Assembly: GCA_021773815.1 (NCBI GenBank)
Contig: JAJFJS010000134.1
Span: 1 to 52,354 of the forward strand
Origin: Gammaproteobacteria bacterium
GTDB taxonomy: Bacteria > Pseudomonadota > Gammaproteobacteria > Steroidobacterales > GCA-2729495
DNA length: 52,354 nucleotides
Direction: 5' to 3'
Of the stretch, positions 1 to 52,354 are shown piece by piece. A program made the position numbers and the translations under genes. Each line of letters opens with the position of its first letter. Position 1 is the first letter of the stretch. The notes beneath the pieces were generated by a model that was not told the origin of the DNA, searched no databases, and worked only from the letters and a program-made list of their open reading frames with translations.

Positions 1-1
1 G

Positions 2-61
2 AGCAAGGAGCCGCGCATCATGCATCGTGTGGCGGTGACTGAGCCGCGCGCGGCGGCCTGA
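2..61 (+). CDS. Possible 3' end of a gene entering from the left
   Basis: One plus-strand frame is open from the window edge to a TGA at 59-61 and ends in residues VTEPRAAA. Nothing in these 19 codons identifies a family, and an open frame this short can arise by chance in GC-rich DNA. It lies just left of a repeat element, which fits a gene end, but this is a weak call. Confidence 0.2.
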   Translation, partial: SKEPRIMHRVAVTEPRAAA

Positions 62-70
62 GCTATGCGC

Positions 71-183
71 CATGGTGCCGGTGTAAAGGTTCTTAAGTTT
101 CTTAAGTTATTTACCGCGGCGCGGCCATAGTGCCGGTGTAAGGTTTCCTAAGTTATTGACCGGGATTGAACGGGGTCAGGCCG
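71..183 (+). repeat. Left arm of a long inverted repeat flanking the bufC-bufB pair
   Basis: Two related units beginning CATGGTGCCGGTGTA and running into an AAG-TTTC-TTAAG-TTAT tail occupy 71-110 and 126-156, separated by a GC-rich spacer (TTACCGCGGCGCGGC). A further ~25 bp (TTGACCGGGATTGAACGG) follows. The same arrangement is found in reverse complement at 2030-2156, so the two copies face each other across the bufC-bufB genes. The left copy is more diverged, and its second unit has lost several bases. Confidence 0.8.
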
Positions 184-193
184 AAGCCCTCGG

Positions 194-988
194 TCATGAC
201 TCCCGGACCTCGCGCAGATCGAAGCCGGCAATCCAGCCGTTGCGCACGCAGCGGGGCAACACCGCGTCGAGATCCGTGACAGTAGCGGCGGCGGCGATCT
301 CGCCGAGCGTCCGGGCCGCGGCGAGTTCGGTCAGCAGCGACCACTCGCCGGCATCGGGTTCGTCGATGCGCATCTCGTGACCGCAACGCCAGACGATGAG
401 CCGGACGCCGCCGGCATCGAGGTCGACGGACTGATCGCCGGACCAGTCTTCCTGGTTGACCTGCCAGATGCGCTGCACGGGGTAGTCGGAAACCAGCAGA
501 TGTGCCGAGCGCGGCAGTCGGAACGCGAGTCGATGCGTGTCGGTCGGGGCGACCCGGCCGAGCGCCGTGATGTCGATGCCGTCTTCGTCCGGCGCATGGA
601 ATGCGCGGTGCCACGCCCATTCCAGCCGTGCGACGTCGGCCAGGTAGACGAGCTCGGAGGCCGGCTCGAAATCGGCGATGAAGGCGCCGAATGATTCGCC
701 GTAGTCGCCCAGGTCCGGTGACGTCGACGGCGTCTGCCTTGCATAGACCCGGCTCATCGCATCGAAAAACTCATCGCCGACGAGCCGCTTGCAGACCGGG
801 TGAATGGCGCCGAGCGCGCGCACCAGCGTGCCCAGGATCGCGCGCCGATAGATCAGCAGGTGTTCGGCGGCTGTGATGCCGCCAAGCGGTTTGATCTGCT
901 TGCCGGCCGCGGCCAGCGCCGGGCCGTCCGACTCCGGTTCGAACACCGCGTCGCGGATCAGGCGCTGCAGGTCGAGCATCGACGTCAT
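194..988 (-). CDS. bufC: DUF2063 protein, BufC/HvfC-like partner of DUF692
   Basis: This 264-residue protein has the DUF2063 N-terminal domain (about residues 5-95: short helices with the segments LLIYRRAIL and FFDAMSRVYA) and a longer acidic C-terminal part. Family members act with DUF692 enzymes in installing copper- or iron-related modifications on cysteine-rich peptides (bufferins, methanobactins, HvfA), probably by binding the precursor. Its ATG overlaps the bufB stop by 4 bp (985-988), so the two are translationally coupled. The family and pairing are clear. The substrate is not, because no cysteine-rich precursor gene lies next to the pair. Confidence 0.8.
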   Translation of the reverse strand: MTSMLDLQRLIRDAVFEPESDGPALAAAGKQIKPLGGITAAEHLLIYRRAILGTLVRALGAIHPVCKRLVGDEFFDAMSRVYARQTPSTSPDLGDYGESFGAFIADFEPASELVYLADVARLEWAWHRAFHAPDEDGIDITALGRVAPTDTHRLAFRLPRSAHLLVSDYPVQRIWQVNQEDWSGDQSVDLDAGGVRLIVWRCGHEMRIDEPDAGEWSLLTELAAARTLGEIAAAATVTDLDAVLPRCVRNGWIAGFDLREVRES

Positions 989-1824
989 GCGGCGGCAGCC
1001 AGTTCAGTCAGTACCTTCTGCGCCTGGTTCGCCTCGTCGACGAGCACGTCGAATTCAGGAATATCGGTGTCCCACTCGATCAGCGTCGGGACCGGCCCTA
1101 GGTGCTCGATCGTCTTGCGGTACAGGTCCCAGACGGGCGGATGGACACGATAGCCGTGCGTGTCGAACAGGTAATCGTCATGTTCCTCGTAGCCGGCCAG
1201 GTGGATCTCCCGGACCCGCTCCGCGGGCAGCGCGTGCAGGTACTCGAGCGGGTCGAAGCCGTGGTTGTGGCCGCTGACATACACATTGTTAACATCGAAC
1301 AACAGGTCGCAGTCGGCGCGTTGCACGAGTTCCTGCAGGAACTCCCATTCGGTCATGTCGGTCGTCCGATAGGCCATGTAGCTGGACGGGTTTTCGATCA
1401 GCAGCCGCCGGCCGAGAAAATCCTGCACGCGGCTGACACGATCGGCGAAATGGGCCAGCGATTCTTCGGTGTACGGCAGCGGCAGCAGGTCGTGGACGTG
1501 TCGGCCGTCGACGGAGATCCACGCCAGGTGATCGGATATCCAGGCCGGTTCGATCTGCTCGGCCAGCGTTTTGAGTCGCGTGAGGTAATCGAAATTCAGC
1601 GGGTCGGCCGAGCCCAGCGACATGCCGACGCCGTGCAGTGTGACCGGATAGTCGGCACGCACGGCCTCGAGGTGATAAATCGGCAGGCCGCCGGCGCCGA
1701 AATAGTTTTCCGACAGGACCTCGAACCACGGCACGGGCGGTTTCGTCGCGAGGATATCCCGGTAGTGCCGGGACCGCAGGCCGATGCCGGCGCCGCTGAT
1801 CTCTGCGGTGGTAAATCGGGTCAT
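985..1824 (-). CDS. bufB: DUF692 multinuclear iron enzyme, BufB/HvfB/MbnB-like
   Basis: The 279-residue protein is a full-length DUF692 TIM barrel. Family signatures seen include GAGIGLRSRHY near the N-terminus, HGVGMSLG, ISDHLAW, IENPSSY, LFDVNNVYVS and EIHLAGYEEH, which carry the His, Asp, Glu and Asn residues that bind two or three irons in this family. Characterised members oxidatively modify cysteines of a partner peptide in copper binding or natural-product synthesis. It is first in a two-gene operon with bufC. The usual signal-peptide-bearing DUF2282 precursor expected upstream was not found; only a Cys-free ORF (1844-2014) sits there. Function is inferred from family. Confidence 0.85.
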   Translation of the reverse strand: MTRFTTAEISGAGIGLRSRHYRDILATKPPVPWFEVLSENYFGAGGLPIYHLEAVRADYPVTLHGVGMSLGSADPLNFDYLTRLKTLAEQIEPAWISDHLAWISVDGRHVHDLLPLPYTEESLAHFADRVSRVQDFLGRRLLIENPSSYMAYRTTDMTEWEFLQELVQRADCDLLFDVNNVYVSGHNHGFDPLEYLHALPAERVREIHLAGYEEHDDYLFDTHGYRVHPPVWDLYRKTIEHLGPVPTLIEWDTDIPEFDVLVDEANQAQKVLTELAAAA

Positions 1825-1843
1825 GTCGGTTTTGGTGTGATCA

Positions 1844-2014
1844 TTATTGGTTGAGTCTATGGACCACCGGTGCTGGGGTAAAGTTCACGGGCGGCGACAA
1901 ACCCGGGGCCTCCCGCGTTACCGGTAACGTGCGCGCGTCGCCGCCCGAAATGCCGCCATGGATCATCGCGAGGTTATCCCGGAACGTCACCGAGCTCTTG
2001 CGCCGGATGCGCAT
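1844..2014 (-). CDS. Small hypothetical ORF upstream of bufB
   Basis: A 56-codon frame beginning MRIRRKSSVTF ends 19 bp before the bufB start. Its codons are G/C-biased at third positions like real genes here, and its position is where a bufferin precursor would be expected. It has no cysteine, no signal peptide and no clear ribosome binding site, so it does not look like a substrate of DUF692 enzymes. The possible start lies close to the inner edge of the right inverted repeat. It could be spurious or a remnant carried by the repeat element. Confidence 0.25.
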   Translation of the reverse strand: MRIRRKSSVTFRDNLAMIHGGISGGDARTLPVTREAPGLSPPVNFTPAPVVHRLNQ

Positions 2015-2029
2015 TGACGAACCGGGCGC

Positions 2030-2156
2030 GACTCCATTCAAAATCGGTCGATAACTTCAGAAACTTAAGAACCTGTACACCGGCACCATGGCGCTGCAAT
2101 GGCCGCGCCGCGGCAAATAACTTCAGAAACTTAAGAACCTGTACACCGGCACCATG
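2030..2156 (-). repeat. Right arm of the inverted repeat; contains a perfect 40-bp direct duplication
   Basis: A 40-bp unit starting ATAACTTCAGAAACTTAAGA and ending CACCGGCACCATG occurs twice without a mismatch, at 2051-2090 and 2117-2156, separated by a 26-bp GC-rich spacer. Inside it, 2030-2050 matches the inner flank of the left arm. Read on the minus strand the whole block reproduces the left arm at 71-183. It ends 37 bp from the stop codon of the next gene. It could be the terminal repeat of a small mobile cassette or a pair of dispersed repeats. Confidence 0.8.
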
Positions 2157-2193
2157 GCGGGTCGGGGGCGACGTGCGCGCGCCCGGCGGTCGA

Positions 2194-3105
2194 TCAGCCG
2201 GCCGGCGGCGCTTCCTTGTAGCGATCGAAAACGTCGGCCGTGATCAGCGCGATGTTCGCTGCCGAGGCCTTGGTCTCGATCGCGTTGCGAATAACGTGAT
2301 GCACCGTGATCGGCGCCTCCATCACTTGCTCCTGCGCGTCTCTCGTCCACGAGATATTCAGCTCGGTATTCTTCCAGAGGACAATTTCCTCCTCCGGCTC
2401 GTCGTGCAGCGGCAGCGCCGGATGATCGCGCGTCTCCAGGTGCATGAATGCGTCGGCCACGGGCCGGCCCCAGGCCTTGGCGAAGATGCCGTGCGCGGGG
2501 TCGTTCTCGTGCAGTATCCGCTTGTATCGCAGGATCGCGTCGGTGACGGTCTGAATAGCGGCCGGGTCCGTCAGCGGGACCGCCGGTTTGTAATAGTGTT
2601 CGATCCAGACATCGAGGTATTCGGCCATCGCCGCGATGAATGCGTTCTCATCCAGCGCGGCGTAATGGCAGTGCAGGTGAAGCGGCGAATACATCGCGTT
2701 GACCCAGTCGATCTTCGACGGTTCGAGGCCGAGCTGCTGGCGGTATTTTTCACAGACCGGCCGGATCGGCGTGTAGTCGATGTCGGGCGCCGTCGGACTA
2801 AGGTCGACGAGGGCGATCGACTGTGTCTTGTTGCCGCCCATCTGGAACGAGAAGATCGGAATGCCGTATTCGGGTTCAGGAATGGCAACGATGACGCAAC
2901 CCTGGAGTTTGCTGCGGACCGCATATTGCTCGACGACGATCGTCGCGAGCTTGTCGCCCTGATACACGTCGAGATCGAGGAAGGTCTGCGTGCCGGCCTT
3001 GATCCGGTTGGCGTGGAATTCGACGTAATCATCCAGTCGCATATAGGACGAAAACGTGTCGAGGAAGGTGCGGATCGCGCCGCCGTTCTTGTGCTCGGGT
3101 TTCAT
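2194..3105 (-). CDS. Ferredoxin-dependent bilin reductase family protein (PcyA/HY2-like)
   Basis: The 303-residue protein carries the bilin-reductase core: PEPEYGIPIFSFQMGG, then ALVDLSPTAPD, and near residue 215 FAKAWGRPVADAFM, matching PEPLYG-P-F, ADLSP and EKAFGEAWAERYM in cyanobacterial PcyA. Members reduce linear tetrapyrroles with electrons from ferredoxin in the cytoplasm. In a hand alignment on the PEP-YG-P anchor, the PcyA active-site His88 and Asp105 correspond to Val and Gln here, so substrate and chemistry may differ. A conserved HLHCHY segment follows. No heme oxygenase or phytochrome is visible in the window. It is divergent from the PhyH-like gene at 3535. The fold assignment is fairly secure; the reaction is unknown. 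Confidence 0.7.
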   Translation of the reverse strand: MKPEHKNGGAIRTFLDTFSSYMRLDDYVEFHANRIKAGTQTFLDLDVYQGDKLATIVVEQYAVRSKLQGCVIVAIPEPEYGIPIFSFQMGGNKTQSIALVDLSPTAPDIDYTPIRPVCEKYRQQLGLEPSKIDWVNAMYSPLHLHCHYAALDENAFIAAMAEYLDVWIEHYYKPAVPLTDPAAIQTVTDAILRYKRILHENDPAHGIFAKAWGRPVADAFMHLETRDHPALPLHDEPEEEIVLWKNTELNISWTRDAQEQVMEAPITVHHVIRNAIETKASAANIALITADVFDRYKEAPPAG

Positions 3106-3534
3106 CGTGTATCCGGATCCTGATCGGGTATGGAACCATTCGGAGGATACCGAAACGGTTGCCGGGCCAGGCTAAGAGAAGGTACGACGCCGGGTAGGTA
3201 TTTTTACGTAGCTTCGTCCGGCGCCCACCGACTCAGTGCCGAACGGCTGGTTTTGCCCGGGACCGCACCTCCCGCGCGGCCCGCAGGGTTTGCCCGAGCG
3301 CAGTATCCGGGCGTTTCACCCCGGTGCACTCGGGGGCATTACGATCGTTCGTCGTATCGGGTACCATCGCTGCGGCGCCGGCCGGCGCCCGCTTGCGTGG
3401 CGACGGGCAACGCCCCGGTGGGCCGCGAATGACGGCGGGGGCGGCGACAGGCAGAGGTGGCAATCAATGCAGATGCGGGCGGACGGCGGCGACAGGCCGA
3501 GCAACGCCTCCATTTGGGAGTAACAGGCAAGACC
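3106..3534. other. Divergent intergenic region, no gene seen
   Basis: These 429 bp separate two divergently transcribed genes and presumably hold both promoters. Open frames in it lack ribosome binding sites and family-like sequence. No repeat or convincing promoter motif could be fixed by eye. Confidence 0.5.
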
Positions 3535-4305
3535 ATGACCTTATCAGCAGAACAGAAAAGCACGTTTGACGAGAAGGGCTTCATCGTCCTCCCGAGTTTC
3601 TTTAATCAGGATGTCATGCGCGCCGTTTCGGACTGGCTCGATCAACTGCAGGACGTGTCGTCGAATACGTCGGCTCATGCGGCCAAGTACTTTGAAAAGA
3701 GCCCGTTGACGGGCGAGAACATCCTCGTCCGCGTCGAGCACGTGCTGGGCGGCAACGACGCCGAGATTGCCGACCTGCTGCTCGATTCGAGAACCATCGA
3801 CGCATTGACGACATTGTTCGGCGAGGCGCCGGTCCTGTTCAAGGAAAAGATCAACTACAAGCATCCCGGCTGTCGGGCCGACAAGCTGCACCAGGATCAG
3901 GCGGCCGGCTGGAATGCGTACAGCGATTTCTTTATCACGATGTGCATCGTCGTCGATCCCAACCGGGAAGAGAACGCGGCGCTGCGGTTCATGAATTCGG
4001 GCAACTATGAAAAGAGCCTGATGAAAGGCGAGTGGCGCCCGTTGTCCGACGAGTCGGACGTCAGCTGGGCCGATGACGAGTATGTGATGCTCGAAGCCGA
4101 TCCGGGCGATGTCATCTTCTTCGACTGCTACGTGCCGCACGGTTCGCCGCCGAATGCCAGCAACAAGGGTCGACGCAATGTCTACCTGACGTTCAACCGG
4201 ACGTCCGCCGGCGACCTGCGCGCCCGCTACTATGCAGACAAGTGGAAGACCTATCCGCCGAACGATATCGAGCACGCTCGCAGCGCGGATTCGTTCCGCG
4301 TCTGA
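3535..4305 (+). CDS. Phytanoyl-CoA dioxygenase (PhyH) family protein
   Basis: The 256-residue protein is a cytoplasmic Fe(II)/2-oxoglutarate-dependent oxygenase. It opens with the typical PhyH start (FDEKGFIVLPSFF), carries the iron-binding HxD as LHQDQA near residue 120, and the distal His as CYVPHGSPPNAS, followed by RRNVYLTF with the 2-oxoglutarate-binding Arg. Such enzymes hydroxylate lipids, amino acids or natural products. ATG 3535 was preferred because GGGAG lies 14 bp upstream and homology begins right after it; an upstream in-frame start would add unlike sequence. It is divergent from the bilin-reductase-like gene. The substrate is unknown. Confidence 0.8.
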   Translation: MTLSAEQKSTFDEKGFIVLPSFFNQDVMRAVSDWLDQLQDVSSNTSAHAAKYFEKSPLTGENILVRVEHVLGGNDAEIADLLLDSRTIDALTTLFGEAPVLFKEKINYKHPGCRADKLHQDQAAGWNAYSDFFITMCIVVDPNREENAALRFMNSGNYEKSLMKGEWRPLSDESDVSWADDEYVMLEADPGDVIFFDCYVPHGSPPNASNKGRRNVYLTFNRTSAGDLRARYYADKWKTYPPNDIEHARSADSFRV

Positions 4306-4317
4306 ACCGCGGGATAG

Positions 4318-4489
4318 GGATTTTGATCCCGGCGGGTTCGTCGATCAGCGCCATGATGCGCATGGCCGCGCCGCAGTTCGGGCACTCGAGCGGATCGACT
4401 TCATACGCCGCACAGGGAAGTGTCAGTGTCGCGGAGGCCAAGGATGGCCGGGAGCGCCACTTTCTGAATCAACCGGGCCCAGTTGGACT
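4318..4489 (-). pseudogene. Remnant of an IS91-type transposase C-terminus
   Basis: On the minus strand the segment NWARLIQKV (about 4458-4486) and, in the next frame, YEVDPLECPNCGAAMRIMAL (about 4345-4405) reproduce the C-terminal end of IS91-family (Y2) transposases, in which ARLIQKVYEVDPL runs together and a CPxCG zinc ribbon is followed by IDEP. Here about 50 bp of unrelated sequence and a frameshift separate the halves, and the frame is lost after IDEPAGIKI. The rest of the element is absent, so it is inert debris. Confidence 0.75.
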
Positions 4490-4628
4490 TGCACCGCCGG
4501 CTCGGTACCCGGTCATCTAGGGTGATCTGCGCGGGCTCTTCGCCTAGCGGTTCTGCCCGCCGGCGCGCACCGCGCGAGCGGTTGGAAATGAGGTCAACCT
4601 TCAGTTCTCGAGCATAAAAATCGCGGTG

Positions 4629-5123
4629 CTAACTTTTTCCATCATGTTGGGCGATGAAGTCGTAGTACGTACTATCAGGATCAATCATTCCGTCGGCCGG
4701 TTCGTCAGCCGGGTCAGCCTGATCGATATCGGATGAGCGACGTCCCGGGGAAACCTGGCGGTCGTCTTCGCCCTCGAATTGAGGCGCGAAAACGCCGGTT
4801 TCCTCGGCGCGCCTGGGTCCCTTGCGGCGGTCCGGATGATGATGAAACGTGCAGGTGCAGACATCGGTCGTACAGTCTGGTAGCGGCAATTTAGGAGCCT
4901 CGGCGCTCAGAAAACGCTTCCCGTCCAGGGCCCGGGCAGCCGGGCACGCAACTGTGTCATCGCAGACAATAGCGACGGCCTTGAATGCGGAAGTCGAGCT
5001 GAGGGTTTGCGACGAGCGGTCCCGCAAGTTGAGGTACCAGTATGCGGCCGCGGCGGCGGCGAGGATAAGCAGACAGAGTAGCAACATGATATGGCACCGG
5101 TTCCGATTGGGCTTATTGTTCAA
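4629..5123 (-). CDS. Small membrane-anchored protein with CxC and His/Arg-rich motif
   Basis: The 164-residue protein has a basic N-terminus and one membrane segment (about residues 13-30, LLLCLLILAAAAAAYWYL), so the rest should lie in the periplasm. That part contains five cysteines, including C-x4-C-x-C, followed by FHHHPDRRKGPRR, then an acidic Asp/Pro-rich tail. Similar short anchored proteins with a Cys/His/DRR pattern exist in gammaproteobacteria, but I know no function. The start is a TTG (5121-5123) without an obvious ribosome binding site, so the exact N-terminus is uncertain. It is bracketed by transposase and mutM debris, which suggests rearrangement or transfer. Confidence 0.55.
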   Translation of the reverse strand: MNNKPNRNRCHIMLLLCLLILAAAAAAYWYLNLRDRSSQTLSSTSAFKAVAIVCDDTVACPAARALDGKRFLSAEAPKLPLPDCTTDVCTCTFHHHPDRRKGPRRAEETGVFAPQFEGEDDRQVSPGRRSSDIDQADPADEPADGMIDPDSTYYDFIAQHDGKS

Positions 5124-5202
5124 TATTAGGGAGCGTAATGAATATTGGCGTGAAGGCGGTCACTAATTAGCGGGACCTGACGCAGTGCAGTAGCCAGCGT
5201 GA

Positions 5203-5391
5203 TTAATAAACGCTGGTGTTAATCGGTGTTTGTTTTTGGCCATTCGGGCAGTAGAAGGTCGAACGCTGACCGAGAACGATCTGACGAACAGGTTGACGGC
5301 ATTTGATGCAGGCTTTACCTGCCCGGTCATAGACGCTCAGCGCGTTGCTGAAGTAGCCGGGTTTTCCTGCGCCGTTGAAGGATAGGACTTT
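5203..5391 (-). pseudogene. Remnant of formamidopyrimidine-DNA glycosylase C-terminus
   Basis: A 62-codon minus-strand frame contains GKPGYFSNALSVYDRAG, CIKC, and IVLGQRSTFYCPNGQ, clearly the C-terminal zinc finger of Fpg/MutM (family pattern VYGRxGxPCxxCG ... QRSTxYCPxCQ). A stop codon precedes it and the N-terminal catalytic domain is missing, as is the fourth zinc cysteine (CPNG instead of CPxC). It is a decayed fragment, and a stretch of AT-richer sequence with no other recognisable gene surrounds it (5124-5545). Confidence 0.75.
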
Positions 5392-5545
5392 CTATCCCGG
5401 CGGTTGAGCCGAATCAGCGGAATCCACTGGTTTTACGTAGATTCCCGATCAGTTCGCGTCGTGCTGCCCCGGTTTGTCAGCCGGCAACAAGCCTTGCAAA
5501 CAGAGGTTGAGGTCATGCGGCTTTCGCCCATTTCTGATATGGGGC

Positions 5546-6166
5546 TCAACGACGCCGGAACCAGTAACGCCCGATCATCGCCGACCGTCCCATGAACCAC
5601 GGCATGCCGCGGCGGACCGCCGATGCGTCTTCGATCAGTTCGAACTCGGGCGCGAACAGCGCGCACAGGATTTTGCCCGCCGTCCGTTGCGGGCCGATCG
5701 GCCAACTGTCCCACCAACCGCGTCGCCCGAAGTGCAGCAGGATGAAGTCGCCGCCCGGCGCCAGCCAGTGCAGCAGTTGCCGCTTGTAGTGCTCGGGCGC
5801 GATCGTGCCCGGCGTGTGCAGGCAGCCGATATCCAGCACGATGTCGAACGGTTCGCTTGCGGTCCACGTGCCGATGTCCGCCTGCATGGGTTCGATCGCC
5901 AGGTCCGTGCCGGCGATCCGCGCTTTGAGCATCTCGACGGCCTGCGGCATATAGTCGATCGCCGTGACCCGGTAGCCGCGTTCGGCCATATAGATTGAAT
6001 ACGTGCCGGCGCCGCAGCCGACGTCGAGCGCGCGTCCCGGTTCGCTGCGCCGGTCCAGTGCCCGGACGAGCAACTCCGGTGGCGTGTCGTCGTGCCAGGG
6101 CAGGTCCTCGGCGGTTTTGGCCGACCGGTAGAGTCGATCGAGAATGCGTTTGCCCTTGCCGCTCAT
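5546..6166 (-). CDS. Class I SAM-dependent methyltransferase
   Basis: The 206-residue protein has the Rossmann methyltransferase motifs in order: LDVGCGAGTYS (SAM-binding motif I, about residues 47-57), VTAIDYMPQAVEM (motif II with acidic ribose contact), ADIGTW (motif III) and the post-motif LLHWLAPGGDFILLHF. It is a soluble small-molecule type (Methyltransf_25/11-like). It ends REWF-style with YWFRRR and has no membrane segment. It sits 43 bp downstream of the ABM-like gene on the same strand, so they may be co-transcribed. The substrate cannot be told from sequence. Confidence 0.8.
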   Translation of the reverse strand: MSGKGKRILDRLYRSAKTAEDLPWHDDTPPELLVRALDRRSEPGRALDVGCGAGTYSIYMAERGYRVTAIDYMPQAVEMLKARIAGTDLAIEPMQADIGTWTASEPFDIVLDIGCLHTPGTIAPEHYKRQLLHWLAPGGDFILLHFGRRGWWDSWPIGPQRTAGKILCALFAPEFELIEDASAVRRGMPWFMGRSAMIGRYWFRRR

Positions 6167-6209
6167 GCGTGATTTTGTCCGTCGCTTATTGCCGGCGCGT
6201 CACGGTCTG

Positions 6210-6578
6210 TCAGGTGACGGATTTGTCCGCGTAGAACTCGTGGCTGTGGTTCGGCAGCAGGTGCGGGATGATCTCCTTCTGCCGACCGGCGGCGATGTTC
6301 TTGGAGAATGCCATGCGCTCGGCGACGCTGTCCCAATGCTCGATCATGATCAATTGCACGCCGGGGTCCTCGTGCGCCGGCTCGGCATGTTTGGCGAGTT
6401 CTTCCGCGGAATACTGCTTGCGTACCTCGGCGGCCATCGTGCCGACCTGGGCGACGTAGATATTGCGACCGTGGAATCCGGGCGCGTCGAGTAATTGCGG
6501 CTCGAGAGCCTGATAATAGCGAATGACGTCATCCTCGTGTCCGGTCTTGACGAACAGCGTGACGATATAGTGTTCCAT
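6210..6578 (-). CDS. Antibiotic biosynthesis monooxygenase (ABM) fold protein
   Basis: The 122-residue protein fits the ferredoxin-like dimeric alpha/beta barrel of ABM-domain proteins: beta strand HYIVTLFVKTGHEDD, helix, LLDAPGFHGRNIYVAQVG, then LIMIEHWDSVAERMAFSKN near the C-terminus. Members include heme-degrading and quinol monooxygenases, but many are uncharacterised. ATG 6578 was preferred because GGAG lies 8 bp before it; an upstream ATG at 6593 has no such site. Its neighbours are the methyltransferase downstream and a terminator-separated NmrA-like gene upstream. Confidence 0.65.
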   Translation of the reverse strand: MEHYIVTLFVKTGHEDDVIRYYQALEPQLLDAPGFHGRNIYVAQVGTMAAEVRKQYSAEELAKHAEPAHEDPGVQLIMIEHWDSVAERMAFSKNIAAGRQKEIIPHLLPNHSHEFYADKSVT

Positions 6579-6637
6579 GTCTGGCGTCTCCATTGACGTG
6601 CGTGATGATGCCTACGATAGTGCAATCGGCGCCGAAT

Positions 6638-6660
6638 AAAAATCCCGATCCGGGATTTTT
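6638..6660 (-). terminator. Bidirectional intrinsic terminator
   Basis: A perfect inverted repeat, AAAAATCCCG-ATC-CGGGATTTTT, gives a 10-bp stem with A and T runs on the two sides. It lies downstream of the NmrA-like gene and upstream of the ABM-like gene, so it most likely ends transcription of the former. Confidence 0.7.
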
Positions 6661-6666
6661 GGGACA

Positions 6667-6694
6667 GGAATTAAGGGGACAGTTTTCATTTCTC
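6667..6694 (+). repeat. Solo copy of the GGAATTAAGGGGACAGTTT dispersed repeat
   Basis: GGAATTAAGGGGACAGTTTT is shared with the inverted pair at 52091-52119 and 52156-52184. This copy is single and its right end is diverged (TCATTTCTC instead of ACTTATCTCC). Repeats of this kind are scattered in intergenic regions of many gammaproteobacteria. Confidence 0.7.
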
Positions 6695-6750
6695 GTCGCC
6701 AAGATCCCTCTCCGGATTCACGGCGCGCTATTTGTTTATGGCCCGCGAAA

Positions 6751-7929
6751 TTACTTTTTCCCGGGCCGAATCTCCGTGATGCCCCAGGATTCGAGTTTCT
6801 TCTCGAAGGTCCATGGGGGGTGCACCCTTGCCAGGTCGGCGAGGTCGTCGTTGCAGGCATAATCGTAGCCGTTGGTCTCATCGTTGTACCACTGAGCATA
6901 TCGCAACGGATAAATGACTTCCTCGGCGAAGAGGCCGATCATTTTCATGACCCACTGCGGGAACTGCCGGTATTTGAATTTCGTGCCGTGCCGGTTGGTC
7001 TTCTCGGCTATCTCGACCAACTGCCGGCCCGTTAGCGCGCACGAGGCAATCGAAAAATCCTCATTGCTGAATACCTCCGGATATTCGAAAACGGTGCCCG
7101 CCCATTTGCCGACGTCGCGCACGTCGACCCAATTCACGAGGAAATCCGGGTCGTTGATGCCCGGCAGGTTGTTCTCGCCGATCATGTTTTTCGACATCCG
7201 GGTGTCGCCGCGGAACTGGGTCTGCGCGTTGTAATCGACTCGGTGCATCGCGTAGTAATACGCCGGACGGTGGATGCAGGTGACGTTCACGCCCTGGGCG
7301 CGCAGGAAATCGGAAATGCGCAGGCGCTGATGAATCCACCACGGCGCCTCCGGCGCTGCATCGACGATTCCGTGCACCTTGTCGGTCGGAAACACCAGCG
7401 TGATGACGTGCCGAACGGACGGGTTGGCCTGGAGCGCGCCGAGCGCGGCCAGCACCTGGCGCATCACGGCCGCCCGGCCGCCGGCGGGGTCTTTGCCGTG
7501 GTTGGTGATCTTGCCGGCCTTGCTCGTATTGGCCGTCACGTAGAGCACCACCCCGGCGCAATCGGCGAACGCCTCGGTGAGCGTGGCTTCAGAGTTCATG
7601 TCGATGCCGGCATGGAGCGTCAGTAACCCCGGATGAATAGCTTCGGTTTTTGCCAGCAATGCATCCAGCCTGGCTGCCGCCTGCGTGCCCGGGGTGCGGT
7701 ACAGGGCCCGAACGCGAAACCGGCGCGTTGCGGTCAGTTCCTCGACGATCGCGTAACACTCCCAGCCGGTCGAGCAGGTGACGGCAATCAGCGGCAACTC
7801 GTCAATCGACGGGTTCGTTGCCGGGTGCTGCTCGCGTTCTGCTTTGAGTCGCAGCACGGCATCGGTCAGCCGCCTGGTTTTCTGCTTGATGGCCCGTTGC
7901 GCCATCGTTACGGCCGCGTCTCTATCCAT
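6751..7929 (-). CDS. NmrA-like NAD(P)-binding protein
   Basis: The 392-residue protein is an atypical short-chain dehydrogenase of the NmrA type. After about 45 charged residues it has a dinucleotide-binding start (LIAVTCSTGWECYAIVEEL), then RVRALYRTPG, VVLYVTAN and an HVITLVFPTDKVHG strand, with substrate-side motifs FLRAQGVNVTCIHRPAYYY and NWVDVRDVGKWA. The usual glycine-rich GxxGxxG is replaced by CSTGWEC, so it may bind cofactor as a sensor rather than catalyse. The ATG is preceded by AGGGA at good spacing. It is divergent from the Rieske gene across 366 bp. Role unknown. Confidence 0.65.
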   Translation of the reverse strand: MDRDAAVTMAQRAIKQKTRRLTDAVLRLKAEREQHPATNPSIDELPLIAVTCSTGWECYAIVEELTATRRFRVRALYRTPGTQAAARLDALLAKTEAIHPGLLTLHAGIDMNSEATLTEAFADCAGVVLYVTANTSKAGKITNHGKDPAGGRAAVMRQVLAALGALQANPSVRHVITLVFPTDKVHGIVDAAPEAPWWIHQRLRISDFLRAQGVNVTCIHRPAYYYAMHRVDYNAQTQFRGDTRMSKNMIGENNLPGINDPDFLVNWVDVRDVGKWAGTVFEYPEVFSNEDFSIASCALTGRQLVEIAEKTNRHGTKFKYRQFPQWVMKMIGLFAEEVIYPLRYAQWYNDETNGYDYACNDDLADLARVHPPWTFEKKLESWGITEIRPGKK

Positions 7930-8295
7930 TTGATTGTTTCCCTGTGCCGGAGATCAGGTGTTGGGTACCGAGCGGTGACACTATAACAAGAGCCGATTTT
8001 TCCTTGGAGTGCCGCGCCCTCGTTGCAATAAGGGTCCTGCGGTATGACGACCGTCCGGCGGGATATTGGGGGGCGACGCATGGCGATTATTTCCGGTCGG
8101 CGGCTTCTCGCGTGATCGCTGTTCGGTCATGTCGTGCCTGATTGACGTGCTTACGTATATTTACGTATTTCTGGTCCGATTCCCGGGGCGTACACGTAGA
8201 CGGCGACGAATAAGAATATGGACCGCGCCGCGCCGAATGCGGCCGCGTGGTATCGGAATAATGCATCGTCGCGATCGCGGCAAGTGGGGACACTG
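7930..8295. other. Divergent intergenic region with a candidate promoter for the Rieske gene
   Basis: No gene is seen here. On the plus strand TTGACG (8142-8147) is followed 18 bp later by TATTTC (8166-8171), a plausible sigma-70 pair. The spacer contains TTACGTATATTTACGTATTT (8151-8170), a tandem TTACGTAT-like motif that could be an operator. Confidence 0.35.
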
Positions 8296-9444
8296 ATGTT
8301 TATCAATTTCTGGTATGTCGCCTGTCAGGCGTCGGAGCTGACATTCGGGGCGCAGAAACCGCTGAAGGTCACGATGCTCGGCCACGAGTTTGCGCTGTGG
8401 CGGGACACGAAGGGCAATATCTGTTGCATCAGCAACACCTGTTCGCACCGCAGCGGTGCACTGGCGGATGGACGGATTCGCGGCGATTGTATCGAGTGTC
8501 CGTACCACGGCTGGACATTTAATGACGCCGGCGATTGCGTGCGCCTGCCGTCGCTGGGGCCGAACGCGAAGATTCCGGCCCGCACGCGCGTGGACGCATA
8601 CCCGGTCGAGGAGCGCTACGGCCTCGTCTTCGTTTTTCTCGGTGACCTGCCCGAGGCGGAGCGGCCGCCGATTCAGCCGGCGCCGGAATTTGATGATCCT
8701 GCCTGGCGGTTCATCACGCTGACGATGGACTGGAAGATCGATTACAAGCGGTCGGTCGAGAACACGATGGATCCCGCGCACAATGAGTTTACCCACCCGA
8801 CGCATGGATTCCTCGGCGCGAAGGAGGATTATGAGGTCGAGGACTTCACGTTGCAGGACACGGACTGGGGTACGGGCTTCATGAAGCCGATGAAATCGCC
8901 GCCGCTGGCCCAGCGCGATATGCGCGAGAAATCGGGGCGGGAAGGCGAGGGGGTGACCGTTGCCGGGTCCGGCAACCACGGCCCCAACGTCACGTGGACC
9001 TATATCCACGTCTCGGATCAGGCCTGGTTCCACGGTTTCGCGTTCCATACGCCGATCAACGAGAAACTCGATCGGATCTATGCGTTGTTCGGGCGTAATT
9101 TCATGCAGGATCCCAAGTACGACAAAACATTTGAAGACCGCGGCTTGTATGTCGCCGAACAGGATCGATATGTGCTGGAGCCGATGCGGCCGCCGCTGAC
9201 GCCGCGAGGCAGCGCAAACGAATTCCTGGTGCCTGCCGACAAGGCCATCGCGCGTTACCGGGAGTTCTGCCAGGACTGGGAGGACCGGGGTTGGCGGATC
9301 GACGTCGGGCGGGTGCGCGAGGACGGGGACAGCGTGGCCTATGCGATCCCGAGTCCGACCCGCCGTTCATCCAAGGGTTGGGTTCTGCCCGCCGTGCCGT
9401 TGGTGGATGGCGCTGCGCGGAACGCGAAAGCATCCGCCAGGTAG
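8296..9444 (+). CDS. Rieske non-heme iron oxygenase, large subunit (PaO/VanA-like)
   Basis: The 382-residue protein is a full-length ring-hydroxylating-type oxygenase alpha subunit. The Rieske [2Fe-2S] ligands are C-S-H (CSHRSGALADGR) and CPYHGW in the first 90 residues. The mononuclear iron site is in ENTMDPAHNEFTHPTH, with both His, and a distal Asp is expected. Members of the PaO/VanA/CAO branch demethylate or oxygenate aromatic or tetrapyrrole substrates using a separate reductase, which is not present nearby. ATG 8296 was chosen because GTGGGGA lies 5 bp upstream and the family start (FWYVAC) follows at once. The substrate is unknown. Confidence 0.85.
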   Translation: MFINFWYVACQASELTFGAQKPLKVTMLGHEFALWRDTKGNICCISNTCSHRSGALADGRIRGDCIECPYHGWTFNDAGDCVRLPSLGPNAKIPARTRVDAYPVEERYGLVFVFLGDLPEAERPPIQPAPEFDDPAWRFITLTMDWKIDYKRSVENTMDPAHNEFTHPTHGFLGAKEDYEVEDFTLQDTDWGTGFMKPMKSPPLAQRDMREKSGREGEGVTVAGSGNHGPNVTWTYIHVSDQAWFHGFAFHTPINEKLDRIYALFGRNFMQDPKYDKTFEDRGLYVAEQDRYVLEPMRPPLTPRGSANEFLVPADKAIARYREFCQDWEDRGWRIDVGRVREDGDSVAYAIPSPTRRSSKGWVLPAVPLVDGAARNAKASAR

Positions 9445-9759
9445 ATTCAGGCTACCGGGGTTGAGCCTTGGTTTTCCCGGGCACGCGAGACGGGGGGTCT
9501 GGCGGCGCCGGCGGAGAACTCCGGTTCAACCCCGATTTTTTCCGCGGATGTGATCCGATCGGTTTTTGCAAGCTATTCTATTTACGGATTTAATAAGCTC
9601 CGGTCAAGCCGCTACCTGCCCTGATCTGTCGCCGCGATTCAACCCGCGGATTATACGTATTCAGATTTATTGACATCGGCGTAGGCTCAGAATGGGTACT
9701 GAAAGACCATCCATGAGCGCGCTGCAACGGCGCGTTCGTCGATTTCGAGGCCGGTGACT
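9445..9759. other. Regulatory region ahead of the nitrate-reductase block
   Basis: These 315 bp hold no gene. They contain the promoter listed separately at 9566-9594. No clear FNR box (TTGAT-N4-ATCAA) was found; the nearest likeness, GTGAT-CCG-ATCGG at 9550-9562, has a 3-bp gap rather than 4. Confidence 0.5.
9566..9594 (+). promoter_or_regulatory. Candidate sigma-70 promoter for the nar operon
   Basis: TTGCAA (9566-9571) and TTTAAT (9589-9594) are spaced by 17 bp and match the -35 and -10 consensus at 4 and 5 of 6 positions. Transcription would start near 9601, about 160 bp before the cytochrome gene. Confidence 0.4.
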
Positions 9760-10686
9760 ATGACTACGGATTTTTTCGTGAAACGACGGTTCGCCGTCGC
9801 GGGGTCCCTTGCGGTTCTTGCCTGTCTGAGTCTGGTCTGTGCCGCGCCGGCGCAGGCGTCCGGCGAAACCGATTTCAACACTTATTGCGGCGCATGCCAC
9901 TCTATCGGTCAGGGCCGACGGGTCGGACCGGATCTTGCCGGCATCCACGACCGGCGGTCGCAGGACTGGCTCGAGAAGTTCGTCAAGTCTTCTCAGGCCA
10001 TGATCAAGAGCGGTGATGCCGAAGCCGTCGCGCTTGCCGCCGAGTACAGCAACCTCGTGATGCCGGATGCGGTCATTTCCGCGGCGCAGATCAAGGCCGT
10101 ACTCTCTTATATAAGGGACTCAGCCAGTCCGGCGGCAGCCGTCGTACCGGGCACGGTCGAGTCGCTGGCCGGCGCCGCGCCGGCCGCCGCTGAGCCCTCG
10201 CCGGCGGCCGAAGTCGTGCCGCCGTCGCCGGCCGATATTGAGACGGGTCAGGCCCTGTTCGAAGGGTCCCAGCGATTCGAGAACGGCGGCGCGGCCTGTA
10301 ATTCCTGTCACCATGTCCGCAACGACGCCGTCATGGGCGGCGGCATCCTGGCCGCGGAGCTGACGACGGTATTTTCCCGGATGGGTACCCCCGGCCTGAG
10401 GGCTATTCTCGGCGCGGCACCGTTCCCGGTCATGCAGGCCGCCTATGAGAACCATGTGCTCACGGAAGCGGAGGTCGGCGCGCTCGTCGCATTTTTGCAG
10501 TACGCCGATTCCGAGGAGTACAACCAGTTGCCGCGGGACTACGGCATCGGTCTGTTTTTGACCGGCATCGTCGGGGCGGCGATTCTGTTCCTTCTGTTCG
10601 GCACGGTATGGCGGGGGCGGCGTGTCGCCTCTGTGAATCAGGCGATTTACGACCGGCAAGTCAAGTCGGTTTCGGACACTCAGTAA
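9760..10686 (+). CDS. Diheme cytochrome c associated with nitrate reductase (NarC-like)
   Basis: This 308-residue protein starts with a Sec signal peptide (KRRFAVAGSLAVLACLS...AQA) and has two class I cytochrome domains with CGACH at residues 43-47 and CNSCH at 180-184, joined by an Ala/Pro-rich linker. A C-terminal membrane helix (GIGLFLTGIVGAAILFLLFG) anchors it in the inner membrane with the hemes in the periplasm. In Thermus and some deep-branching nar operons a diheme NarC precedes narG and links the enzyme to the electron-transport chain. ATG 9760 is preferred over GTG 9754 because CGAGG is then 9 bp away. It is 51 bp before narG. Confidence 0.8.
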   Translation: MTTDFFVKRRFAVAGSLAVLACLSLVCAAPAQASGETDFNTYCGACHSIGQGRRVGPDLAGIHDRRSQDWLEKFVKSSQAMIKSGDAEAVALAAEYSNLVMPDAVISAAQIKAVLSYIRDSASPAAAVVPGTVESLAGAAPAAAEPSPAAEVVPPSPADIETGQALFEGSQRFENGGAACNSCHHVRNDAVMGGGILAAELTTVFSRMGTPGLRAILGAAPFPVMQAAYENHVLTEAEVGALVAFLQYADSEEYNQLPRDYGIGLFLTGIVGAAILFLLFGTVWRGRRVASVNQAIYDRQVKSVSDTQ

Positions 10687-10737
10687 CCGGTTGCTGGTGC
10701 AAGACCAGGCGGACCTCAATTAAAGACGGGTAGAAGC

Positions 10738-13700
10738 ATGAGCTGGATAAAAGACATCATTTCTCCGGAAACCAGGAACTGGGAAGAGTTTTACCGCAAT
10801 CGCTTTCAGCACGATCGCATCGTTCGCAGCACGCACGGCGTCAACTGCACCGGTGGTTGTTCCTGGCAGATCCACGTCAAGGACGGCATCGTGGTCTGGG
10901 AAACGCAACAGATCGACTACCCGCTGCTCGAAGACAGCCTGCCGCCGTATGAGCCGCGCGGTTGCCAGCGCGGCATCTCGTTTTCGTGGTACCTGTACAG
11001 TCCGCTGCGCATCAAGTATCCGCTGATCCGCGGCGCGCTGATCGATGCGTACCGCGAAGAAAAAGCCAGGACCGGCGATTCGCTGAAAGCCTGGGAATCG
11101 CTGCAGGCAAACGAGCAAAAGCGGCGGGCCTACCAGAAAGCCCGCGGCAAGGGTGGCTTCCGGCGCGCGCACTGGGACGAAGTGCTCGAGATCATGGCCG
11201 CGGCGAACATCTATACGGCCAAAAAACACGGCCCGGATCGGGTTATCGGCTTCTCGCCGATTCCGGCGATGTCGATGCTCAGTTACGCTTCCGGCGCCCG
11301 ATTCCTGCAGCTGTTCGGTGGCGTGTGCCTGAGTTTCTATGACTGGTACTGCGACCTGCCGACGGCATTCCCGGAAATCTGGGGCGAGCAGACCGATGTC
11401 TGCGAGAGCGCCGACTGGTACAACTCGAAGATGATTGCCGACATGGGCGCCTGTCTGAACATGACGCGCACGCCCGATTGTCACTTCTTCGCCGAATCAC
11501 GCCACAACGGCACGAAGGCCGTCGTGTTCTCGCCCGATTTCTCGCAGGTCTGCAAATACGCTGATCAGTGGGTGCCGCTGCACGCAGGTAGCGACGGGGC
11601 GTTCTGGATGGCGGTCTCGCATGTCATCCTCAAGGAATTCCATCACGAGGCGCAGACGCCGTATTTCATCAACTACGTCAAGCAGTACACGGACAGCCCG
11701 CTACTCGTGAAACTCGACGAGGTCGACGGCACCTTCCGCCCGGGCCGCCTGCTGCACGCCAATGAGCTGCCGGGCCATGCCGACATGCCGAACGGCGACT
11801 GGAAGTTCGTCAGCGTGGCATCCGATGACGGCCGTTTCGTGGTGCCGAAGGGTTCCGTCGGTCATCGCTGGGACGAGAAGCTTGGCAACTGGAACATGAA
11901 GCTCGAGGATGCCGTCGACGATCGTCCTTACGATCCGTTGTTGACGTTCCTGAGCGACAGCGACGACGTCGTACAGACCGAGTTCGTCGAATGGGGTCTG
12001 GATAACCGGGCGCTGCGCGGCGTGCCGGTCAAGAAGGTCACGACCGCGTCCGGCAAGAACGTGGTTGTCACCACGGTCTATGACCTGATGATGGCCCAGT
12101 ACGGCGTCGGCCGCGGCCTGCCCGGCGCGTATCCCACCGATTACACCGACAAGGATGCGGCGTATACGCCGGCCTGGCAGGAGATCTTCACCGGCGTCGA
12201 TTCCAGAACGGTCCTGCAGTTCGCCCGGGAGTGGGCAAACACCGCGAACGTGACCGAAGGCAAGTGCATGATCATCGTCGGCGCGGGTATCAATCACTGG
12301 TACCACGCCAACCTGATGTATCGCGCCGGCGCGATGGCGCTGATGCTGTCGGGCTGCGTCGGCAAGAACGGCGGCGGCCTGAACCACTATGTCGGCCAGG
12401 AAAAACTGGCGCCGGTGGATTCATGGAGCGCCATCACCTTCGCAAAGGACTGGGGCATCGCCCCGCGGTTGCAGCAGGCCCCGATCTGGCACTACATCAA
12501 TACCTGTCAGTATCGGTATGACGGTCAGTATTCGCGCTACAACACGGTGCCGGATAACGCGATGACCCGCGAGCATACGGCCGATACGATCTACAAGTCC
12601 GTCCGCAACGGCTGGATGCCGTTCTACCCGCAGTTCAAGCAGAACCCGCTCGACCTGTGCCAGGAGGCCATCGATGCGGGCGCCGCCGACGACGATGCAA
12701 TCAAGAAGGATATCCTGGAACGATTGAAGTCCAAGGATATCCAGTACTCGGTCGCAGACCCCGAGGCGCCGGAGAATCATCCGCGCGTCTGGTACATCTG
12801 GCGCGGCAACGCGATCGTCGGCAGCATGAAGGGCCACGAGTACTGCCTGAAGCACTACCTAGGCACGCACAGCAACGGTATCGCCCAGGATTCGCACGAC
12901 CATACCGAAGAGGTCGAATGGACCGAAATCGCGCCGGTCGGCAAGATGGACCTCGTCGTCGACCTGAACTTCCGCATGGATTCGTCCGCGCTGTATTCGG
13001 ATATCGTCCTGCCGGCGGCGTCGTGGTACGAGAAGGCGGACCTAAACAGCACCGATCTGCACTCGTTCATTCATCCGCTGTCACAGGCCGTCTCTCCCGT
13101 GTGGGAATCCAAGACCGACTGGAATATCTTCCGCGACATCGCGAAGGCCACCAGCGATCTGGCCCGCGACAATTTCGCCGGACCGCGCAAGGATATCGTC
13201 ACCCTGCCGCTGTCTCATGACACGCCCGACGAGATTACCCAGCCGGTGATCAAGGATTGGTACAAGGGCGAGATCGAGGCAATTCCGGGCAAGACGATGC
13301 ACAAGTTGTCGGTTGTCGAGCGCGATTATTCGAAGATCTACGAGAAGTTCATCACACTCGGCGACAACCTCCGCAAGTCAGGCCTCGGCGCCCACGGTAA
13401 TCATTACCTGTGCGATGACGTCTACGACGAGATGATCGAGTCGAATCATTTTCCCGTTCGGGAATTCGAAGGCAAGACGTATCCGTCGATCGAAGAGGAC
13501 GTCGATGCGGCAAACGCGGTTTTGCATCTCTCGACACTGACCAACGGCAAGCTGACGGTTCGTGCCTACGAGAACATGGAAAAGAAGACGGGTTTGGATC
13601 TCGTGCATCTGGGCAAGGGCAGCGCGGACGTCAAGCTGCGTTATGCCGATCTGCAGGCGCAGCCGCGACGTTACAATAATTCGCCGCTGTGGTCGGGCCT

Positions 13701-14355
13701 GATGACCGATGGTCGGGCCTATGCCGCTTACACCTACAATTACGACATGCTTGTGCCGTGGCGGACGCTGACGGGCCGGCAGCATTTCTATCTCGACCAG
13801 GAGATGTACATCGCCTACGGGGAGAATCTGCCGACCTACAAGCCTGCACCGAAACCGGAGTTGTACGGCGACCTGAAGGAAACCCTGAAGGATGGCGAGG
13901 CGCTGGTGCTCAATTACCTGACGCCGCACGGCAAATGGCATATCCATTCGACCTACATGGAAAACCTGCGCATGCTGACGCTGTCGCGGGGTTGTGAGCC
14001 GTGCTGGATGAGCGAGGTCGACGCCGCGAAACTCGGTATTCAGGATAACGACTGGGTCGAGGTCTACAACGATCACGGCGTGTACTGCACGCGTGCGGTT
14101 GTCAGCGCGCGCATCCCGCGCGGTGTCTGCATCGTCTACCACGTGCCGGAGCGGACCACGGGTATTCCCAAGTCCCAGATACGCGGTAATCGACGCGCCG
14201 GCGGCCACAACAGCGTGACGCGCATTCACCTGAAACCGAACTACCTGTCAGGCGGCTACGGGCAGTTCAGCTACCACTTCAATTACTGGGGCCCGATTGC
14301 ACCGAACCGGGATACGCACGTAACCATCAAGAAGATGGACAAGGTCGTCTTTTAA
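10738..14355 (+). CDS. narG: Respiratory nitrate reductase alpha subunit
   Basis: The 1205-residue protein is a full-length NarG, the molybdenum bis-MGD catalytic subunit reducing nitrate to nitrite on the cytoplasmic face. The [4Fe-4S] FS0 ligands appear as H33-x3-C37-x3-C41-x34-C76. The DWYCDLP segment (from residue 202), in the region carrying the Mo-ligating Asp of NarG, is followed by IWGEQTD. No twin-arginine signal is present, so the catalytic side is cytoplasmic. The order narG-narH-narJ-narI follows with small gaps. Length and motifs match membrane-bound Nar; assignment is firm. Confidence 0.97.
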
Positions 14356-14390
14356 TAACCGCGTTCAGATAGAGATAGGTAGAAACTAAC

Positions 14391-15941
14391 ATGGATATAC
14401 GGTCACAAATCTCGATGATTTTTCATCTGGATAAATGTATCGGCTGTCACACTTGCTCGATTGCCTGCAAGAATATCTGGACGGATCGCAAAGGCGTCGA
14501 GTACCAGTGGTGGAATAATGTCGAGACCAAGCCCGGAACCGGTTATCCGTCGAAGTGGGAAGATCAGGACATCTACAAGGGCGGCTGGGAGAAGAGCGGC
14601 AGCTCGATCAAGCTGAAGGGCGCCGGCAAGGTCAAGGGCCTCGGCAATATCTTCCATAATCCGCACATGCCCGTCATCGACGATTACTACGAGCCGTTTA
14701 CCTACAAGTATCTCGACCTGATCGAATCGCCGGCCGGAGACGACCAGCCGACGGCCCGGCCCGTTTCCCTGATTACCGGCAAGCCGATCGACATCAAGTC
14801 GGGCCCGAACTGGGACGACGACCTGAGCGGCACGCCGGACTACGCGCGCAAAGATCCGAACCTGGTCAACCTGTCTCCGGCGGAGCAGGAGGCGATGTTC
14901 CAGCTGGAGAAGATGGCGTTCTTCTACCTGCCGCGTATCTGCAACCATTGCCTGAACCCCGGTTGTGTCGCGTCCTGTCCGTCCGGTGCGCTGTACAAGC
15001 GCGGCGAGGACGGCATCGTGCTCGTCAATCAGGATGTCTGCCGCGGCTGGCGCATGTGCGTCACCGCGTGTCCGTACAAGAAGACCTATTACAACTGGCA
15101 TACCGGCAAATCCGAGAAGTGCATCCTGTGCTTCCCGCGCATCGAGGCCGGTCTGGCACCCGCATGCATGCATTCGTGCGTTGGCCGCATCCGGTACCTC
15201 GGCGTCGTGCTGTATGACGCGGACCGGATCGAGGAAGTGGCCTCGTCGGACGACAAGGACCTGGTGCAGAATCATCTCGACCTGATCCTCGATCCGCACG
15301 ACCCGGCGATCATCAAGGCGGCGAAAGAAAACGGCATACCCGACTCGACGATCCGCTCGGCACAGGCTTCCCCGACCTATAAGTTCGTCAAGGACTGGGG
15401 GCTGGCGCTGCCGCTGCATGCGGAGTTCCGTACGCTGCCGATGCTGTTCTACGTGCCGCCGCTGCTGCCGGTCATGGCCTCGCTCGGCAAGTCCGATCCG
15501 GCGCAGCTCGACAAGATGGGCCCGGTGGTCAAGCAGTGGAACGACGACTGGTTGTACGACACCAGCACCGACGATATTTTCGGCACGCTCGACAATGCCC
15601 GGTTCCCGATCGAATACATGGCGAGCCTGTTCAGTGCCGGCGATACCGAAATGGTCAAGGCGCGAATCCAGAAATTGATGGCCGTGCGGATTCACCGTCG
15701 CCATGTAACGGTCGGTGACATCTCGGCGGAAAAATCCGCCGAGGCGCTCAAGCAGGCCGGACTGACGGCGAAGATGGCCGATGATATCTACTACCTGACG
15801 TCGCTGGCCAAGTTCGACGACCGGTTCGTCATTCCCGCGTCGCACCGCGAACAGGCCATCGAGATGATGGAATTCACGGGCGACAAGAAGGGCAGCGCGG
15901 GCTTCGGATTCAAGGAAGGCACCGCGCAGAGGGGTTTGTAA
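14391..15941 (+). CDS. narH: Respiratory nitrate reductase beta subunit
   Basis: NarH (516 residues) carries four iron-sulfur clusters that pass electrons from NarI to NarG. The ferredoxin-like motif CIGCHTCSIACKN is at residues 16-28. Downstream are CNHCLNPGCVASCPSGA, CRGWRMCVTACPYKK and CILCFPR. The Trp in CRGWRMC in place of a Cys is the hallmark of the [3Fe-4S] cluster in NarH. It is somewhat longer than the E. coli protein in the linker around residues 60-130. It lies 35 bp after narG and ends 1 bp before narJ. Confidence 0.97.
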   Translation: MDIRSQISMIFHLDKCIGCHTCSIACKNIWTDRKGVEYQWWNNVETKPGTGYPSKWEDQDIYKGGWEKSGSSIKLKGAGKVKGLGNIFHNPHMPVIDDYYEPFTYKYLDLIESPAGDDQPTARPVSLITGKPIDIKSGPNWDDDLSGTPDYARKDPNLVNLSPAEQEAMFQLEKMAFFYLPRICNHCLNPGCVASCPSGALYKRGEDGIVLVNQDVCRGWRMCVTACPYKKTYYNWHTGKSEKCILCFPRIEAGLAPACMHSCVGRIRYLGVVLYDADRIEEVASSDDKDLVQNHLDLILDPHDPAIIKAAKENGIPDSTIRSAQASPTYKFVKDWGLALPLHAEFRTLPMLFYVPPLLPVMASLGKSDPAQLDKMGPVVKQWNDDWLYDTSTDDIFGTLDNARFPIEYMASLFSAGDTEMVKARIQKLMAVRIHRRHVTVGDISAEKSAEALKQAGLTAKMADDIYYLTSLAKFDDRFVIPASHREQAIEMMEFTGDKKGSAGFGFKEGTAQRGL

Positions 15942-15942
15942 C

Positions 15943-16632
15943 GTGACGGATTGCACACACTATCGCCTGTTAGCGGGATTGCTCGAGTATCCGGACGCCG
16001 GGTATCCGCAGACGGTGGCCGAGATCTGCCGATTCGTCGACGGGCGCTATCCCGATGCGGCGGTGGCGCTCAATCGGTTTGCCGAACTGTTGCCCGCTGA
16101 TGACCTGTTGATGATGCAGGAGCTGTTCACGCGTTCTTTCGACGTGCAGGCAATTGCCACACTGGATATCGGCTACGTGCTGTTCGGTGATGACTACAAG
16201 CGCGGCGAACTGCTGGCCAACTTGAACCAGGAGCATCACAAGGCAAGTAACGACTGCGGGACGGAACTGGCCGACTATCTGCCGAATATCCTGCGCCTGA
16301 TGAGCATGCTGTGTGACGAGGAACTGATCCGTGATCTCGCCTACGCGATCATCGCACCGGCGTTGCTGGAGATGATCGGAGAGTTCGCGCCGGAGCGACT
16401 CCAGAAGAAAAACGAGTCCTACGAGAAACACTACAAGACCCTGATCGAGACACCCGCCGTGCAGACCGATGAAGGCGTGACGCTGTACAAGTTTGCGCTC
16501 AGGGGCCTGTACGAGGTGTTGAAGCAGGATTTCACGCTGATCAAGAAGATGCCGCTCGAGCGCACCAACGACTTTTTGGGGTCGGTCGTGCAGGAAAACG
16601 ACATCGAAGAGAATGCCAATGCCCAGTACTGA
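15943..16632 (+). CDS. narJ: Nitrate reductase assembly chaperone
   Basis: This 229-residue all-helical protein is the TorD/NarJ-family chaperone that holds apo-NarG until the Mo cofactor and FS0 are inserted. It has the family start YRLLAGLLEYPD and the central motif LDIGYVLFGDDYKRGELLANL, then DELIRDLAYAIIAPALLEM-like helices. The start is a GTG one base after the narH stop, so it depends on narH translation. It is not part of the final enzyme. Confidence 0.93.
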   Translation: MTDCTHYRLLAGLLEYPDAGYPQTVAEICRFVDGRYPDAAVALNRFAELLPADDLLMMQELFTRSFDVQAIATLDIGYVLFGDDYKRGELLANLNQEHHKASNDCGTELADYLPNILRLMSMLCDEELIRDLAYAIIAPALLEMIGEFAPERLQKKNESYEKHYKTLIETPAVQTDEGVTLYKFALRGLYEVLKQDFTLIKKMPLERTNDFLGSVVQENDIEENANAQY

Positions 16633-16647
16633 CGGAGGAACCATCTG

Positions 16648-17376
16648 ATGGGTTCGCTAGATTACTTCTTGTTCGTCGCTTTTCCGTACATCGCGATCGC
16701 GGTGTTCCTCGTCGGTACGATTTATCGCTATAACCAGAAGGGCTACAAGGTCACGAGCCTGTCGGCACAGTTTCTCGAGAACAGGAGAGGTTTTTGGGGC
16801 ACCGTGCCGTTTCACTGGGGCATCCTGATGGTCGCCCTGGGTCACCTGGTCGCATTTCTGTTTCCGAAACTGGTGCTGTCCTGGAACTCCGATCCGGCCC
16901 GCCTGATCATGCACGAGGGTCTGGGATTCACGTTCGCCGTCGCCGTCTTCGTGGGTCTGGCTGCGCTGATCATTCGGCGGCTGACCAATGAACGGCTGCA
17001 GCAGGTCACGACCCGGATGGATCTGTTCATTGAATTCTTCCTGTTGCTGCAGGTCGTTCTGGGTTGCTGGATCGCGCTGGGCTACCGCTGGGGTTCGTCC
17101 TGGTTCGCCGCGGACCTGTCGCCGTACCTGTGGTCCCTGGTCAAACTGAACCCGCAGACCGACGCCGTCATCGCGATGCCGCTGGTCATCAAGTCGCATA
17201 TCGTTTGTGCCTTCTCGATCTTGTTCGTGTTCCCGTTCACGCGACTCGTGCACCTGCTCGTCGCGCCGCTGCACTACATCATGCGGCCCTATCAGGTCGT
17301 GATCTGGTACTGGGACCGGAAGAAGATCCGCGATGCCGGCACGCCATGGTCGGAGGCCCGGCCGCGGAATAACTGA
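16648..17376 (+). CDS. narI: Respiratory nitrate reductase gamma subunit, cytochrome b
   Basis: NarI (242 residues) has five predicted membrane helices and binds two b hemes; it oxidises quinol on the periplasmic side. His residues of the family are present in VPFHWGILMVALGHLVAF and in the C-terminal IKSHIVCAFSILFVFPFTRLVH region. The C-terminus continues as a hydrophilic tail with the typical YQVVIWYWDRKK. GGAGG lies 10 bp before the ATG. A 102-bp gap with possible -35 elements (TTGACT, TTGACG) separates it from the transporters. Confidence 0.95.
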   Translation: MGSLDYFLFVAFPYIAIAVFLVGTIYRYNQKGYKVTSLSAQFLENRRGFWGTVPFHWGILMVALGHLVAFLFPKLVLSWNSDPARLIMHEGLGFTFAVAVFVGLAALIIRRLTNERLQQVTTRMDLFIEFFLLLQVVLGCWIALGYRWGSSWFAADLSPYLWSLVKLNPQTDAVIAMPLVIKSHIVCAFSILFVFPFTRLVHLLVAPLHYIMRPYQVVIWYWDRKKIRDAGTPWSEARPRNN

Positions 17377-17478
17377 TTTCCACCTTCTGATCGGGTTGAC
17401 TGAATAAGCGAGGGCTTGACGCTCGGCTCGACTTTGGGTGACATGTAGACACGATCCACGCACGGGGAGGTAGCGGGT

Positions 17479-18960
17479 GTGGAGCAAGTAGCAACTGCGC
17501 AATCCCACAAAGCGCTGTTTTTGAATACGCTGGCGTTTACCGTCTGTTTCGCGGCCTGGATGCTTAACGGCGTGCTGGTGACGTTTCTGGCCAGCAATGA
17601 CGTGTTCGACTGGGGTCCGGTCGAAATCGGCTGGCTCATGGGTATCCCGGTTCTGACCGGCGCACTATTCCGGCTGCCGGCCGGCATCCTGACCGACAAG
17701 TATGGCGGCAAACCGGTTTACGGTTGCCTGCTGTTGTTCTGCGCCATCCCGATGTACCTGCTGTCCTATGCCGACAGTTTCCTGTGGTTCGCTCTGTGCA
17801 GCGCGGGATTCGGCCTCTGCGGCGTGAGTTTCTCGATCGGCATTGCGTTTTCATCGGTCTGGTATCCGAAAAAGAACCAGGGCTTTGCGCTTGGTATTTT
17901 CGGTGCCGGCAATGCCGGCGCCGCGCTGACCACAATGATTGCGCCGACCGTGCTGAACAACATTACCGACAACGGCGCCAATATCGACGCGTGGCGGCAA
18001 CTGCCCGTGTTTTATGCGGCGATCCTGGCGGTCATGGGCGTTATTTTCTTTCTGTTTACGACCAATAAGAAGCCGACGATTCAGCTCGGCACGATGGCCG
18101 AGATCCTGGCGCCGCTGAAGGAGCCGCGAGTCTGGCGTTTCGGGTTGTATTACTTCCTCGTCTTCGGTTGTTTCGTCGCGTTTTCGCAGTGGCTGGTGCC
18201 GTATTTTGTCAACGTCTATACGCTGTCGCTGGTCACGGCGGGCCTGTTGGCATCTGCCTTCAGCCTGCCGTCGGGCATCATACGCGCGCTCGGCGGCTGG
18301 ATGTCCGATGTCATGGGCGCGCGGGCCGTCATGTACTGGGTGCTCGGACTGTCGGTCGCGATCAGTTTTATGCTCGTGATCCCCAAGATGGAAATCTATT
18401 CGCCCGGCGAGGGCATCATGGCCTCACGCGCAGGCACGGTGACCGAGGTTACCGAATCGAGCGTGACCGTCGGCAACAAGCGTTACGAACTGGTGAAACA
18501 GGATCGTTCGTTCGACGATCTGGACAGTCGTATCCTCGTCTTTCCGACGAAGATGGTCTGGCAGGAACCGGTCGTCGAGTTGGGTCAGGTCGTCGACCGT
18601 CGTGAACTGATCGCCAAGGGCGTGACGAAGATCTACTTTCAGGCCAACGTCTGGATATTCGCGTTTTTCGTCGTCATTCTCGGCAGCGTCTGGGGAATCG
18701 GCAAGGCAGCCGTCTATAAGCATATTCCGGACTATTACCCCGATCAGGTCGGGGTCGTCGGCGGCATGGTCGGCGTTATCGGCGGGCTGGGCGGCTTTGT
18801 CTGCCCGATTATTTTCGGTTATCTGCTCGAAAGCACGGGTCTGTGGACCAGTTGCTGGATGTTCATGTGGCTGATATCCGTGATCTGCCTGTTCTGGATG
18901 CATAATGCGATCCAGATCGTGGAACGCCGGGAGCGTCCCGAGGTCCAGAAGAGAATCTGA
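17479..18960 (+). CDS. narK1: NarK type I nitrate/nitrite transporter with an extra periplasmic domain
   Basis: This is a 493-residue major facilitator of the nitrate/nitrite porter family with twelve membrane segments. The first half has GFGLCGVSF and FGAGNAGAALT, the type I form usually linked to proton-coupled nitrate uptake. Between the ninth and tenth helices, about residues 303-395 form a hydrophilic stretch with alternating beta-like residues (GTVTEVTESSVTVGNKRY), about 90 residues longer than a standard loop and predicted periplasmic. The start is GTG with GGGGAGG upstream. It is followed 17 bp later by a second NarK. Confidence 0.9.
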   Translation: MEQVATAQSHKALFLNTLAFTVCFAAWMLNGVLVTFLASNDVFDWGPVEIGWLMGIPVLTGALFRLPAGILTDKYGGKPVYGCLLLFCAIPMYLLSYADSFLWFALCSAGFGLCGVSFSIGIAFSSVWYPKKNQGFALGIFGAGNAGAALTTMIAPTVLNNITDNGANIDAWRQLPVFYAAILAVMGVIFFLFTTNKKPTIQLGTMAEILAPLKEPRVWRFGLYYFLVFGCFVAFSQWLVPYFVNVYTLSLVTAGLLASAFSLPSGIIRALGGWMSDVMGARAVMYWVLGLSVAISFMLVIPKMEIYSPGEGIMASRAGTVTEVTESSVTVGNKRYELVKQDRSFDDLDSRILVFPTKMVWQEPVVELGQVVDRRELIAKGVTKIYFQANVWIFAFFVVILGSVWGIGKAAVYKHIPDYYPDQVGVVGGMVGVIGGLGGFVCPIIFGYLLESTGLWTSCWMFMWLISVICLFWMHNAIQIVERRERPEVQKRI

Positions 18961-18977
18961 TACAGGGATACAAACGT

Positions 18978-20384
18978 ATGTCACGTGTATTGCATGAGTG
19001 GAATGTAGAAGAGCCGCAATTCTGGGAGCAGACCGGAAAATCGATTGCGTCCAGAAACCTGTGGATTTCGATTCCGTGCCTGCTGCTGGCGTTTTCGGTC
19101 TGGCTCGTCTGGAGCGTCGTCGTTGCGAAGCTGCCGGCGGTCGGATTCAAGTACACGACGAATGAATTGTTTTGGCTCGCCTCGCTGCCCGGATTGTCGG
19201 GCGCGACGCTGCGTATCTTCTACTCGTTCATGGTGCCGATTTTCGGTGGCCGGTTGTGGACCACGCTAACGACTGCCTCGTTGCTGATTCCGGCGATCGG
19301 CATCGGGATCGCGGTGCAAAACCCGGAAACGCCATACGTCATGTTTCTCGCCCTCGCCTTGCTGTGCGGCTTCGGCGGCGGCAACTTCGCGAGTTCGATG
19401 GCCAATATCAGCTTCTTCTTTCCGAAGCGCGCCAAGGGCCACGCACTCGCGCTCAATGCGGGCCTCGGCAACGCCGGCGTCAGCATCATGCAGTTCCTGA
19501 TCCCGGTCGTGATCACGGCCGGCGTATTCGGTGCGATAGGCGGTGAACCGCAGGCGCTCGACAACGGCGGCGAACTGTGGGTCCAGAACGCCGGCTATGT
19601 CTGGGTACCGTTTCTCGTCGTAGCGACGCTGGCCGCATGGTTTGGCATGAACGACCTCGCATCGGCCAAGGCGTCGTTCAAGGAGCAGTCGGTCATCTTC
19701 AGTCGCAAGCACAACTGGATCATGTGCCTGCTGTATACCGGCACCTTCGGCTCATTTATTGGTTATTCGGCCGGGTTCCCGCTGCTGTCGCAACTCATGT
19801 TTCCGGATATCAACGCGCTGAAATTCGCCTTCCTGGGACCGCTGGTCGGCGCGTTGTCGCGGGCCGGAACGGGATGGATCTCGGACAAATACGGCGGCGG
19901 CCGGGTGACGTTCTGGACGTTCGTCGGCATGGTTGCGGCGGTGTTCGGTGTCATTTTCTTTCTCGGCATCAGGGAACAGCCCGGCGCCTACTGGGGCTTT
20001 TTCTCGATGTTCATCGTGCTGTTCTTCCTGACGGGCGTCGGTAACGCGTCGACGTTCCAGATGATTCCGGTCATCATGGGTCGCGAGCTGCCGAGGCTGA
20101 TGCCCGGCGTATCGAAGCAGGAGTTGACCCGCCATGTCGACAAGGAATCGGCGGCGATCATCGGATTCACGTCGGCCATTGCGGCCTATGGCGCATTCTT
20201 CATTCCGAAGGCTTACGGCACGTCTATCGCGATGACCGGCGGCCCGCAGGCCGCGCTGTGGGGATTTCTCGCATTCTATGTTCTGTGCGTGGCGGTTACC
20301 TGGATGTCCTACACGCGGCGTAGCGGCCTGCTGTACGCTGTCGAACGCGGTATCTCCGCGCCCGCCACGGCACAGCGCGCATGA
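18978..20384 (+). CDS. narK2: NarK type II nitrate/nitrite antiporter
   Basis: The 468-residue protein has twelve membrane segments and the nitrate signature GFGGGNFASSMANISFFFP (about residues 132-150) followed by GLGNAGVSIMQFLIPVV, the type II form associated with nitrate/nitrite exchange. The second nitrate-signature region is around GVGNASTFQMIP. It has an N-terminal cytoplasmic extension of about 30 residues (VEEPQFWEQTG), common in type II NarK. Pairing of type I and type II carriers is known from denitrifiers, where they cooperate during start-up and steady state. AGGGA precedes the ATG. Confidence 0.92.
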   Translation: MSRVLHEWNVEEPQFWEQTGKSIASRNLWISIPCLLLAFSVWLVWSVVVAKLPAVGFKYTTNELFWLASLPGLSGATLRIFYSFMVPIFGGRLWTTLTTASLLIPAIGIGIAVQNPETPYVMFLALALLCGFGGGNFASSMANISFFFPKRAKGHALALNAGLGNAGVSIMQFLIPVVITAGVFGAIGGEPQALDNGGELWVQNAGYVWVPFLVVATLAAWFGMNDLASAKASFKEQSVIFSRKHNWIMCLLYTGTFGSFIGYSAGFPLLSQLMFPDINALKFAFLGPLVGALSRAGTGWISDKYGGGRVTFWTFVGMVAAVFGVIFFLGIREQPGAYWGFFSMFIVLFFLTGVGNASTFQMIPVIMGRELPRLMPGVSKQELTRHVDKESAAIIGFTSAIAAYGAFFIPKAYGTSIAMTGGPQAALWGFLAFYVLCVAVTWMSYTRRSGLLYAVERGISAPATAQRA

Positions 20385-20817
20385 GATGACCGAATTTTCT
20401 ATTCACTAGCCGGCGCCGACGGGCTCCGCGACCGCACGGGTGCGGGTTCGCTGCAAGCGTTGGGCTGCCTTTCCCTGCAGGGTGTGGGCCGATCACATCG
20501 GGTTTTCGATCGATCGGCATGGCTGAGAATCCCTGTCACGCGAAATCGAAGGGTATCTTTCGATGTCTCGCGGAGGGTGTTTTTGGTGGCGAATCTTTGT
20601 CAGGTGATCGTACCTACATGCCTCACGGATATTACGTATTACGACGCCGAGGTATCGGCGATACGTTTCCCATCAGCAGAGGAGCGTCTCGCAACGGGCA
20701 GTGGGCGGATGTGTTCTCCGACTCTGGATTTTTGACTGTAACAGAGATGATTTCACCAAGCGTCGGCCTGCGACCGCGATCGATCTCTGAAGGACTATTC
20801 TAGCGCTGCGCACGACT
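20385..20817. other. Intergenic region before moaA; hairpin, no gene seen
   Basis: These 433 bp carry no convincing gene. An imperfect stem (CGCGAAATCGAAGG against CTTTCGATGTCTCGCG, 20539-20572) lies in the middle and could be a leader structure. No Moco-riboswitch core was recognised. A frame from 20519 to 20803 has codon use unlike real genes of the window. Confidence 0.4.
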
Positions 20818-21822
20818 ATGGGTATGCAGGAATCAACCGCGAGGCGCTTGATCGATCCGCTGGGCCGAACGATCGACTATGTTCGGCTGTCCGTGACCGA
20901 TAAGTGCAATCTGCGCTGCACGTATTGCATGCCCGAGAACAATCGGGACTTCGAGCGACGCGAGCGATACCTGACCTTTGCCGAGATTGAGCGTGTGATC
21001 CGGGCTTTTTCCGAGCTCGGGGTGCGGCGGGTGCGCATTACTGGCGGCGAACCCCTGGTGCGGGCGGGTATTCCCGACCTTGCGAGTCGGCTGGCGGCGC
21101 TGCCCGGTGTCGACGACTTGTCGCTGAGCACCAATGCGGTCCTGCTCGCCAATCAGGCAGAGGCTTTGCACGGCGCGGGTATCGGCCGCCTGAATATCAG
21201 TCTGGATACGTTGCGTCGCGACCGGTTCCGGCAGATTACCGGGAACGACGATCTGGGCCGCGTGCTCGACGGGCTGCAGGTCGCCAGCCGGACCGGGTTC
21301 GAACCGATCAAGATCAACATGCTGGCACTCCGCGGCCAGAACGACGACGAATTCATCGATATGGCCGAGTTCTGTATCGAACACGGGTTCAGCCTGCGAT
21401 TTATCGAAACCATGCCGATGGGCACAGCCGGCCGCGCCGCCACGGACCACTATCTGCCGTTGAGCGATGTCAAGGCAGAGCTCGCGTCGCGATTCGATCT
21501 CGTCCCCAGCGTCATGTCCGGCGGCGGTCCCGCGCGCTATTTTCGTATTGACGGCAGTCGAACAAACATCGGCTTCATTACGCCGATCTCGCGGCATTTC
21601 TGCGATACCTGCAATCGTGTGCGCCTGTCCGTGGACGGCACGCTACACCTGTGCCTGGGGCAGGCGCACAGCGTTCCGCTAAGGCCGTTGTTGCGCGCGG
21701 GTATCGACGACGAAGAACTGCAGAATGTGATCGTCGAGGCGCTGAAGCTGAAACCGGCCCGCCATGAATTTGGCGAAAAACCGGAACAGATCGTGCGTTT
21801 TATGTCGGTGACGGGCGGTTAG
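20818..21822 (+). CDS. moaA: GTP 3',8-cyclase, molybdenum cofactor biosynthesis
   Basis: MoaA (334 residues) is the radical SAM enzyme that converts GTP to 3',8-cyclo-GTP, the first step of molybdopterin synthesis. The N-terminal cluster motif is CNLRCTYC (C30, C34, C37), followed by RITGGEPLVR. The C-terminal cluster lies in FCDTCNRVRLSVDGTLHLCLG. The chain ends in the GG dipeptide typical of active MoaA. An ATG two codons later (20824) is an alternative start. Its place right after the nar genes suggests dedicated cofactor supply for NarG. It probably has its own promoter. Confidence 0.95.
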   Translation: MGMQESTARRLIDPLGRTIDYVRLSVTDKCNLRCTYCMPENNRDFERRERYLTFAEIERVIRAFSELGVRRVRITGGEPLVRAGIPDLASRLAALPGVDDLSLSTNAVLLANQAEALHGAGIGRLNISLDTLRRDRFRQITGNDDLGRVLDGLQVASRTGFEPIKINMLALRGQNDDEFIDMAEFCIEHGFSLRFIETMPMGTAGRAATDHYLPLSDVKAELASRFDLVPSVMSGGGPARYFRIDGSRTNIGFITPISRHFCDTCNRVRLSVDGTLHLCLGQAHSVPLRPLLRAGIDDEELQNVIVEALKLKPARHEFGEKPEQIVRFMSVTGG

Positions 21823-21960
21823 TTTGAATTCCGTTGGCCCATTGTTGTGTATACCGAAGTTGACCTGATGCTTTTTTTGCCGGACCCGTTACATCGATCC
21901 GAAACTTAGTGTAGTTTTCTGTTCCCTCCCCCCAATATGGGGCTTCAATAAGGTGACTGT

Positions 21961-23247
21961 ATGATGATGTTCAGAGACAAAACCCAATCACGTGCCGGCC
22001 GCGCCGGTGCGGCCATGGCCGCAGCGCTGGTCGGAGCCCTGATGGCGATGCCCGCCGCCGGCGCCATGGATATTGCCGAGGAGCTGACGAACACGTTCAA
22101 GAACGGCGAGTTCGACGTGAACTTCCGTTATCGCTACGAGTTCGTCGATCAGGACGATAATGGCCTGCGTGACGCGAACGCGTCGACGCTGCGCACACGT
22201 CTCGTCTACAAGACCGCCAAATGGTATGACCTGGATCTGACGCTGAATCTGGACGACGTGCGCACGATAGTCGGCAGCAACTTCAATGACACGCGCAACG
22301 GCAAGAGCCAGTACCAGACCGTCGCGGATCCGAAGGGGGCGAATCTGAATATCGCGGCCCTGACCTACACCGGGCTGGAGAATACGACGTTTGTCCTGGG
22401 TCGGCAGCGCATCCTGCGCAACAACGTTCGGTTCATCGGCAATGTCGGCTGGCGGCAGAACGAGCAGACCTACGACGGGCTCTCGGCGACGTACAAGGAT
22501 GATGTATTCCAGGCCTCCTACGCCTATATCGACCGCGTCAACCGGATTTTCGGGCCCGAGGCCGGCTCGCCGACGGATGCGTTCCACAGCAATTCGCACC
22601 TGCTGGACGCGTCTTACACGCTGAATGAAGCGCTGTCCGTGGCCGTCTATGGTTATCTGCTGGACTTCAAGAATGGGGCAAGTTCCTCGAACCAGACGTT
22701 CGGCGTCCGCTTCACGGGCATGCCGAGAATCAATGAAGATATGGCCGTGACGTATACCGCCGAGTATGCGACGCAGGACGACTACGAAGACAATACGACG
22801 AACTATGATGCCGATTATGTGCTGGCCGAACTGGGCCTCAAGTGGAAGCAGTATGCGATCAAAGCGGGCTATGAGTTACTGGAGGGCAACGGGTTAGCCG
22901 GTCAGTCGTTCCAGACGCCGCTGGCAACACTGCACGCCCACAACGGCTGGGCCGACAAGTTCCTGTCGACGCCGGACGCCGGGTTGCAGGACATCTCGTT
23001 GACGGCATCTGCAAAGGTATCGAAGGGTTCGGTCAGCGTGGTCCTGCATGACTATGAGGCCGATACCGGCGGCGTGGATTACGGTAACGAGATCGACTTT
23101 GTCGTCAAGTGGCCGCTCGCCGAGAACATTTCGGTACTCGGCAAGGTCGCGCTCTACAATGCCGACAATAGCCCCGGCAATCCGACGACCGCGAACCTCG
23201 GTCAGGATACGACGAAAGCCTGGGTCATGCTGACGGCCGGATTCTGA
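21961..23247 (+). CDS. Outer-membrane beta-barrel porin (alginate-export/Porin_4-like)
   Basis: A signal peptide (AAMAAALVGALMAMPAAGA) is followed by about 395 residues of alternating amphipathic strands with aromatic girdles (FRYRYEF, FVLGRQRI, ASYAYIDRVNRIFG) and a C-terminal Phe, as needed for BAM insertion. This fits the 16- to 18-stranded alginate-export or phosphate-porin-like barrels common in Gammaproteobacteria. Its position at the end of the nar-moaA block, with a terminator right after it, suggests an anion channel for nitrate/nitrite, but specificity is not shown by sequence. TTACAT-N17-TAGTTT near 21889-21917 may be its promoter. Confidence 0.75.
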   Translation: MMMFRDKTQSRAGRAGAAMAAALVGALMAMPAAGAMDIAEELTNTFKNGEFDVNFRYRYEFVDQDDNGLRDANASTLRTRLVYKTAKWYDLDLTLNLDDVRTIVGSNFNDTRNGKSQYQTVADPKGANLNIAALTYTGLENTTFVLGRQRILRNNVRFIGNVGWRQNEQTYDGLSATYKDDVFQASYAYIDRVNRIFGPEAGSPTDAFHSNSHLLDASYTLNEALSVAVYGYLLDFKNGASSSNQTFGVRFTGMPRINEDMAVTYTAEYATQDDYEDNTTNYDADYVLAELGLKWKQYAIKAGYELLEGNGLAGQSFQTPLATLHAHNGWADKFLSTPDAGLQDISLTASAKVSKGSVSVVLHDYEADTGGVDYGNEIDFVVKWPLAENISVLGKVALYNADNSPGNPTTANLGQDTTKAWVMLTAGF

Positions 23248-23276
23248 CCGCCAGCCGCCAGTCGGCGTAATGACGA

Positions 23277-23313
23277 GGGCCGGAGTCGATGACTCCGGCC
23301 CTTTTTTGTTTTT
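23277..23313 (+). terminator. Strong intrinsic terminator after the porin
   Basis: GGGCCGGAGTC-GAT-GACTCCGGCCC forms a perfect 11-bp stem with a 3-nt loop, followed by TTTTTTGTTTTT. It closes the nitrate-respiration block. Confidence 0.92.
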
Positions 23314-23344
23314 CGGGATGCGGGGGCAAATCCCGGCCTATCAG

Positions 23345-23447
23345 GGAATCTCGGTGCCGCGGTGTGCGAAATCGGGTGTCAGACACCAAATTCTGCGTTC
23401 CTTCTTTCAGGCACCCGCTGGAATAATCTGGTGTCTGACACTAATTT
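23345..23447. repeat. TGTCTGACAC palindromic repeats next to a duplicated SDR gene end
   Basis: GGTGTCAGACACCAAATT (23375-23392) and GGTGTCTGACACTAATTT (23430-23447) are both self-palindromic and belong to a dispersed family also present near 51830-52085. Just beside them, minus-strand 23345-23372 encodes FAHRGTEIP followed by a stop, resembling the true C-terminus of the neighbouring SDR gene (LSHRGTVIPW). Confidence 0.6.
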
Positions 23448-23483
23448 CGGACATCAATTTCGATCTGTCCCCAAACCCGGAAA

Positions 23484-24371
23484 CTACCACGGAATTACCG
23501 TGCCACGGTGTGACAGGAACGTGCCGGTCAGTTCCAGTCCGTATTGATCAATGATGTTGATCACCGCCTCGGCGCTGTCCTGCGGGGTCATCAGTTTGAA
23601 CTGGACGCCGGCGCGGTCCAGCGCGAGGTTCATCATGTCGGTATCGACGGCACCCGGTGAAATGATGGCGACCGTGATACCGCGTTTCTTCAGTGCCTTC
23701 GAATTGGACCGCATGCCCATGTTCAGCGCGGCTTTACTGATGTTGTAGAACACGATCGCCGGGCTGCGGACGCTGGTGATCGAGCCCTGTGAACTGGTGA
23801 TTGCGACGATCTTCTTCATCGTGCTTCGTTCGACGCTGTCGGCAAATGCCTCGGCCATCTTCATCGGCCCGATAACGTTCACGGCAAACACGCGCTCCAT
23901 GAGTTCGTAGTCAAAGGTGCCGAAGTTCTGGTCGTTCGGCTCACCGAGTATCGCCGCGTTGTTCAGCAGGACATCGATCGGCGTGTCGGCGTATTTCGCG
24001 GCCAGTGCGTCGATCTGTTCGTGATCGAGGAGGTCGAGGCGTTCGATTTTCACACGCGGGTTATCCCGCACGAGTGCGTTGAGTTCATCGGCCTTCGCCG
24101 GCTTGCGGGCCGTCGCGATCACGGTCCAGCCGCGCCTGGCATAGTTGCGGGCCAGGTCCAGTCCGATGCCGCGGTTTGCACCGGTAATCAGCACGGTGCC
24201 CCGTGCGTCGCTGCGCAGCGATGCATCGAGCTGGATCGATTCGGTTTTCGGTGATCCGCCGGTGTGGCCACCGGCCAACGCGATCGATCCGGGTCCCGCG
24301 ACCACTGCCAGGGCCAGAGAAAGGGTATAGGTCAGGATCGGCAAGGGTCGTGTCGTCGTGGCTCGGTTCAT
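23484..24371 (-). CDS. Exported short-chain dehydrogenase/reductase
   Basis: The 295-residue protein begins with a hydrophobic export signal (ILTYTLSLALAVVAGPGSIALA) and about 25 further residues before a classical SDR domain: VLITGANRGIGLDLARNYA for dinucleotide binding, NNAAIL, catalytic Ser in AITSSQGS and YNISK as the catalytic Tyr-x3-Lys. SDR enzymes are normally cytoplasmic because NAD(P) is, so an export signal is odd; it may be a lumen-facing enzyme or an N-terminal anchor with the domain inside. ATG 24371 follows GGAGGACCGAT. The gene is divergent from the GST gene. Confidence 0.75.
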   Translation of the reverse strand: MNRATTTRPLPILTYTLSLALAVVAGPGSIALAGGHTGGSPKTESIQLDASLRSDARGTVLITGANRGIGLDLARNYARRGWTVIATARKPAKADELNALVRDNPRVKIERLDLLDHEQIDALAAKYADTPIDVLLNNAAILGEPNDQNFGTFDYELMERVFAVNVIGPMKMAEAFADSVERSTMKKIVAITSSQGSITSVRSPAIVFYNISKAALNMGMRSNSKALKKRGITVAIISPGAVDTDMMNLALDRAGVQFKLMTPQDSAEAVINIIDQYGLELTGTFLSHRGTVIPW

Positions 24372-24550
24372 ATCGGTCCTCCGGTTCGCTGTCGACTGTG
24401 GTCGGCCGAGCTTAGCAGGACCGGCCCGGTGGTCAGCAGGGTTTTGCCGCATCCATCCACTTCAGCGCGGCTCACCTGCCTTGACGCGGCCAGCCGGGTC
24501 CGGTTTGATGGGCGCTGGCGTCAATCTGACCGGCGCCGGGAGATCGCACC

Positions 24551-25150
24551 GTGTTGCTGCATTCGTTCTTTATTACGCCGAATAATCGCAAGGTCGAAGC
24601 GTTCATCAAACATTTCGATCTGGATGTCGACATTCACCAGGTCAATTTTCGTGAACACGAGAATCAGACCGAGGCATTTCTGGCCATGAATCCGATGGGC
24701 AAGGTGCCCGTGCTCGTCGACGGCGACCTGAACCTGTGGGAATCGAACGCCATCCTGACCTACCTGGCAACGATGTTTCCCGCGACGAACGCGCTACCGA
24801 CGGACGCCCGGGCACGGGCTGACGTCGATCGATGGCTGCACTGGCAGAGTTGCCACCTGATGCCGGCGATGGGCCGGCTCAAGACCGACGACGACGCGGA
24901 CCCGGAGGAGGTGCTCAAGCCCCTGTTCCGAGTGCTCGACATCCAGTTGCGGGACAAGGAATTTGTCTGCGGCGCGCTCAGCGTCGCGGATTTTGCGATT
25001 GCCGCCTATACGCTGACCAAGCTCGGCCGAAAGCTCGATTATTCCGACGTGCCGAATGTCGCCGCCTGGCGCGAGCGCGTCGCGAGTCTGAAGGGCTTCG
25101 TCGAGACGCAGTACAAGGATCCCGGCATGCCGGGCGGTCCGCCCAGGTAG
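24551..25150 (+). CDS. Glutathione S-transferase family protein
   Basis: This 199-residue protein has the thioredoxin-like N-terminal domain (LLHSFFITPNNRKVEAFI, then NPMGKVPVLVDGD with the cis-Pro, and LWESNAILTYLA with the Glu-Ser glutathione contact) and an all-helical C-terminal domain ending in ADFAIAAYTLTKLGRKLDY, the N-capping box of GSTs. The likely substrate-binding Ser/Thr is around T9-P10. A GTG start at 24551 is used; no strong ribosome binding site is seen. It is followed 14 bp later by the deiodinase-like gene. The electrophile substrate is unknown. Confidence 0.8.
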   Translation: MLLHSFFITPNNRKVEAFIKHFDLDVDIHQVNFREHENQTEAFLAMNPMGKVPVLVDGDLNLWESNAILTYLATMFPATNALPTDARARADVDRWLHWQSCHLMPAMGRLKTDDDADPEEVLKPLFRVLDIQLRDKEFVCGALSVADFAIAAYTLTKLGRKLDYSDVPNVAAWRERVASLKGFVETQYKDPGMPGGPPR

Positions 25151-25164
25151 CGTAATGGCAGGGA

Positions 25165-25818
25165 GTGAGGATCGTGTCCGGAGCCGATGAATGGATGCCG
25201 GCGGACCATGATGAGTTTGTCGACCGCGAGATGGCGGAGGCCGAGTGGCATATCGAGAATGCGACGCTCGACGTCAGCCGGTTCATGCGGCCCGTGTCGG
25301 TGGGTGCGGTCATTGGCGATGCGGACGTCTTCACGCCGGACGGGGAACCGTCGACGTTGTCGGCCCTGTGGGCGCGCCGGCCGGCGCTGATCATCGGCGG
25401 CTCTTTGACCTGCCCGCCGTCGCGCCGCCTGAACCCGGCAACGACGGCCATTGCCGCGCATTTGGCCGATCGTGTGCGGGTTATCGTACTGTACGTTGTC
25501 GATGCGCATCCGGACGGTGATCTGTGCCCCTATACCGGGACGACATGGCCGCACCAGACGAACCAGGCGGAGAAGATCCTGATTCGCCAGCCTCGCGATC
25601 AGGCTGAGCGTTGCAGGCGTGCCCGCGAGTACCGCGATCTGCTGCGGCTGCGAGCCGAGGTGGTCGTCGACAATATGGACAACACCGCATGGGCGGCGCT
25701 CGGTCGGTCACCGAATGCGGCCGTGCTCGTCGACACCGACGGCCGCTGCCGTGCCTGGCAGGACTGGTTTCGGCCCGACCGCATCGAGGCGCTGGTCGCC
25801 GCCGGGCTGGCCGACTGA
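25165..25818 (+). CDS. Deiodinase-like thioredoxin-fold protein, cysteine form
   Basis: This 217-residue protein has the iodothyronine-deiodinase-type thioredoxin fold. The active-site segment GGSLTCPPSRR corresponds to the GSCTUPPF motif of selenoenzyme deiodinases, with Cys instead of selenocysteine and only one Cys in the loop. Further family marks are IVLYVVDAHPDG and WPHQTNQ, and the end NAAVLVDTDGRCRAWQDWF. Bacterial members are probably peroxiredoxin-like reductases rather than hormone enzymes. GTG 25165 or GTG 25174 may be the start. It sits directly after the GST gene, suggesting a shared redox or detoxification role. Confidence 0.65.
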   Translation: MRIVSGADEWMPADHDEFVDREMAEAEWHIENATLDVSRFMRPVSVGAVIGDADVFTPDGEPSTLSALWARRPALIIGGSLTCPPSRRLNPATTAIAAHLADRVRVIVLYVVDAHPDGDLCPYTGTTWPHQTNQAEKILIRQPRDQAERCRRAREYRDLLRLRAEVVVDNMDNTAWAALGRSPNAAVLVDTDGRCRAWQDWFRPDRIEALVAAGLAD

Positions 25819-25821
25819 TCG

Positions 25822-26703
25822 TTACAGGCCTCGCTGCCACTCCGCGCGCAGGTTCGCGCCGTCGGGTCGCTCGATGGCCGCGCGGACGCGGCTCAGCAGT
25901 TCCGCCTTGTCTTTGCCGAGGGTTCCCCTGAGCACGAGATAATTCGATGCGTGATCGCTGCGGAAGATGGTTTTCTGCAGGTCCAGTGCGTCGAGCAGTT
26001 GGTACATCTCCCGAAACAGACCCGGTTGATCCAGCGGCTCGAACGTCCCGTTGAAGCCGGCTTCATAGCGCGCCGTGCCGAGCGGGAAGCTGATGACGAG
26101 CGTCGACAGATAGTCCGGTTGTGCGGCATTGCACAGGCGAGCCGAATTCAGGGCATGCTGTTCGCTGTAGCGTGTGCCGCCCATGCCGTTGAGAATCATG
26201 ACCGAACTCTTGGCGCCGGCCGCCGTGATCTTCTGCAGTGCGGCCAGCGAGGTGTCGAAGGTCTCCCCCTTGTGCACGCGGTCGAGAATGAGGTCGTCGC
26301 CGCTTTCGCAACCCACGTAGTACAGGCTAAGGCCCAGCGACCGCAATTCTTCGAGTTCGCCGACGGACTTGTGGTGCAGGTTGCGCGGCAGGCAGTAGGA
26401 AGCGACGCGTTGCACCTCCGGCAGGTGTCGCCGAATGCTCGTGAGGATCAGCCGCAGGCGCCGCACCGACAGCGTCATCGCGTCACCGTCGGCGAGAAAA
26501 ATACGCCGGATCGGCCGGCCGGCAGCTGCGACGGCCGCGAGTTCGGTGTCGATCTCCGCCTGCGGTTTCAGGCGGAACCGTTTCTGGGGTTGCGTATACA
26601 TGTCGCAGAACGAACATCGGTTCCACGAGCAGCCGTTCGTGACCTGCACGATCAGCGAACGGGCTTCCGACGGCGGGCGATACAGCGGTTCGATATAGTC
26701 CAT
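25822..26703 (-). CDS. Radical SAM protein
   Basis: The 293-residue protein has the radical SAM cluster motif in the form C-x4-C-x2-C (NGCSWNRCSFCDMY, about residues 24-37), a GDAMTL segment in the GGEP position, and the SAM-contact region VGCESGDD. It lacks an N-terminal B12 domain and a C-terminal SPASM cluster. This group is common beside unrelated genes and its reaction is not established; the Elp3/HemN-like core suggests a single-domain enzyme. The gene is convergent with the deiodinase-like gene 3 bp away and divergent from nnrS. Confidence 0.8.
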   Translation of the reverse strand: MDYIEPLYRPPSEARSLIVQVTNGCSWNRCSFCDMYTQPQKRFRLKPQAEIDTELAAVAAAGRPIRRIFLADGDAMTLSVRRLRLILTSIRRHLPEVQRVASYCLPRNLHHKSVGELEELRSLGLSLYYVGCESGDDLILDRVHKGETFDTSLAALQKITAAGAKSSVMILNGMGGTRYSEQHALNSARLCNAAQPDYLSTLVISFPLGTARYEAGFNGTFEPLDQPGLFREMYQLLDALDLQKTIFRSDHASNYLVLRGTLGKDKAELLSRVRAAIERPDGANLRAEWQRGL

Positions 26704-26783
26704 ACGCCATTATAGTGATCGCGAAGGCGCGTCGTCGTGGGGTATCATTGACCGCCGAATTCGATGTATCCGGACCCGCGCCG

Positions 26784-27953
26784 ATGTTCTCCCAACTCCT
26801 GAGCTACGCCTTTCGACCTTTCTTTCTGCTGGGATCGTTGTTTACGATCATCGTGATGCTGCTGTGGGTCCTGGCGCTGGCCGGCATCGGGCCTGTTGCG
26901 CTGCATGCAAGTCCGATGCTGTGGCATGCCCACGAGATGCTGTTCGGTTTCGCGATGGCGATTATTGCCGGCTTTGTCCTGACGGCTGTCGCGGTCTGGA
27001 CGGGTCGCACGCGCCTGCATGGCGCGCCGCTCGGCTGGCTCATCGTCGCGTGGCTGGCCGGCCGTGGGGCAATGTCCGTGTCCGGCGCGCTGCCGGCGGC
27101 CGTCGTCGGGTTGCTCGATATGGTTTTCCCGGTGCTGGTGTGCCTGTTTTTCGGCCGCGAGGTCCTGGCGGCGGGAAATCGCCGCAACTACGTCGTCGTC
27201 GGCATCGTCGTCGCGATTGCGATACTGAACGTGCTCTACCACGTCGGCGCCGCCGGCATTGCGCCCGGACTGGACCGGACGGCGCTGCTGTTGATGATCC
27301 ATGTCGTGCTCGTGCTGATTACGGCGATCGGCGGCCGCATCGTGCCGAGCTTCACGGCCAACTGGCTCCGGGCTCGCGGGCAGGAGCGTTTTCCGCGCAC
27401 GTCGGCGACGATCGACGCCGTGACGCTGGCGCTGACCGTGGTCGCCGGTATCGCCATCACGCTGGCGCCGCAGAGCCCGATGACCGGCATCATCGCACTG
27501 GTGACGGCCGTCGCGCACGGCCTTCGCCTTAGTCGCTGGTCCGGCCTCGCGACGACGGCCGAACCGATGCTGTTCGTATTGCATGTCGCCTACCTGTGGT
27601 TCCCGATCGGTTACCTGCTGGTCGCATGGTCGGCCCTCGGCTCGATGCTCGGTTCGGTCTATCCGCCATCCGTCGCGCTGCATGCGCTGACGATGGGTGC
27701 GATCGGTACCATGGTTCTGGCGATGTCGACGCGGGTGTCGCTCGGGCACACGGGTCGCGTGCCGCAGGCGGCGCGATTGACGGTGATCGGTTATTACCTG
27801 CTGAACCTGGCGGTGATCATCCGCCTCGTCGGCCCGTTGTTCGGCGCGCAATACATGCGCAGCGTCGAAGTTGCCGCGGTCGCATGGATCACGACATTCC
27901 TGCTGTTCCTCTGGGTGTACTGGCCGATCCTGACGCAGCCGCGGGCCGATTGA
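26784..27953 (+). CDS. nnrS: NnrS family heme/copper membrane protein
   Basis: This ~390-residue protein has about twelve membrane helices. It shows the NnrS start LLSYAFRPFFLLG, the conserved LWHAHEMLFGF and later GRIVPSFTANWL and LHALTMGAIGTMVL, with His and Arg residues implicated in heme and copper binding. NnrS protects cells from nitric-oxide-linked iron damage and is typically under NO-responsive control in nitrate reducers. The ATG at 26784 is chosen by homology; a GTG at 26715 is in frame but adds unlike residues. It probably shares a transcript with the next gene (1-bp gap). Confidence 0.9.
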   Translation: MFSQLLSYAFRPFFLLGSLFTIIVMLLWVLALAGIGPVALHASPMLWHAHEMLFGFAMAIIAGFVLTAVAVWTGRTRLHGAPLGWLIVAWLAGRGAMSVSGALPAAVVGLLDMVFPVLVCLFFGREVLAAGNRRNYVVVGIVVAIAILNVLYHVGAAGIAPGLDRTALLLMIHVVLVLITAIGGRIVPSFTANWLRARGQERFPRTSATIDAVTLALTVVAGIAITLAPQSPMTGIIALVTAVAHGLRLSRWSGLATTAEPMLFVLHVAYLWFPIGYLLVAWSALGSMLGSVYPPSVALHALTMGAIGTMVLAMSTRVSLGHTGRVPQAARLTVIGYYLLNLAVIIRLVGPLFGAQYMRSVEVAAVAWITTFLLFLWVYWPILTQPRAD

Positions 27954-27954
27954 G

Positions 27955-28743
27955 ATGAAGGTGCTGGCAATCATCGGTTCCCCGACCGGGGCCGACGGAT
28001 TCACTTACCGATCGGTGCAGGCGCTCGAGCAGAGCCTGGCGCAGCGAACTGATGTCACCTTTGATTACCGGTTCCTCGGCGAACGCCCGCTGCCGCTGTG
28101 TCGTGGCCGGCTCAGTTGCGTCCGCGACGGCGAACAGCAATGCCCGTTTCGAGACGACCTGATGCCGCTCGAACAGGCGATGCATGCCGCGGATGTCGTG
28201 GTGTTCGCGTCGCCGGTCCACTGCTTCAACGCCTCGGCATTGATGAAGAACCTGTTCGACCTGTTCGTCTACCAGATGCATCGGCCCGATTTCTTCGCCC
28301 GGCGTGCCGTCGTCGTGACCACGGCCGCCGGCGCGGGGCAGAAGGGGGTGCTCGATTATCTGGAACGCACCGTGGCCAACTGGGGGTTCTGGGTCGTCGG
28401 TCGACTCGGCACGCATGCCGGGTTGTTCGATGAGCCGAAGTACCAGGCGCGGCTGACAAAAGCCGCCGATGCGTTGGCGGACCGGCTCATCGCCACGACG
28501 GGTCAGCCCCGCCCGGCGCCCGGCCTCGTCGACCTGATCGGTTTTCGCGTCTGGCGCTCGGTGGTGACGCGCACGCGACAGGAATCACCGTATGACTGGG
28601 CGCAATGGCAGGAACGCGGGTGGCTGGACCGCTCCTGGTACCTGCCGGGTCGCGTCAATCGGGTCGCGAACGCCCTGGCCGCCGGCATCGAGTGGTTTAT
28701 CGGCGCCGCGATCGCCAACGTGTGGGTTCGGCCGGTGCGGTGA
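27955..28743 (+). CDS. Flavodoxin-fold NAD(P)H-dependent FMN reductase-like protein
   Basis: The 262-residue protein begins with the flavodoxin strand and phosphate-binding loop VLAIIGSPTGADGFTYRSV, has a C-x5-C-x7-C cluster (LCRGRLSCVRDGEQQC), and the FMN contact SPVHCFNASALMKNLFD. This pattern belongs to the NADPH-dependent FMN reductase / iron-sulfur flavoprotein branch. The C-terminal third is unusual, with a possible amphipathic or membrane-touching helix (ANALAAGIEWFIGAAI). The ATG begins 1 bp after the nnrS stop, so the two are coupled and the protein may act in nitrogen-oxide or redox defence. Confidence 0.7.
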   Translation: MKVLAIIGSPTGADGFTYRSVQALEQSLAQRTDVTFDYRFLGERPLPLCRGRLSCVRDGEQQCPFRDDLMPLEQAMHAADVVVFASPVHCFNASALMKNLFDLFVYQMHRPDFFARRAVVVTTAAGAGQKGVLDYLERTVANWGFWVVGRLGTHAGLFDEPKYQARLTKAADALADRLIATTGQPRPAPGLVDLIGFRVWRSVVTRTRQESPYDWAQWQERGWLDRSWYLPGRVNRVANALAAGIEWFIGAAIANVWVRPVR

Positions 28744-28749
28744 TGCGGC

Positions 28750-29256
28750 TCAGCTGACGTCCAGCGAATCCATCGGGCGGTTCGTCGCCGCGCCGGCGAT
28801 CTTCCAGCCGGTATTGTCCTTGTTGATCAGAAAATACATCTCGGAGAAATCGTGCACTCTGGGTGCGGCTGCCTTTTTCAGCAGGGTCTCGACATGCGTG
28901 TCGGTCCAGACCACCGCCAGTTCACCATCGACGACGATATTCTTGATCGTGATTGTGCGGGTATAGGATGCGGTGTTCGGCAACAGAATTGCGGAGGCGG
29001 TCTGCCACAACTCGACCATGCCCTCGGTCAGCGGGTGGTCGAGCGGCATGCCCGGATGAGCGGGGCGCAACTGGAACTGCACGCCGCCGTCGGCAACCAG
29101 CGCCAGGGCGTCGTCGATCTTCAGCACGCTGAGCGCCGCATTGAAGTCGCTGACGACCCGTGCGGCCGGGTGCTCAGTGTCGGCCGCCTGGACGGGCGCA
29201 GAGAATCCGCCGAACCAGGCCAGGCAGACAATGATGAGAAGATGGCGTCTGTACAT
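28750..29256 (-). CDS. Exported SnoaL/NTF2-like protein (DUF4440 type)
   Basis: A 24-residue signal peptide (LLIIVCLAWFGGFSAPVQA) precedes a single cone-shaped NTF2-like domain of about 140 residues, with the typical helix ARVVSDFNAALSVLKIDDALAL and strands ELAVVWTDTHVETL and GWKIAGAATN. Such periplasmic proteins may be ligand-binding or enzymatic, and no catalytic set is evident. AGGAG lies 7 bp before the ATG. A palindromic stretch sits immediately upstream (29268-29285). It is convergent with the flavoprotein gene. Confidence 0.65.
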   Translation of the reverse strand: MYRRHLLIIVCLAWFGGFSAPVQAADTEHPAARVVSDFNAALSVLKIDDALALVADGGVQFQLRPAHPGMPLDHPLTEGMVELWQTASAILLPNTASYTRTITIKNIVVDGELAVVWTDTHVETLLKKAAAPRVHDFSEMYFLINKDNTGWKIAGAATNRPMDSLDVS

Positions 29257-29418
29257 GTCGGGCTCCTATGTATACATGCATGTATTTTTTTATCAGCTTG
29301 ACGACAAGTTCCCACGGCCAATAGTGTGGAAAATACGTAGACGGGTGATGCCGCGTCTGGCGGCCGGTGGCAGTGATTCGCTGCGCCGTCGGCGATCGGC
29401 CCGAATAAGGCAATCGAT

Positions 29419-30294
29419 ATGAATATTGCGGTGACTGCGGCCTCGGGCCGCCTGGGCCGGGCGACGCTGGCCGCGCTGAAGCGTGACCTGGGTGGCGATG
29501 CCGTTGTCGGTATCGCCCGTGATCCCGCGCGTATCGCTGTGCCCGGGGTCGCCGCGCGGGCGGGCGACTACGGCTCGATCGCACAGATGGCCACGGCGCT
29601 CGACGGCATCGAGTCGGTGGTCATGATTTCCGCGCCGGTCGTCGCCGGCACCGACCGGGTCACGATGCATCGAAATGTCATCGCGGCGGCCCGGCGTGCC
29701 GGCGTGCGCAAGATCGTTTTTACCAGCGTGATCGGCGGGCCGGGCGAAGAAGCCACGATGTTTTATGTGACCCAGCAGATCAACCGGCAAACCGAGGCGG
29801 ATCTGGCCGCCGCCGGCCTGGACTGGATCGTCGCTCGCAACGGCCTGTATCTCGACCTCGACCTGGGCCATATCATCCGTGCGGATGCCGGTGGCGTGTA
29901 CCGGAACAACGGGGGCGACGGTCGCTGCGGATACATCTCGATCGACGAACTCGGCGTCGCGACGGCCCGGCTGGCGGCGCGCGAACACTGCAACGGCCGG
30001 ATCGTGAATCTGACCAGCGAGAACCGCACGCAGGCCGAACTCGTCGCGCTCGCCAACGACGTTTTTGGCCTCGACGTTGGCTACGAGCCCATCACGGTCG
30101 AGCAGAATATCGCGCGTTTCATGGCCGATGAGCACATTGCCGCGCGCGGCGAGGGTGTTGCCCGAATGCTGACCGGCTGCTTCGAGTGCATCCAAAGCGG
30201 CGCCTTCGACGTGCCGAGCCATTTTGCCGAAGCGGCGGGCCGCCCCGCAACATCCATTCGCGACCAGATGGTCGCGATCCGTGAACGCGGCTGA
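29419..30294 (+). CDS. NmrA/QorB-type NAD(P)-binding oxidoreductase
   Basis: This 291-residue protein is an atypical SDR resembling quinone oxidoreductase 2 (QorB). It has the dinucleotide-binding start IAVTAASGRLGRATL, GIARDPAR for NADP preference, SVVMISAPV, KIVFTSVIGGPG and the substrate-side LDWIVARNGLYLD. The C-terminal half (TQAELVALANDVFGLDVGYEPI) matches the family. It is probably cytoplasmic and reduces quinones or senses NADPH. The GxxGxxG form is kept (ASGRLG). It is divergent from the NTF2-like gene and 27 bp upstream of the FmdB-like gene. Confidence 0.8.
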   Translation: MNIAVTAASGRLGRATLAALKRDLGGDAVVGIARDPARIAVPGVAARAGDYGSIAQMATALDGIESVVMISAPVVAGTDRVTMHRNVIAAARRAGVRKIVFTSVIGGPGEEATMFYVTQQINRQTEADLAAAGLDWIVARNGLYLDLDLGHIIRADAGGVYRNNGGDGRCGYISIDELGVATARLAAREHCNGRIVNLTSENRTQAELVALANDVFGLDVGYEPITVEQNIARFMADEHIAARGEGVARMLTGCFECIQSGAFDVPSHFAEAAGRPATSIRDQMVAIRERG

Positions 30295-30321
30295 GCGCCG
30301 CACACTGGAAGAGCTGGCCGA

Positions 30322-30669
30322 ATGCCGATCTTTGCCTATCAATGCCGCGGCTGCGGACACCGGTTCGATGAACTGCAGCGGCTCGGAGCGCCGCCGCTGA
30401 CCGACTGCCCCGAGTGCGGCCGGCCGGAACTCGACAAGTTGCTGTCGGCGCCGAACTTCCACCTCAAGGGCGGCGGCTGGCGCAAGTCCGATGCGGCGCC
30501 GAAGGCGCCGTCCACCCGGCCGAAATTCGCGCATACGTTTGATTCGCCGGTACCGCACGCCGATCATCACGATCACAGCCATGGCCATAGCCACAGCCAC
30601 AGCCACAGCGAGGATTCAGGCGGCGCGACTGCGCCGGGACCGCCTCACGACCACGACCACGATCACTGA
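30322..30669 (+). CDS. FmdB-family zinc ribbon protein with His-rich tail
   Basis: The first 45 residues form the FmdB regulatory zinc ribbon (MPIFAYQCRGCGHRFD ... CPECG) that is widespread and of unclear role. The usual Ser-rich tail is replaced by a histidine-rich sequence of DH, GH and SH repeats (about residues 74-93) and a DHDHDHDH-like end, giving more than fifteen His. This could store or sense Ni, Co or Zn. Its 3' end overlaps the convergent transporter gene by 7 bp. The zinc ribbon is certain; the His-tail function is inferred. Confidence 0.8.
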   Translation: MPIFAYQCRGCGHRFDELQRLGAPPLTDCPECGRPELDKLLSAPNFHLKGGGWRKSDAAPKAPSTRPKFAHTFDSPVPHADHHDHSHGHSHSHSHSEDSGGATAPGPPHDHDHDH

Positions 30670-31976
30670 TGCGTGGCCGGCGCCGCGCGGCGACCGCCGG
30701 TTCCGCTGCGCTCGAAGTAACGCTGCGTGACGAGTGCGCCGACCATGTCGCCTTCGACGTTGACGGCGGTCCGGATCGTGTCGAGCGGTCGCTCGACGAC
30801 GAGCAGAATGCCGATGGCCTCGAGCGGTATGCCGGCGCCCAGCAGCACCATCTGCATGCCGGCCATCGAGCCGGACGGCATGCCGGGTGCGCCGATCGAC
30901 GAGACCATGGCCATAAAGAAGATCGTGATCATGCCGATCGTGCCCAGGTCCACGCCAAACAGGTAGGCCAGAAAGACGGCCGCGATACCCTCATACAGCG
31001 CCGTGCCGTCCATGTTCATCGTCGCGCCGAGCGGGAAAACAAAACCTGACACGGTCTTGGATACGCCGAACTCGTCTTCGCAGACCTGCATGCTGACCGG
31101 CAGTGTCGCGGCGCTCGATGCGGTTGCAAACGCCACCATCAGTGGTTTGCCGGCCTTGCGGAAGAATTCTGACGGGCCGACGCCGCCGAGGTAGCGCGCA
31201 ATCAGCGGCAGCACGACGAGGCCGTGCAGCAGCGTGCCGCCGACGACGACCGCGCAGAAGCCGAGCAGTGAGTGCAACAGCGTGCCGCCGCTTCGCAGTG
31301 TCACGTCGAACAGGATCGCGAAGATGCCCAGCGGCGTTGTCAGGATGACCCACGACAAGACCTTGTGCAGCAACCGGTTGATGTGATGCACGCCGGTGAC
31401 CAGCGGACTGTCTGGTGGCACAGCCAGCAGCAGCGCGAGGCCGAGGATGAATGCGTTGGTCGCGATACCGAGGATATTCAGTTCGGCGAGCGCCGCAAAC
31501 GGGTTCGTGAAAGCGGCGGCGAGCAGGTTGGTCAGCACGCGAATGATCGACCCGGTGCCGGTGTCGATGAACTGCGGCATCACGCCGTATGCGTCGTCGG
31601 CCAGTGTCTCGATCGTCATGCGTTCGACCGTGCCGACCCACGGGTGAATGAAGATCACGACGGTCAGGCCGATGCAGATCGCGATGATTGTCGTGCCGAG
31701 GTAGTACAGCATCGTGACGCCGCCGAGCGTCTTGAGCCGATGTGCATCACCGATGCTGAGCAGGCCGCCGATCAGGGAAAAGAAAATAACCGGTGCGACC
31801 AACATGCGCAGCAGCGCCAGAAACGTCGTCTTGACGAGTTGGATGAGATCGAAGAACGCCGGCGGTGCCGGGTCGCTGGCCCAGCCGGGATCACCGCCGA
31901 CGAGGGCTGCGACATAGCCGAGGACGCCGCCGGCAAATACCCAAAAGGTCAGATTTTTCGTCAGTTTCTTGAACAC
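30663..31976 (-). CDS. Dicarboxylate/amino acid:cation symporter (DAACS)
   Basis: The 437-residue protein is a GltP/DctA-type inner-membrane carrier with eight helices and two re-entrant hairpins. Signatures seen: LFLALLRMLVAPVIFFSLIG near the start, ATASSAATLPVSMQ as the serine-rich HP1 tip, PLGATMNMDGTALYEG as the NMDGT sodium/substrate motif, and GAPGMPSG in HP2. It takes up glutamate, aspartate or C4-dicarboxylates with cations. It starts with GTG. The serine-rich tip and HP2 together suggest a functional carrier; the exact substrate is not predictable. Confidence 0.9.
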   Translation of the reverse strand: MFKKLTKNLTFWVFAGGVLGYVAALVGGDPGWASDPAPPAFFDLIQLVKTTFLALLRMLVAPVIFFSLIGGLLSIGDAHRLKTLGGVTMLYYLGTTIIAICIGLTVVIFIHPWVGTVERMTIETLADDAYGVMPQFIDTGTGSIIRVLTNLLAAAFTNPFAALAELNILGIATNAFILGLALLLAVPPDSPLVTGVHHINRLLHKVLSWVILTTPLGIFAILFDVTLRSGGTLLHSLLGFCAVVVGGTLLHGLVVLPLIARYLGGVGPSEFFRKAGKPLMVAFATASSAATLPVSMQVCEDEFGVSKTVSGFVFPLGATMNMDGTALYEGIAAVFLAYLFGVDLGTIGMITIFFMAMVSSIGAPGMPSGSMAGMQMVLLGAGIPLEAIGILLVVERPLDTIRTAVNVEGDMVGALVTQRYFERSGTGGRRAAPATHQ

Positions 31977-32122
31977 GCGTGCCGCACTATACCGAAGATG
32001 GTGTCGCCCGGGCCCGTCGGTGGCGGAGCGCTTTCAATCCGCGCCGCTGCGCCCAATAATCCGGACTCGGGCCGGTGCGACAGGCTGCCGGACGCGCGAT
32101 ACGGGTGACATTGGGAAACAGC

Positions 32123-32386
32123 ATGGCGACACTGGCTGAACTGGAAGAACGCAAGCGGGAACTCGAGGCACGGCTGGCTGCCGGCGACCTGACCGCCGAG
32201 GCGGCGCTCGCGCGTCTGGACGGGGCCATCTCGGCACGGACCCGGCAGATTCAGCACAGTCGCAAGCGGCTCGCGGCCGCGCACGATGCGGTGAAGGCGG
32301 GCATGGCGCCGGACGAGGCCCGCAAGCGACGTACCGGTCCCGGGACGGCGAAAAAGAAACCCGCCGGGCCGATCAACCGTTTTTAG
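32123..32386 (+). CDS. Small coiled-coil hypothetical protein
   Basis: The 87-residue protein begins MATLAELEERKRELEARLA and is highly charged and helical, with heptad-like Leu/Ala spacing through residue 60, then a basic tail GTAKKKPAGPINRF. No catalytic motif, signal or membrane segment is present. GGGAAA lies 7 bp before the ATG. I do not recognise the family; a nucleoid- or ribosome-associated role would fit the basic tail but is speculation. Confidence 0.6.
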   Translation: MATLAELEERKRELEARLAAGDLTAEAALARLDGAISARTRQIQHSRKRLAAAHDAVKAGMAPDEARKRRTGPGTAKKKPAGPINRF

Positions 32387-32550
32387 CCGGCCAATTGGCC
32401 CGAAAATCCCGTTAGCCGGCCGGCGGCGGGTTGAGTCGTGATGGCACGGGCAGAGGAAGCAGCGGGTATGGGTCACTACATCAACGGAAGCCGGTTGCCC
32501 GCCTATGGCCGGCCGGCGAGATTTCCGGCTCGCGCGGTCAGGTGTAGCGC

Positions 32551-33417
32551 GTGATCACCATTTTTCGTTCGATTCGTGACCAGGAGGCCATTGACCGGGC
32601 GCTCGTGTTGTTGTCGATGGGCATCGAGCATGAGATTGATCAGGGCATGTTCGGCACGCGCCTGGCCGTGCCCGCCCATGCAGAGGCGCAGGCACGTGAG
32701 CAATTGCGCCTGTGGGAACGGGAAAATAACCGGTCACGGCCGCTCGCGACGCATGTGCCGGCGCAGCCGGGCGCGCGGGCCGCGGCGCTGGCGTGGTCGG
32801 CGCTGCTGCTTTTTGCCTACGGCGTACAGGTGCGTTATGCGCTCGATATCGACTGGTTGACCGCCGGTCGCGTCGACGTCGCTGCGGTCCGCGCCGGTGA
32901 GTGGTGGCGCGCCGTGACCGCGCTGACGTTGCATGCGGATATCGCGCACGTGCTCGTCAACGTCGGCTTCGGTGCGGTGTTCGTCGGGCTGCTGGCGAGG
33001 GAAACGGGCGGCGGTCTCGCGGCCTGCCTGATCCTGTTGTGCGGGGCGGTCGGCAACCTGATGAACGTCGCCCTGCAGCGTGCCGCGCACACGTCGATCG
33101 GCGCATCGACTGCCGTGTTCGCTGCACTCGGATTACTGGCCGCCTGGTTGTGGCTCGGCCGCCGGCTCGACCAGACCGGTTGGGCGCGCCGCTCGGCGCC
33201 GCTGGTCGGGGCAATCATTCTGCTGGGCTGGCTGGGTACCGGCGACGAGCGCACGGATATCGTCGCGCACCTGACCGGATTTGTCGCCGGGTTTGTCGTC
33301 GGCGCGGTGCTGGGCAGACGCGCCGGGCGGCTGCACACGTCGGCTCGGCGCGAAGCGGGCATGGGCGCCGGCGCCCTGGCGGCCATCGCCGTGGCCTGGT
33401 GGTTTGCGCTGGGATGA
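32551..33417 (+). CDS. Rhomboid family intramembrane serine protease
   Basis: This 288-residue protein has an N-terminal soluble domain of about 60 residues (RALVLLSMGIEHEI, DUF2007-like, as in GlpG-type N-domains) and six membrane helices. Rhomboid marks are H128-x4-H133-x3-N137 in helix 2, G-x-S as GAS (S186 nucleophile) in helix 4 and H240 in helix 6 (DIVAHLTGF). These form the Ser-His dyad that cuts membrane-protein substrates within the bilayer. The start is GTG. No neighbour indicates the substrate. The N-terminal domain may help bind client proteins. Confidence 0.88.
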   Translation: MITIFRSIRDQEAIDRALVLLSMGIEHEIDQGMFGTRLAVPAHAEAQAREQLRLWERENNRSRPLATHVPAQPGARAAALAWSALLLFAYGVQVRYALDIDWLTAGRVDVAAVRAGEWWRAVTALTLHADIAHVLVNVGFGAVFVGLLARETGGGLAACLILLCGAVGNLMNVALQRAAHTSIGASTAVFAALGLLAAWLWLGRRLDQTGWARRSAPLVGAIILLGWLGTGDERTDIVAHLTGFVAGFVVGAVLGRRAGRLHTSARREAGMGAGALAAIAVAWWFALG

Positions 33418-33514
33418 CGACATGGAGTCACCTGCGGCGACTTGCCGGCGCGCCCGTCATTGACGATCGACCAGCAATGGCCGGGGGCCGGGCTCGCACC
33501 CAGTCCCCGGTCCG

Positions 33515-33616
33515 TCAGGTACTGATCGCAAAGTCATGCAGGCAGGACGCGTAAGCAATCCCGACCGCAATCAGGATCGTGACCAGCGCTATGCGCTCGA
33601 TCATTCTTCCGTTCAT
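33515..33616 (-). CDS. 33-residue single-pass membrane peptide behind an attenuator
   Basis: A 33-codon frame (starting MNGRMIERIAL) has the textbook ribosome binding site GAGGAGGA 4 bp before its ATG. Residues 8-24 form one hydrophobic helix (RIALVTILIAVGIAYAS) followed by CLHDFAIST, so it is probably a small membrane protein with a short tail containing one Cys. It begins 30 bp after a strong terminator hairpin and lies downstream of a sigma-70-like promoter, so its expression should require read-through. No family recognised. The codon use and ribosome site make it likely to be real. Confidence 0.6.
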   Translation of the reverse strand: MNGRMIERIALVTILIAVGIAYASCLHDFAIST

Positions 33617-33646
33617 GACGTCCTCCTCGCTTTTTACATGGGGCAC

Positions 33647-33680
33647 AAAAAAGCCCCGGTCAACCATGCCGACCGGGGCT
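33647..33680 (-). terminator. Intrinsic terminator / attenuator hairpin
   Basis: On the minus strand AGCCCCGGTC-GGCATGGTT-GACCGGGGCT forms a 10-bp stem with a 9-nt loop, followed by a run of six T (33647-33652). It lies between the promoter at 33861-33888 and the small membrane ORF. Confidence 0.88.
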
Positions 33681-33854
33681 GTGATCTCCGGAAGGCCAGA
33701 ATGCCTTCCGAACGTATTCGGAAAGCGTCAGTTCATCGCCATGCAGGCATGCACGCCGGTCATCGACAGGCGACAACAGGTCGCCGAACGCGACGGCGAT
33801 CCGTCGCGCAGGACGGATGCGATGGTGAATTTTTGTGTGCACATATTCATGGGG
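33647..33854 (-). ncRNA. Candidate structured leader RNA or small RNA (~205 nt)
   Basis: Between a good promoter and the terminator the minus strand can form successive stems: GCATCCGTC with GACGGATCGC, TCCGAATACGTTCGGA, GGAAGGC-ATTCT-GGCCTTCC and the terminator itself. A Cys/Met-containing reading frame (MNMCTQKF ... HACMAMN) spans its first half but would start almost at the transcript end and has no ribosome binding site. The RNA could be a metabolite- or stress-sensing attenuator for the downstream ORF or an independent sRNA. Confidence 0.5.
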
Positions 33855-33860
33855 GCGCGT

Positions 33861-33888
33861 ACTCTAACAGAGCATTGACGCATGTCAA
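33861..33888 (-). promoter_or_regulatory. Sigma-70-like promoter for the leader RNA
   Basis: On the minus strand a perfect -35 TTGACA (33888-33883) is followed after 16 bp by TAGAGT (33866-33861). Start of transcription would be near 33854. It is one of the best-matching promoters in the window. Confidence 0.65.
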
Positions 33889-34011
33889 CCGCGATCGCGC
33901 GACCGATGGCGGGATCCGTGCGAAAATCCAATCGGGAGATACACGGCGTATCATGAACAGACAAAGTTCGTTGATGCCGGGCGGCAAGCGACCGGAAAGG
34001 AGGTCGGCAGC

Positions 34012-34449
34012 ATGATTACCTATTTCTACTGGGCGATATTTTTCGCGATGGCAGGTCTTGTCCTGTACGGTATCGGCGGCCGGCTCGATCGCTGGCGACT
34101 GGCGTTCGGCGTGGCAGTCGTCGTCATGCTGTTCGGCTGGGCTGCCTATTTCTTCTATTTTCAACAGGTGTTCGTCAAGCGCTGGGGCGGCGTCATGGCG
34201 ATCACGGTGCCGGCCGGTCAGATGCACATCGCAACGACATGGAAAGACGACAACCTGTGGATCGAAAATTTCGATCCGGCGACGAACCGCTGTATTTTTT
34301 CCGAATATTCCAAGGGCAACCTGTTGCAGGGGCGCGTCACGATCAAGAACTGTAATCCGCTGATGCCGCAGGCGGCTGCTCCGCTGTTGTCCGGACGGTC
34401 GTCCGGCGCACGGTCCGATCCTTCGTCGGACCAAGCCGGGAACCGGTGA
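34012..34449 (+). CDS. Membrane protein of unknown function
   Basis: The 145-residue protein has two membrane helices (IFFAMAGLVLYGIGG and LAFGVAVVVMLFGWAAYFFYF) and then about 85 residues likely outside or in the periplasm with a beta-rich pattern (GGVMAITVPAGQMHIATTW ... CIFSEYSKGNLLQGRVTIKNC) and two Cys that may pair. A low-complexity Ser/Ala/Arg tail follows. No family recognised. GGAGG lies 10 bp upstream of the ATG. It precedes the DUF3365 gene by 7 bp, so the two probably form an operon. Confidence 0.65.
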   Translation: MITYFYWAIFFAMAGLVLYGIGGRLDRWRLAFGVAVVVMLFGWAAYFFYFQQVFVKRWGGVMAITVPAGQMHIATTWKDDNLWIENFDPATNRCIFSEYSKGNLLQGRVTIKNCNPLMPQAAAPLLSGRSSGARSDPSSDQAGNR

Positions 34450-34456
34450 CCTGCGG

Positions 34457-35011
34457 ATGAGCAGGATTGGTTTATCCTGGTGGCTGGTCATGGCCGGATT
34501 CGGCGTGTCGGCGGCGTTCGCCGGGGCGCCCGACGACGGGTTGGCGGCGGCGCGGGGCGCTGTCGATCGCTTCGGCGCGGCGCTGCAGGCCACGCTGGGC
34601 GCAGCGCTCGCGACCGGCGATCCGGTCGCCGCCATCGGCGTCTGCAATGAACAGGCGCCCGGGATCGCCGCGCAGTCCGGTGCCGCAGCGGGCCTGCAAC
34701 TCGGCCGGGTCAGCCGGCGGCCGCGCAACCCGGCCAATGCGCCGACCCACTGGCAGCGGGGCGTGCTCGAACAATGGGCCACGGAGCTGGCCGCCGGCGC
34801 TGATCTGGCCGGTCGCGAAGAATTCGTCCCCACGCCCGACGGCGGATTTCGATATCTGCGGCCGATTATCATCCGGCCGCCGTGCCTCGTGTGTCACGGC
34901 ACGGCCGTGGCGCCGGCGGTGGCCGCCGAGCTGCGCAAGAAGTATCCCGACGACCGGGCCACGGGTTATCGGCTCGGCGAACTGCGTGGTGCGTTCACCG
35001 CGGCCCGTTAG
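34457..35011 (+). CDS. DUF3365 (Tll0287-like) exported heme-binding protein
   Basis: This 184-residue protein has a signal peptide (SWWLVMAGFGVSAAFA) and a DUF3365 PAS-like domain with CNEQAPGIA near residue 56 and ending in PPCLVCHG, a CxxCH c-type heme site. Family members are periplasmic cytochromes or heme sensors, sometimes fused to sensor kinases. Here it stands alone. The segment RRPRNPANAPTHWQ is a family hallmark. It probably acts as a small periplasmic electron carrier or redox sensor. The partner is unknown. Confidence 0.85.
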   Translation: MSRIGLSWWLVMAGFGVSAAFAGAPDDGLAAARGAVDRFGAALQATLGAALATGDPVAAIGVCNEQAPGIAAQSGAAAGLQLGRVSRRPRNPANAPTHWQRGVLEQWATELAAGADLAGREEFVPTPDGGFRYLRPIIIRPPCLVCHGTAVAPAVAAELRKKYPDDRATGYRLGELRGAFTAAR

Positions 35012-35059
35012 GTGCGCCTATTCGTTGCCGCCGGCTTCCGGGTATTGGACTGATCGATA

Positions 35060-36580
35060 ATGGCTCGACGGACGAAAGGTCAGGCGGCATGGTGGTGCCT
35101 GGTGGCGGGTAGCCTGTTGGCTGCGGCGCCGCTCGCGCGCGCCGATTATTTCGACGATGTCGGCATCTCGGCGTTGCGCGATGAATTCGGTGCGGCGCTG
35201 CCAGTCGCGTCCGACGTGCCCGTGATGATCGTGGAGGCGGATCGTGATGCCGATCCGGGTAACGTGGAGTATGCGCCCGATCCCGATTACCCGGAGTTCG
35301 AGGGTCAGATCCTGACCGTCGGTGAGGGTGGCCCGCGTGTCTACGCACCGTTTTCTGCGCATGCAACGGGGGTCGGTCGGCGATTCTTCGGGCTGCGCTC
35401 GTCGGTTGCGCCGGGAATTGACCGGATCGCGGTCTATTCGACGCTGAACTGGCTTGGACCTGCGTTTTTGCGTCTGGGCGAAATCCGCGGGCCGAAGGCG
35501 GCGGTCAGTCGCGTCGCCGCGCATGCGTGGGTCGGCAGTGCCGACAGCGATATCACCGGCGCGGCCAATGCCGAGACGTTGCGGCGGGTCGACTGGCTGA
35601 TCGAACGCGATGAGTTGCTGCATGTCGTGGGCTTCAACGGCAGCCGCAGCGCGCCGCTGCTGGCCGATGCTGGCAATGTGCTCGCCGTCGCCCACACCGG
35701 GACAGACCGCCACCGGGCAACGCTTGCCATCGACGCCGACTACGTCGCCGGGCGCACGCGACCTCATCTCGTCGCGCCGGACAAGACGCCGAGCGGCGCC
35801 ACCGGACGCATCGCCTCGGTGGCAGCCATGCTGATCGGTGCCGGCCACGACGACCCGTCGCTGTCGCGCGGGTCGACCAAAACGCGCACGGGTTGGCGTA
35901 TTTACAATGCCGAACGGGCCGAGGTGATCCGGGCCGTGCTGATGAGCGGCGCCGACCGGATCACGGCGAACGGCGACGGGGCGAATATCACCGATTATCG
36001 CGTTGCCGAGGGCGATCGGATGGATAACGGGCTGGATAGACGCTACGGCGCCGGGCAGCTCAATGCCCAGCGCAGCTATCGGATCCTGACGGCCGGCGAG
36101 CAGGACAGTCGCGAGGACGGCGCGGCCGGCGGACGCATCGCACCGATCGGATTCGATTACGACGCATCGTTTGGCGGCGCGGGCGGCAGCAATGCGCAGG
36201 CGACCTATGCGTTGGTGACCGGTGCGGGCGGCGGGGTGCTGACCGCCACCCTGGTCTGGAACCTGGAGATCGTCGGCGGTGCGCTGTTCTTCGACCCGAC
36301 GGGGGTCCGACACGACCTGGACCTGTTCCTCGACGACGTGTCGGGCGGCCGGCGCCGGGCGGTTGCCGCGTCCCGCGGCAGCCTCGACAATAACGAGACG
36401 CTGCACGTGACGCTTGCGCCCGGACGTCGTTATGAGATTCGCGTGCGCCCCGGCGACGATCAGCGGCCGTTCGACCGGGATTATGCTCTCGCCTGGCAGG
36501 TGACGGCCGGGGCGGCGGCGGTCGGACCGGCCGGCGATCCGGGCCCGTCGCCGCACGGTCCGGTGCGCCCGGGATCCTGA
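35060..36580 (+). CDS. Exported subtilase-like protein with altered active site
   Basis: After a signal peptide ([20 protein letters not shown]) the 506-residue protein follows the layout of S8 peptidases: VPVMIVEAD where the catalytic Asp strand should be, [13 protein letters not shown] at the His helix, NVLAVAHTG and RPHLVAPD, then [16 protein letters not shown] matching the Ser helix (GTSxAAPxVAGxAA), and [13 protein letters not shown]. The Ser and a His can be aligned, but the Asp strand reads EAD and glycines around the Ser are shifted, so activity is doubtful. A C-terminal beta domain (about 370-490) resembles pre-peptidase domains. It could be a binding protein derived from a protease. 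Confidence 0.55.
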
Positions 36581-36618
36581 TCTCCGGTATACTGCGCCGC
36601 CCCTTCCGACCCAGGCCT

Positions 36619-38205
36619 ATGTCCGACCACGAGCAAGAAACGGCGCGCCGACGGACGTTTGCGATCATCTCGCATCCGGACGCCGGCAAGACGACGCTGA
36701 CCGAAAAGCTGTTGCTGTTCGGCGGGGCGATTCGCGAGGCCGGGTCGGTCAAGTCGCGCAAGACCACGCGCCATGCAACATCGGACTGGATGGCGCTCGA
36801 GCGCGAGCGCGGCATCTCGGTGACATCATCGGTGATGCAATTCCCGTATGCGGGGCGCATCGTCAACCTGCTCGATACGCCCGGCCATGCCGACTTCTCC
36901 GAGGACACGTACCGCGTGCTGACTGCGGTCGACTCGGCGCTGATGGTCATCGACTGCGCCAAGGGCGTCGAGGAGCGAACCATCAAGCTCATGGACGTCT
37001 GTCGGTTGCGTGATACGCCGATCATGACGTTCATCAACAAGCTTGATCGTGAAGGCCGGGATCCGCTCGAACTGCTCGACGAGGTCGAATCGATACTGAA
37101 AATCGAGTGTACGCCGATTACCTGGCCGATCGGCATGGGGTCGCGACTGCAGGGGATCTATCATTTTCTGACCAACGAGGTGCACCTGTACGAGAGCGGC
37201 CGCAATTTCACCCGCCAGGATTCGACGCGTTTCGCGTCGCTCGATGATGCCGGGCTTGTCGAACGGATCGGCGCCGATGTCGTTGCGGAATTACGGGAGG
37301 AACTCGAGCTGTTGCAGGGCGCGTCCCATGCGTTCGATGTGCAGGCATACCTGGCCGGTCGTCAGACGCCGGTCTTTTTCGGTTCGGCCGTCAGCAGCTT
37401 CGGCGTTGAACCGTTGCTCGATTTTTTCGTCGAGCACGCGCCGGCGCCGCATGAGCAGATGACCCGGACGCGGACGGTCGCGGCGACCGAAACCGACCTG
37501 ACCGGGTTCGTGTTCAAGATACAGGCCAATATGGATCCGAAACACCGCGACCGGGTCGGCTTCATGCGCGTTTGTTCGGGCAGCTACAAGCCCGGTGATA
37601 CGCTGTTTCATGTGCGCAGCGGCCGCAATGCGCGGGTCTCCGATGCGCTGACGTTCATGGCCTCGGATCGGGTGAGTGTCACCGAGGCCTATCCGGGCGA
37701 TATCGTCGGGCTCAAGAATTACGGCACGATTGCCGTCGGCGATACGTTTACGCAGGGTGAGTCGCTGCAGTTTACGGGCCTGCCGAGCTTTGCGCCCGAG
37801 TTGTTTCGGCGTCCGCAGTTGCGGGATCCGCTGCGGGCCAAGGCGCTGCAGAAGGGCATCGATCAACTGTGCGAGGAAGGCGCGGCCCAGTTGTTTCGCC
37901 CGCTGGCCTCCAACGACCTCGTGCTCGGGGCCATCGGCGTGTTGCAGTTCGACGTCGTGGCCTATCGCCTGCGTGACGAGTACAACGTGGCGGCGCAATT
38001 CGAGGCGGTCAACGTCTTCACCGCACGCTGGGTCTCGAGCGACGATCCGGAAAAGTTTGCCGAGTTCTGCAAGCGCGAGGTCCGCTATCTCGCCGTCGAT
38101 GCCGCGGGCAGCATGACCTACCTGGCGCCGAGCATGGCGAATCTGCAGGTCACGCAGGATCGCTGGCCGGCGATCCGTTTCGCCGCTACCCGCGATATCG
38201 GCTGA
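36619..38205 (+). CDS. prfC: Peptide chain release factor 3
   Basis: RF3 (528 residues) is the GTPase that removes RF1/RF2 from the ribosome after termination. GTPase motifs: [15 protein letters not shown] (P-loop), RGISVTSS (switch I), [14 protein letters not shown] (G3) and NKLDREGRD (G4). Domain II and III follow with typical RF3 sequence ([22 protein letters not shown], and near the end [20 protein letters not shown]). The length is standard. It is a housekeeping gene within an otherwise accessory-looking stretch. Product assignment is firm. Confidence 0.97.
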
Positions 38206-38430
38206 CCGGCCGCAATCCGGACAGGCGGCGGAAAATTCGGATCCGCGCGGCGGCGCCGGACGAATCCGTATTAGGATCGTCGCGTAGCAGTGAACACCGG
38301 GCGGGCGCCTGTCCGCCCCGGCGATCCGGAGGTAGCGATTCGATGCAGACATCCGGTACACGACGGCGCACGGTCCGCGCGATAGCCGCGCAGCGCCCGG
38401 CGTCCGGACGCGGTGTCGCGGGGGCGGCCG

Positions 38431-38979
38431 ATGCTCCGTAACTCGATGCAGGCGTGGGGCGCCATTGCCAAAACCCTGCACTGGTCGATGCTGGCGCTGT
38501 TTCTGGTGCAGATTCCGCTCGGCTGGGCGGCGGTCTCATGGCGCTTGTCGCCGCTGAAAATCGATCTGTTCGTCTGGCATAAATCGACGGGGATCCTGCT
38601 GCTGGCGCTGGCGACGATACGAATCGCCTGGCGGCTGGCGAATCCGCCGCCGCCGTCGGTGGATGGATTGCCCCGCTGGGAACAACGGGCCGGCGCCGCG
38701 AGTCATGCGGCGCTGTACGTGCTGATCGTCTCGATCCCGATGTCCGGTTGGGTCATCAACTCGGCCGCGAATATTCCGCTGAACGTGTTCTGGTTGTTTC
38801 CGTTGCCGGATATTACGGCGCCGGACAAGGCGCTGGCCGACATTGCCGCGCGCGTGCATTTCGGTCTCTATGTTGCGTTGTCCGTGCTGGTCTGCCTGCA
38901 TATCGGCGCGGCGCTGAGACATCATTTCGTTCGCCGCAACAACATACTCGTGCGCATGCTGCCGGGACGCTGGTCATGA
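38431..38979 (+). CDS. Cytochrome b561 family membrane protein
   Basis: The ~182-residue protein has four membrane helices with the His residues that bind two b hemes: KTLHWSMLALFL, VWHKSTGILLLALATIRIAWR, ASHAALYVLIVSIPMSGW and ARVHFGLYVALSVLVCLHIGAALRHH. It is the YodB/CybB type that exchanges electrons between quinone and periplasmic acceptors. ATG 38431 is preferred; GTG 38413 and ATG 38446 are alternatives. Its stop overlaps the ATG of a YceI gene (ATGA), a very common pairing (b561 + YceI). Confidence 0.88.
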   Translation: MLRNSMQAWGAIAKTLHWSMLALFLVQIPLGWAAVSWRLSPLKIDLFVWHKSTGILLLALATIRIAWRLANPPPPSVDGLPRWEQRAGAASHAALYVLIVSIPMSGWVINSAANIPLNVFWLFPLPDITAPDKALADIAARVHFGLYVALSVLVCLHIGAALRHHFVRRNNILVRMLPGRWS

Positions 38980-39539
38980 CCGGTGCGCGCGGCATCGTGG
39001 TGCTTTTCCTGTGTCTTGCGGCTGCCGGCGCTGCCGCGGCGGACTGGCGCATGCTCGCCGACGACAGTCGGCTCGAGTTCGTCGTTGCGTATTCCGGTCA
39101 GCCGGCGCCCGGCGTGTTTCGCCGGTTTGCGACCGAGCTGCAATTCGACCCGGCACGCCCGGCCGACGGGCGGTTGCGCGTGACGGTGGCGACGCTGAGC
39201 GCTGATCTCGACAGCGCCGACATCAACGAGGCGATCGCGGCTCCGGAGTGGTTCGACTTCGCGCATTTCGCCGCGGCGCACTTCGACAGCGAGACTATTG
39301 CCGCCGATGATGATGGCGGATTCGTCGCGACCGGCCGGTTGCGGCTCAAGGGTATCGAGCGGGCCATCGTCGTACCGTTTGCGTGGACGCAAGCCGGCGA
39401 CCGCGCGGTCATGCGTGGCGAACTGGTGCTGCGGCGTAGCTGGTTCGGCATCGGCACCGGCGAGTGGGCCGCGACGGATATCATCGGCGATGATGTGCGC
39501 GTCCGTTTTGACGTCGCATTAGAAGGAGTCACCGAGTGA
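38976..39539 (+). CDS. YceI family periplasmic protein
   Basis: This 187-residue protein has a signal peptide (VVLFLCLAAAGAAAA) and a full YceI lipocalin-like barrel, with the family signs DDSRLEFVVAYSGQPAPGVF, WFDFAHFAAAHFDSETI and RSWFGIGTGEWAATDIIGDDVRVRF. YceI proteins bind isoprenoid lipids or quinones in the periplasm. The start overlaps the b561 stop and its own stop overlaps the next gene by 4 bp, so the three are one translational unit. A joint role in quinone or lipid redox handling is inferred. Confidence 0.85.
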   Translation: MTGARGIVVLFLCLAAAGAAAADWRMLADDSRLEFVVAYSGQPAPGVFRRFATELQFDPARPADGRLRVTVATLSADLDSADINEAIAAPEWFDFAHFAAAHFDSETIAADDDGGFVATGRLRLKGIERAIVVPFAWTQAGDRAVMRGELVLRRSWFGIGTGEWAATDIIGDDVRVRFDVALEGVTE

Positions 39540-40276
39540 CCAACATGCGCGTGACCGGCGTGCCGAGCGGGATCATTGTGCTGGCGGCAGCGGCGTTGCT
39601 GACCGTGACCGGTTGCGTGACGCGGCCGGAGCCGCCGCCGGTGGCCGCCGGCGCACCGGCGATATTTCCGGATGCGCTCTACCGTGACGCGGCGGCGCGC
39701 GGCGAACCGGTGGCGGTCATCGACCCGGATCGCTCGCGGGTGCGGATCCTCGTCTATCGTGACGGTGCGCTGGCGCGACTCGGACACGATCACGCGGTGA
39801 CCTCCGGACCGATTCGCGGTTATCTGTGGTGGCGCGGGGATGATGGCGCGGGACGCGCGGACCTGTACCTGATTCTGTCGGAGCTGATCGTCGATGCGCC
39901 GGAAGCCCGCGCGGCGGCGGGCCTGCCGGACGGACCGACCGCTGCGGATATCGACGGCACCCGGCGCAACATGCTCGCGAGCCTGGAGGCTGATCGCTAC
40001 CCGCAGGTCTGGTTGCAGGTGTCGATGCCGCCGGCCGATACCGGGGAGTTGTCGAGCGCGCGAGACGCGGAAGTCGACCTGACCTGGCACGGTACGAAGC
40101 GGCGACTGGCGGTGCCGGCCCGGATCGTTGCGGACGGCGACGCCTGGCGCGTTACCGGGACGTTCACGCTGCGTCAGTCCGACTTCGGCATCACGCCGTT
40201 CAGCGTGCTGGGCGGCGCGCTGGCCGTGCGGGACGAGCTCGATCTGAGTTTCGATCTGCATTTCGTCGAATTCTGA
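39536..40276 (+). CDS. YceI-like lipoprotein
   Basis: A lipoprotein signal with lipobox LTVTGC (about residues 22-27) is followed by a Pro-rich linker and a YceI-type barrel of about 200 residues. DPDRSRVRILVYRDGALARLGHDHAV has the GHDH stretch seen in divergent YceI paralogues, and the last strands read TLRQSDFGITPFSVLGGALAVRDELDLSFDL. It would be anchored to a membrane leaflet facing the periplasm. GTG start overlaps the preceding YceI gene. The HDH may bind metal or a ligand head group. Confidence 0.75.
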   Translation: MTNMRVTGVPSGIIVLAAAALLTVTGCVTRPEPPPVAAGAPAIFPDALYRDAAARGEPVAVIDPDRSRVRILVYRDGALARLGHDHAVTSGPIRGYLWWRGDDGAGRADLYLILSELIVDAPEARAAAGLPDGPTAADIDGTRRNMLASLEADRYPQVWLQVSMPPADTGELSSARDAEVDLTWHGTKRRLAVPARIVADGDAWRVTGTFTLRQSDFGITPFSVLGGALAVRDELDLSFDLHFVEF

Positions 40277-40377
40277 GCCGGGTTCCGGGCAACGCCGCGT
40301 CGGCGCCGCGACGTGCGATGCAACGGCCTGCCCGGCGGCACGTTCCGGGAACCGCGGTCGTTTGTTATGCTGCAACC

Positions 40378-40731
40378 ATGTCGGAGTTGCGTTGCTATCG
40401 ATGTGGTTCATCATTGGCGGCTTTGTCGTTGCCGCTGCTGCGGCTCGATGAATGCCCCGACTGCACGGTGTCGTTGCATTGCTGCCGAATGTGCGTGTTT
40501 TTTGACCCTAACGTCGTCCGCCAGTGTCGGGAAGACGACGCGGAAGACGTCAAAGACAAATTCACCGCGAATTTCTGCGCCTGGTTCAAGCCCGGCGCGG
40601 ATCGCTACGATCCGTCTTTTACGGCGGCGGAGAGTGGGGCGAAGTCGCAACTCGATGCCTTGTTCGGCGACGGCGGGACCGACGGCCCGGACGCGTCGAC
40701 GGACGATGCCGAGGATCTGTTTCGCCGGTGA
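40378..40731 (+). CDS. Cysteine-rich zinc-ribbon-like hypothetical protein
   Basis: The 117-residue protein contains CYRCG near the N-terminus, CPDC, then CCRMCVFFDPNV and further single cysteines, giving at least two possible Zn knuckles. The rest is acidic and probably disordered. Proteins with this CYRCG...CPDC...CCRMC arrangement are conserved hypotheticals in Gammaproteobacteria; no function is known to me. ATG 40378 is chosen because the zinc ribbon begins immediately after it; an earlier frame start would add basic unlike residues. It is convergent with the MAPEG gene. Confidence 0.6.
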   Translation: MSELRCYRCGSSLAALSLPLLRLDECPDCTVSLHCCRMCVFFDPNVVRQCREDDAEDVKDKFTANFCAWFKPGADRYDPSFTAAESGAKSQLDALFGDGGTDGPDASTDDAEDLFRR

Positions 40732-40749
40732 ACCGGCGGCGGGTCGGCC

Positions 40750-41133
40750 TTACGACGACCAGGCCGGCGACAGGTACAGGCCGACGACGCTCAGAAAGCC
40801 GGTTGTCCAGACCAGCGACCGGACTGTTGCCCAGTTCGCGATATAGACGATCCCGTGCGTCAGGCGCATCAGCAGGAATACGCCGGCCAGCACGTCGATC
40901 AGCAGCGGATTGGCGCCGGCCAGGTGCGCGACGATGACGCCGGCGGCGAACGGCGGGAACGCCTCGTAGGCATTCTGCTGCGCCCAGTTGGCGCGCTGGG
41001 CCCAGCCGGTGGCGCGGGCCAGCGAATCGCGCGGGGTCGCGTTGTCGAAATCGTCAACGCCGGTTTTCGCGATGCCGGCCCAGATCACGGGCAGGAATGC
41101 GGCCAGTACGACACACCAAAAAGCGAAAGTCAT
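40750..41133 (-). CDS. MAPEG family membrane protein
   Basis: This 127-residue protein has four membrane helices and the MAPEG pattern: WAGIAKTG, RATGWAQRANWAQQNAYEAFPPFAAGVI with the conserved Arg-Ala-x-x-Asn-x-x-Glu segment, and RLTHGIVYIANWATVRSLVW. The superfamily includes microsomal glutathione transferase and eicosanoid enzymes; bacterial members mostly lack proof of function. It is followed on the same strand by its neighbour's gene end 20 bp upstream. A small-substrate glutathione role is possible. Confidence 0.82.
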   Translation of the reverse strand: MTFAFWCVVLAAFLPVIWAGIAKTGVDDFDNATPRDSLARATGWAQRANWAQQNAYEAFPPFAAGVIVAHLAGANPLLIDVLAGVFLLMRLTHGIVYIANWATVRSLVWTTGFLSVVGLYLSPAWSS

Positions 41134-41153
41134 CGTCGTCTATCCTCCATTGG

Positions 41154-41483
41154 TTACCAGCAAGAGAACACCGAGCATTGCGCCATCCACGCCTTGCGCG
41201 TGACCAGCGCGAGCCCGACGGCGAAGCCGACAATCGCGAAGCCGATCTCGTACGGCAGCGTAATGCGCCCGGGTTGCATCAGCAGCAGACCGCTGCGCAG
41301 CGCGTACAGGGAAACATTACCGATCACGATCATCAGCACGATGGTCGTTGCCCAGATTTGTAACGGCCGCGAAGCACTGCGGCCGTGCGAGGCGGACAGC
41401 AGCTTCACACGCAACCGCACACACAGATACAGCAGCCAGCCGAGGGCGATGCCGGCAACGGCCGAGATGACCCATTCAATCAT
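41154..41483 (-). CDS. Small membrane protein of unknown function
   Basis: The 109-residue protein has three hydrophobic helices (VISAVAGIALGWLLYLCV, LQIWATTIVLMIVIGNVSLYAL, IGFAIVGFAVGLALVT) and basic connecting loops. No known motif is seen. It lies in a run of minus-strand small membrane genes (41539-41670, this one and the MAPEG gene), so a shared transcript is plausible. I do not recognise the family. Confidence 0.6.
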   Translation of the reverse strand: MIEWVISAVAGIALGWLLYLCVRLRVKLLSASHGRSASRPLQIWATTIVLMIVIGNVSLYALRSGLLLMQPGRITLPYEIGFAIVGFAVGLALVTRKAWMAQCSVFSCW

Positions 41484-41538
41484 GGTACGCGCGCTTTACG
41501 TGTCGGCGGCGATCGGTCATCCTCGGCTGGCCCGGTTC

Positions 41539-41670
41539 TCAGGTCTCGTCGGCGCGTCGTTCAGTCTTTACCGTGGCCGTGCGATCCTTGCGGAACCACT
41601 CGGTATAGATCAGGGCCACCAGGCAGCTCAGGGCGACGATGACGGCCAGGGCGGATACGACGATTTCCAT
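41539..41670 (-). CDS. 43-residue single-pass membrane peptide
   Basis: A short frame MEIVVSALAVIVALSCLVAL, then YTEWFRKDRTATVKTERRADET, encodes one N-terminal helix and a charged tail that should face the cytoplasm. AGGAG lies 10 bp before the ATG and the codons are biased like real genes. It sits 55 bp upstream of the 109-residue membrane protein on the same strand. It resembles small respiratory or stress membrane subunits in design only; no family is recognised. Confidence 0.55.
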   Translation of the reverse strand: MEIVVSALAVIVALSCLVALIYTEWFRKDRTATVKTERRADET

Positions 41671-41789
41671 AATGATGACTCCTGTCGGCTCTTGCGGGGC
41701 GACGGTGCCGGCGGTCTACCCGCGGGTCATGCCCCTGTTTCTATGACATACATGACCGATACGCAAGGACGGACCGAATGGATCATCTC

Positions 41790-41932
41790 CGGGGCGCATC
41801 ACCGGGGGGGCATTACCGGGGGGCATCATCGCCGGGGGGTATTGCCGGGCCCGGAGAACGTCCCTGCCTTCGGCCGGGTCTGCTGCGGCGATCGCAGGGG
41901 GGTGCGGGGGGGTATCGCCTCGATCCGGGGGG
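41790..41932 (+). repeat. G-rich minisatellite with potential G-quadruplexes
   Basis: About four degenerate copies of a GGGCATCACCGGGG-like unit (41790-41850) are followed by further G runs at 41897-41902, 41906-41912 and 41927-41932. Eight tracts of 3-7 G lie on the plus strand within 143 bp. The region (41671-42084) carries no gene and separates the cytochrome c gene from the small membrane genes. Confidence 0.75.
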
Positions 41933-42084
41933 AGGATCGATCAGCAGGCCGGCCGAAGCGGGACTTTCGCTTGGAGGACTGGGCAGTTTTCTTGTTGTAT
42001 GCCCTGTATTCGGCGGCGGCAGCGAATTGGATCACCGCCGTACCCGAATTGTCCGGCCGCGCCCGGTCGGGCGTGGTATCAGGC

Positions 42085-42492
42085 TCAGGGGGCCTGGATC
42101 GAGGCCAGGTAGTCGACCAGCCCGTCGAGGATCCGGTCGACGCGGGGTTCGGAAAAATCCCCGGCGCCTTCGCTGATCCAGAACTCGAAGCCCCAGACCG
42201 GCATCTGCTGCGTGCCGTGGGCATCGATCTGCCAGCGCCCGTCAATCGCGTTCTTGATGATCTGGCGGGGAAACTTGCCGCCACGCCGTGCCGCGATCCC
42301 GGTCAGGTCCGGAACCGGTTTGGCAATGGCTGTGGCCACGGGGCCGTCGCCGCGTCCGCCGTCGCCATGACAGGCGGCGCAGTAACGCACGAAATTCTCT
42401 TCCCCGGTGCTGTCGATGACTTCCGTTGCCATGGCCGTCGCGTTCAGCAGCGACAGTGCGATGACGGTGAAAACGGGCAGATGGTTTGGCAT
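42085..42492 (-). CDS. Periplasmic class I cytochrome c
   Basis: A signal peptide (FTVIALSLLNATAMA) leads into a single cytochrome domain of about 110 residues, with heme site CAACH (about residues 38-42) in YCAACHGDGGRGDG and the likely axial Met in QQMPVWG. This is the cytochrome c-type VIII/cbb3-like small soluble form. The downstream RVDRILDGLVDYLASI ends the domain as usual. It is likely an electron donor or acceptor for a periplasmic partner. The DUF1838 gene upstream is on the same strand 121 bp away. Confidence 0.88.
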   Translation of the reverse strand: MPNHLPVFTVIALSLLNATAMATEVIDSTGEENFVRYCAACHGDGGRGDGPVATAIAKPVPDLTGIAARRGGKFPRQIIKNAIDGRWQIDAHGTQQMPVWGFEFWISEGAGDFSEPRVDRILDGLVDYLASIQAP

Positions 42493-42613
42493 GGGAATAG
42501 TCCTCGTCGGGAACGGTGGCGGCTGGTCGCCGTCTGTCGGTGATCATCGGCAAGACCGGCCCCTGCTGTCAACGTGCGAGCGGACATCTCTTGCGTGATC
42601 CGGGCGCCGACGC

Positions 42614-43687
42614 TCAGCGCCGGGCTCTGTGACCCTTGCCGGTCGGCGGGATGAACACATCGGGTTGCCAGGCATAGTCCGGGTTTTCAGGCGGCACATC
42701 GTGCGCGTAGGCCTTCCAGGTCTCGACGCGGCTGATGCCCGGATTCCAGTGATCGGGCAGCGTCAGGAACTCGGGGGCGTGTTTTTCGATATACGCGAGC
42801 ACCTTCGGCGGCACATCGGCAATGCCGCCGAGCCCCTTGTGGCTGAACATGCGGCCGAACAGCGCACCGTTCGCGTACGGCGTGCCGCCCATCTCCATAA
42901 ACGGCCAGAACTGCGAGATACGCGAGAACCCGGCCGTAAAGCGCACCGACGGGATATCGCGATCCTCCATTTGGCGGCGCGAGCACGTGAACGTGAAGTG
43001 CTCGGACGGCGAAACGTGCGCGCCCGTCGACGAGCGCGGCCAGCCCTCGGGCGTGACCGGGTTCGTATACTGGTGCGTGTAATCCCATGACAGCATCATG
43101 TCGTCGCCATAGAACTGGAACGGCAGGATGAACGGATATTCGCCTTTCTCGTCGGGAAATACAGTGCCCTCGTTCATCAGCGTCGGTGAATCGCCCTCGG
43201 CGCCGAAGAAGAATTTCGGAATCTGCTTGCCGATTTTTCCGACCAGGACATCGTTGTAGAAGTGATAGACCTCGACCGTCCGATCGGTAAACGGGTTATG
43301 CCACATTTCGAGGATGTCCCCGGTGGCAAGGTCGGTAAAGTAGCCCGTTTCGCGCGATTTGACCCACAGGTCGCCGGCCGCGTCGATCTTCGCGAGCAGC
43401 ACGCCGGTGCCGGTATAGCCGAAGACCGGCACCATGCGCCGGTCGCCGATGCGCGCGTACATCAGGCCGTGGAATCCGCCGATGACCGGTTCGTCATAGC
43501 CGGCCCACAGCTTGCCGAACGCATACAGGTTGTCGGCCGGGTCCGCGTAGTCGAGTCCGCCGCGCGCGCGCGGTCCCGGTGCAGCGGCCGATATGCCCGG
43601 CGTCAGGCCGGCCAGCCCGAGTGCGAGCGAGCCCTTCAGTGCCGCACGGCGATCGATGGTCAGGTCGGAAATGAAGTTGCTCGGCAT
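42614..43687 (-). CDS. Tat-exported DUF1838 protein
   Basis: The 357-residue protein begins with a twin-arginine-type signal (LTIDRRAALKGSLALGLAGLTPG) and continues as a DUF1838 domain: PADNLYAFGKLWAGYD, GDILEMWHNPFTDRTVEVYHFYND and SSTGAHVSPSEHFTFTCSR are characteristic. Family members are folded before export and found near oxygenases or steroid/terpenoid catabolism genes; the reaction is unknown. ATG 43687 follows GAGGGACATC. It is divergent from a cytochrome b561 gene and upstream of a cytochrome c, suggesting a periplasmic redox context. Confidence 0.8.
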   Translation of the reverse strand: MPSNFISDLTIDRRAALKGSLALGLAGLTPGISAAAPGPRARGGLDYADPADNLYAFGKLWAGYDEPVIGGFHGLMYARIGDRRMVPVFGYTGTGVLLAKIDAAGDLWVKSRETGYFTDLATGDILEMWHNPFTDRTVEVYHFYNDVLVGKIGKQIPKFFFGAEGDSPTLMNEGTVFPDEKGEYPFILPFQFYGDDMMLSWDYTHQYTNPVTPEGWPRSSTGAHVSPSEHFTFTCSRRQMEDRDIPSVRFTAGFSRISQFWPFMEMGGTPYANGALFGRMFSHKGLGGIADVPPKVLAYIEKHAPEFLTLPDHWNPGISRVETWKAYAHDVPPENPDYAWQPDVFIPPTGKGHRARR

Positions 43688-43853
43688 GATGTCCCTCTTT
43701 TTCTCTGATCGGTAATCGACGCCCGTCCGGCGACACGGTTGACCCAAGATAATGTGATTTTAATCCCGCGTCGATGTCCGGGCGGTCGGCGACTACGCTG
43801 GAATCGGTTTGGCCGGCGTGAAACGCCGGCGCCGGTGTGCGTAGAATGCGTGC

Positions 43854-44438
43854 ATGCTGCGCAATACACGAGATTCCTGGGGCAGCCTGGCGCGCGGGCT
43901 GCACTGGTCGGTCGTCACGCTGGTGATCGTCCAGATCCCGCTCGGCTTCTACATGGTCGAGGTCTACGAGCAATACACGAAGACCTACGCGGACGACACG
44001 CTGGTCATGCGGACGTCGATGGGTCATCACACGATCGGCCTGCTGGTTTTGTCGATTGCGCTGTTCCGGCTGGCCTGGCGCCTCACGAATCAGACGCCGG
44101 GTTTGCCCGCAAGCCTGCGGACATACCAGCGCTACCTGGCCCGATTCACGCACGTGATGCTGTACGTCATCATGATCGTCTATCCGCTATCGGGCTGGGC
44201 CGCATTGTCGGCTTACGAGGGTGAGTTTCCGATCTTCTTCTTCGGTTGGGACGGCGTGCCGCGTATCGTGCCGCAGGTCGTCGAAGGCGAACCGTTCGAC
44301 TACCCGTTCTTCGCCGAAATTCACCGCAACCTGTGGCGCAGCGGCGGCCTGCTGCTCGGCCTGCATGTCATCGGTGCACTGTGGCACCAGTTCGTCGCCC
44401 GCGATGGTGTACTGCGCCGGATGTTGCGGGGGAGCTAG
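43854..44438 (+). CDS. Cytochrome b561 family membrane protein
   Basis: A second b561-type protein (194 residues) with four helices: RGLHWSVVTLVIVQIPLGFYM, GHHTIGLLVLSIALFRLAWRL, THVMLYVIMIVYPLSGWAAL and LHVIGALWHQFVARDGVLRRM. Heme His candidates lie in each. Between helices three and four is a longer loop (EFPIFFFGWDGVPRIVPQ), as in many b561 paralogues. It would move electrons between quinones and a periplasmic partner such as the divergent DUF1838/cytochrome c pair. The ATG is 5' of a typical MLRNTRDSWG start. Confidence 0.88.
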   Translation: MLRNTRDSWGSLARGLHWSVVTLVIVQIPLGFYMVEVYEQYTKTYADDTLVMRTSMGHHTIGLLVLSIALFRLAWRLTNQTPGLPASLRTYQRYLARFTHVMLYVIMIVYPLSGWAALSAYEGEFPIFFFGWDGVPRIVPQVVEGEPFDYPFFAEIHRNLWRSGGLLLGLHVIGALWHQFVARDGVLRRMLRGS

Positions 44439-44517
44439 GGTCTCGTTCCGGCAAGTCTGGTGTCACGTTGCCGGGAAACATTGGCTGACCGTTCCCGAGG
44501 CCGGCAGGGAGTTCCGG

Positions 44518-44658
44518 CTACCGTGCTGATTGCGCCGGATCGCGGCGGCGGATATTGCGCGGCGTAATGTAGCCGTCGGCGTCCTTCGCCGCGACGCCGC
44601 AGGCCGGGCTGCCGATGCAGCGCCGACGATGACAAATCGGTAATGCACAGGAAAGCAT
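44518..44658 (-). CDS. Possible small Cys-rich ORF
   Basis: A 46-codon minus-strand frame (MLSCALPICHRRRCIGSP ... DADGYITPRNIRRRDP) has a strongly G/C-biased third position in its second half, which looks coding. It has four Cys and one His in the first half. No ribosome binding site is evident and the frame is open further upstream, so it may be the tail of a decayed gene. No family recognised. Confidence 0.3.
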   Translation of the reverse strand: MLSCALPICHRRRCIGSPACGVAAKDADGYITPRNIRRRDPAQSAR

Positions 44659-44732
44659 GGGGTCATGCCCCCGCAGCAATAATCTCTTCGATGGTCGCCG
44701 AATCACCTCGAGCGGCCAGCCTCCCCCAGAGT

Positions 44733-44769
44733 GCAGCCCCGTCATCCCCTGACGGGGCTGCTTTTTTTT
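44733..44769 (+). terminator. Strong intrinsic terminator
   Basis: GCAGCCCCGTC-ATCCCCT-GACGGGGCTGC gives an 11-bp stem followed by eight T on the plus strand (44762-44769). It ends either read-through from the b561 gene 295 bp upstream or an independent small RNA. Confidence 0.9.
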
Positions 44770-44811
44770 CGGCGCTGGTTCGGGTCGCCCGTCCGGCAGC
44801 GTGGCATGCGG

Positions 44812-45387
44812 TCAATGTGCATCACCGAGCCGTGTCGTGATGCGAGCGGCAAGCCGAAACAGCAGCGGCGTGATGATCGCCCAGATAATGGCGAGCGGGA
44901 CGGCAACCACCCAGAGACTTGCGCCGAGGTCCGCGGCGCCGAGTTTGGCGCCGCCGATATAGGCGAGCGGCCCGCCGACGGCGCCGGCCGCGGCCGCGAG
45001 CCAGCCGTGGCCGTGTAGCCAACCGAGGCAGTGATTGACGGCCAGCGCGAGATTGGCCCACAGCACCAGCATCCACAGCGGCGCAAAGCCGGGCACCGGA
45101 AACGGCGTCACGACACGCAGCAGGCCGGACTGCACGATTAGCGTGTCACAGATCATGCCTGCGACGACCGCAATGGCCAGCAGGATAAAGTCCGCTCTCG
45201 GTCGCGGCACCAGCAGGCCGTGGACCGTGGCGAACACGCCAATGGCGGCCAGGCCCGGCCAGGTCAGTCCGCGGGCCGCGCCGTACACGGCAATCAGCCA
45301 GACCGCCTGGAACAGGATGAAATTGATGAATCTGACCCACGTTGCCGATACCGCGCCGTCGCGCCTGGCTGGTGCCGGCGGATTCAT
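44812..45387 (-). CDS. DUF2878 membrane protein
   Basis: The 191-residue protein has about five to six membrane helices (FINFILFQAVWLIAVYGAARG, GLAAIGVFATVHGLLV, FILLAIAVVAGMICDTLIVQSGLL, APLWMLVLWANLALAVNHCLGWL, SLWVVAVPLAIIWAIITPLLF) and the DUF2878 pattern. It is a regular member of clusters with cyclopropane synthase, DUF1365 and RpoE/ChrR, but its role is unknown. ATG 45387 is chosen; earlier residues are not typical. It is divergent from the SDR gene. Confidence 0.75.
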   Translation of the reverse strand: MNPPAPARRDGAVSATWVRFINFILFQAVWLIAVYGAARGLTWPGLAAIGVFATVHGLLVPRPRADFILLAIAVVAGMICDTLIVQSGLLRVVTPFPVPGFAPLWMLVLWANLALAVNHCLGWLHGHGWLAAAAGAVGGPLAYIGGAKLGAADLGASLWVVAVPLAIIWAIITPLLFRLAARITTRLGDAH

Positions 45388-45541
45388 ACTGCGCGTTCCC
45401 CGCGTGGCGGCCGGCTGAGGTAAGGTGGAGTGGCATCGCACACGGGCCGGGATGCGCGCCGACGGCCGGTCATCCGGTCTCGCCTCGCGGCCGTACAGGT
45501 GTTCGACAGGTCAACGAACATGATCGCCGGAGGGTACGCCA

Positions 45542-46288
45542 TTGATTATCTGGATTACAGGTGCGAGCAGCGGGCTGGGTCGGGAACTGGCGGCGCAGTA
45601 TGTCCGTGACGGTCACCGGGTCTGCGTCAGCGCGCGCGGTGTCGAGGCGCTCGAAGCGCTGGCCGGCGAACATGCGCCCGGTGAAATCGGCGTGTACCCG
45701 CTGGATATCACGGACGCGGCGGCCGCGCAGGCGGTCTTCGACCGGATCGTCGCCGATGTGGGTGTGCCGGACCTGTGCATATTGAATGCGGGCACGCATG
45801 TCCCCGATCGCGTCACCGCTATCGATCCGGAGCGCTTCCGCCAGGTCATGACAATCAATGTCTACGGCACCGTGACCTGCCTGGCCGCGCTGATGCCGGC
45901 ATTTATCGCGCGCGGCAGCGGCCATGTCGCCGTCGTGTCCTCGGTGGCCGGTTACCGCGGCCTGCCGTACGCGGCGGCCTACGGCGCGAGCAAGGCGGCG
46001 CTGATCAACATGTGTGAAGGCATGCAGCCGGAGCTGGCGGCCTGCGGCGTACGGCTGAGCGTCGTCAACCCGGGCTTCGTGCGCACGCCGCTGACCGACC
46101 GCAACCGGTTTTCGATGCCGTTCCTGATGGAGGTCGATGACGCGGCCCGGAGCATGCGCCGCGGGCTGGCCAGCGGCCGTTTCGAGATTACCTTCCCGAA
46201 GCGCTTTACGTGGCTGCTGAAAGGGTTCCGTCTGCTGCCGATCGCCGTATACCTGTGGTTTACGCGGCGCCTGCTGCGCAAAGGCTGA
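45542..46288 (+). CDS. Short-chain dehydrogenase/reductase of the lipid cluster
   Basis: This 248-residue SDR has ITGASSGLGRELAAQYV, LNAGTHVPD, the Ser in AVVSSVAGYRG and YGASK as catalytic Tyr-x3-Lys, then NPGFVRTPLTD. The C-terminus ends in a basic membrane-touching helix (FTWLLKGFRLLPIAVYLWFTRRLL). The start is TTG with GGAGGG seven bases upstream. It is convergent with the DUF3833 lipoprotein gene. In related clusters this SDR accompanies cyclopropane/furan fatty acid enzymes; it could act on a lipid intermediate. Confidence 0.8.
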   Translation: MIIWITGASSGLGRELAAQYVRDGHRVCVSARGVEALEALAGEHAPGEIGVYPLDITDAAAAQAVFDRIVADVGVPDLCILNAGTHVPDRVTAIDPERFRQVMTINVYGTVTCLAALMPAFIARGSGHVAVVSSVAGYRGLPYAAAYGASKAALINMCEGMQPELAACGVRLSVVNPGFVRTPLTDRNRFSMPFLMEVDDAARSMRRGLASGRFEITFPKRFTWLLKGFRLLPIAVYLWFTRRLLRKG

Positions 46289-46304
46289 ATGGTCGGCCAA
46301 CTCG

Positions 46305-46838
46305 TTACGGCTCGGCACGCTCAAACGACAGGAAGACCGTGCCGAGTTTGAATCCCCAGCGGGTGATGGTTGCCTTGTTCAGCAGCGTTCCGTTGGGTTG
46401 CAAAAACATCCAGTCGTCAAAATGCACCTTCCACGTGCCGTCCCCGACCGCGAGATTGAAATCGTATTTCCAGTGGAACGCGTTGCCGCCGGTCCGTCCG
46501 TCGGCGGTGCCGACCGCGTTGGCCGTCGTGCCCGTGTAACGGGCCTCGGCCGTCTTCTCGATGATCCAGATGCGCTCCTCGGTCTCCCCGTCGTCGTAGA
46601 CAAAGTCTTCGGTCAGCGTCAGCGTCCGGCCGTCCCAGGCGCCGCTGATATCGACGACGAACTGCCGCTGGACCCGTCCGAAGCGGTCCTCGAAGAGCCC
46701 GGTCGCCCGTGTCGAGCCGGCAAAATAGTCCTCGAGCACGAACCGCGGCGTGTTGCCGGCGAATTCGTCGATCTGCATCGTGCCGCAGCCGCCGGCGAGC
46801 AGCAGTACCGATGCGCACACTAGCCACCTGTTCATCAT
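46305..46838 (-). CDS. DUF3833 lipoprotein
   Basis: The 177-residue protein begins with a lipoprotein signal ending in lipobox LAGGC (SVLLLAGGCGTM) and continues as a DUF3833 domain with PRFVLEDYFAGSTRATGLF, a beta pattern (QFVVDISGAWDGRTLTLTEDF) and FHWKYDFNLAVGDGTWKVHFDDWMF. The family is restricted to clusters of this type and has no known activity. The ATG (with AAGGAG upstream) overlaps the cfa stop by 4 bp. A second Met follows at once and may be used. Confidence 0.85.
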   Translation of the reverse strand: MMNRWLVCASVLLLAGGCGTMQIDEFAGNTPRFVLEDYFAGSTRATGLFEDRFGRVQRQFVVDISGAWDGRTLTLTEDFVYDDGETEERIWIIEKTAEARYTGTTANAVGTADGRTGGNAFHWKYDFNLAVGDGTWKVHFDDWMFLQPNGTLLNKATITRWGFKLGTVFLSFERAEP

Positions 46839-48115
46839 GGTCTCCTTGAATTGTCTGCTATCGGTTTGGCGATAATGAAATGCCCGACATCGATGGTCTT
46901 GCGGCGGAAGCCCGCCTCGCAATAACACAGGTAATACTCCCACAGCCGGCGAAACCGCGTCGTGTAGCCGAGCGCGGCGATCGCGTCCCAGTGGCGCAGG
47001 AAGCTGCGACGCCAGATGCGCAGCGTCTTTGCATAGGAATCCCCGAACATCCGTTCGGAGGTCATGCGCAAGCCGGCGCGCCGTACCTCGTCACGCAGCC
47101 GCTCCGGTGACGGCAGCATGCCGCCGGGGAAAATATATTTCTGGATGAAATCGGTGTTCTCCCGGTAGTTGCCGAACCGTGCGTCATCGATCGTAATGAT
47201 CTGCAGGCCGGCGCGACCGCCCGGTGCGAGCCGGTTGTGGATCTGGTCGAAGTAGTTCGGCCAGTGGGCCTCGCCGACGGCCTCGAACATCTCGATGGAT
47301 GCGATCCGGTCGAACCGGCCGCCGATCTCGCGATAATCCTGGTAACGCAGGTCGACAAGGTGGGCGAGACCGGCCTGCGCGATGCGGGAGCGGGCATAGT
47401 TCAGCTGCTCGCGCGATAGCGTCAGGCACGTGACGTGACAACCATAGGTGCGTGCGACGTATTCTGCGAACCCGCCCCAGCCGCAGCCGATTTCCAGCAC
47501 CCGGTGCTGCGGCTCGATATCCAGCGCGTCGGCCAGCTGTCGATACTTGTTCTGCTGTGCGCTCTCCAGGTCGGTATGCGCGTCGTCGAACAGTGCCGAC
47601 GAGTAAGTCATACCGGGATCGAGCCACCGGGCATAGAAATCGTTGCCGAGATCGTAGTGATAGGCGATATTTTTCCGGCTGCCGGTCTTTGTGTTCGCCC
47701 GCAGCGCATGCTGGATGCGGTTCCAGATCCGGGCGATGCTCCAGCGGTTTATCTGCGCCTCCAGCGCGTCCATATTGGCGGCCATCAGTTCGAGCAGTTG
47801 GGTCAGATCGGGGCTGTCCCATTCCTGCTCGATGTAGCTCTCGGCAAATCCGACCGACTGGCTGCGCAGCATCCTCCGGAGCGCCCGGTAGGAGTGCAGT
47901 TGCCAGGCCGCATGAAATGCCCGGCCATCGATGGCGTCGCGCGCGCCGGACCAGGTGGCGGCGTTGCCGGACGGGAACGTGACGGTCAGTCGGCCGCGAT
48001 GCAGATGCCGGAGCGCGAGCGCAAAGATTCGTTCCAGTCGGTTGCCGCCGATCGCCAGCGGGGATTGCGACCGGTCGAGTGTATTGGCTTTGTGCGGATG
48101 CATCTCCAACTCCAT
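46835..48115 (-). CDS. cfa: Cyclopropane-fatty-acyl-phospholipid synthase
   Basis: The 426-residue protein is a SAM-dependent lipid methyltransferase that adds a methylene bridge or a methyl group to unsaturated acyl chains in the inner membrane. Motifs: AYHYDLGNDFYARWLDPGMTYSSALF, VLEIGCGWGGFAEY (SAM motif I), SIEMFEAVGEAHW with the conserved E, and PGGMLPSPERL. An N-terminal SCP2-like domain occupies residues 1-110. In ChrR regulons the Cfa homologue can act as the methyltransferase of furan fatty acid synthesis, so classical cyclopropanation is not certain. It is third of four tightly packed genes on the minus strand. Confidence 0.9.
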   Translation of the reverse strand: MELEMHPHKANTLDRSQSPLAIGGNRLERIFALALRHLHRGRLTVTFPSGNAATWSGARDAIDGRAFHAAWQLHSYRALRRMLRSQSVGFAESYIEQEWDSPDLTQLLELMAANMDALEAQINRWSIARIWNRIQHALRANTKTGSRKNIAYHYDLGNDFYARWLDPGMTYSSALFDDAHTDLESAQQNKYRQLADALDIEPQHRVLEIGCGWGGFAEYVARTYGCHVTCLTLSREQLNYARSRIAQAGLAHLVDLRYQDYREIGGRFDRIASIEMFEAVGEAHWPNYFDQIHNRLAPGGRAGLQIITIDDARFGNYRENTDFIQKYIFPGGMLPSPERLRDEVRRAGLRMTSERMFGDSYAKTLRIWRRSFLRHWDAIAALGYTTRFRRLWEYYLCYCEAGFRRKTIDVGHFIIAKPIADNSRRP

Positions 48116-48121
48116 GAATGG

Positions 48122-48907
48122 TTAACGTTGCGGACCGTCGACGAGCGTGACTTCGTGTTCCGGCGCGGGCGGGCGTGTCGTCAGCCCGATGCCCTTGAGC
48201 CAGAGCTTGAGCGCTTCCCAGTGAATGCCGCCGATGACCTTGAGCGTCAGCAGCGGGAAGCGGACGAGGGTGGCGAGCAGTTGACCGTCTGTCAGCGCCG
48301 AGAACGTGCCCCGAACCCATGCGTCCAGGACCGGGCCGTCCGCGTCGGTCTGGTGAATGTGCAGAAACAGGCGGTCGTCAGGTTTCCGGATGCGGAAGAA
48401 ATAGCGGCCTTCGACATTCAGAAACGGTGAGACGTAAAAGCGTTTCTCGCAGTCGTGTCGATACAGCCCGTCGCGCGGCGTGTCGGTGCGGAACAGGTAG
48501 CCGTGGCGTTCGCCGAACGTGTTGCTGACCGCGTACAGGATCGCGGTGAGCGACCCGGCGCGGTCCTCACAGAAATAGACCGTCAGCGGATTGAATGCGT
48601 AGCCGAGGATGCGCGGCAGGCACAGGATCCGGATGCGCCCGCCGTCGGGCGCGCAACCGGCGCGCCGCAGGTGCTCCTCGACCCACGGACGCAGCGGTGC
48701 ATCGGTGCCGGGGCCATGATCGCGCGCGAAGAAGCTGAACAGGTTGAAGCGATTGACCGAGAACCATTTCAGGCGACGGTCCAACTGCTCGAGTTCGTCG
48801 AGGTCGAGCAGCAGGTAAAACGCACCGTACCGCAGCCGGTGCCGTTTCGGCCGGGAGCGCCGGTGCGTGATGCACACCCGGTACAGGGCTGAATGCGATT
48901 CGTTCAT
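48122..48907 (-). CDS. DUF1365 family protein
   Basis: The 261-residue protein shows DUF1365 motifs: ALYRVCITHRR, HRLRYGAFYLLLDLDEL, RILCLPRILGYAFNPLTVYFC, and EKRFYVSPFLNVEGRYFFRI. The family is always found with the FAD oxidoreductase and Cfa homologue, probably as a lipid-modification partner. It begins with ATGA overlap at the upstream FAD gene stop (48904-48907), and ends 6 bp before cfa. There is no membrane segment; the protein may be peripheral. Confidence 0.88.
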   Translation of the reverse strand: MNESHSALYRVCITHRRSRPKRHRLRYGAFYLLLDLDELEQLDRRLKWFSVNRFNLFSFFARDHGPGTDAPLRPWVEEHLRRAGCAPDGGRIRILCLPRILGYAFNPLTVYFCEDRAGSLTAILYAVSNTFGERHGYLFRTDTPRDGLYRHDCEKRFYVSPFLNVEGRYFFRIRKPDDRLFLHIHQTDADGPVLDAWVRGTFSALTDGQLLATLVRFPLLTLKVIGGIHWEALKLWLKGIGLTTRPPAPEHEVTLVDGPQR

Positions 48908-50331
48908 GCCGCCCGCGTCGTCCCGGCAATGGCCGGCGCCGGTGCGTCGGCGGGCCAGTGGATACGACTCGCGGCGTCGCTGAACGGCCACGGTCGACGG
49001 AGGCCGCCGAGCCGCTCGGCGACTGCCAGCCCGGCCTGGATGCCGTCCTCGTGAAAGCCATAGCCGAAGTAGGCGCCGGCGAACCAGGTACGGGCGCCGC
49101 CCTGCAGGGTCCAGAGTTCGCGCTGCGCATCGATGGCTGCCGCATCGAATATCGGATGCATGTAGTCGTAGGCGGCGACGACCCGGGCCGGGTCGATGTC
49201 GCGATTCGGATTCAGCGTGACGAACAGCGGTTCCGGCGTGTCCAGCGACTGCAGCAGGTTCATCCAGTACGTCACGCACAACAATGGTTCATCGGTCGAT
49301 TGGTCGGGGGTTGCCGCGCCGATGTAGTTCCAGCTCGCCCACGCGCGTCGGCTGCGCGGCATCAGCCGGGCGTCGGTATGCAGCACGGCGCGATTGGCCT
49401 GGTAGCGAATGGCCCCGAGCAGGCGTTGCTCGTCCGCGCTCGGCTCGGCGAGCAGCGCGAGCGCTTCGTCGCTGTGGCAGGCCAGAATGACCTGGTCGTG
49501 GCGATTCCGGTGGCCCTGCGCCGTATGCAGCGTGACGCCGGCGGCGTCGCGTTCGATGTGCACGACGGGATCGCCGCAACGGATGCGATGTTTGAAACCG
49601 GCGGTCAGGCGCCGCACGTATTCGCGACTGCCGCCGTCTACGGTGCGCCACTCCGGGCGGTCGGTGAGCTGCAGGAGGCCGTGATTTTTGCAGAAACGCA
49701 GGAAGGCCAGCGTCGGGTAGGCCAGCATTTGCTCGGCGGAACTCGACCAGATCGCGCCGCCCATCGGCAGCAGGTGATCGTTGATAAAGGCTTCGCCGTA
49801 ACCTTCGCTGTGCAGAAATTCGCCGAGCGGCAGCCGGCTCAGCGTGTCGTCGTCAACGAGCGTCGGCGCCTGGCGGTAGAACCGCAACAGGTCCTTCAGC
49901 ATTCGGTAGAAGCGTGGTCGCACGAGATTTCGTCGTTGTGCGAACAAGCCGTTCAGATCGGTGCCTGAATACTCGAGCGCACCGTCGGACAGCGACGCGC
50001 CGAACGACATTTCGCTCGGTTTGGTCGGCACACCGAGGTGATCGAACAGCGCGACCAGATTCGGATAGTTGACCGGGTTGTAAACGATGAAACCGGTATC
50101 GACCGCAACCTCGACAGCGCCGATCGTGGCTTGCGTCGTATGGCTGTGACCGCCGGCATAGTCATTCTGTTCATAGACCGACACCGCATGCTGCGACCGG
50201 TGCAGTAGCCAGGCGGCCGACAGTCCGGCGATGCCGGTGCCGATGACGGCGACGTCCGGACGCCGGCCGGCCGGCGGCGTTTGCCGGGCACGGTCGTGGT
50301 GCGTGTCGGTTCCGATGGTCGATGGCTTCAC
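48904..50331 (-). CDS. FAD-dependent oxidoreductase of the lipid cluster
   Basis: This 475-residue flavoprotein has the dinucleotide motif VAVIGTGIAGLSAAWLLHR and YEQNDYAGGHSHT near the N-terminus, and the C-terminal FAD contact WFAGAYFGYGFHEDGIQAG. Homologues are amine-oxidase-like desaturases or isomerases that act on fatty acyl chains, and one is the desaturase of furan fatty acid biosynthesis in Rhodobacter. It is first in the four-gene minus-strand operon and begins about 25 bp after an ECF-type promoter. Confidence 0.85.
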   Translation of the reverse strand: MKPSTIGTDTHHDRARQTPPAGRRPDVAVIGTGIAGLSAAWLLHRSQHAVSVYEQNDYAGGHSHTTQATIGAVEVAVDTGFIVYNPVNYPNLVALFDHLGVPTKPSEMSFGASLSDGALEYSGTDLNGLFAQRRNLVRPRFYRMLKDLLRFYRQAPTLVDDDTLSRLPLGEFLHSEGYGEAFINDHLLPMGGAIWSSSAEQMLAYPTLAFLRFCKNHGLLQLTDRPEWRTVDGGSREYVRRLTAGFKHRIRCGDPVVHIERDAAGVTLHTAQGHRNRHDQVILACHSDEALALLAEPSADEQRLLGAIRYQANRAVLHTDARLMPRSRRAWASWNYIGAATPDQSTDEPLLCVTYWMNLLQSLDTPEPLFVTLNPNRDIDPARVVAAYDYMHPIFDAAAIDAQRELWTLQGGARTWFAGAYFGYGFHEDGIQAGLAVAERLGGLRRPWPFSDAASRIHWPADAPAPAIAGTTRAA

Positions 50332-50362
50332 TGGGGCCCCCGTTGTTGCAGTGCTTATCCCT

Positions 50363-50391
50363 GAATACGCTAGCGGTGGCCCATCGGATCA
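50363..50391 (-). promoter_or_regulatory. ECF (RpoE/ChrR-type) promoter for the lipid operon
   Basis: On the minus strand TGATCC (50391-50386) and TATTC (50367-50363) are separated by exactly 18 bp, matching the TGATCC-N18-TAAGA-type consensus described for RpoE of Rhodobacter sphaeroides. Transcription would start about 25 bp before the FAD gene ATG. Confidence 0.7.
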
Positions 50392-50421
50392 CCGGACCGG
50401 CGGCCGGGCGGTCACCCGGCG

Positions 50422-50450
50422 TGATCCAACCGGCGGATCGCTCCGTATGA
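50422..50450 (+). promoter_or_regulatory. ECF (RpoE/ChrR-type) promoter for rpoE-chrR
   Basis: TGATCC (50422-50427) and TATGA (50446-50450) are 18 bp apart on the plus strand, the same spacing and -35 as the divergent promoter 30 bp to the left. This indicates autoregulation of the sigma factor. The 5' untranslated region to the TTG start would be about 110 bp. Confidence 0.7.
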
Positions 50451-50566
50451 GGGTTATGAACTGCGCACAACCGATTCCGGTCATGGGCTTTACTGCATTA
50501 CCCCGCAGATTGTTGCCTCGCAACGGTGGTAACATCATTGACTTCCAGCGGTATGTGGGGATTGCC

Positions 50567-51151
50567 TTGACCGACGAATCGAGTCCGGATCCGGCGACGG
50601 CCGGGCCGGCGGTCGACTTCGGCGCGCTAATAGTGCGTGTCGCAACCGATCGTGATCGGGCATCTTTCGTGCGTGTCTATGAATATTTTGCACCCCGCGT
50701 GAAGTCTTACCTGATCGGTCAGCGAGTGCCGGCCGATGTGGCTGACGAAGTCGTGCAGGAAGTCATGCTCGCGGTCTGGAACAAGGCCGGCCTGTTCAAC
50801 CCGTCCAGGGCGGCGGCCAGCACGTGGATCTTCGCGATCGCACGCAACAAGCGCGTGGACCGAATCCGCAAGGACATGAATCCGGACCTCGATCCGCAGG
50901 ACCCGAGCCTGATGCCCGCTGACTTCGCGGCCGCCGATGACAGCCTGCTGGACGGTCAGCGCAAGGTCGCGGTCGGTGCGGCGCTTGCCGAACTGCCGGA
51001 GGACCAGCGCGACGTCATCGAACTGTCGTTCATGAAGGGGCTGTCGCATTCGGAGATTGCCGGGCAACTCGGTTTGCCGCTCGGCACGGTCAAGTCACGC
51101 ATCCGGCTGGCATTCCAGCGGTTGCGCGGTGAGTTGGGAGAAGTTTTGTGA
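50567..51151 (+). CDS. rpoE: ECF sigma factor, RpoE of the RpoE/ChrR type
   Basis: The 194-residue protein has region 2 (FVRVYEYFAPRVKSYLI ... ADVADEVVQEVMLAVWNKA, and region 2.4 AASTWIFAIARNKRVDRIRKDM) and region 4 (LAELPEDQRDVIELSFMKGLSHSEIAGQLGLPLGTVKSRIRLA). The group ECF11 factors control singlet-oxygen and photo-oxidative responses. The start is taken as TTG 50567 with GTGGGG seven bases upstream; ATG 50483 is in frame but poorly placed. The stop overlaps the GTG of chrR. Confidence 0.9.
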   Translation: MTDESSPDPATAGPAVDFGALIVRVATDRDRASFVRVYEYFAPRVKSYLIGQRVPADVADEVVQEVMLAVWNKAGLFNPSRAAASTWIFAIARNKRVDRIRKDMNPDLDPQDPSLMPADFAAADDSLLDGQRKVAVGAALAELPEDQRDVIELSFMKGLSHSEIAGQLGLPLGTVKSRIRLAFQRLRGELGEVL

Positions 51152-51798
51152 ACGCCACGACACACACGATTCAGGATGAATGGCTGCTGTCGTATGCGGC
51201 CGGCAGCCTGACGCCCGGCCGCTCCCTGCTGGTGGCCTCGCACGCCTCCTATCACAAGCAGATGCAGGCGAAGGTCGCCGATGCCGAACAAATCGGCGGC
51301 ACGCTGCTCGAGCAAGCCGCGCCGGCTGCGGTCGATGCGGCGGTGCTGGAACGGTTACTGGAGCGGCTCGACAATGCGCCGACGCCCGTCGCCGAGCCAA
51401 AACCGCCGGCGCGCGGTATATTTCCACCGGCGCTTGCCGAACAGATCGGCACGGATATCGATGCGCTGAAATGGCGCTGGATGGGGCCGGGCATGCGCTA
51501 CCTGCGGCTGTGGAACGGCCCCGAGGATGAGCGGGTCTGGCTGTTGCGCGCCCGCGGCGGAGCCGAGATGCCTGAGCACGGCCATAACGGTGATGAATGG
51601 ACGCTGATTCTCAAGGGTAGTTATCGCACGCAATTTGGCCACTACCGCGTCGGTGACCTGGACATGTCCGATGAGGATATCGTGCATCAGCCCGTGATTG
51701 ACGACGAGGACGAATGCATTTGCCTGGTCGTGACCCATGGCCCGATCCGAATGAAGACCCTGCTGGCGCGTGCCGCGCAGCCCTTTATCGGCCTCTGA
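51148..51798 (+). CDS. chrR: ChrR-type anti-sigma factor with altered zinc ligands
   Basis: The 216-residue protein has the N-terminal anti-sigma helix bundle and a C-terminal cupin. In Rhodobacter ChrR, H6, H31, C35 and C38 bind zinc. Here H6 and H32 remain, but the two cysteines correspond to H36 and M39 (SHASYHKQM). The cupin ligands are intact: H144, H146, E150 (PEHGHNGDEW) and H180, plus C190/C192. The protein should bind RpoE and release it on singlet oxygen or peroxide. GTG overlaps the rpoE stop. The zinc-site change is read directly from sequence; its effect is inferred. Confidence 0.88.
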   Translation: MNATTHTIQDEWLLSYAAGSLTPGRSLLVASHASYHKQMQAKVADAEQIGGTLLEQAAPAAVDAAVLERLLERLDNAPTPVAEPKPPARGIFPPALAEQIGTDIDALKWRWMGPGMRYLRLWNGPEDERVWLLRARGGAEMPEHGHNGDEWTLILKGSYRTQFGHYRVGDLDMSDEDIVHQPVIDDEDECICLVVTHGPIRMKTLLARAAQPFIGL

Positions 51799-51827
51799 AT
51801 CGGCGGAAAGGCGTCGGAAATTGGTGT

Positions 51828-52092
51828 CCGGAAATTGGTGTCTGACCACTGCTGTCCCATCAAGTCACCGGTGTTTGACCTGGATCAGAGCTGGAATCGT
51901 TCATGCGTAAAGATCGCGCACGGGCCGACATGACGGAGCGGCACCTTTCCGAGACACGCCGTGAACACGTCCGTGTGGGCTTGGGGCCCGCGTCCCTGCG
52001 GGCCACTGTCTCGGAAAGGTGCCGCTCCGTCATGCCGGCCTGACAGGATGTGCAAGGTTGTGGGACAGCAGTGGTCTGACACCAATTTCCGG
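51828..52092. repeat. Nested palindromic element, MITE-like (265 bp)
   Basis: The outer arms 51828-51859 and 52061-52092 are 32-bp inverted repeats with one mismatch (ends CCGGAAATTGG and CCAATTTCCGG). The inner arms 51925-51956 and 52007-52038 are 32-bp inverted repeats with one mismatch around TGACGGAGCGGCACCTTTCC. The remaining sequence has no coding frame of note. The outer end carries the same GGTGTCTGAC repeat as near 23.4 kb. It may be a non-autonomous element or a structured RNA locus. Confidence 0.8.
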
Positions 52093-52184
52093 AATTAAGG
52101 GGACAGTTTACTTATCTCCAGAACCAACCGGTTGAAACTCGGCTTTTAAGGCTGAGGAGATAAGTAAACTGTCCCCTTAATTCC
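52091..52184. repeat. Inverted pair of the GGAATTAAGGGGACAGTTT repeat
   Basis: A perfect 29-bp inverted repeat: 52091-52119 (GGAATTAAGGGGACAGTTTA onward) and its reverse complement at 52156-52184, with a 36-bp loop containing AACCGGTT. An extra CCTTAATTCC copy follows at 52185-52194. The left arm shares its first two bases with the end of the neighbouring palindromic element, so the two were probably inserted one into the edge of the other. Confidence 0.85.
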
Positions 52185-52198
52185 CCTTAATTCCTGAG

Positions 52199-52354
52199 CT
52201 ACGGGGCCGCGGCCACCTCGGGTGCCGGTTCGGCGGCCGGCCGGCCGGCATCGAGAAACGCACGGACATCGCGGCCCGTTTCTGCACCGGCTTCCTGCAC
52301 GGCCATGTGCCCGACGCCCGGATAGGAGATGAACGTCAGCGATTCGACATTCTC
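52199..52354 (-). CDS. 3' end of an alpha/beta hydrolase (cut by window edge)
   Basis: The visible 51 residues read as the end of an alpha/beta hydrolase: LTFISYPGVGHMAVQEAG supplies the GH with the likely catalytic His, then a helix GRDVRAFLDAG and an Ala/Pro/Glu-rich tail before the stop (52199-52201). The nucleophile and acid lie beyond the edge. It is transcribed toward the repeat island. Confidence 0.7.
   Translation of the reverse strand, partial: ENVESLTFISYPGVGHMAVQEAGAETGRDVRAFLDAGRPAAEPAPEVAAAP

Follow-up and report, generated by a model that had tools for sequence, protein, structure and literature searches.

A candidate ribosome-sensing transcription attenuator ahead of a 33-codon ORF, and its relatives in Gammaproteobacteria

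In the attenuators of amino-acid operons such as trp, his and ilv, a leader open reading frame (ORF) is followed by mutually exclusive hairpins, and the position of the ribosome decides which of them forms. A related arrangement has been reported in Pseudomonas aeruginosa, where the PA5471.1 leader precedes armZ, an RtcB-like gene. According to two reports, full translation of this leader leads to termination, while stalling or loss of the leader ORF turns expression on, and the system responds to ribosome-targeting antibiotics (PMC12057347, PMC13041342). Deletion of the leader or an early stop within it is reported to raise ArmZ, and loss of the tRNA CCA-adding enzyme to act through the same leader (PMC12057347, PMC13041342); the first of the two, a review, describes the arrangement as apparently unique to MexXY (PMC12057347). 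In Sinorhizobium meliloti, the upstream ORF of a DUF1127 attenuator is described as reporting translation efficiency by transcription attenuation (PMC12218461). Extra tRNA arrays form a further point of comparison. They can be silent in normal growth, as in Anabaena, where an array, the trn operon, is described that is induced by translation-targeting antibiotics and repressed by TrcR; slipin and RtcB genes are among those affected by TrcR (PMC10272220).

The element considered here lies in a stretch of 52,354 nucleotides from a gammaproteobacterial contig; the whole stretch is called the window below. An initial annotation of positions 33515-33888 had described a promoter, a structured RNA, a terminator and a tiny ORF, and had proposed an attenuator or a riboswitch. 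That layout was confirmed, with all elements on the minus strand (Table 1), and a 40-codon leader ORF that had been overlooked is added to it. By sequence and folding tests the element looks like a genuine attenuator. The leader ORF, the exclusive covarying segments and a switch in silico strongly support this part of the proposal, and specifically an attenuator of the ribosome-sensing type. The best reading, to which we give a probability of about 0.8, is a ribosome-mediated transcription attenuator that would be ON when translation of the leader fails.

How does this locus compare with the described systems? Like PA5471.1-armZ, as that system is described, it has a short leader ORF, a terminator before the gene and the same polarity (PMC12057347, PMC13041342); in addition, two distant members of the attenuator family, G491 and G526, precede RtcB. 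The comparison is with published descriptions. However, in the 26 accepted leaders of the order the ORF begins 8-10 nt past the -10 box and has 30-63 codons; mainly tRNAs lie behind these leaders, or else ABC or AAA genes, and behind that of the window a 33-aa membrane peptide. The trp, his and ilv attenuators share the leader ORF and the mutually exclusive hairpins. They differ from the window element, whose leader holds no run of codons for a single amino acid and ends at a stop that abuts segment 1, and whose switch is predicted to be ON, not OFF, without translation. The Anabaena trn operon is controlled by a DNA-binding repressor, and the words 'terminator' and 'leader' are absent from the main text of that report (PMC10272220). 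In S. meliloti, attenuation is reported to depend on how accessible C-rich codons near the beginning of the upstream ORF are, and not on a switch behind the stop codon (PMC12218461). No description of the present attenuator family was found in the open-licence literature, judged by titles and the openings of abstracts.

Table 1. Features of the candidate attenuator and the following ORF (window coordinates)
Feature	Position	Strand	Remarks
-35 box TTGACA	33883..33888	minus	exact TTGACA also in leaders of relatives
-10 box TAGAGT	33861..33866	minus	16-nt spacer, TG ahead
C-rich discriminator, 10 nt, between -10 box and ATG	33851..33860	minus	
Leader ORF, 40 codons, ATG at 33850	33728..33850	minus	from translation
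Segment 1, pairs with 2	33717..33726	minus	
Segment 2, pairs with 1 or 3	33703..33712	minus	
Segment 3, pairs with 2 or (antiterminator) with 4	33687..33696	minus	
Segment 4, ascending terminator arm; predicted to pair with 3 in the ON state	33668..33677	minus	
Intrinsic terminator (4:5) and T run	33647..33680	minus	terminator scan, folding
Shine-Dalgarno AGGAGG, 5 nt ahead of ATG	33622..33627	minus	
33-codon ORF, one hydrophobic stretch	33515..33616	minus	presumed regulated gene

The promoter of the window element matches the consensus at 10 of 12 positions over its two boxes, in agreement with the annotation. In its spacer and GC-rich discriminator it resembles rRNA and tRNA promoters, and a promoter of this kind would suit RNA supply during growth. 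The ATG of the leader stands 10 nt past the -10 box, and the RNA probably begins at or very near it, which would make the ORF near-leaderless; its TGA stop (33730-33728) abuts segment 1. The structured RNA, announced as ~205 nt, measures ~204 nt. A 208-nt RNA from the window folded at z -4.13 relative to shuffles, none of 200 being as low, and the terminator called textbook has a stem of 13 pairs (33680-33652) and six T, ending at 33647. Over 8 kb, a promoter scan found 2 sites against 1.3 expected, which alone is not significant, and a terminator scan found 11 against 5.2, which is above chance. The window element is considered more than chance because it is conserved in relatives.

Does the RNA belong to a known class? 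None was recognised by the initial annotation, and a search of the window with 4227 Rfam families likewise gave no match at the gathering threshold. The best sub-threshold match of the 3' end is sX11 (RF02230), which has a stem followed by a similar terminator; its score of 35.1 bits, however, is below the 70 needed for gathering, and by Rfam's rule the element is not a member. A 6S-like RNA was discarded for lack of an Rfam match. An attenuator of amino-acid biosynthesis was also rejected, as the leader lacks a regulatory codon run, the next ORF is the 33-codon one, and a Pfam scan of nearby window ORFs found no amino-acid biosynthetic gene.

The switch consists of mutually exclusive helices, 1:2, 2:3, 3:4 and the terminator 4:5. 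The covariance analysis of homologous leaders that the initial annotation had called for was run on an alignment of 26 leaders (A5), fitted to 2:3 and 4:5, and it shows that the antiterminator 3:4 covaries. The stored helices are paired in 93.8% of 643 cells. The antiterminator, which is a rival to the fitted fold, is paired in 89.8% of 245 cells, compared with 10-48% for slid controls. Six of its ten pairs changed on both sides. Of 500 shuffles, none reached the observed value for four of the five measures, and seven did so for the fifth. Helix 1:2 is paired in 85.0% of 207 cells, its slid versions in 32-67% (highest 66.5%); three measures beat all 500 shuffles, but two do not (137/500 and 160/500). 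Covariation support for 1:2 is weaker.

For folding, the RNA was cut before segment 5, and its first 12 nt were held open to represent the cover of a ribosome. Over the 26 leaders, covering lowered the predicted mean number of 3:4 pairs from 8.5 to 1.3 and raised that of 2:3 pairs from 0.7 to 9.2. The window RNA is predicted to form 1:2 and 3:4 in one state and 2:3 in the other, its 3:4 pairs falling from 7.2 to 0.0 when the 12 nt are covered. When segment 1 of the window was shuffled, the mean for 3:4 was 0.02, with none of 60 trials as high. The same shuffling left 3:4 as high in at most one of 60 trials for 19 of the 26 leaders, in 2-9 for six and in 27 for L122. A second folding run gave gains of 3 pairs or more in 22 of 26 leaders; the remaining gains were 2.8 (L028), 2.2 (L077), 0.6 (L121) and 0.9 (L123).

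Folding was also run on a set of 26 rows, namely class matches and rejected matches from the order. Rows judged true gained between 1.7 and 6.5 pairs, except L128 and L140 (0.0 each); segment 1 of L128 probably lies upstream of the stretch. The two RtcB leaders gained 0.0 and 1.7. Five scorable rows without a leader ORF did not switch (gains of -0.3 to 0.0), and nine rows were unscorable, having no letters in segment 2 or 3. At equilibrium the terminator beats the antiterminator in folding, so that the ON state requires the RNA to fold while it is being transcribed. An additional pairing, between segment 4 and the end of the leader, was noted by hand in one subgroup only and was dropped.

What might such a switch sense? 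We infer that ribosome control in vivo would work as follows. A strong promoter resembling those of rRNA and tRNA would produce an RNA beginning at or near the ATG of the 40-codon leader. If the leader were translated to its stop, the ribosome would cover segment 1, segments 2 and 3 would pair, and the 4:5 terminator would form (OFF). If initiation failed, or the ribosome stalled upstream because of a ribosome poison or a damaged or uncharged tRNA, 1:2 and 3:4 would form instead; 3:4 would capture the terminator arm and RNA polymerase would read on (ON). In relatives, tRNA arrays with slipin, RtcB and other genes would thereby become inducible by translation stress, and in the window the 33-aa membrane peptide would be switched on. 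The leader product drifts while an ORF ending at the switch is kept, as expected if translation, and not the peptide, is sensed.

Is the element found in other genomes? A DNA search gave matches at E<=0.01 in seven of 60 related genomes, its own included, and G017 is a true second copy; of the five weak matches beside it, L005 and L007 were inspected and L003, L004 and L006 left out. The window and G017 (BLAST E 1.8e-9) share the block from promoter to ATG, the 3' stems and the terminator, and differ in the middle. An exact pattern scan of the genome collection returned six stretches, one of them a true homologue (L023, the G017:C83 contig) and five in unrelated groups, and a pattern scan of 246 genomes returned the window genome (G000), G017 and a chance match, L011. 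A two-sequence model of the 3' region (R1) found 23 places in 16 of 40 genomes. Inspection of 14 of the 21 that were not already known yielded new leaders in G015 and G044:C30, both with an ORF that begins just past the -10 box and ends at the first stem; the rest were like plain terminators. A 5' model (R2) gave one extra match. Here, at L031 1501-1649 (G043), a promoter beginning like that of the window (TTGACATGCG) lies directly before a tRNA-Leu-like sequence cut by the contig end, which was read by eye and in which ARAGORN called no gene. One leader compared with plasmids and phages by BLAST gave no match.

The slipin gene of G044 offered another route to relatives. Of 246 genomes of the order, 14 have slipins related to it (E<=1e-30), and the sequence upstream was scanned for TTGACA with up to one mismatch, followed after 15-18 nt by TAnnnT and then by a short ORF with an ATG start. 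Leaders were found in nine of the 14 (G141, G040, G201, G042, G112, G209, G220, G015 and G044), and the same scan also gives one in G017. The scans showed no leader in G234, G085 and G214, and the slipin contigs of G190 and G194 are too short to judge. Eleven aligned 3' regions then made up the covariance model R3, which leaves out the 5' module and, like every model made, contains the window row; the window scores E 3.5e-13 as one of these 11 rows.

In 296 genomes of the order, R3 found at least 53 rows (E<=1e-4), spread over 46 genomes; these counts are lower bounds because stricter filters lose some weak matches. The 30 rows at E<=8.8e-6 were examined, and 23 weaker rows stand outside the count. 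The 5' module, that is, a promoter, 8-10 nt and a leader ORF ending at the switch, is present in 26 of the 30 places, and such a leader ORF is missing in G107, G130, G117 and G234. Eleven of the 26 leaders had been used in R3, which leaves 15 of 19 places as an independent test. The accepted leaders come from 23 of the 296 genomes. Exact TTGACA is found in 21 of the 26 leaders (window included) and in 10 of the 15 that had not been chosen by it; four have a poor -35 box. The discriminator measures 10 nt in 20 leaders, 9 in one and 8 in five. Leader products of 30-63 aa differ greatly in sequence between members.

When 369 genomes of the class were searched with R3 at E<=1e-6, 17 places came up in 16 genomes, and two of these places were known from before. 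Ten of the 15 new places were judged to be true attenuators; five were accepted by script, and the other five (G491, G526, G387, the second copy of G296, and G533) by eye. Those in G649, G501, G406, G566 and G494 were rejected as plain terminators. The 5' leaders of G491, G526 and G593 seem to be longer. The window element thus belongs to an attenuator family scattered through its order and class. Relatives conserve the stems and the switch; no clear homologue of the 33-codon ORF was found in 296 genomes. Tandem attenuators occur in G532 (L133 1229-1592), where a second leader ORF and switch directly follow the first terminator.

Which genes lie behind the switch? ARAGORN was run over up to 6 kb downstream, less where the contig or fetched stretch ends. 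It found tRNA genes for 18 of 26 leaders, between 1 and 26 each; G220, G044 and G295 have one each, that of G295 3.5 kb away, and in G017 one of two lies on the other strand. In G015 the leader is followed by 16 tRNA genes and a slipin gene, and in G044 by one unassignable tRNA and a slipin gene (Band_7 in Pfam). Arrays of up to 26 genes, some with unassignable anticodons and several with slipin, are seen at L055 10751-13473 (G015), L066, L068, L115 and others. In 15 of 26 leaders, the 80 nt that follow the terminator contain a boxA-like 12-mer with no more than 3 mismatches to the consensus; these sites suggest that the tRNA array may be subject to antitermination of the rRNA type.

Other leaders precede protein genes. 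Five (G132, the second copy of G141, G135, G241 and G102) are followed after ~40 nt by a protein of 282-283 aa matching ABC_membrane_3. The ABC_membrane_3 proteins at L109, L112, L117, L120 and L121 showed no ATPase domain match in Pfam. The second G220 copy, whose leader starts with GTG, precedes an AAA ATPase of 366 aa (L123 1234-2334). Among class members, an RtcB gene directly follows the attenuator in G491 and G526, the latter as a partial ORF. These genes lie at L128 1623-2819 and L130 389-1147 (L130 partial), and their leaders seem to have a Shine-Dalgarno sequence and a longer 5' end. Attenuators in G387, in G593 and at both G296 loci are followed by tRNAs. In G453 (L127), the first 40 residues of the next ORF match DUF7220, and the start of this protein looks hydrophobic, possibly another membrane output. 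The downstream genes (tRNAs, RtcB, Band_7 slipin) point to translation stress or RNA repair.

In the window, 30 nt separate the T run of the terminator from ATG 33616 of the 33-codon ORF, and the ribosome site, annotated as perfect, is AGGAGG at a 5-nt spacing. The frame is also open from ATG 33667 within the terminator (50 codons); the start is taken as 33616 because AGGAGG points there. A full AGGAGG at 4-9 nt precedes three ATGs in the 52-kb window, this one among them. A 19-residue mean hydropathy of at least 2.0 is reached by 3 of 205 ATG ORFs of 25-60 aa, including this frame counted from 33667, and the hydrophobic 19-mer scores 2.16. The peptide matched nothing in Pfam at E<=0.1 and nothing in NCBIfam and PADLOC at E<=0.01, and in 296 genomes it matched only itself at E<=0.001 (best other E 0.005). 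Control of a regulatory membrane peptide, as first proposed, is plausible in its layout, which resembles that of the five ABC loci, but the 296 genomes hold no clear homologue of the peptide. Given the attenuator, the 33-codon ORF is likely to be the regulated gene.

The statement that nothing else lies downstream on this strand holds locally; the next minus-strand ORF with a Pfam match, among nine scanned, encodes an SDF transporter (31976-30663). In the congeners G002 and G003, the rhomboid gene and the 145-aa gene that flank the element in the window lie 50 bp apart without a leader, whereas in the window they are 594 bp apart. R3 finds nothing at the corresponding loci of the congeners, and the third congener, G001, has no match to the 145-aa protein. 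The absence from G002 and G003 therefore indicates that leader and 33-codon ORF are one insert, or that both were lost there together. No tRNA gene was found in the window and no slipin in its genome, and the next ORF, which lacks a Pfam match, is not an RtcB/ArmZ gene. In the absence of tRNAs and slipin, the window is therefore placed in the switch family but not among the tRNA-array/slipin operons. Elsewhere in the window, a gene for peptide chain release factor 3 (36619-38205) lies ~3 kb from the attenuator on the opposite strand, probably by coincidence, and the sole Pfam match of a 506-aa ORF (35060-36580), to DUF6340 at E 0.07, falls below threshold.

Could the attenuator have arrived with a tRNA-array/slipin cassette that has since been lost, the 33-codon ORF being incidental? 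The window has no tRNA genes, its genome has no slipin of the G044 subfamily at E<=1e-30, no boxA-like site follows its terminator, a leader without a tRNA in the ~3 kb covered downstream is also known from G057, and the peptide lacks homologues. A relic should nevertheless have lost its helices, which in the window still form and switch in silico. Within the window, AGGAGG is seldom combined with a hydrophobic stretch, and five homologous leaders also have a membrane-protein gene at ~40 nt; we regard such a loss as unlikely. Still less probable is a stand-alone gene for a trans-acting small RNA ending at the terminator, with the 33-codon ORF under its own promoter. It would account for the promoter and strong terminator, and for the sub-threshold resemblance of the 3' end to sX11. 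Yet 26 of 30 homologous places have a leader ORF that stops at the switch while its sequence drifts, the antiterminator covaries, the downstream genes have related functions, and the promoter scan shows no promoter-like site between the terminator and the 33-codon ORF.

If instead the 40-aa leader product were a functional small protein and the RNA structures incidental, the ORF in 26 of 30 places would be explained, as would the excess of pS over pN in 23 of 26 within-group leader pairs (one tie, two reversed). However, pN/pS is at least 0.5 in nearly all of these pairs, and length (30-63 aa) and sequence vary. The stop codon sits at the switch in all 26 accepted leaders, and the exclusive helices covary, which leaves this explanation very improbable. 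The riboswitch half of the earlier proposal, extended to a protein-binding leader or a small-molecule sensor, draws on the strong structure ahead of the terminator and is hardly credible: no Rfam family matches at the gathering threshold, and what decides the predicted fold is whether the stop codon of the leader is occupied. By eye, the conserved positions of A5, which starts at the stop codon, are those that pair in 1:2, 2:3, 3:4 and 4:5, and there is no conserved unpaired core.

The ribosome-mediated attenuator is thus preferred, and a wider reading can be put forward tentatively. A new family of general translation-stress attenuators, with near-leaderless ORFs and a multi-segment switch, may control a portable stress module of tRNA arrays, slipin, RtcB, and ABC and AAA proteins. 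Here it would be paired with a 33-aa membrane peptide in an insert of ~540 bp, the peptide being made when translation fails and perhaps slowing growth. The principle is known; the family, the segment design, the tRNA-array targets and the pairing with a membrane peptide appear to be new. How are silent tRNA arrays switched on? To our knowledge, this is known in few cases. If the reading is true, a ribosome that fails would itself induce spare tRNAs, slipin and RNA ligase. The switch also suggests a broader design, of which PA5471.1-armZ is one instance and in which tiny membrane peptides are possible new outputs of the same sensor.
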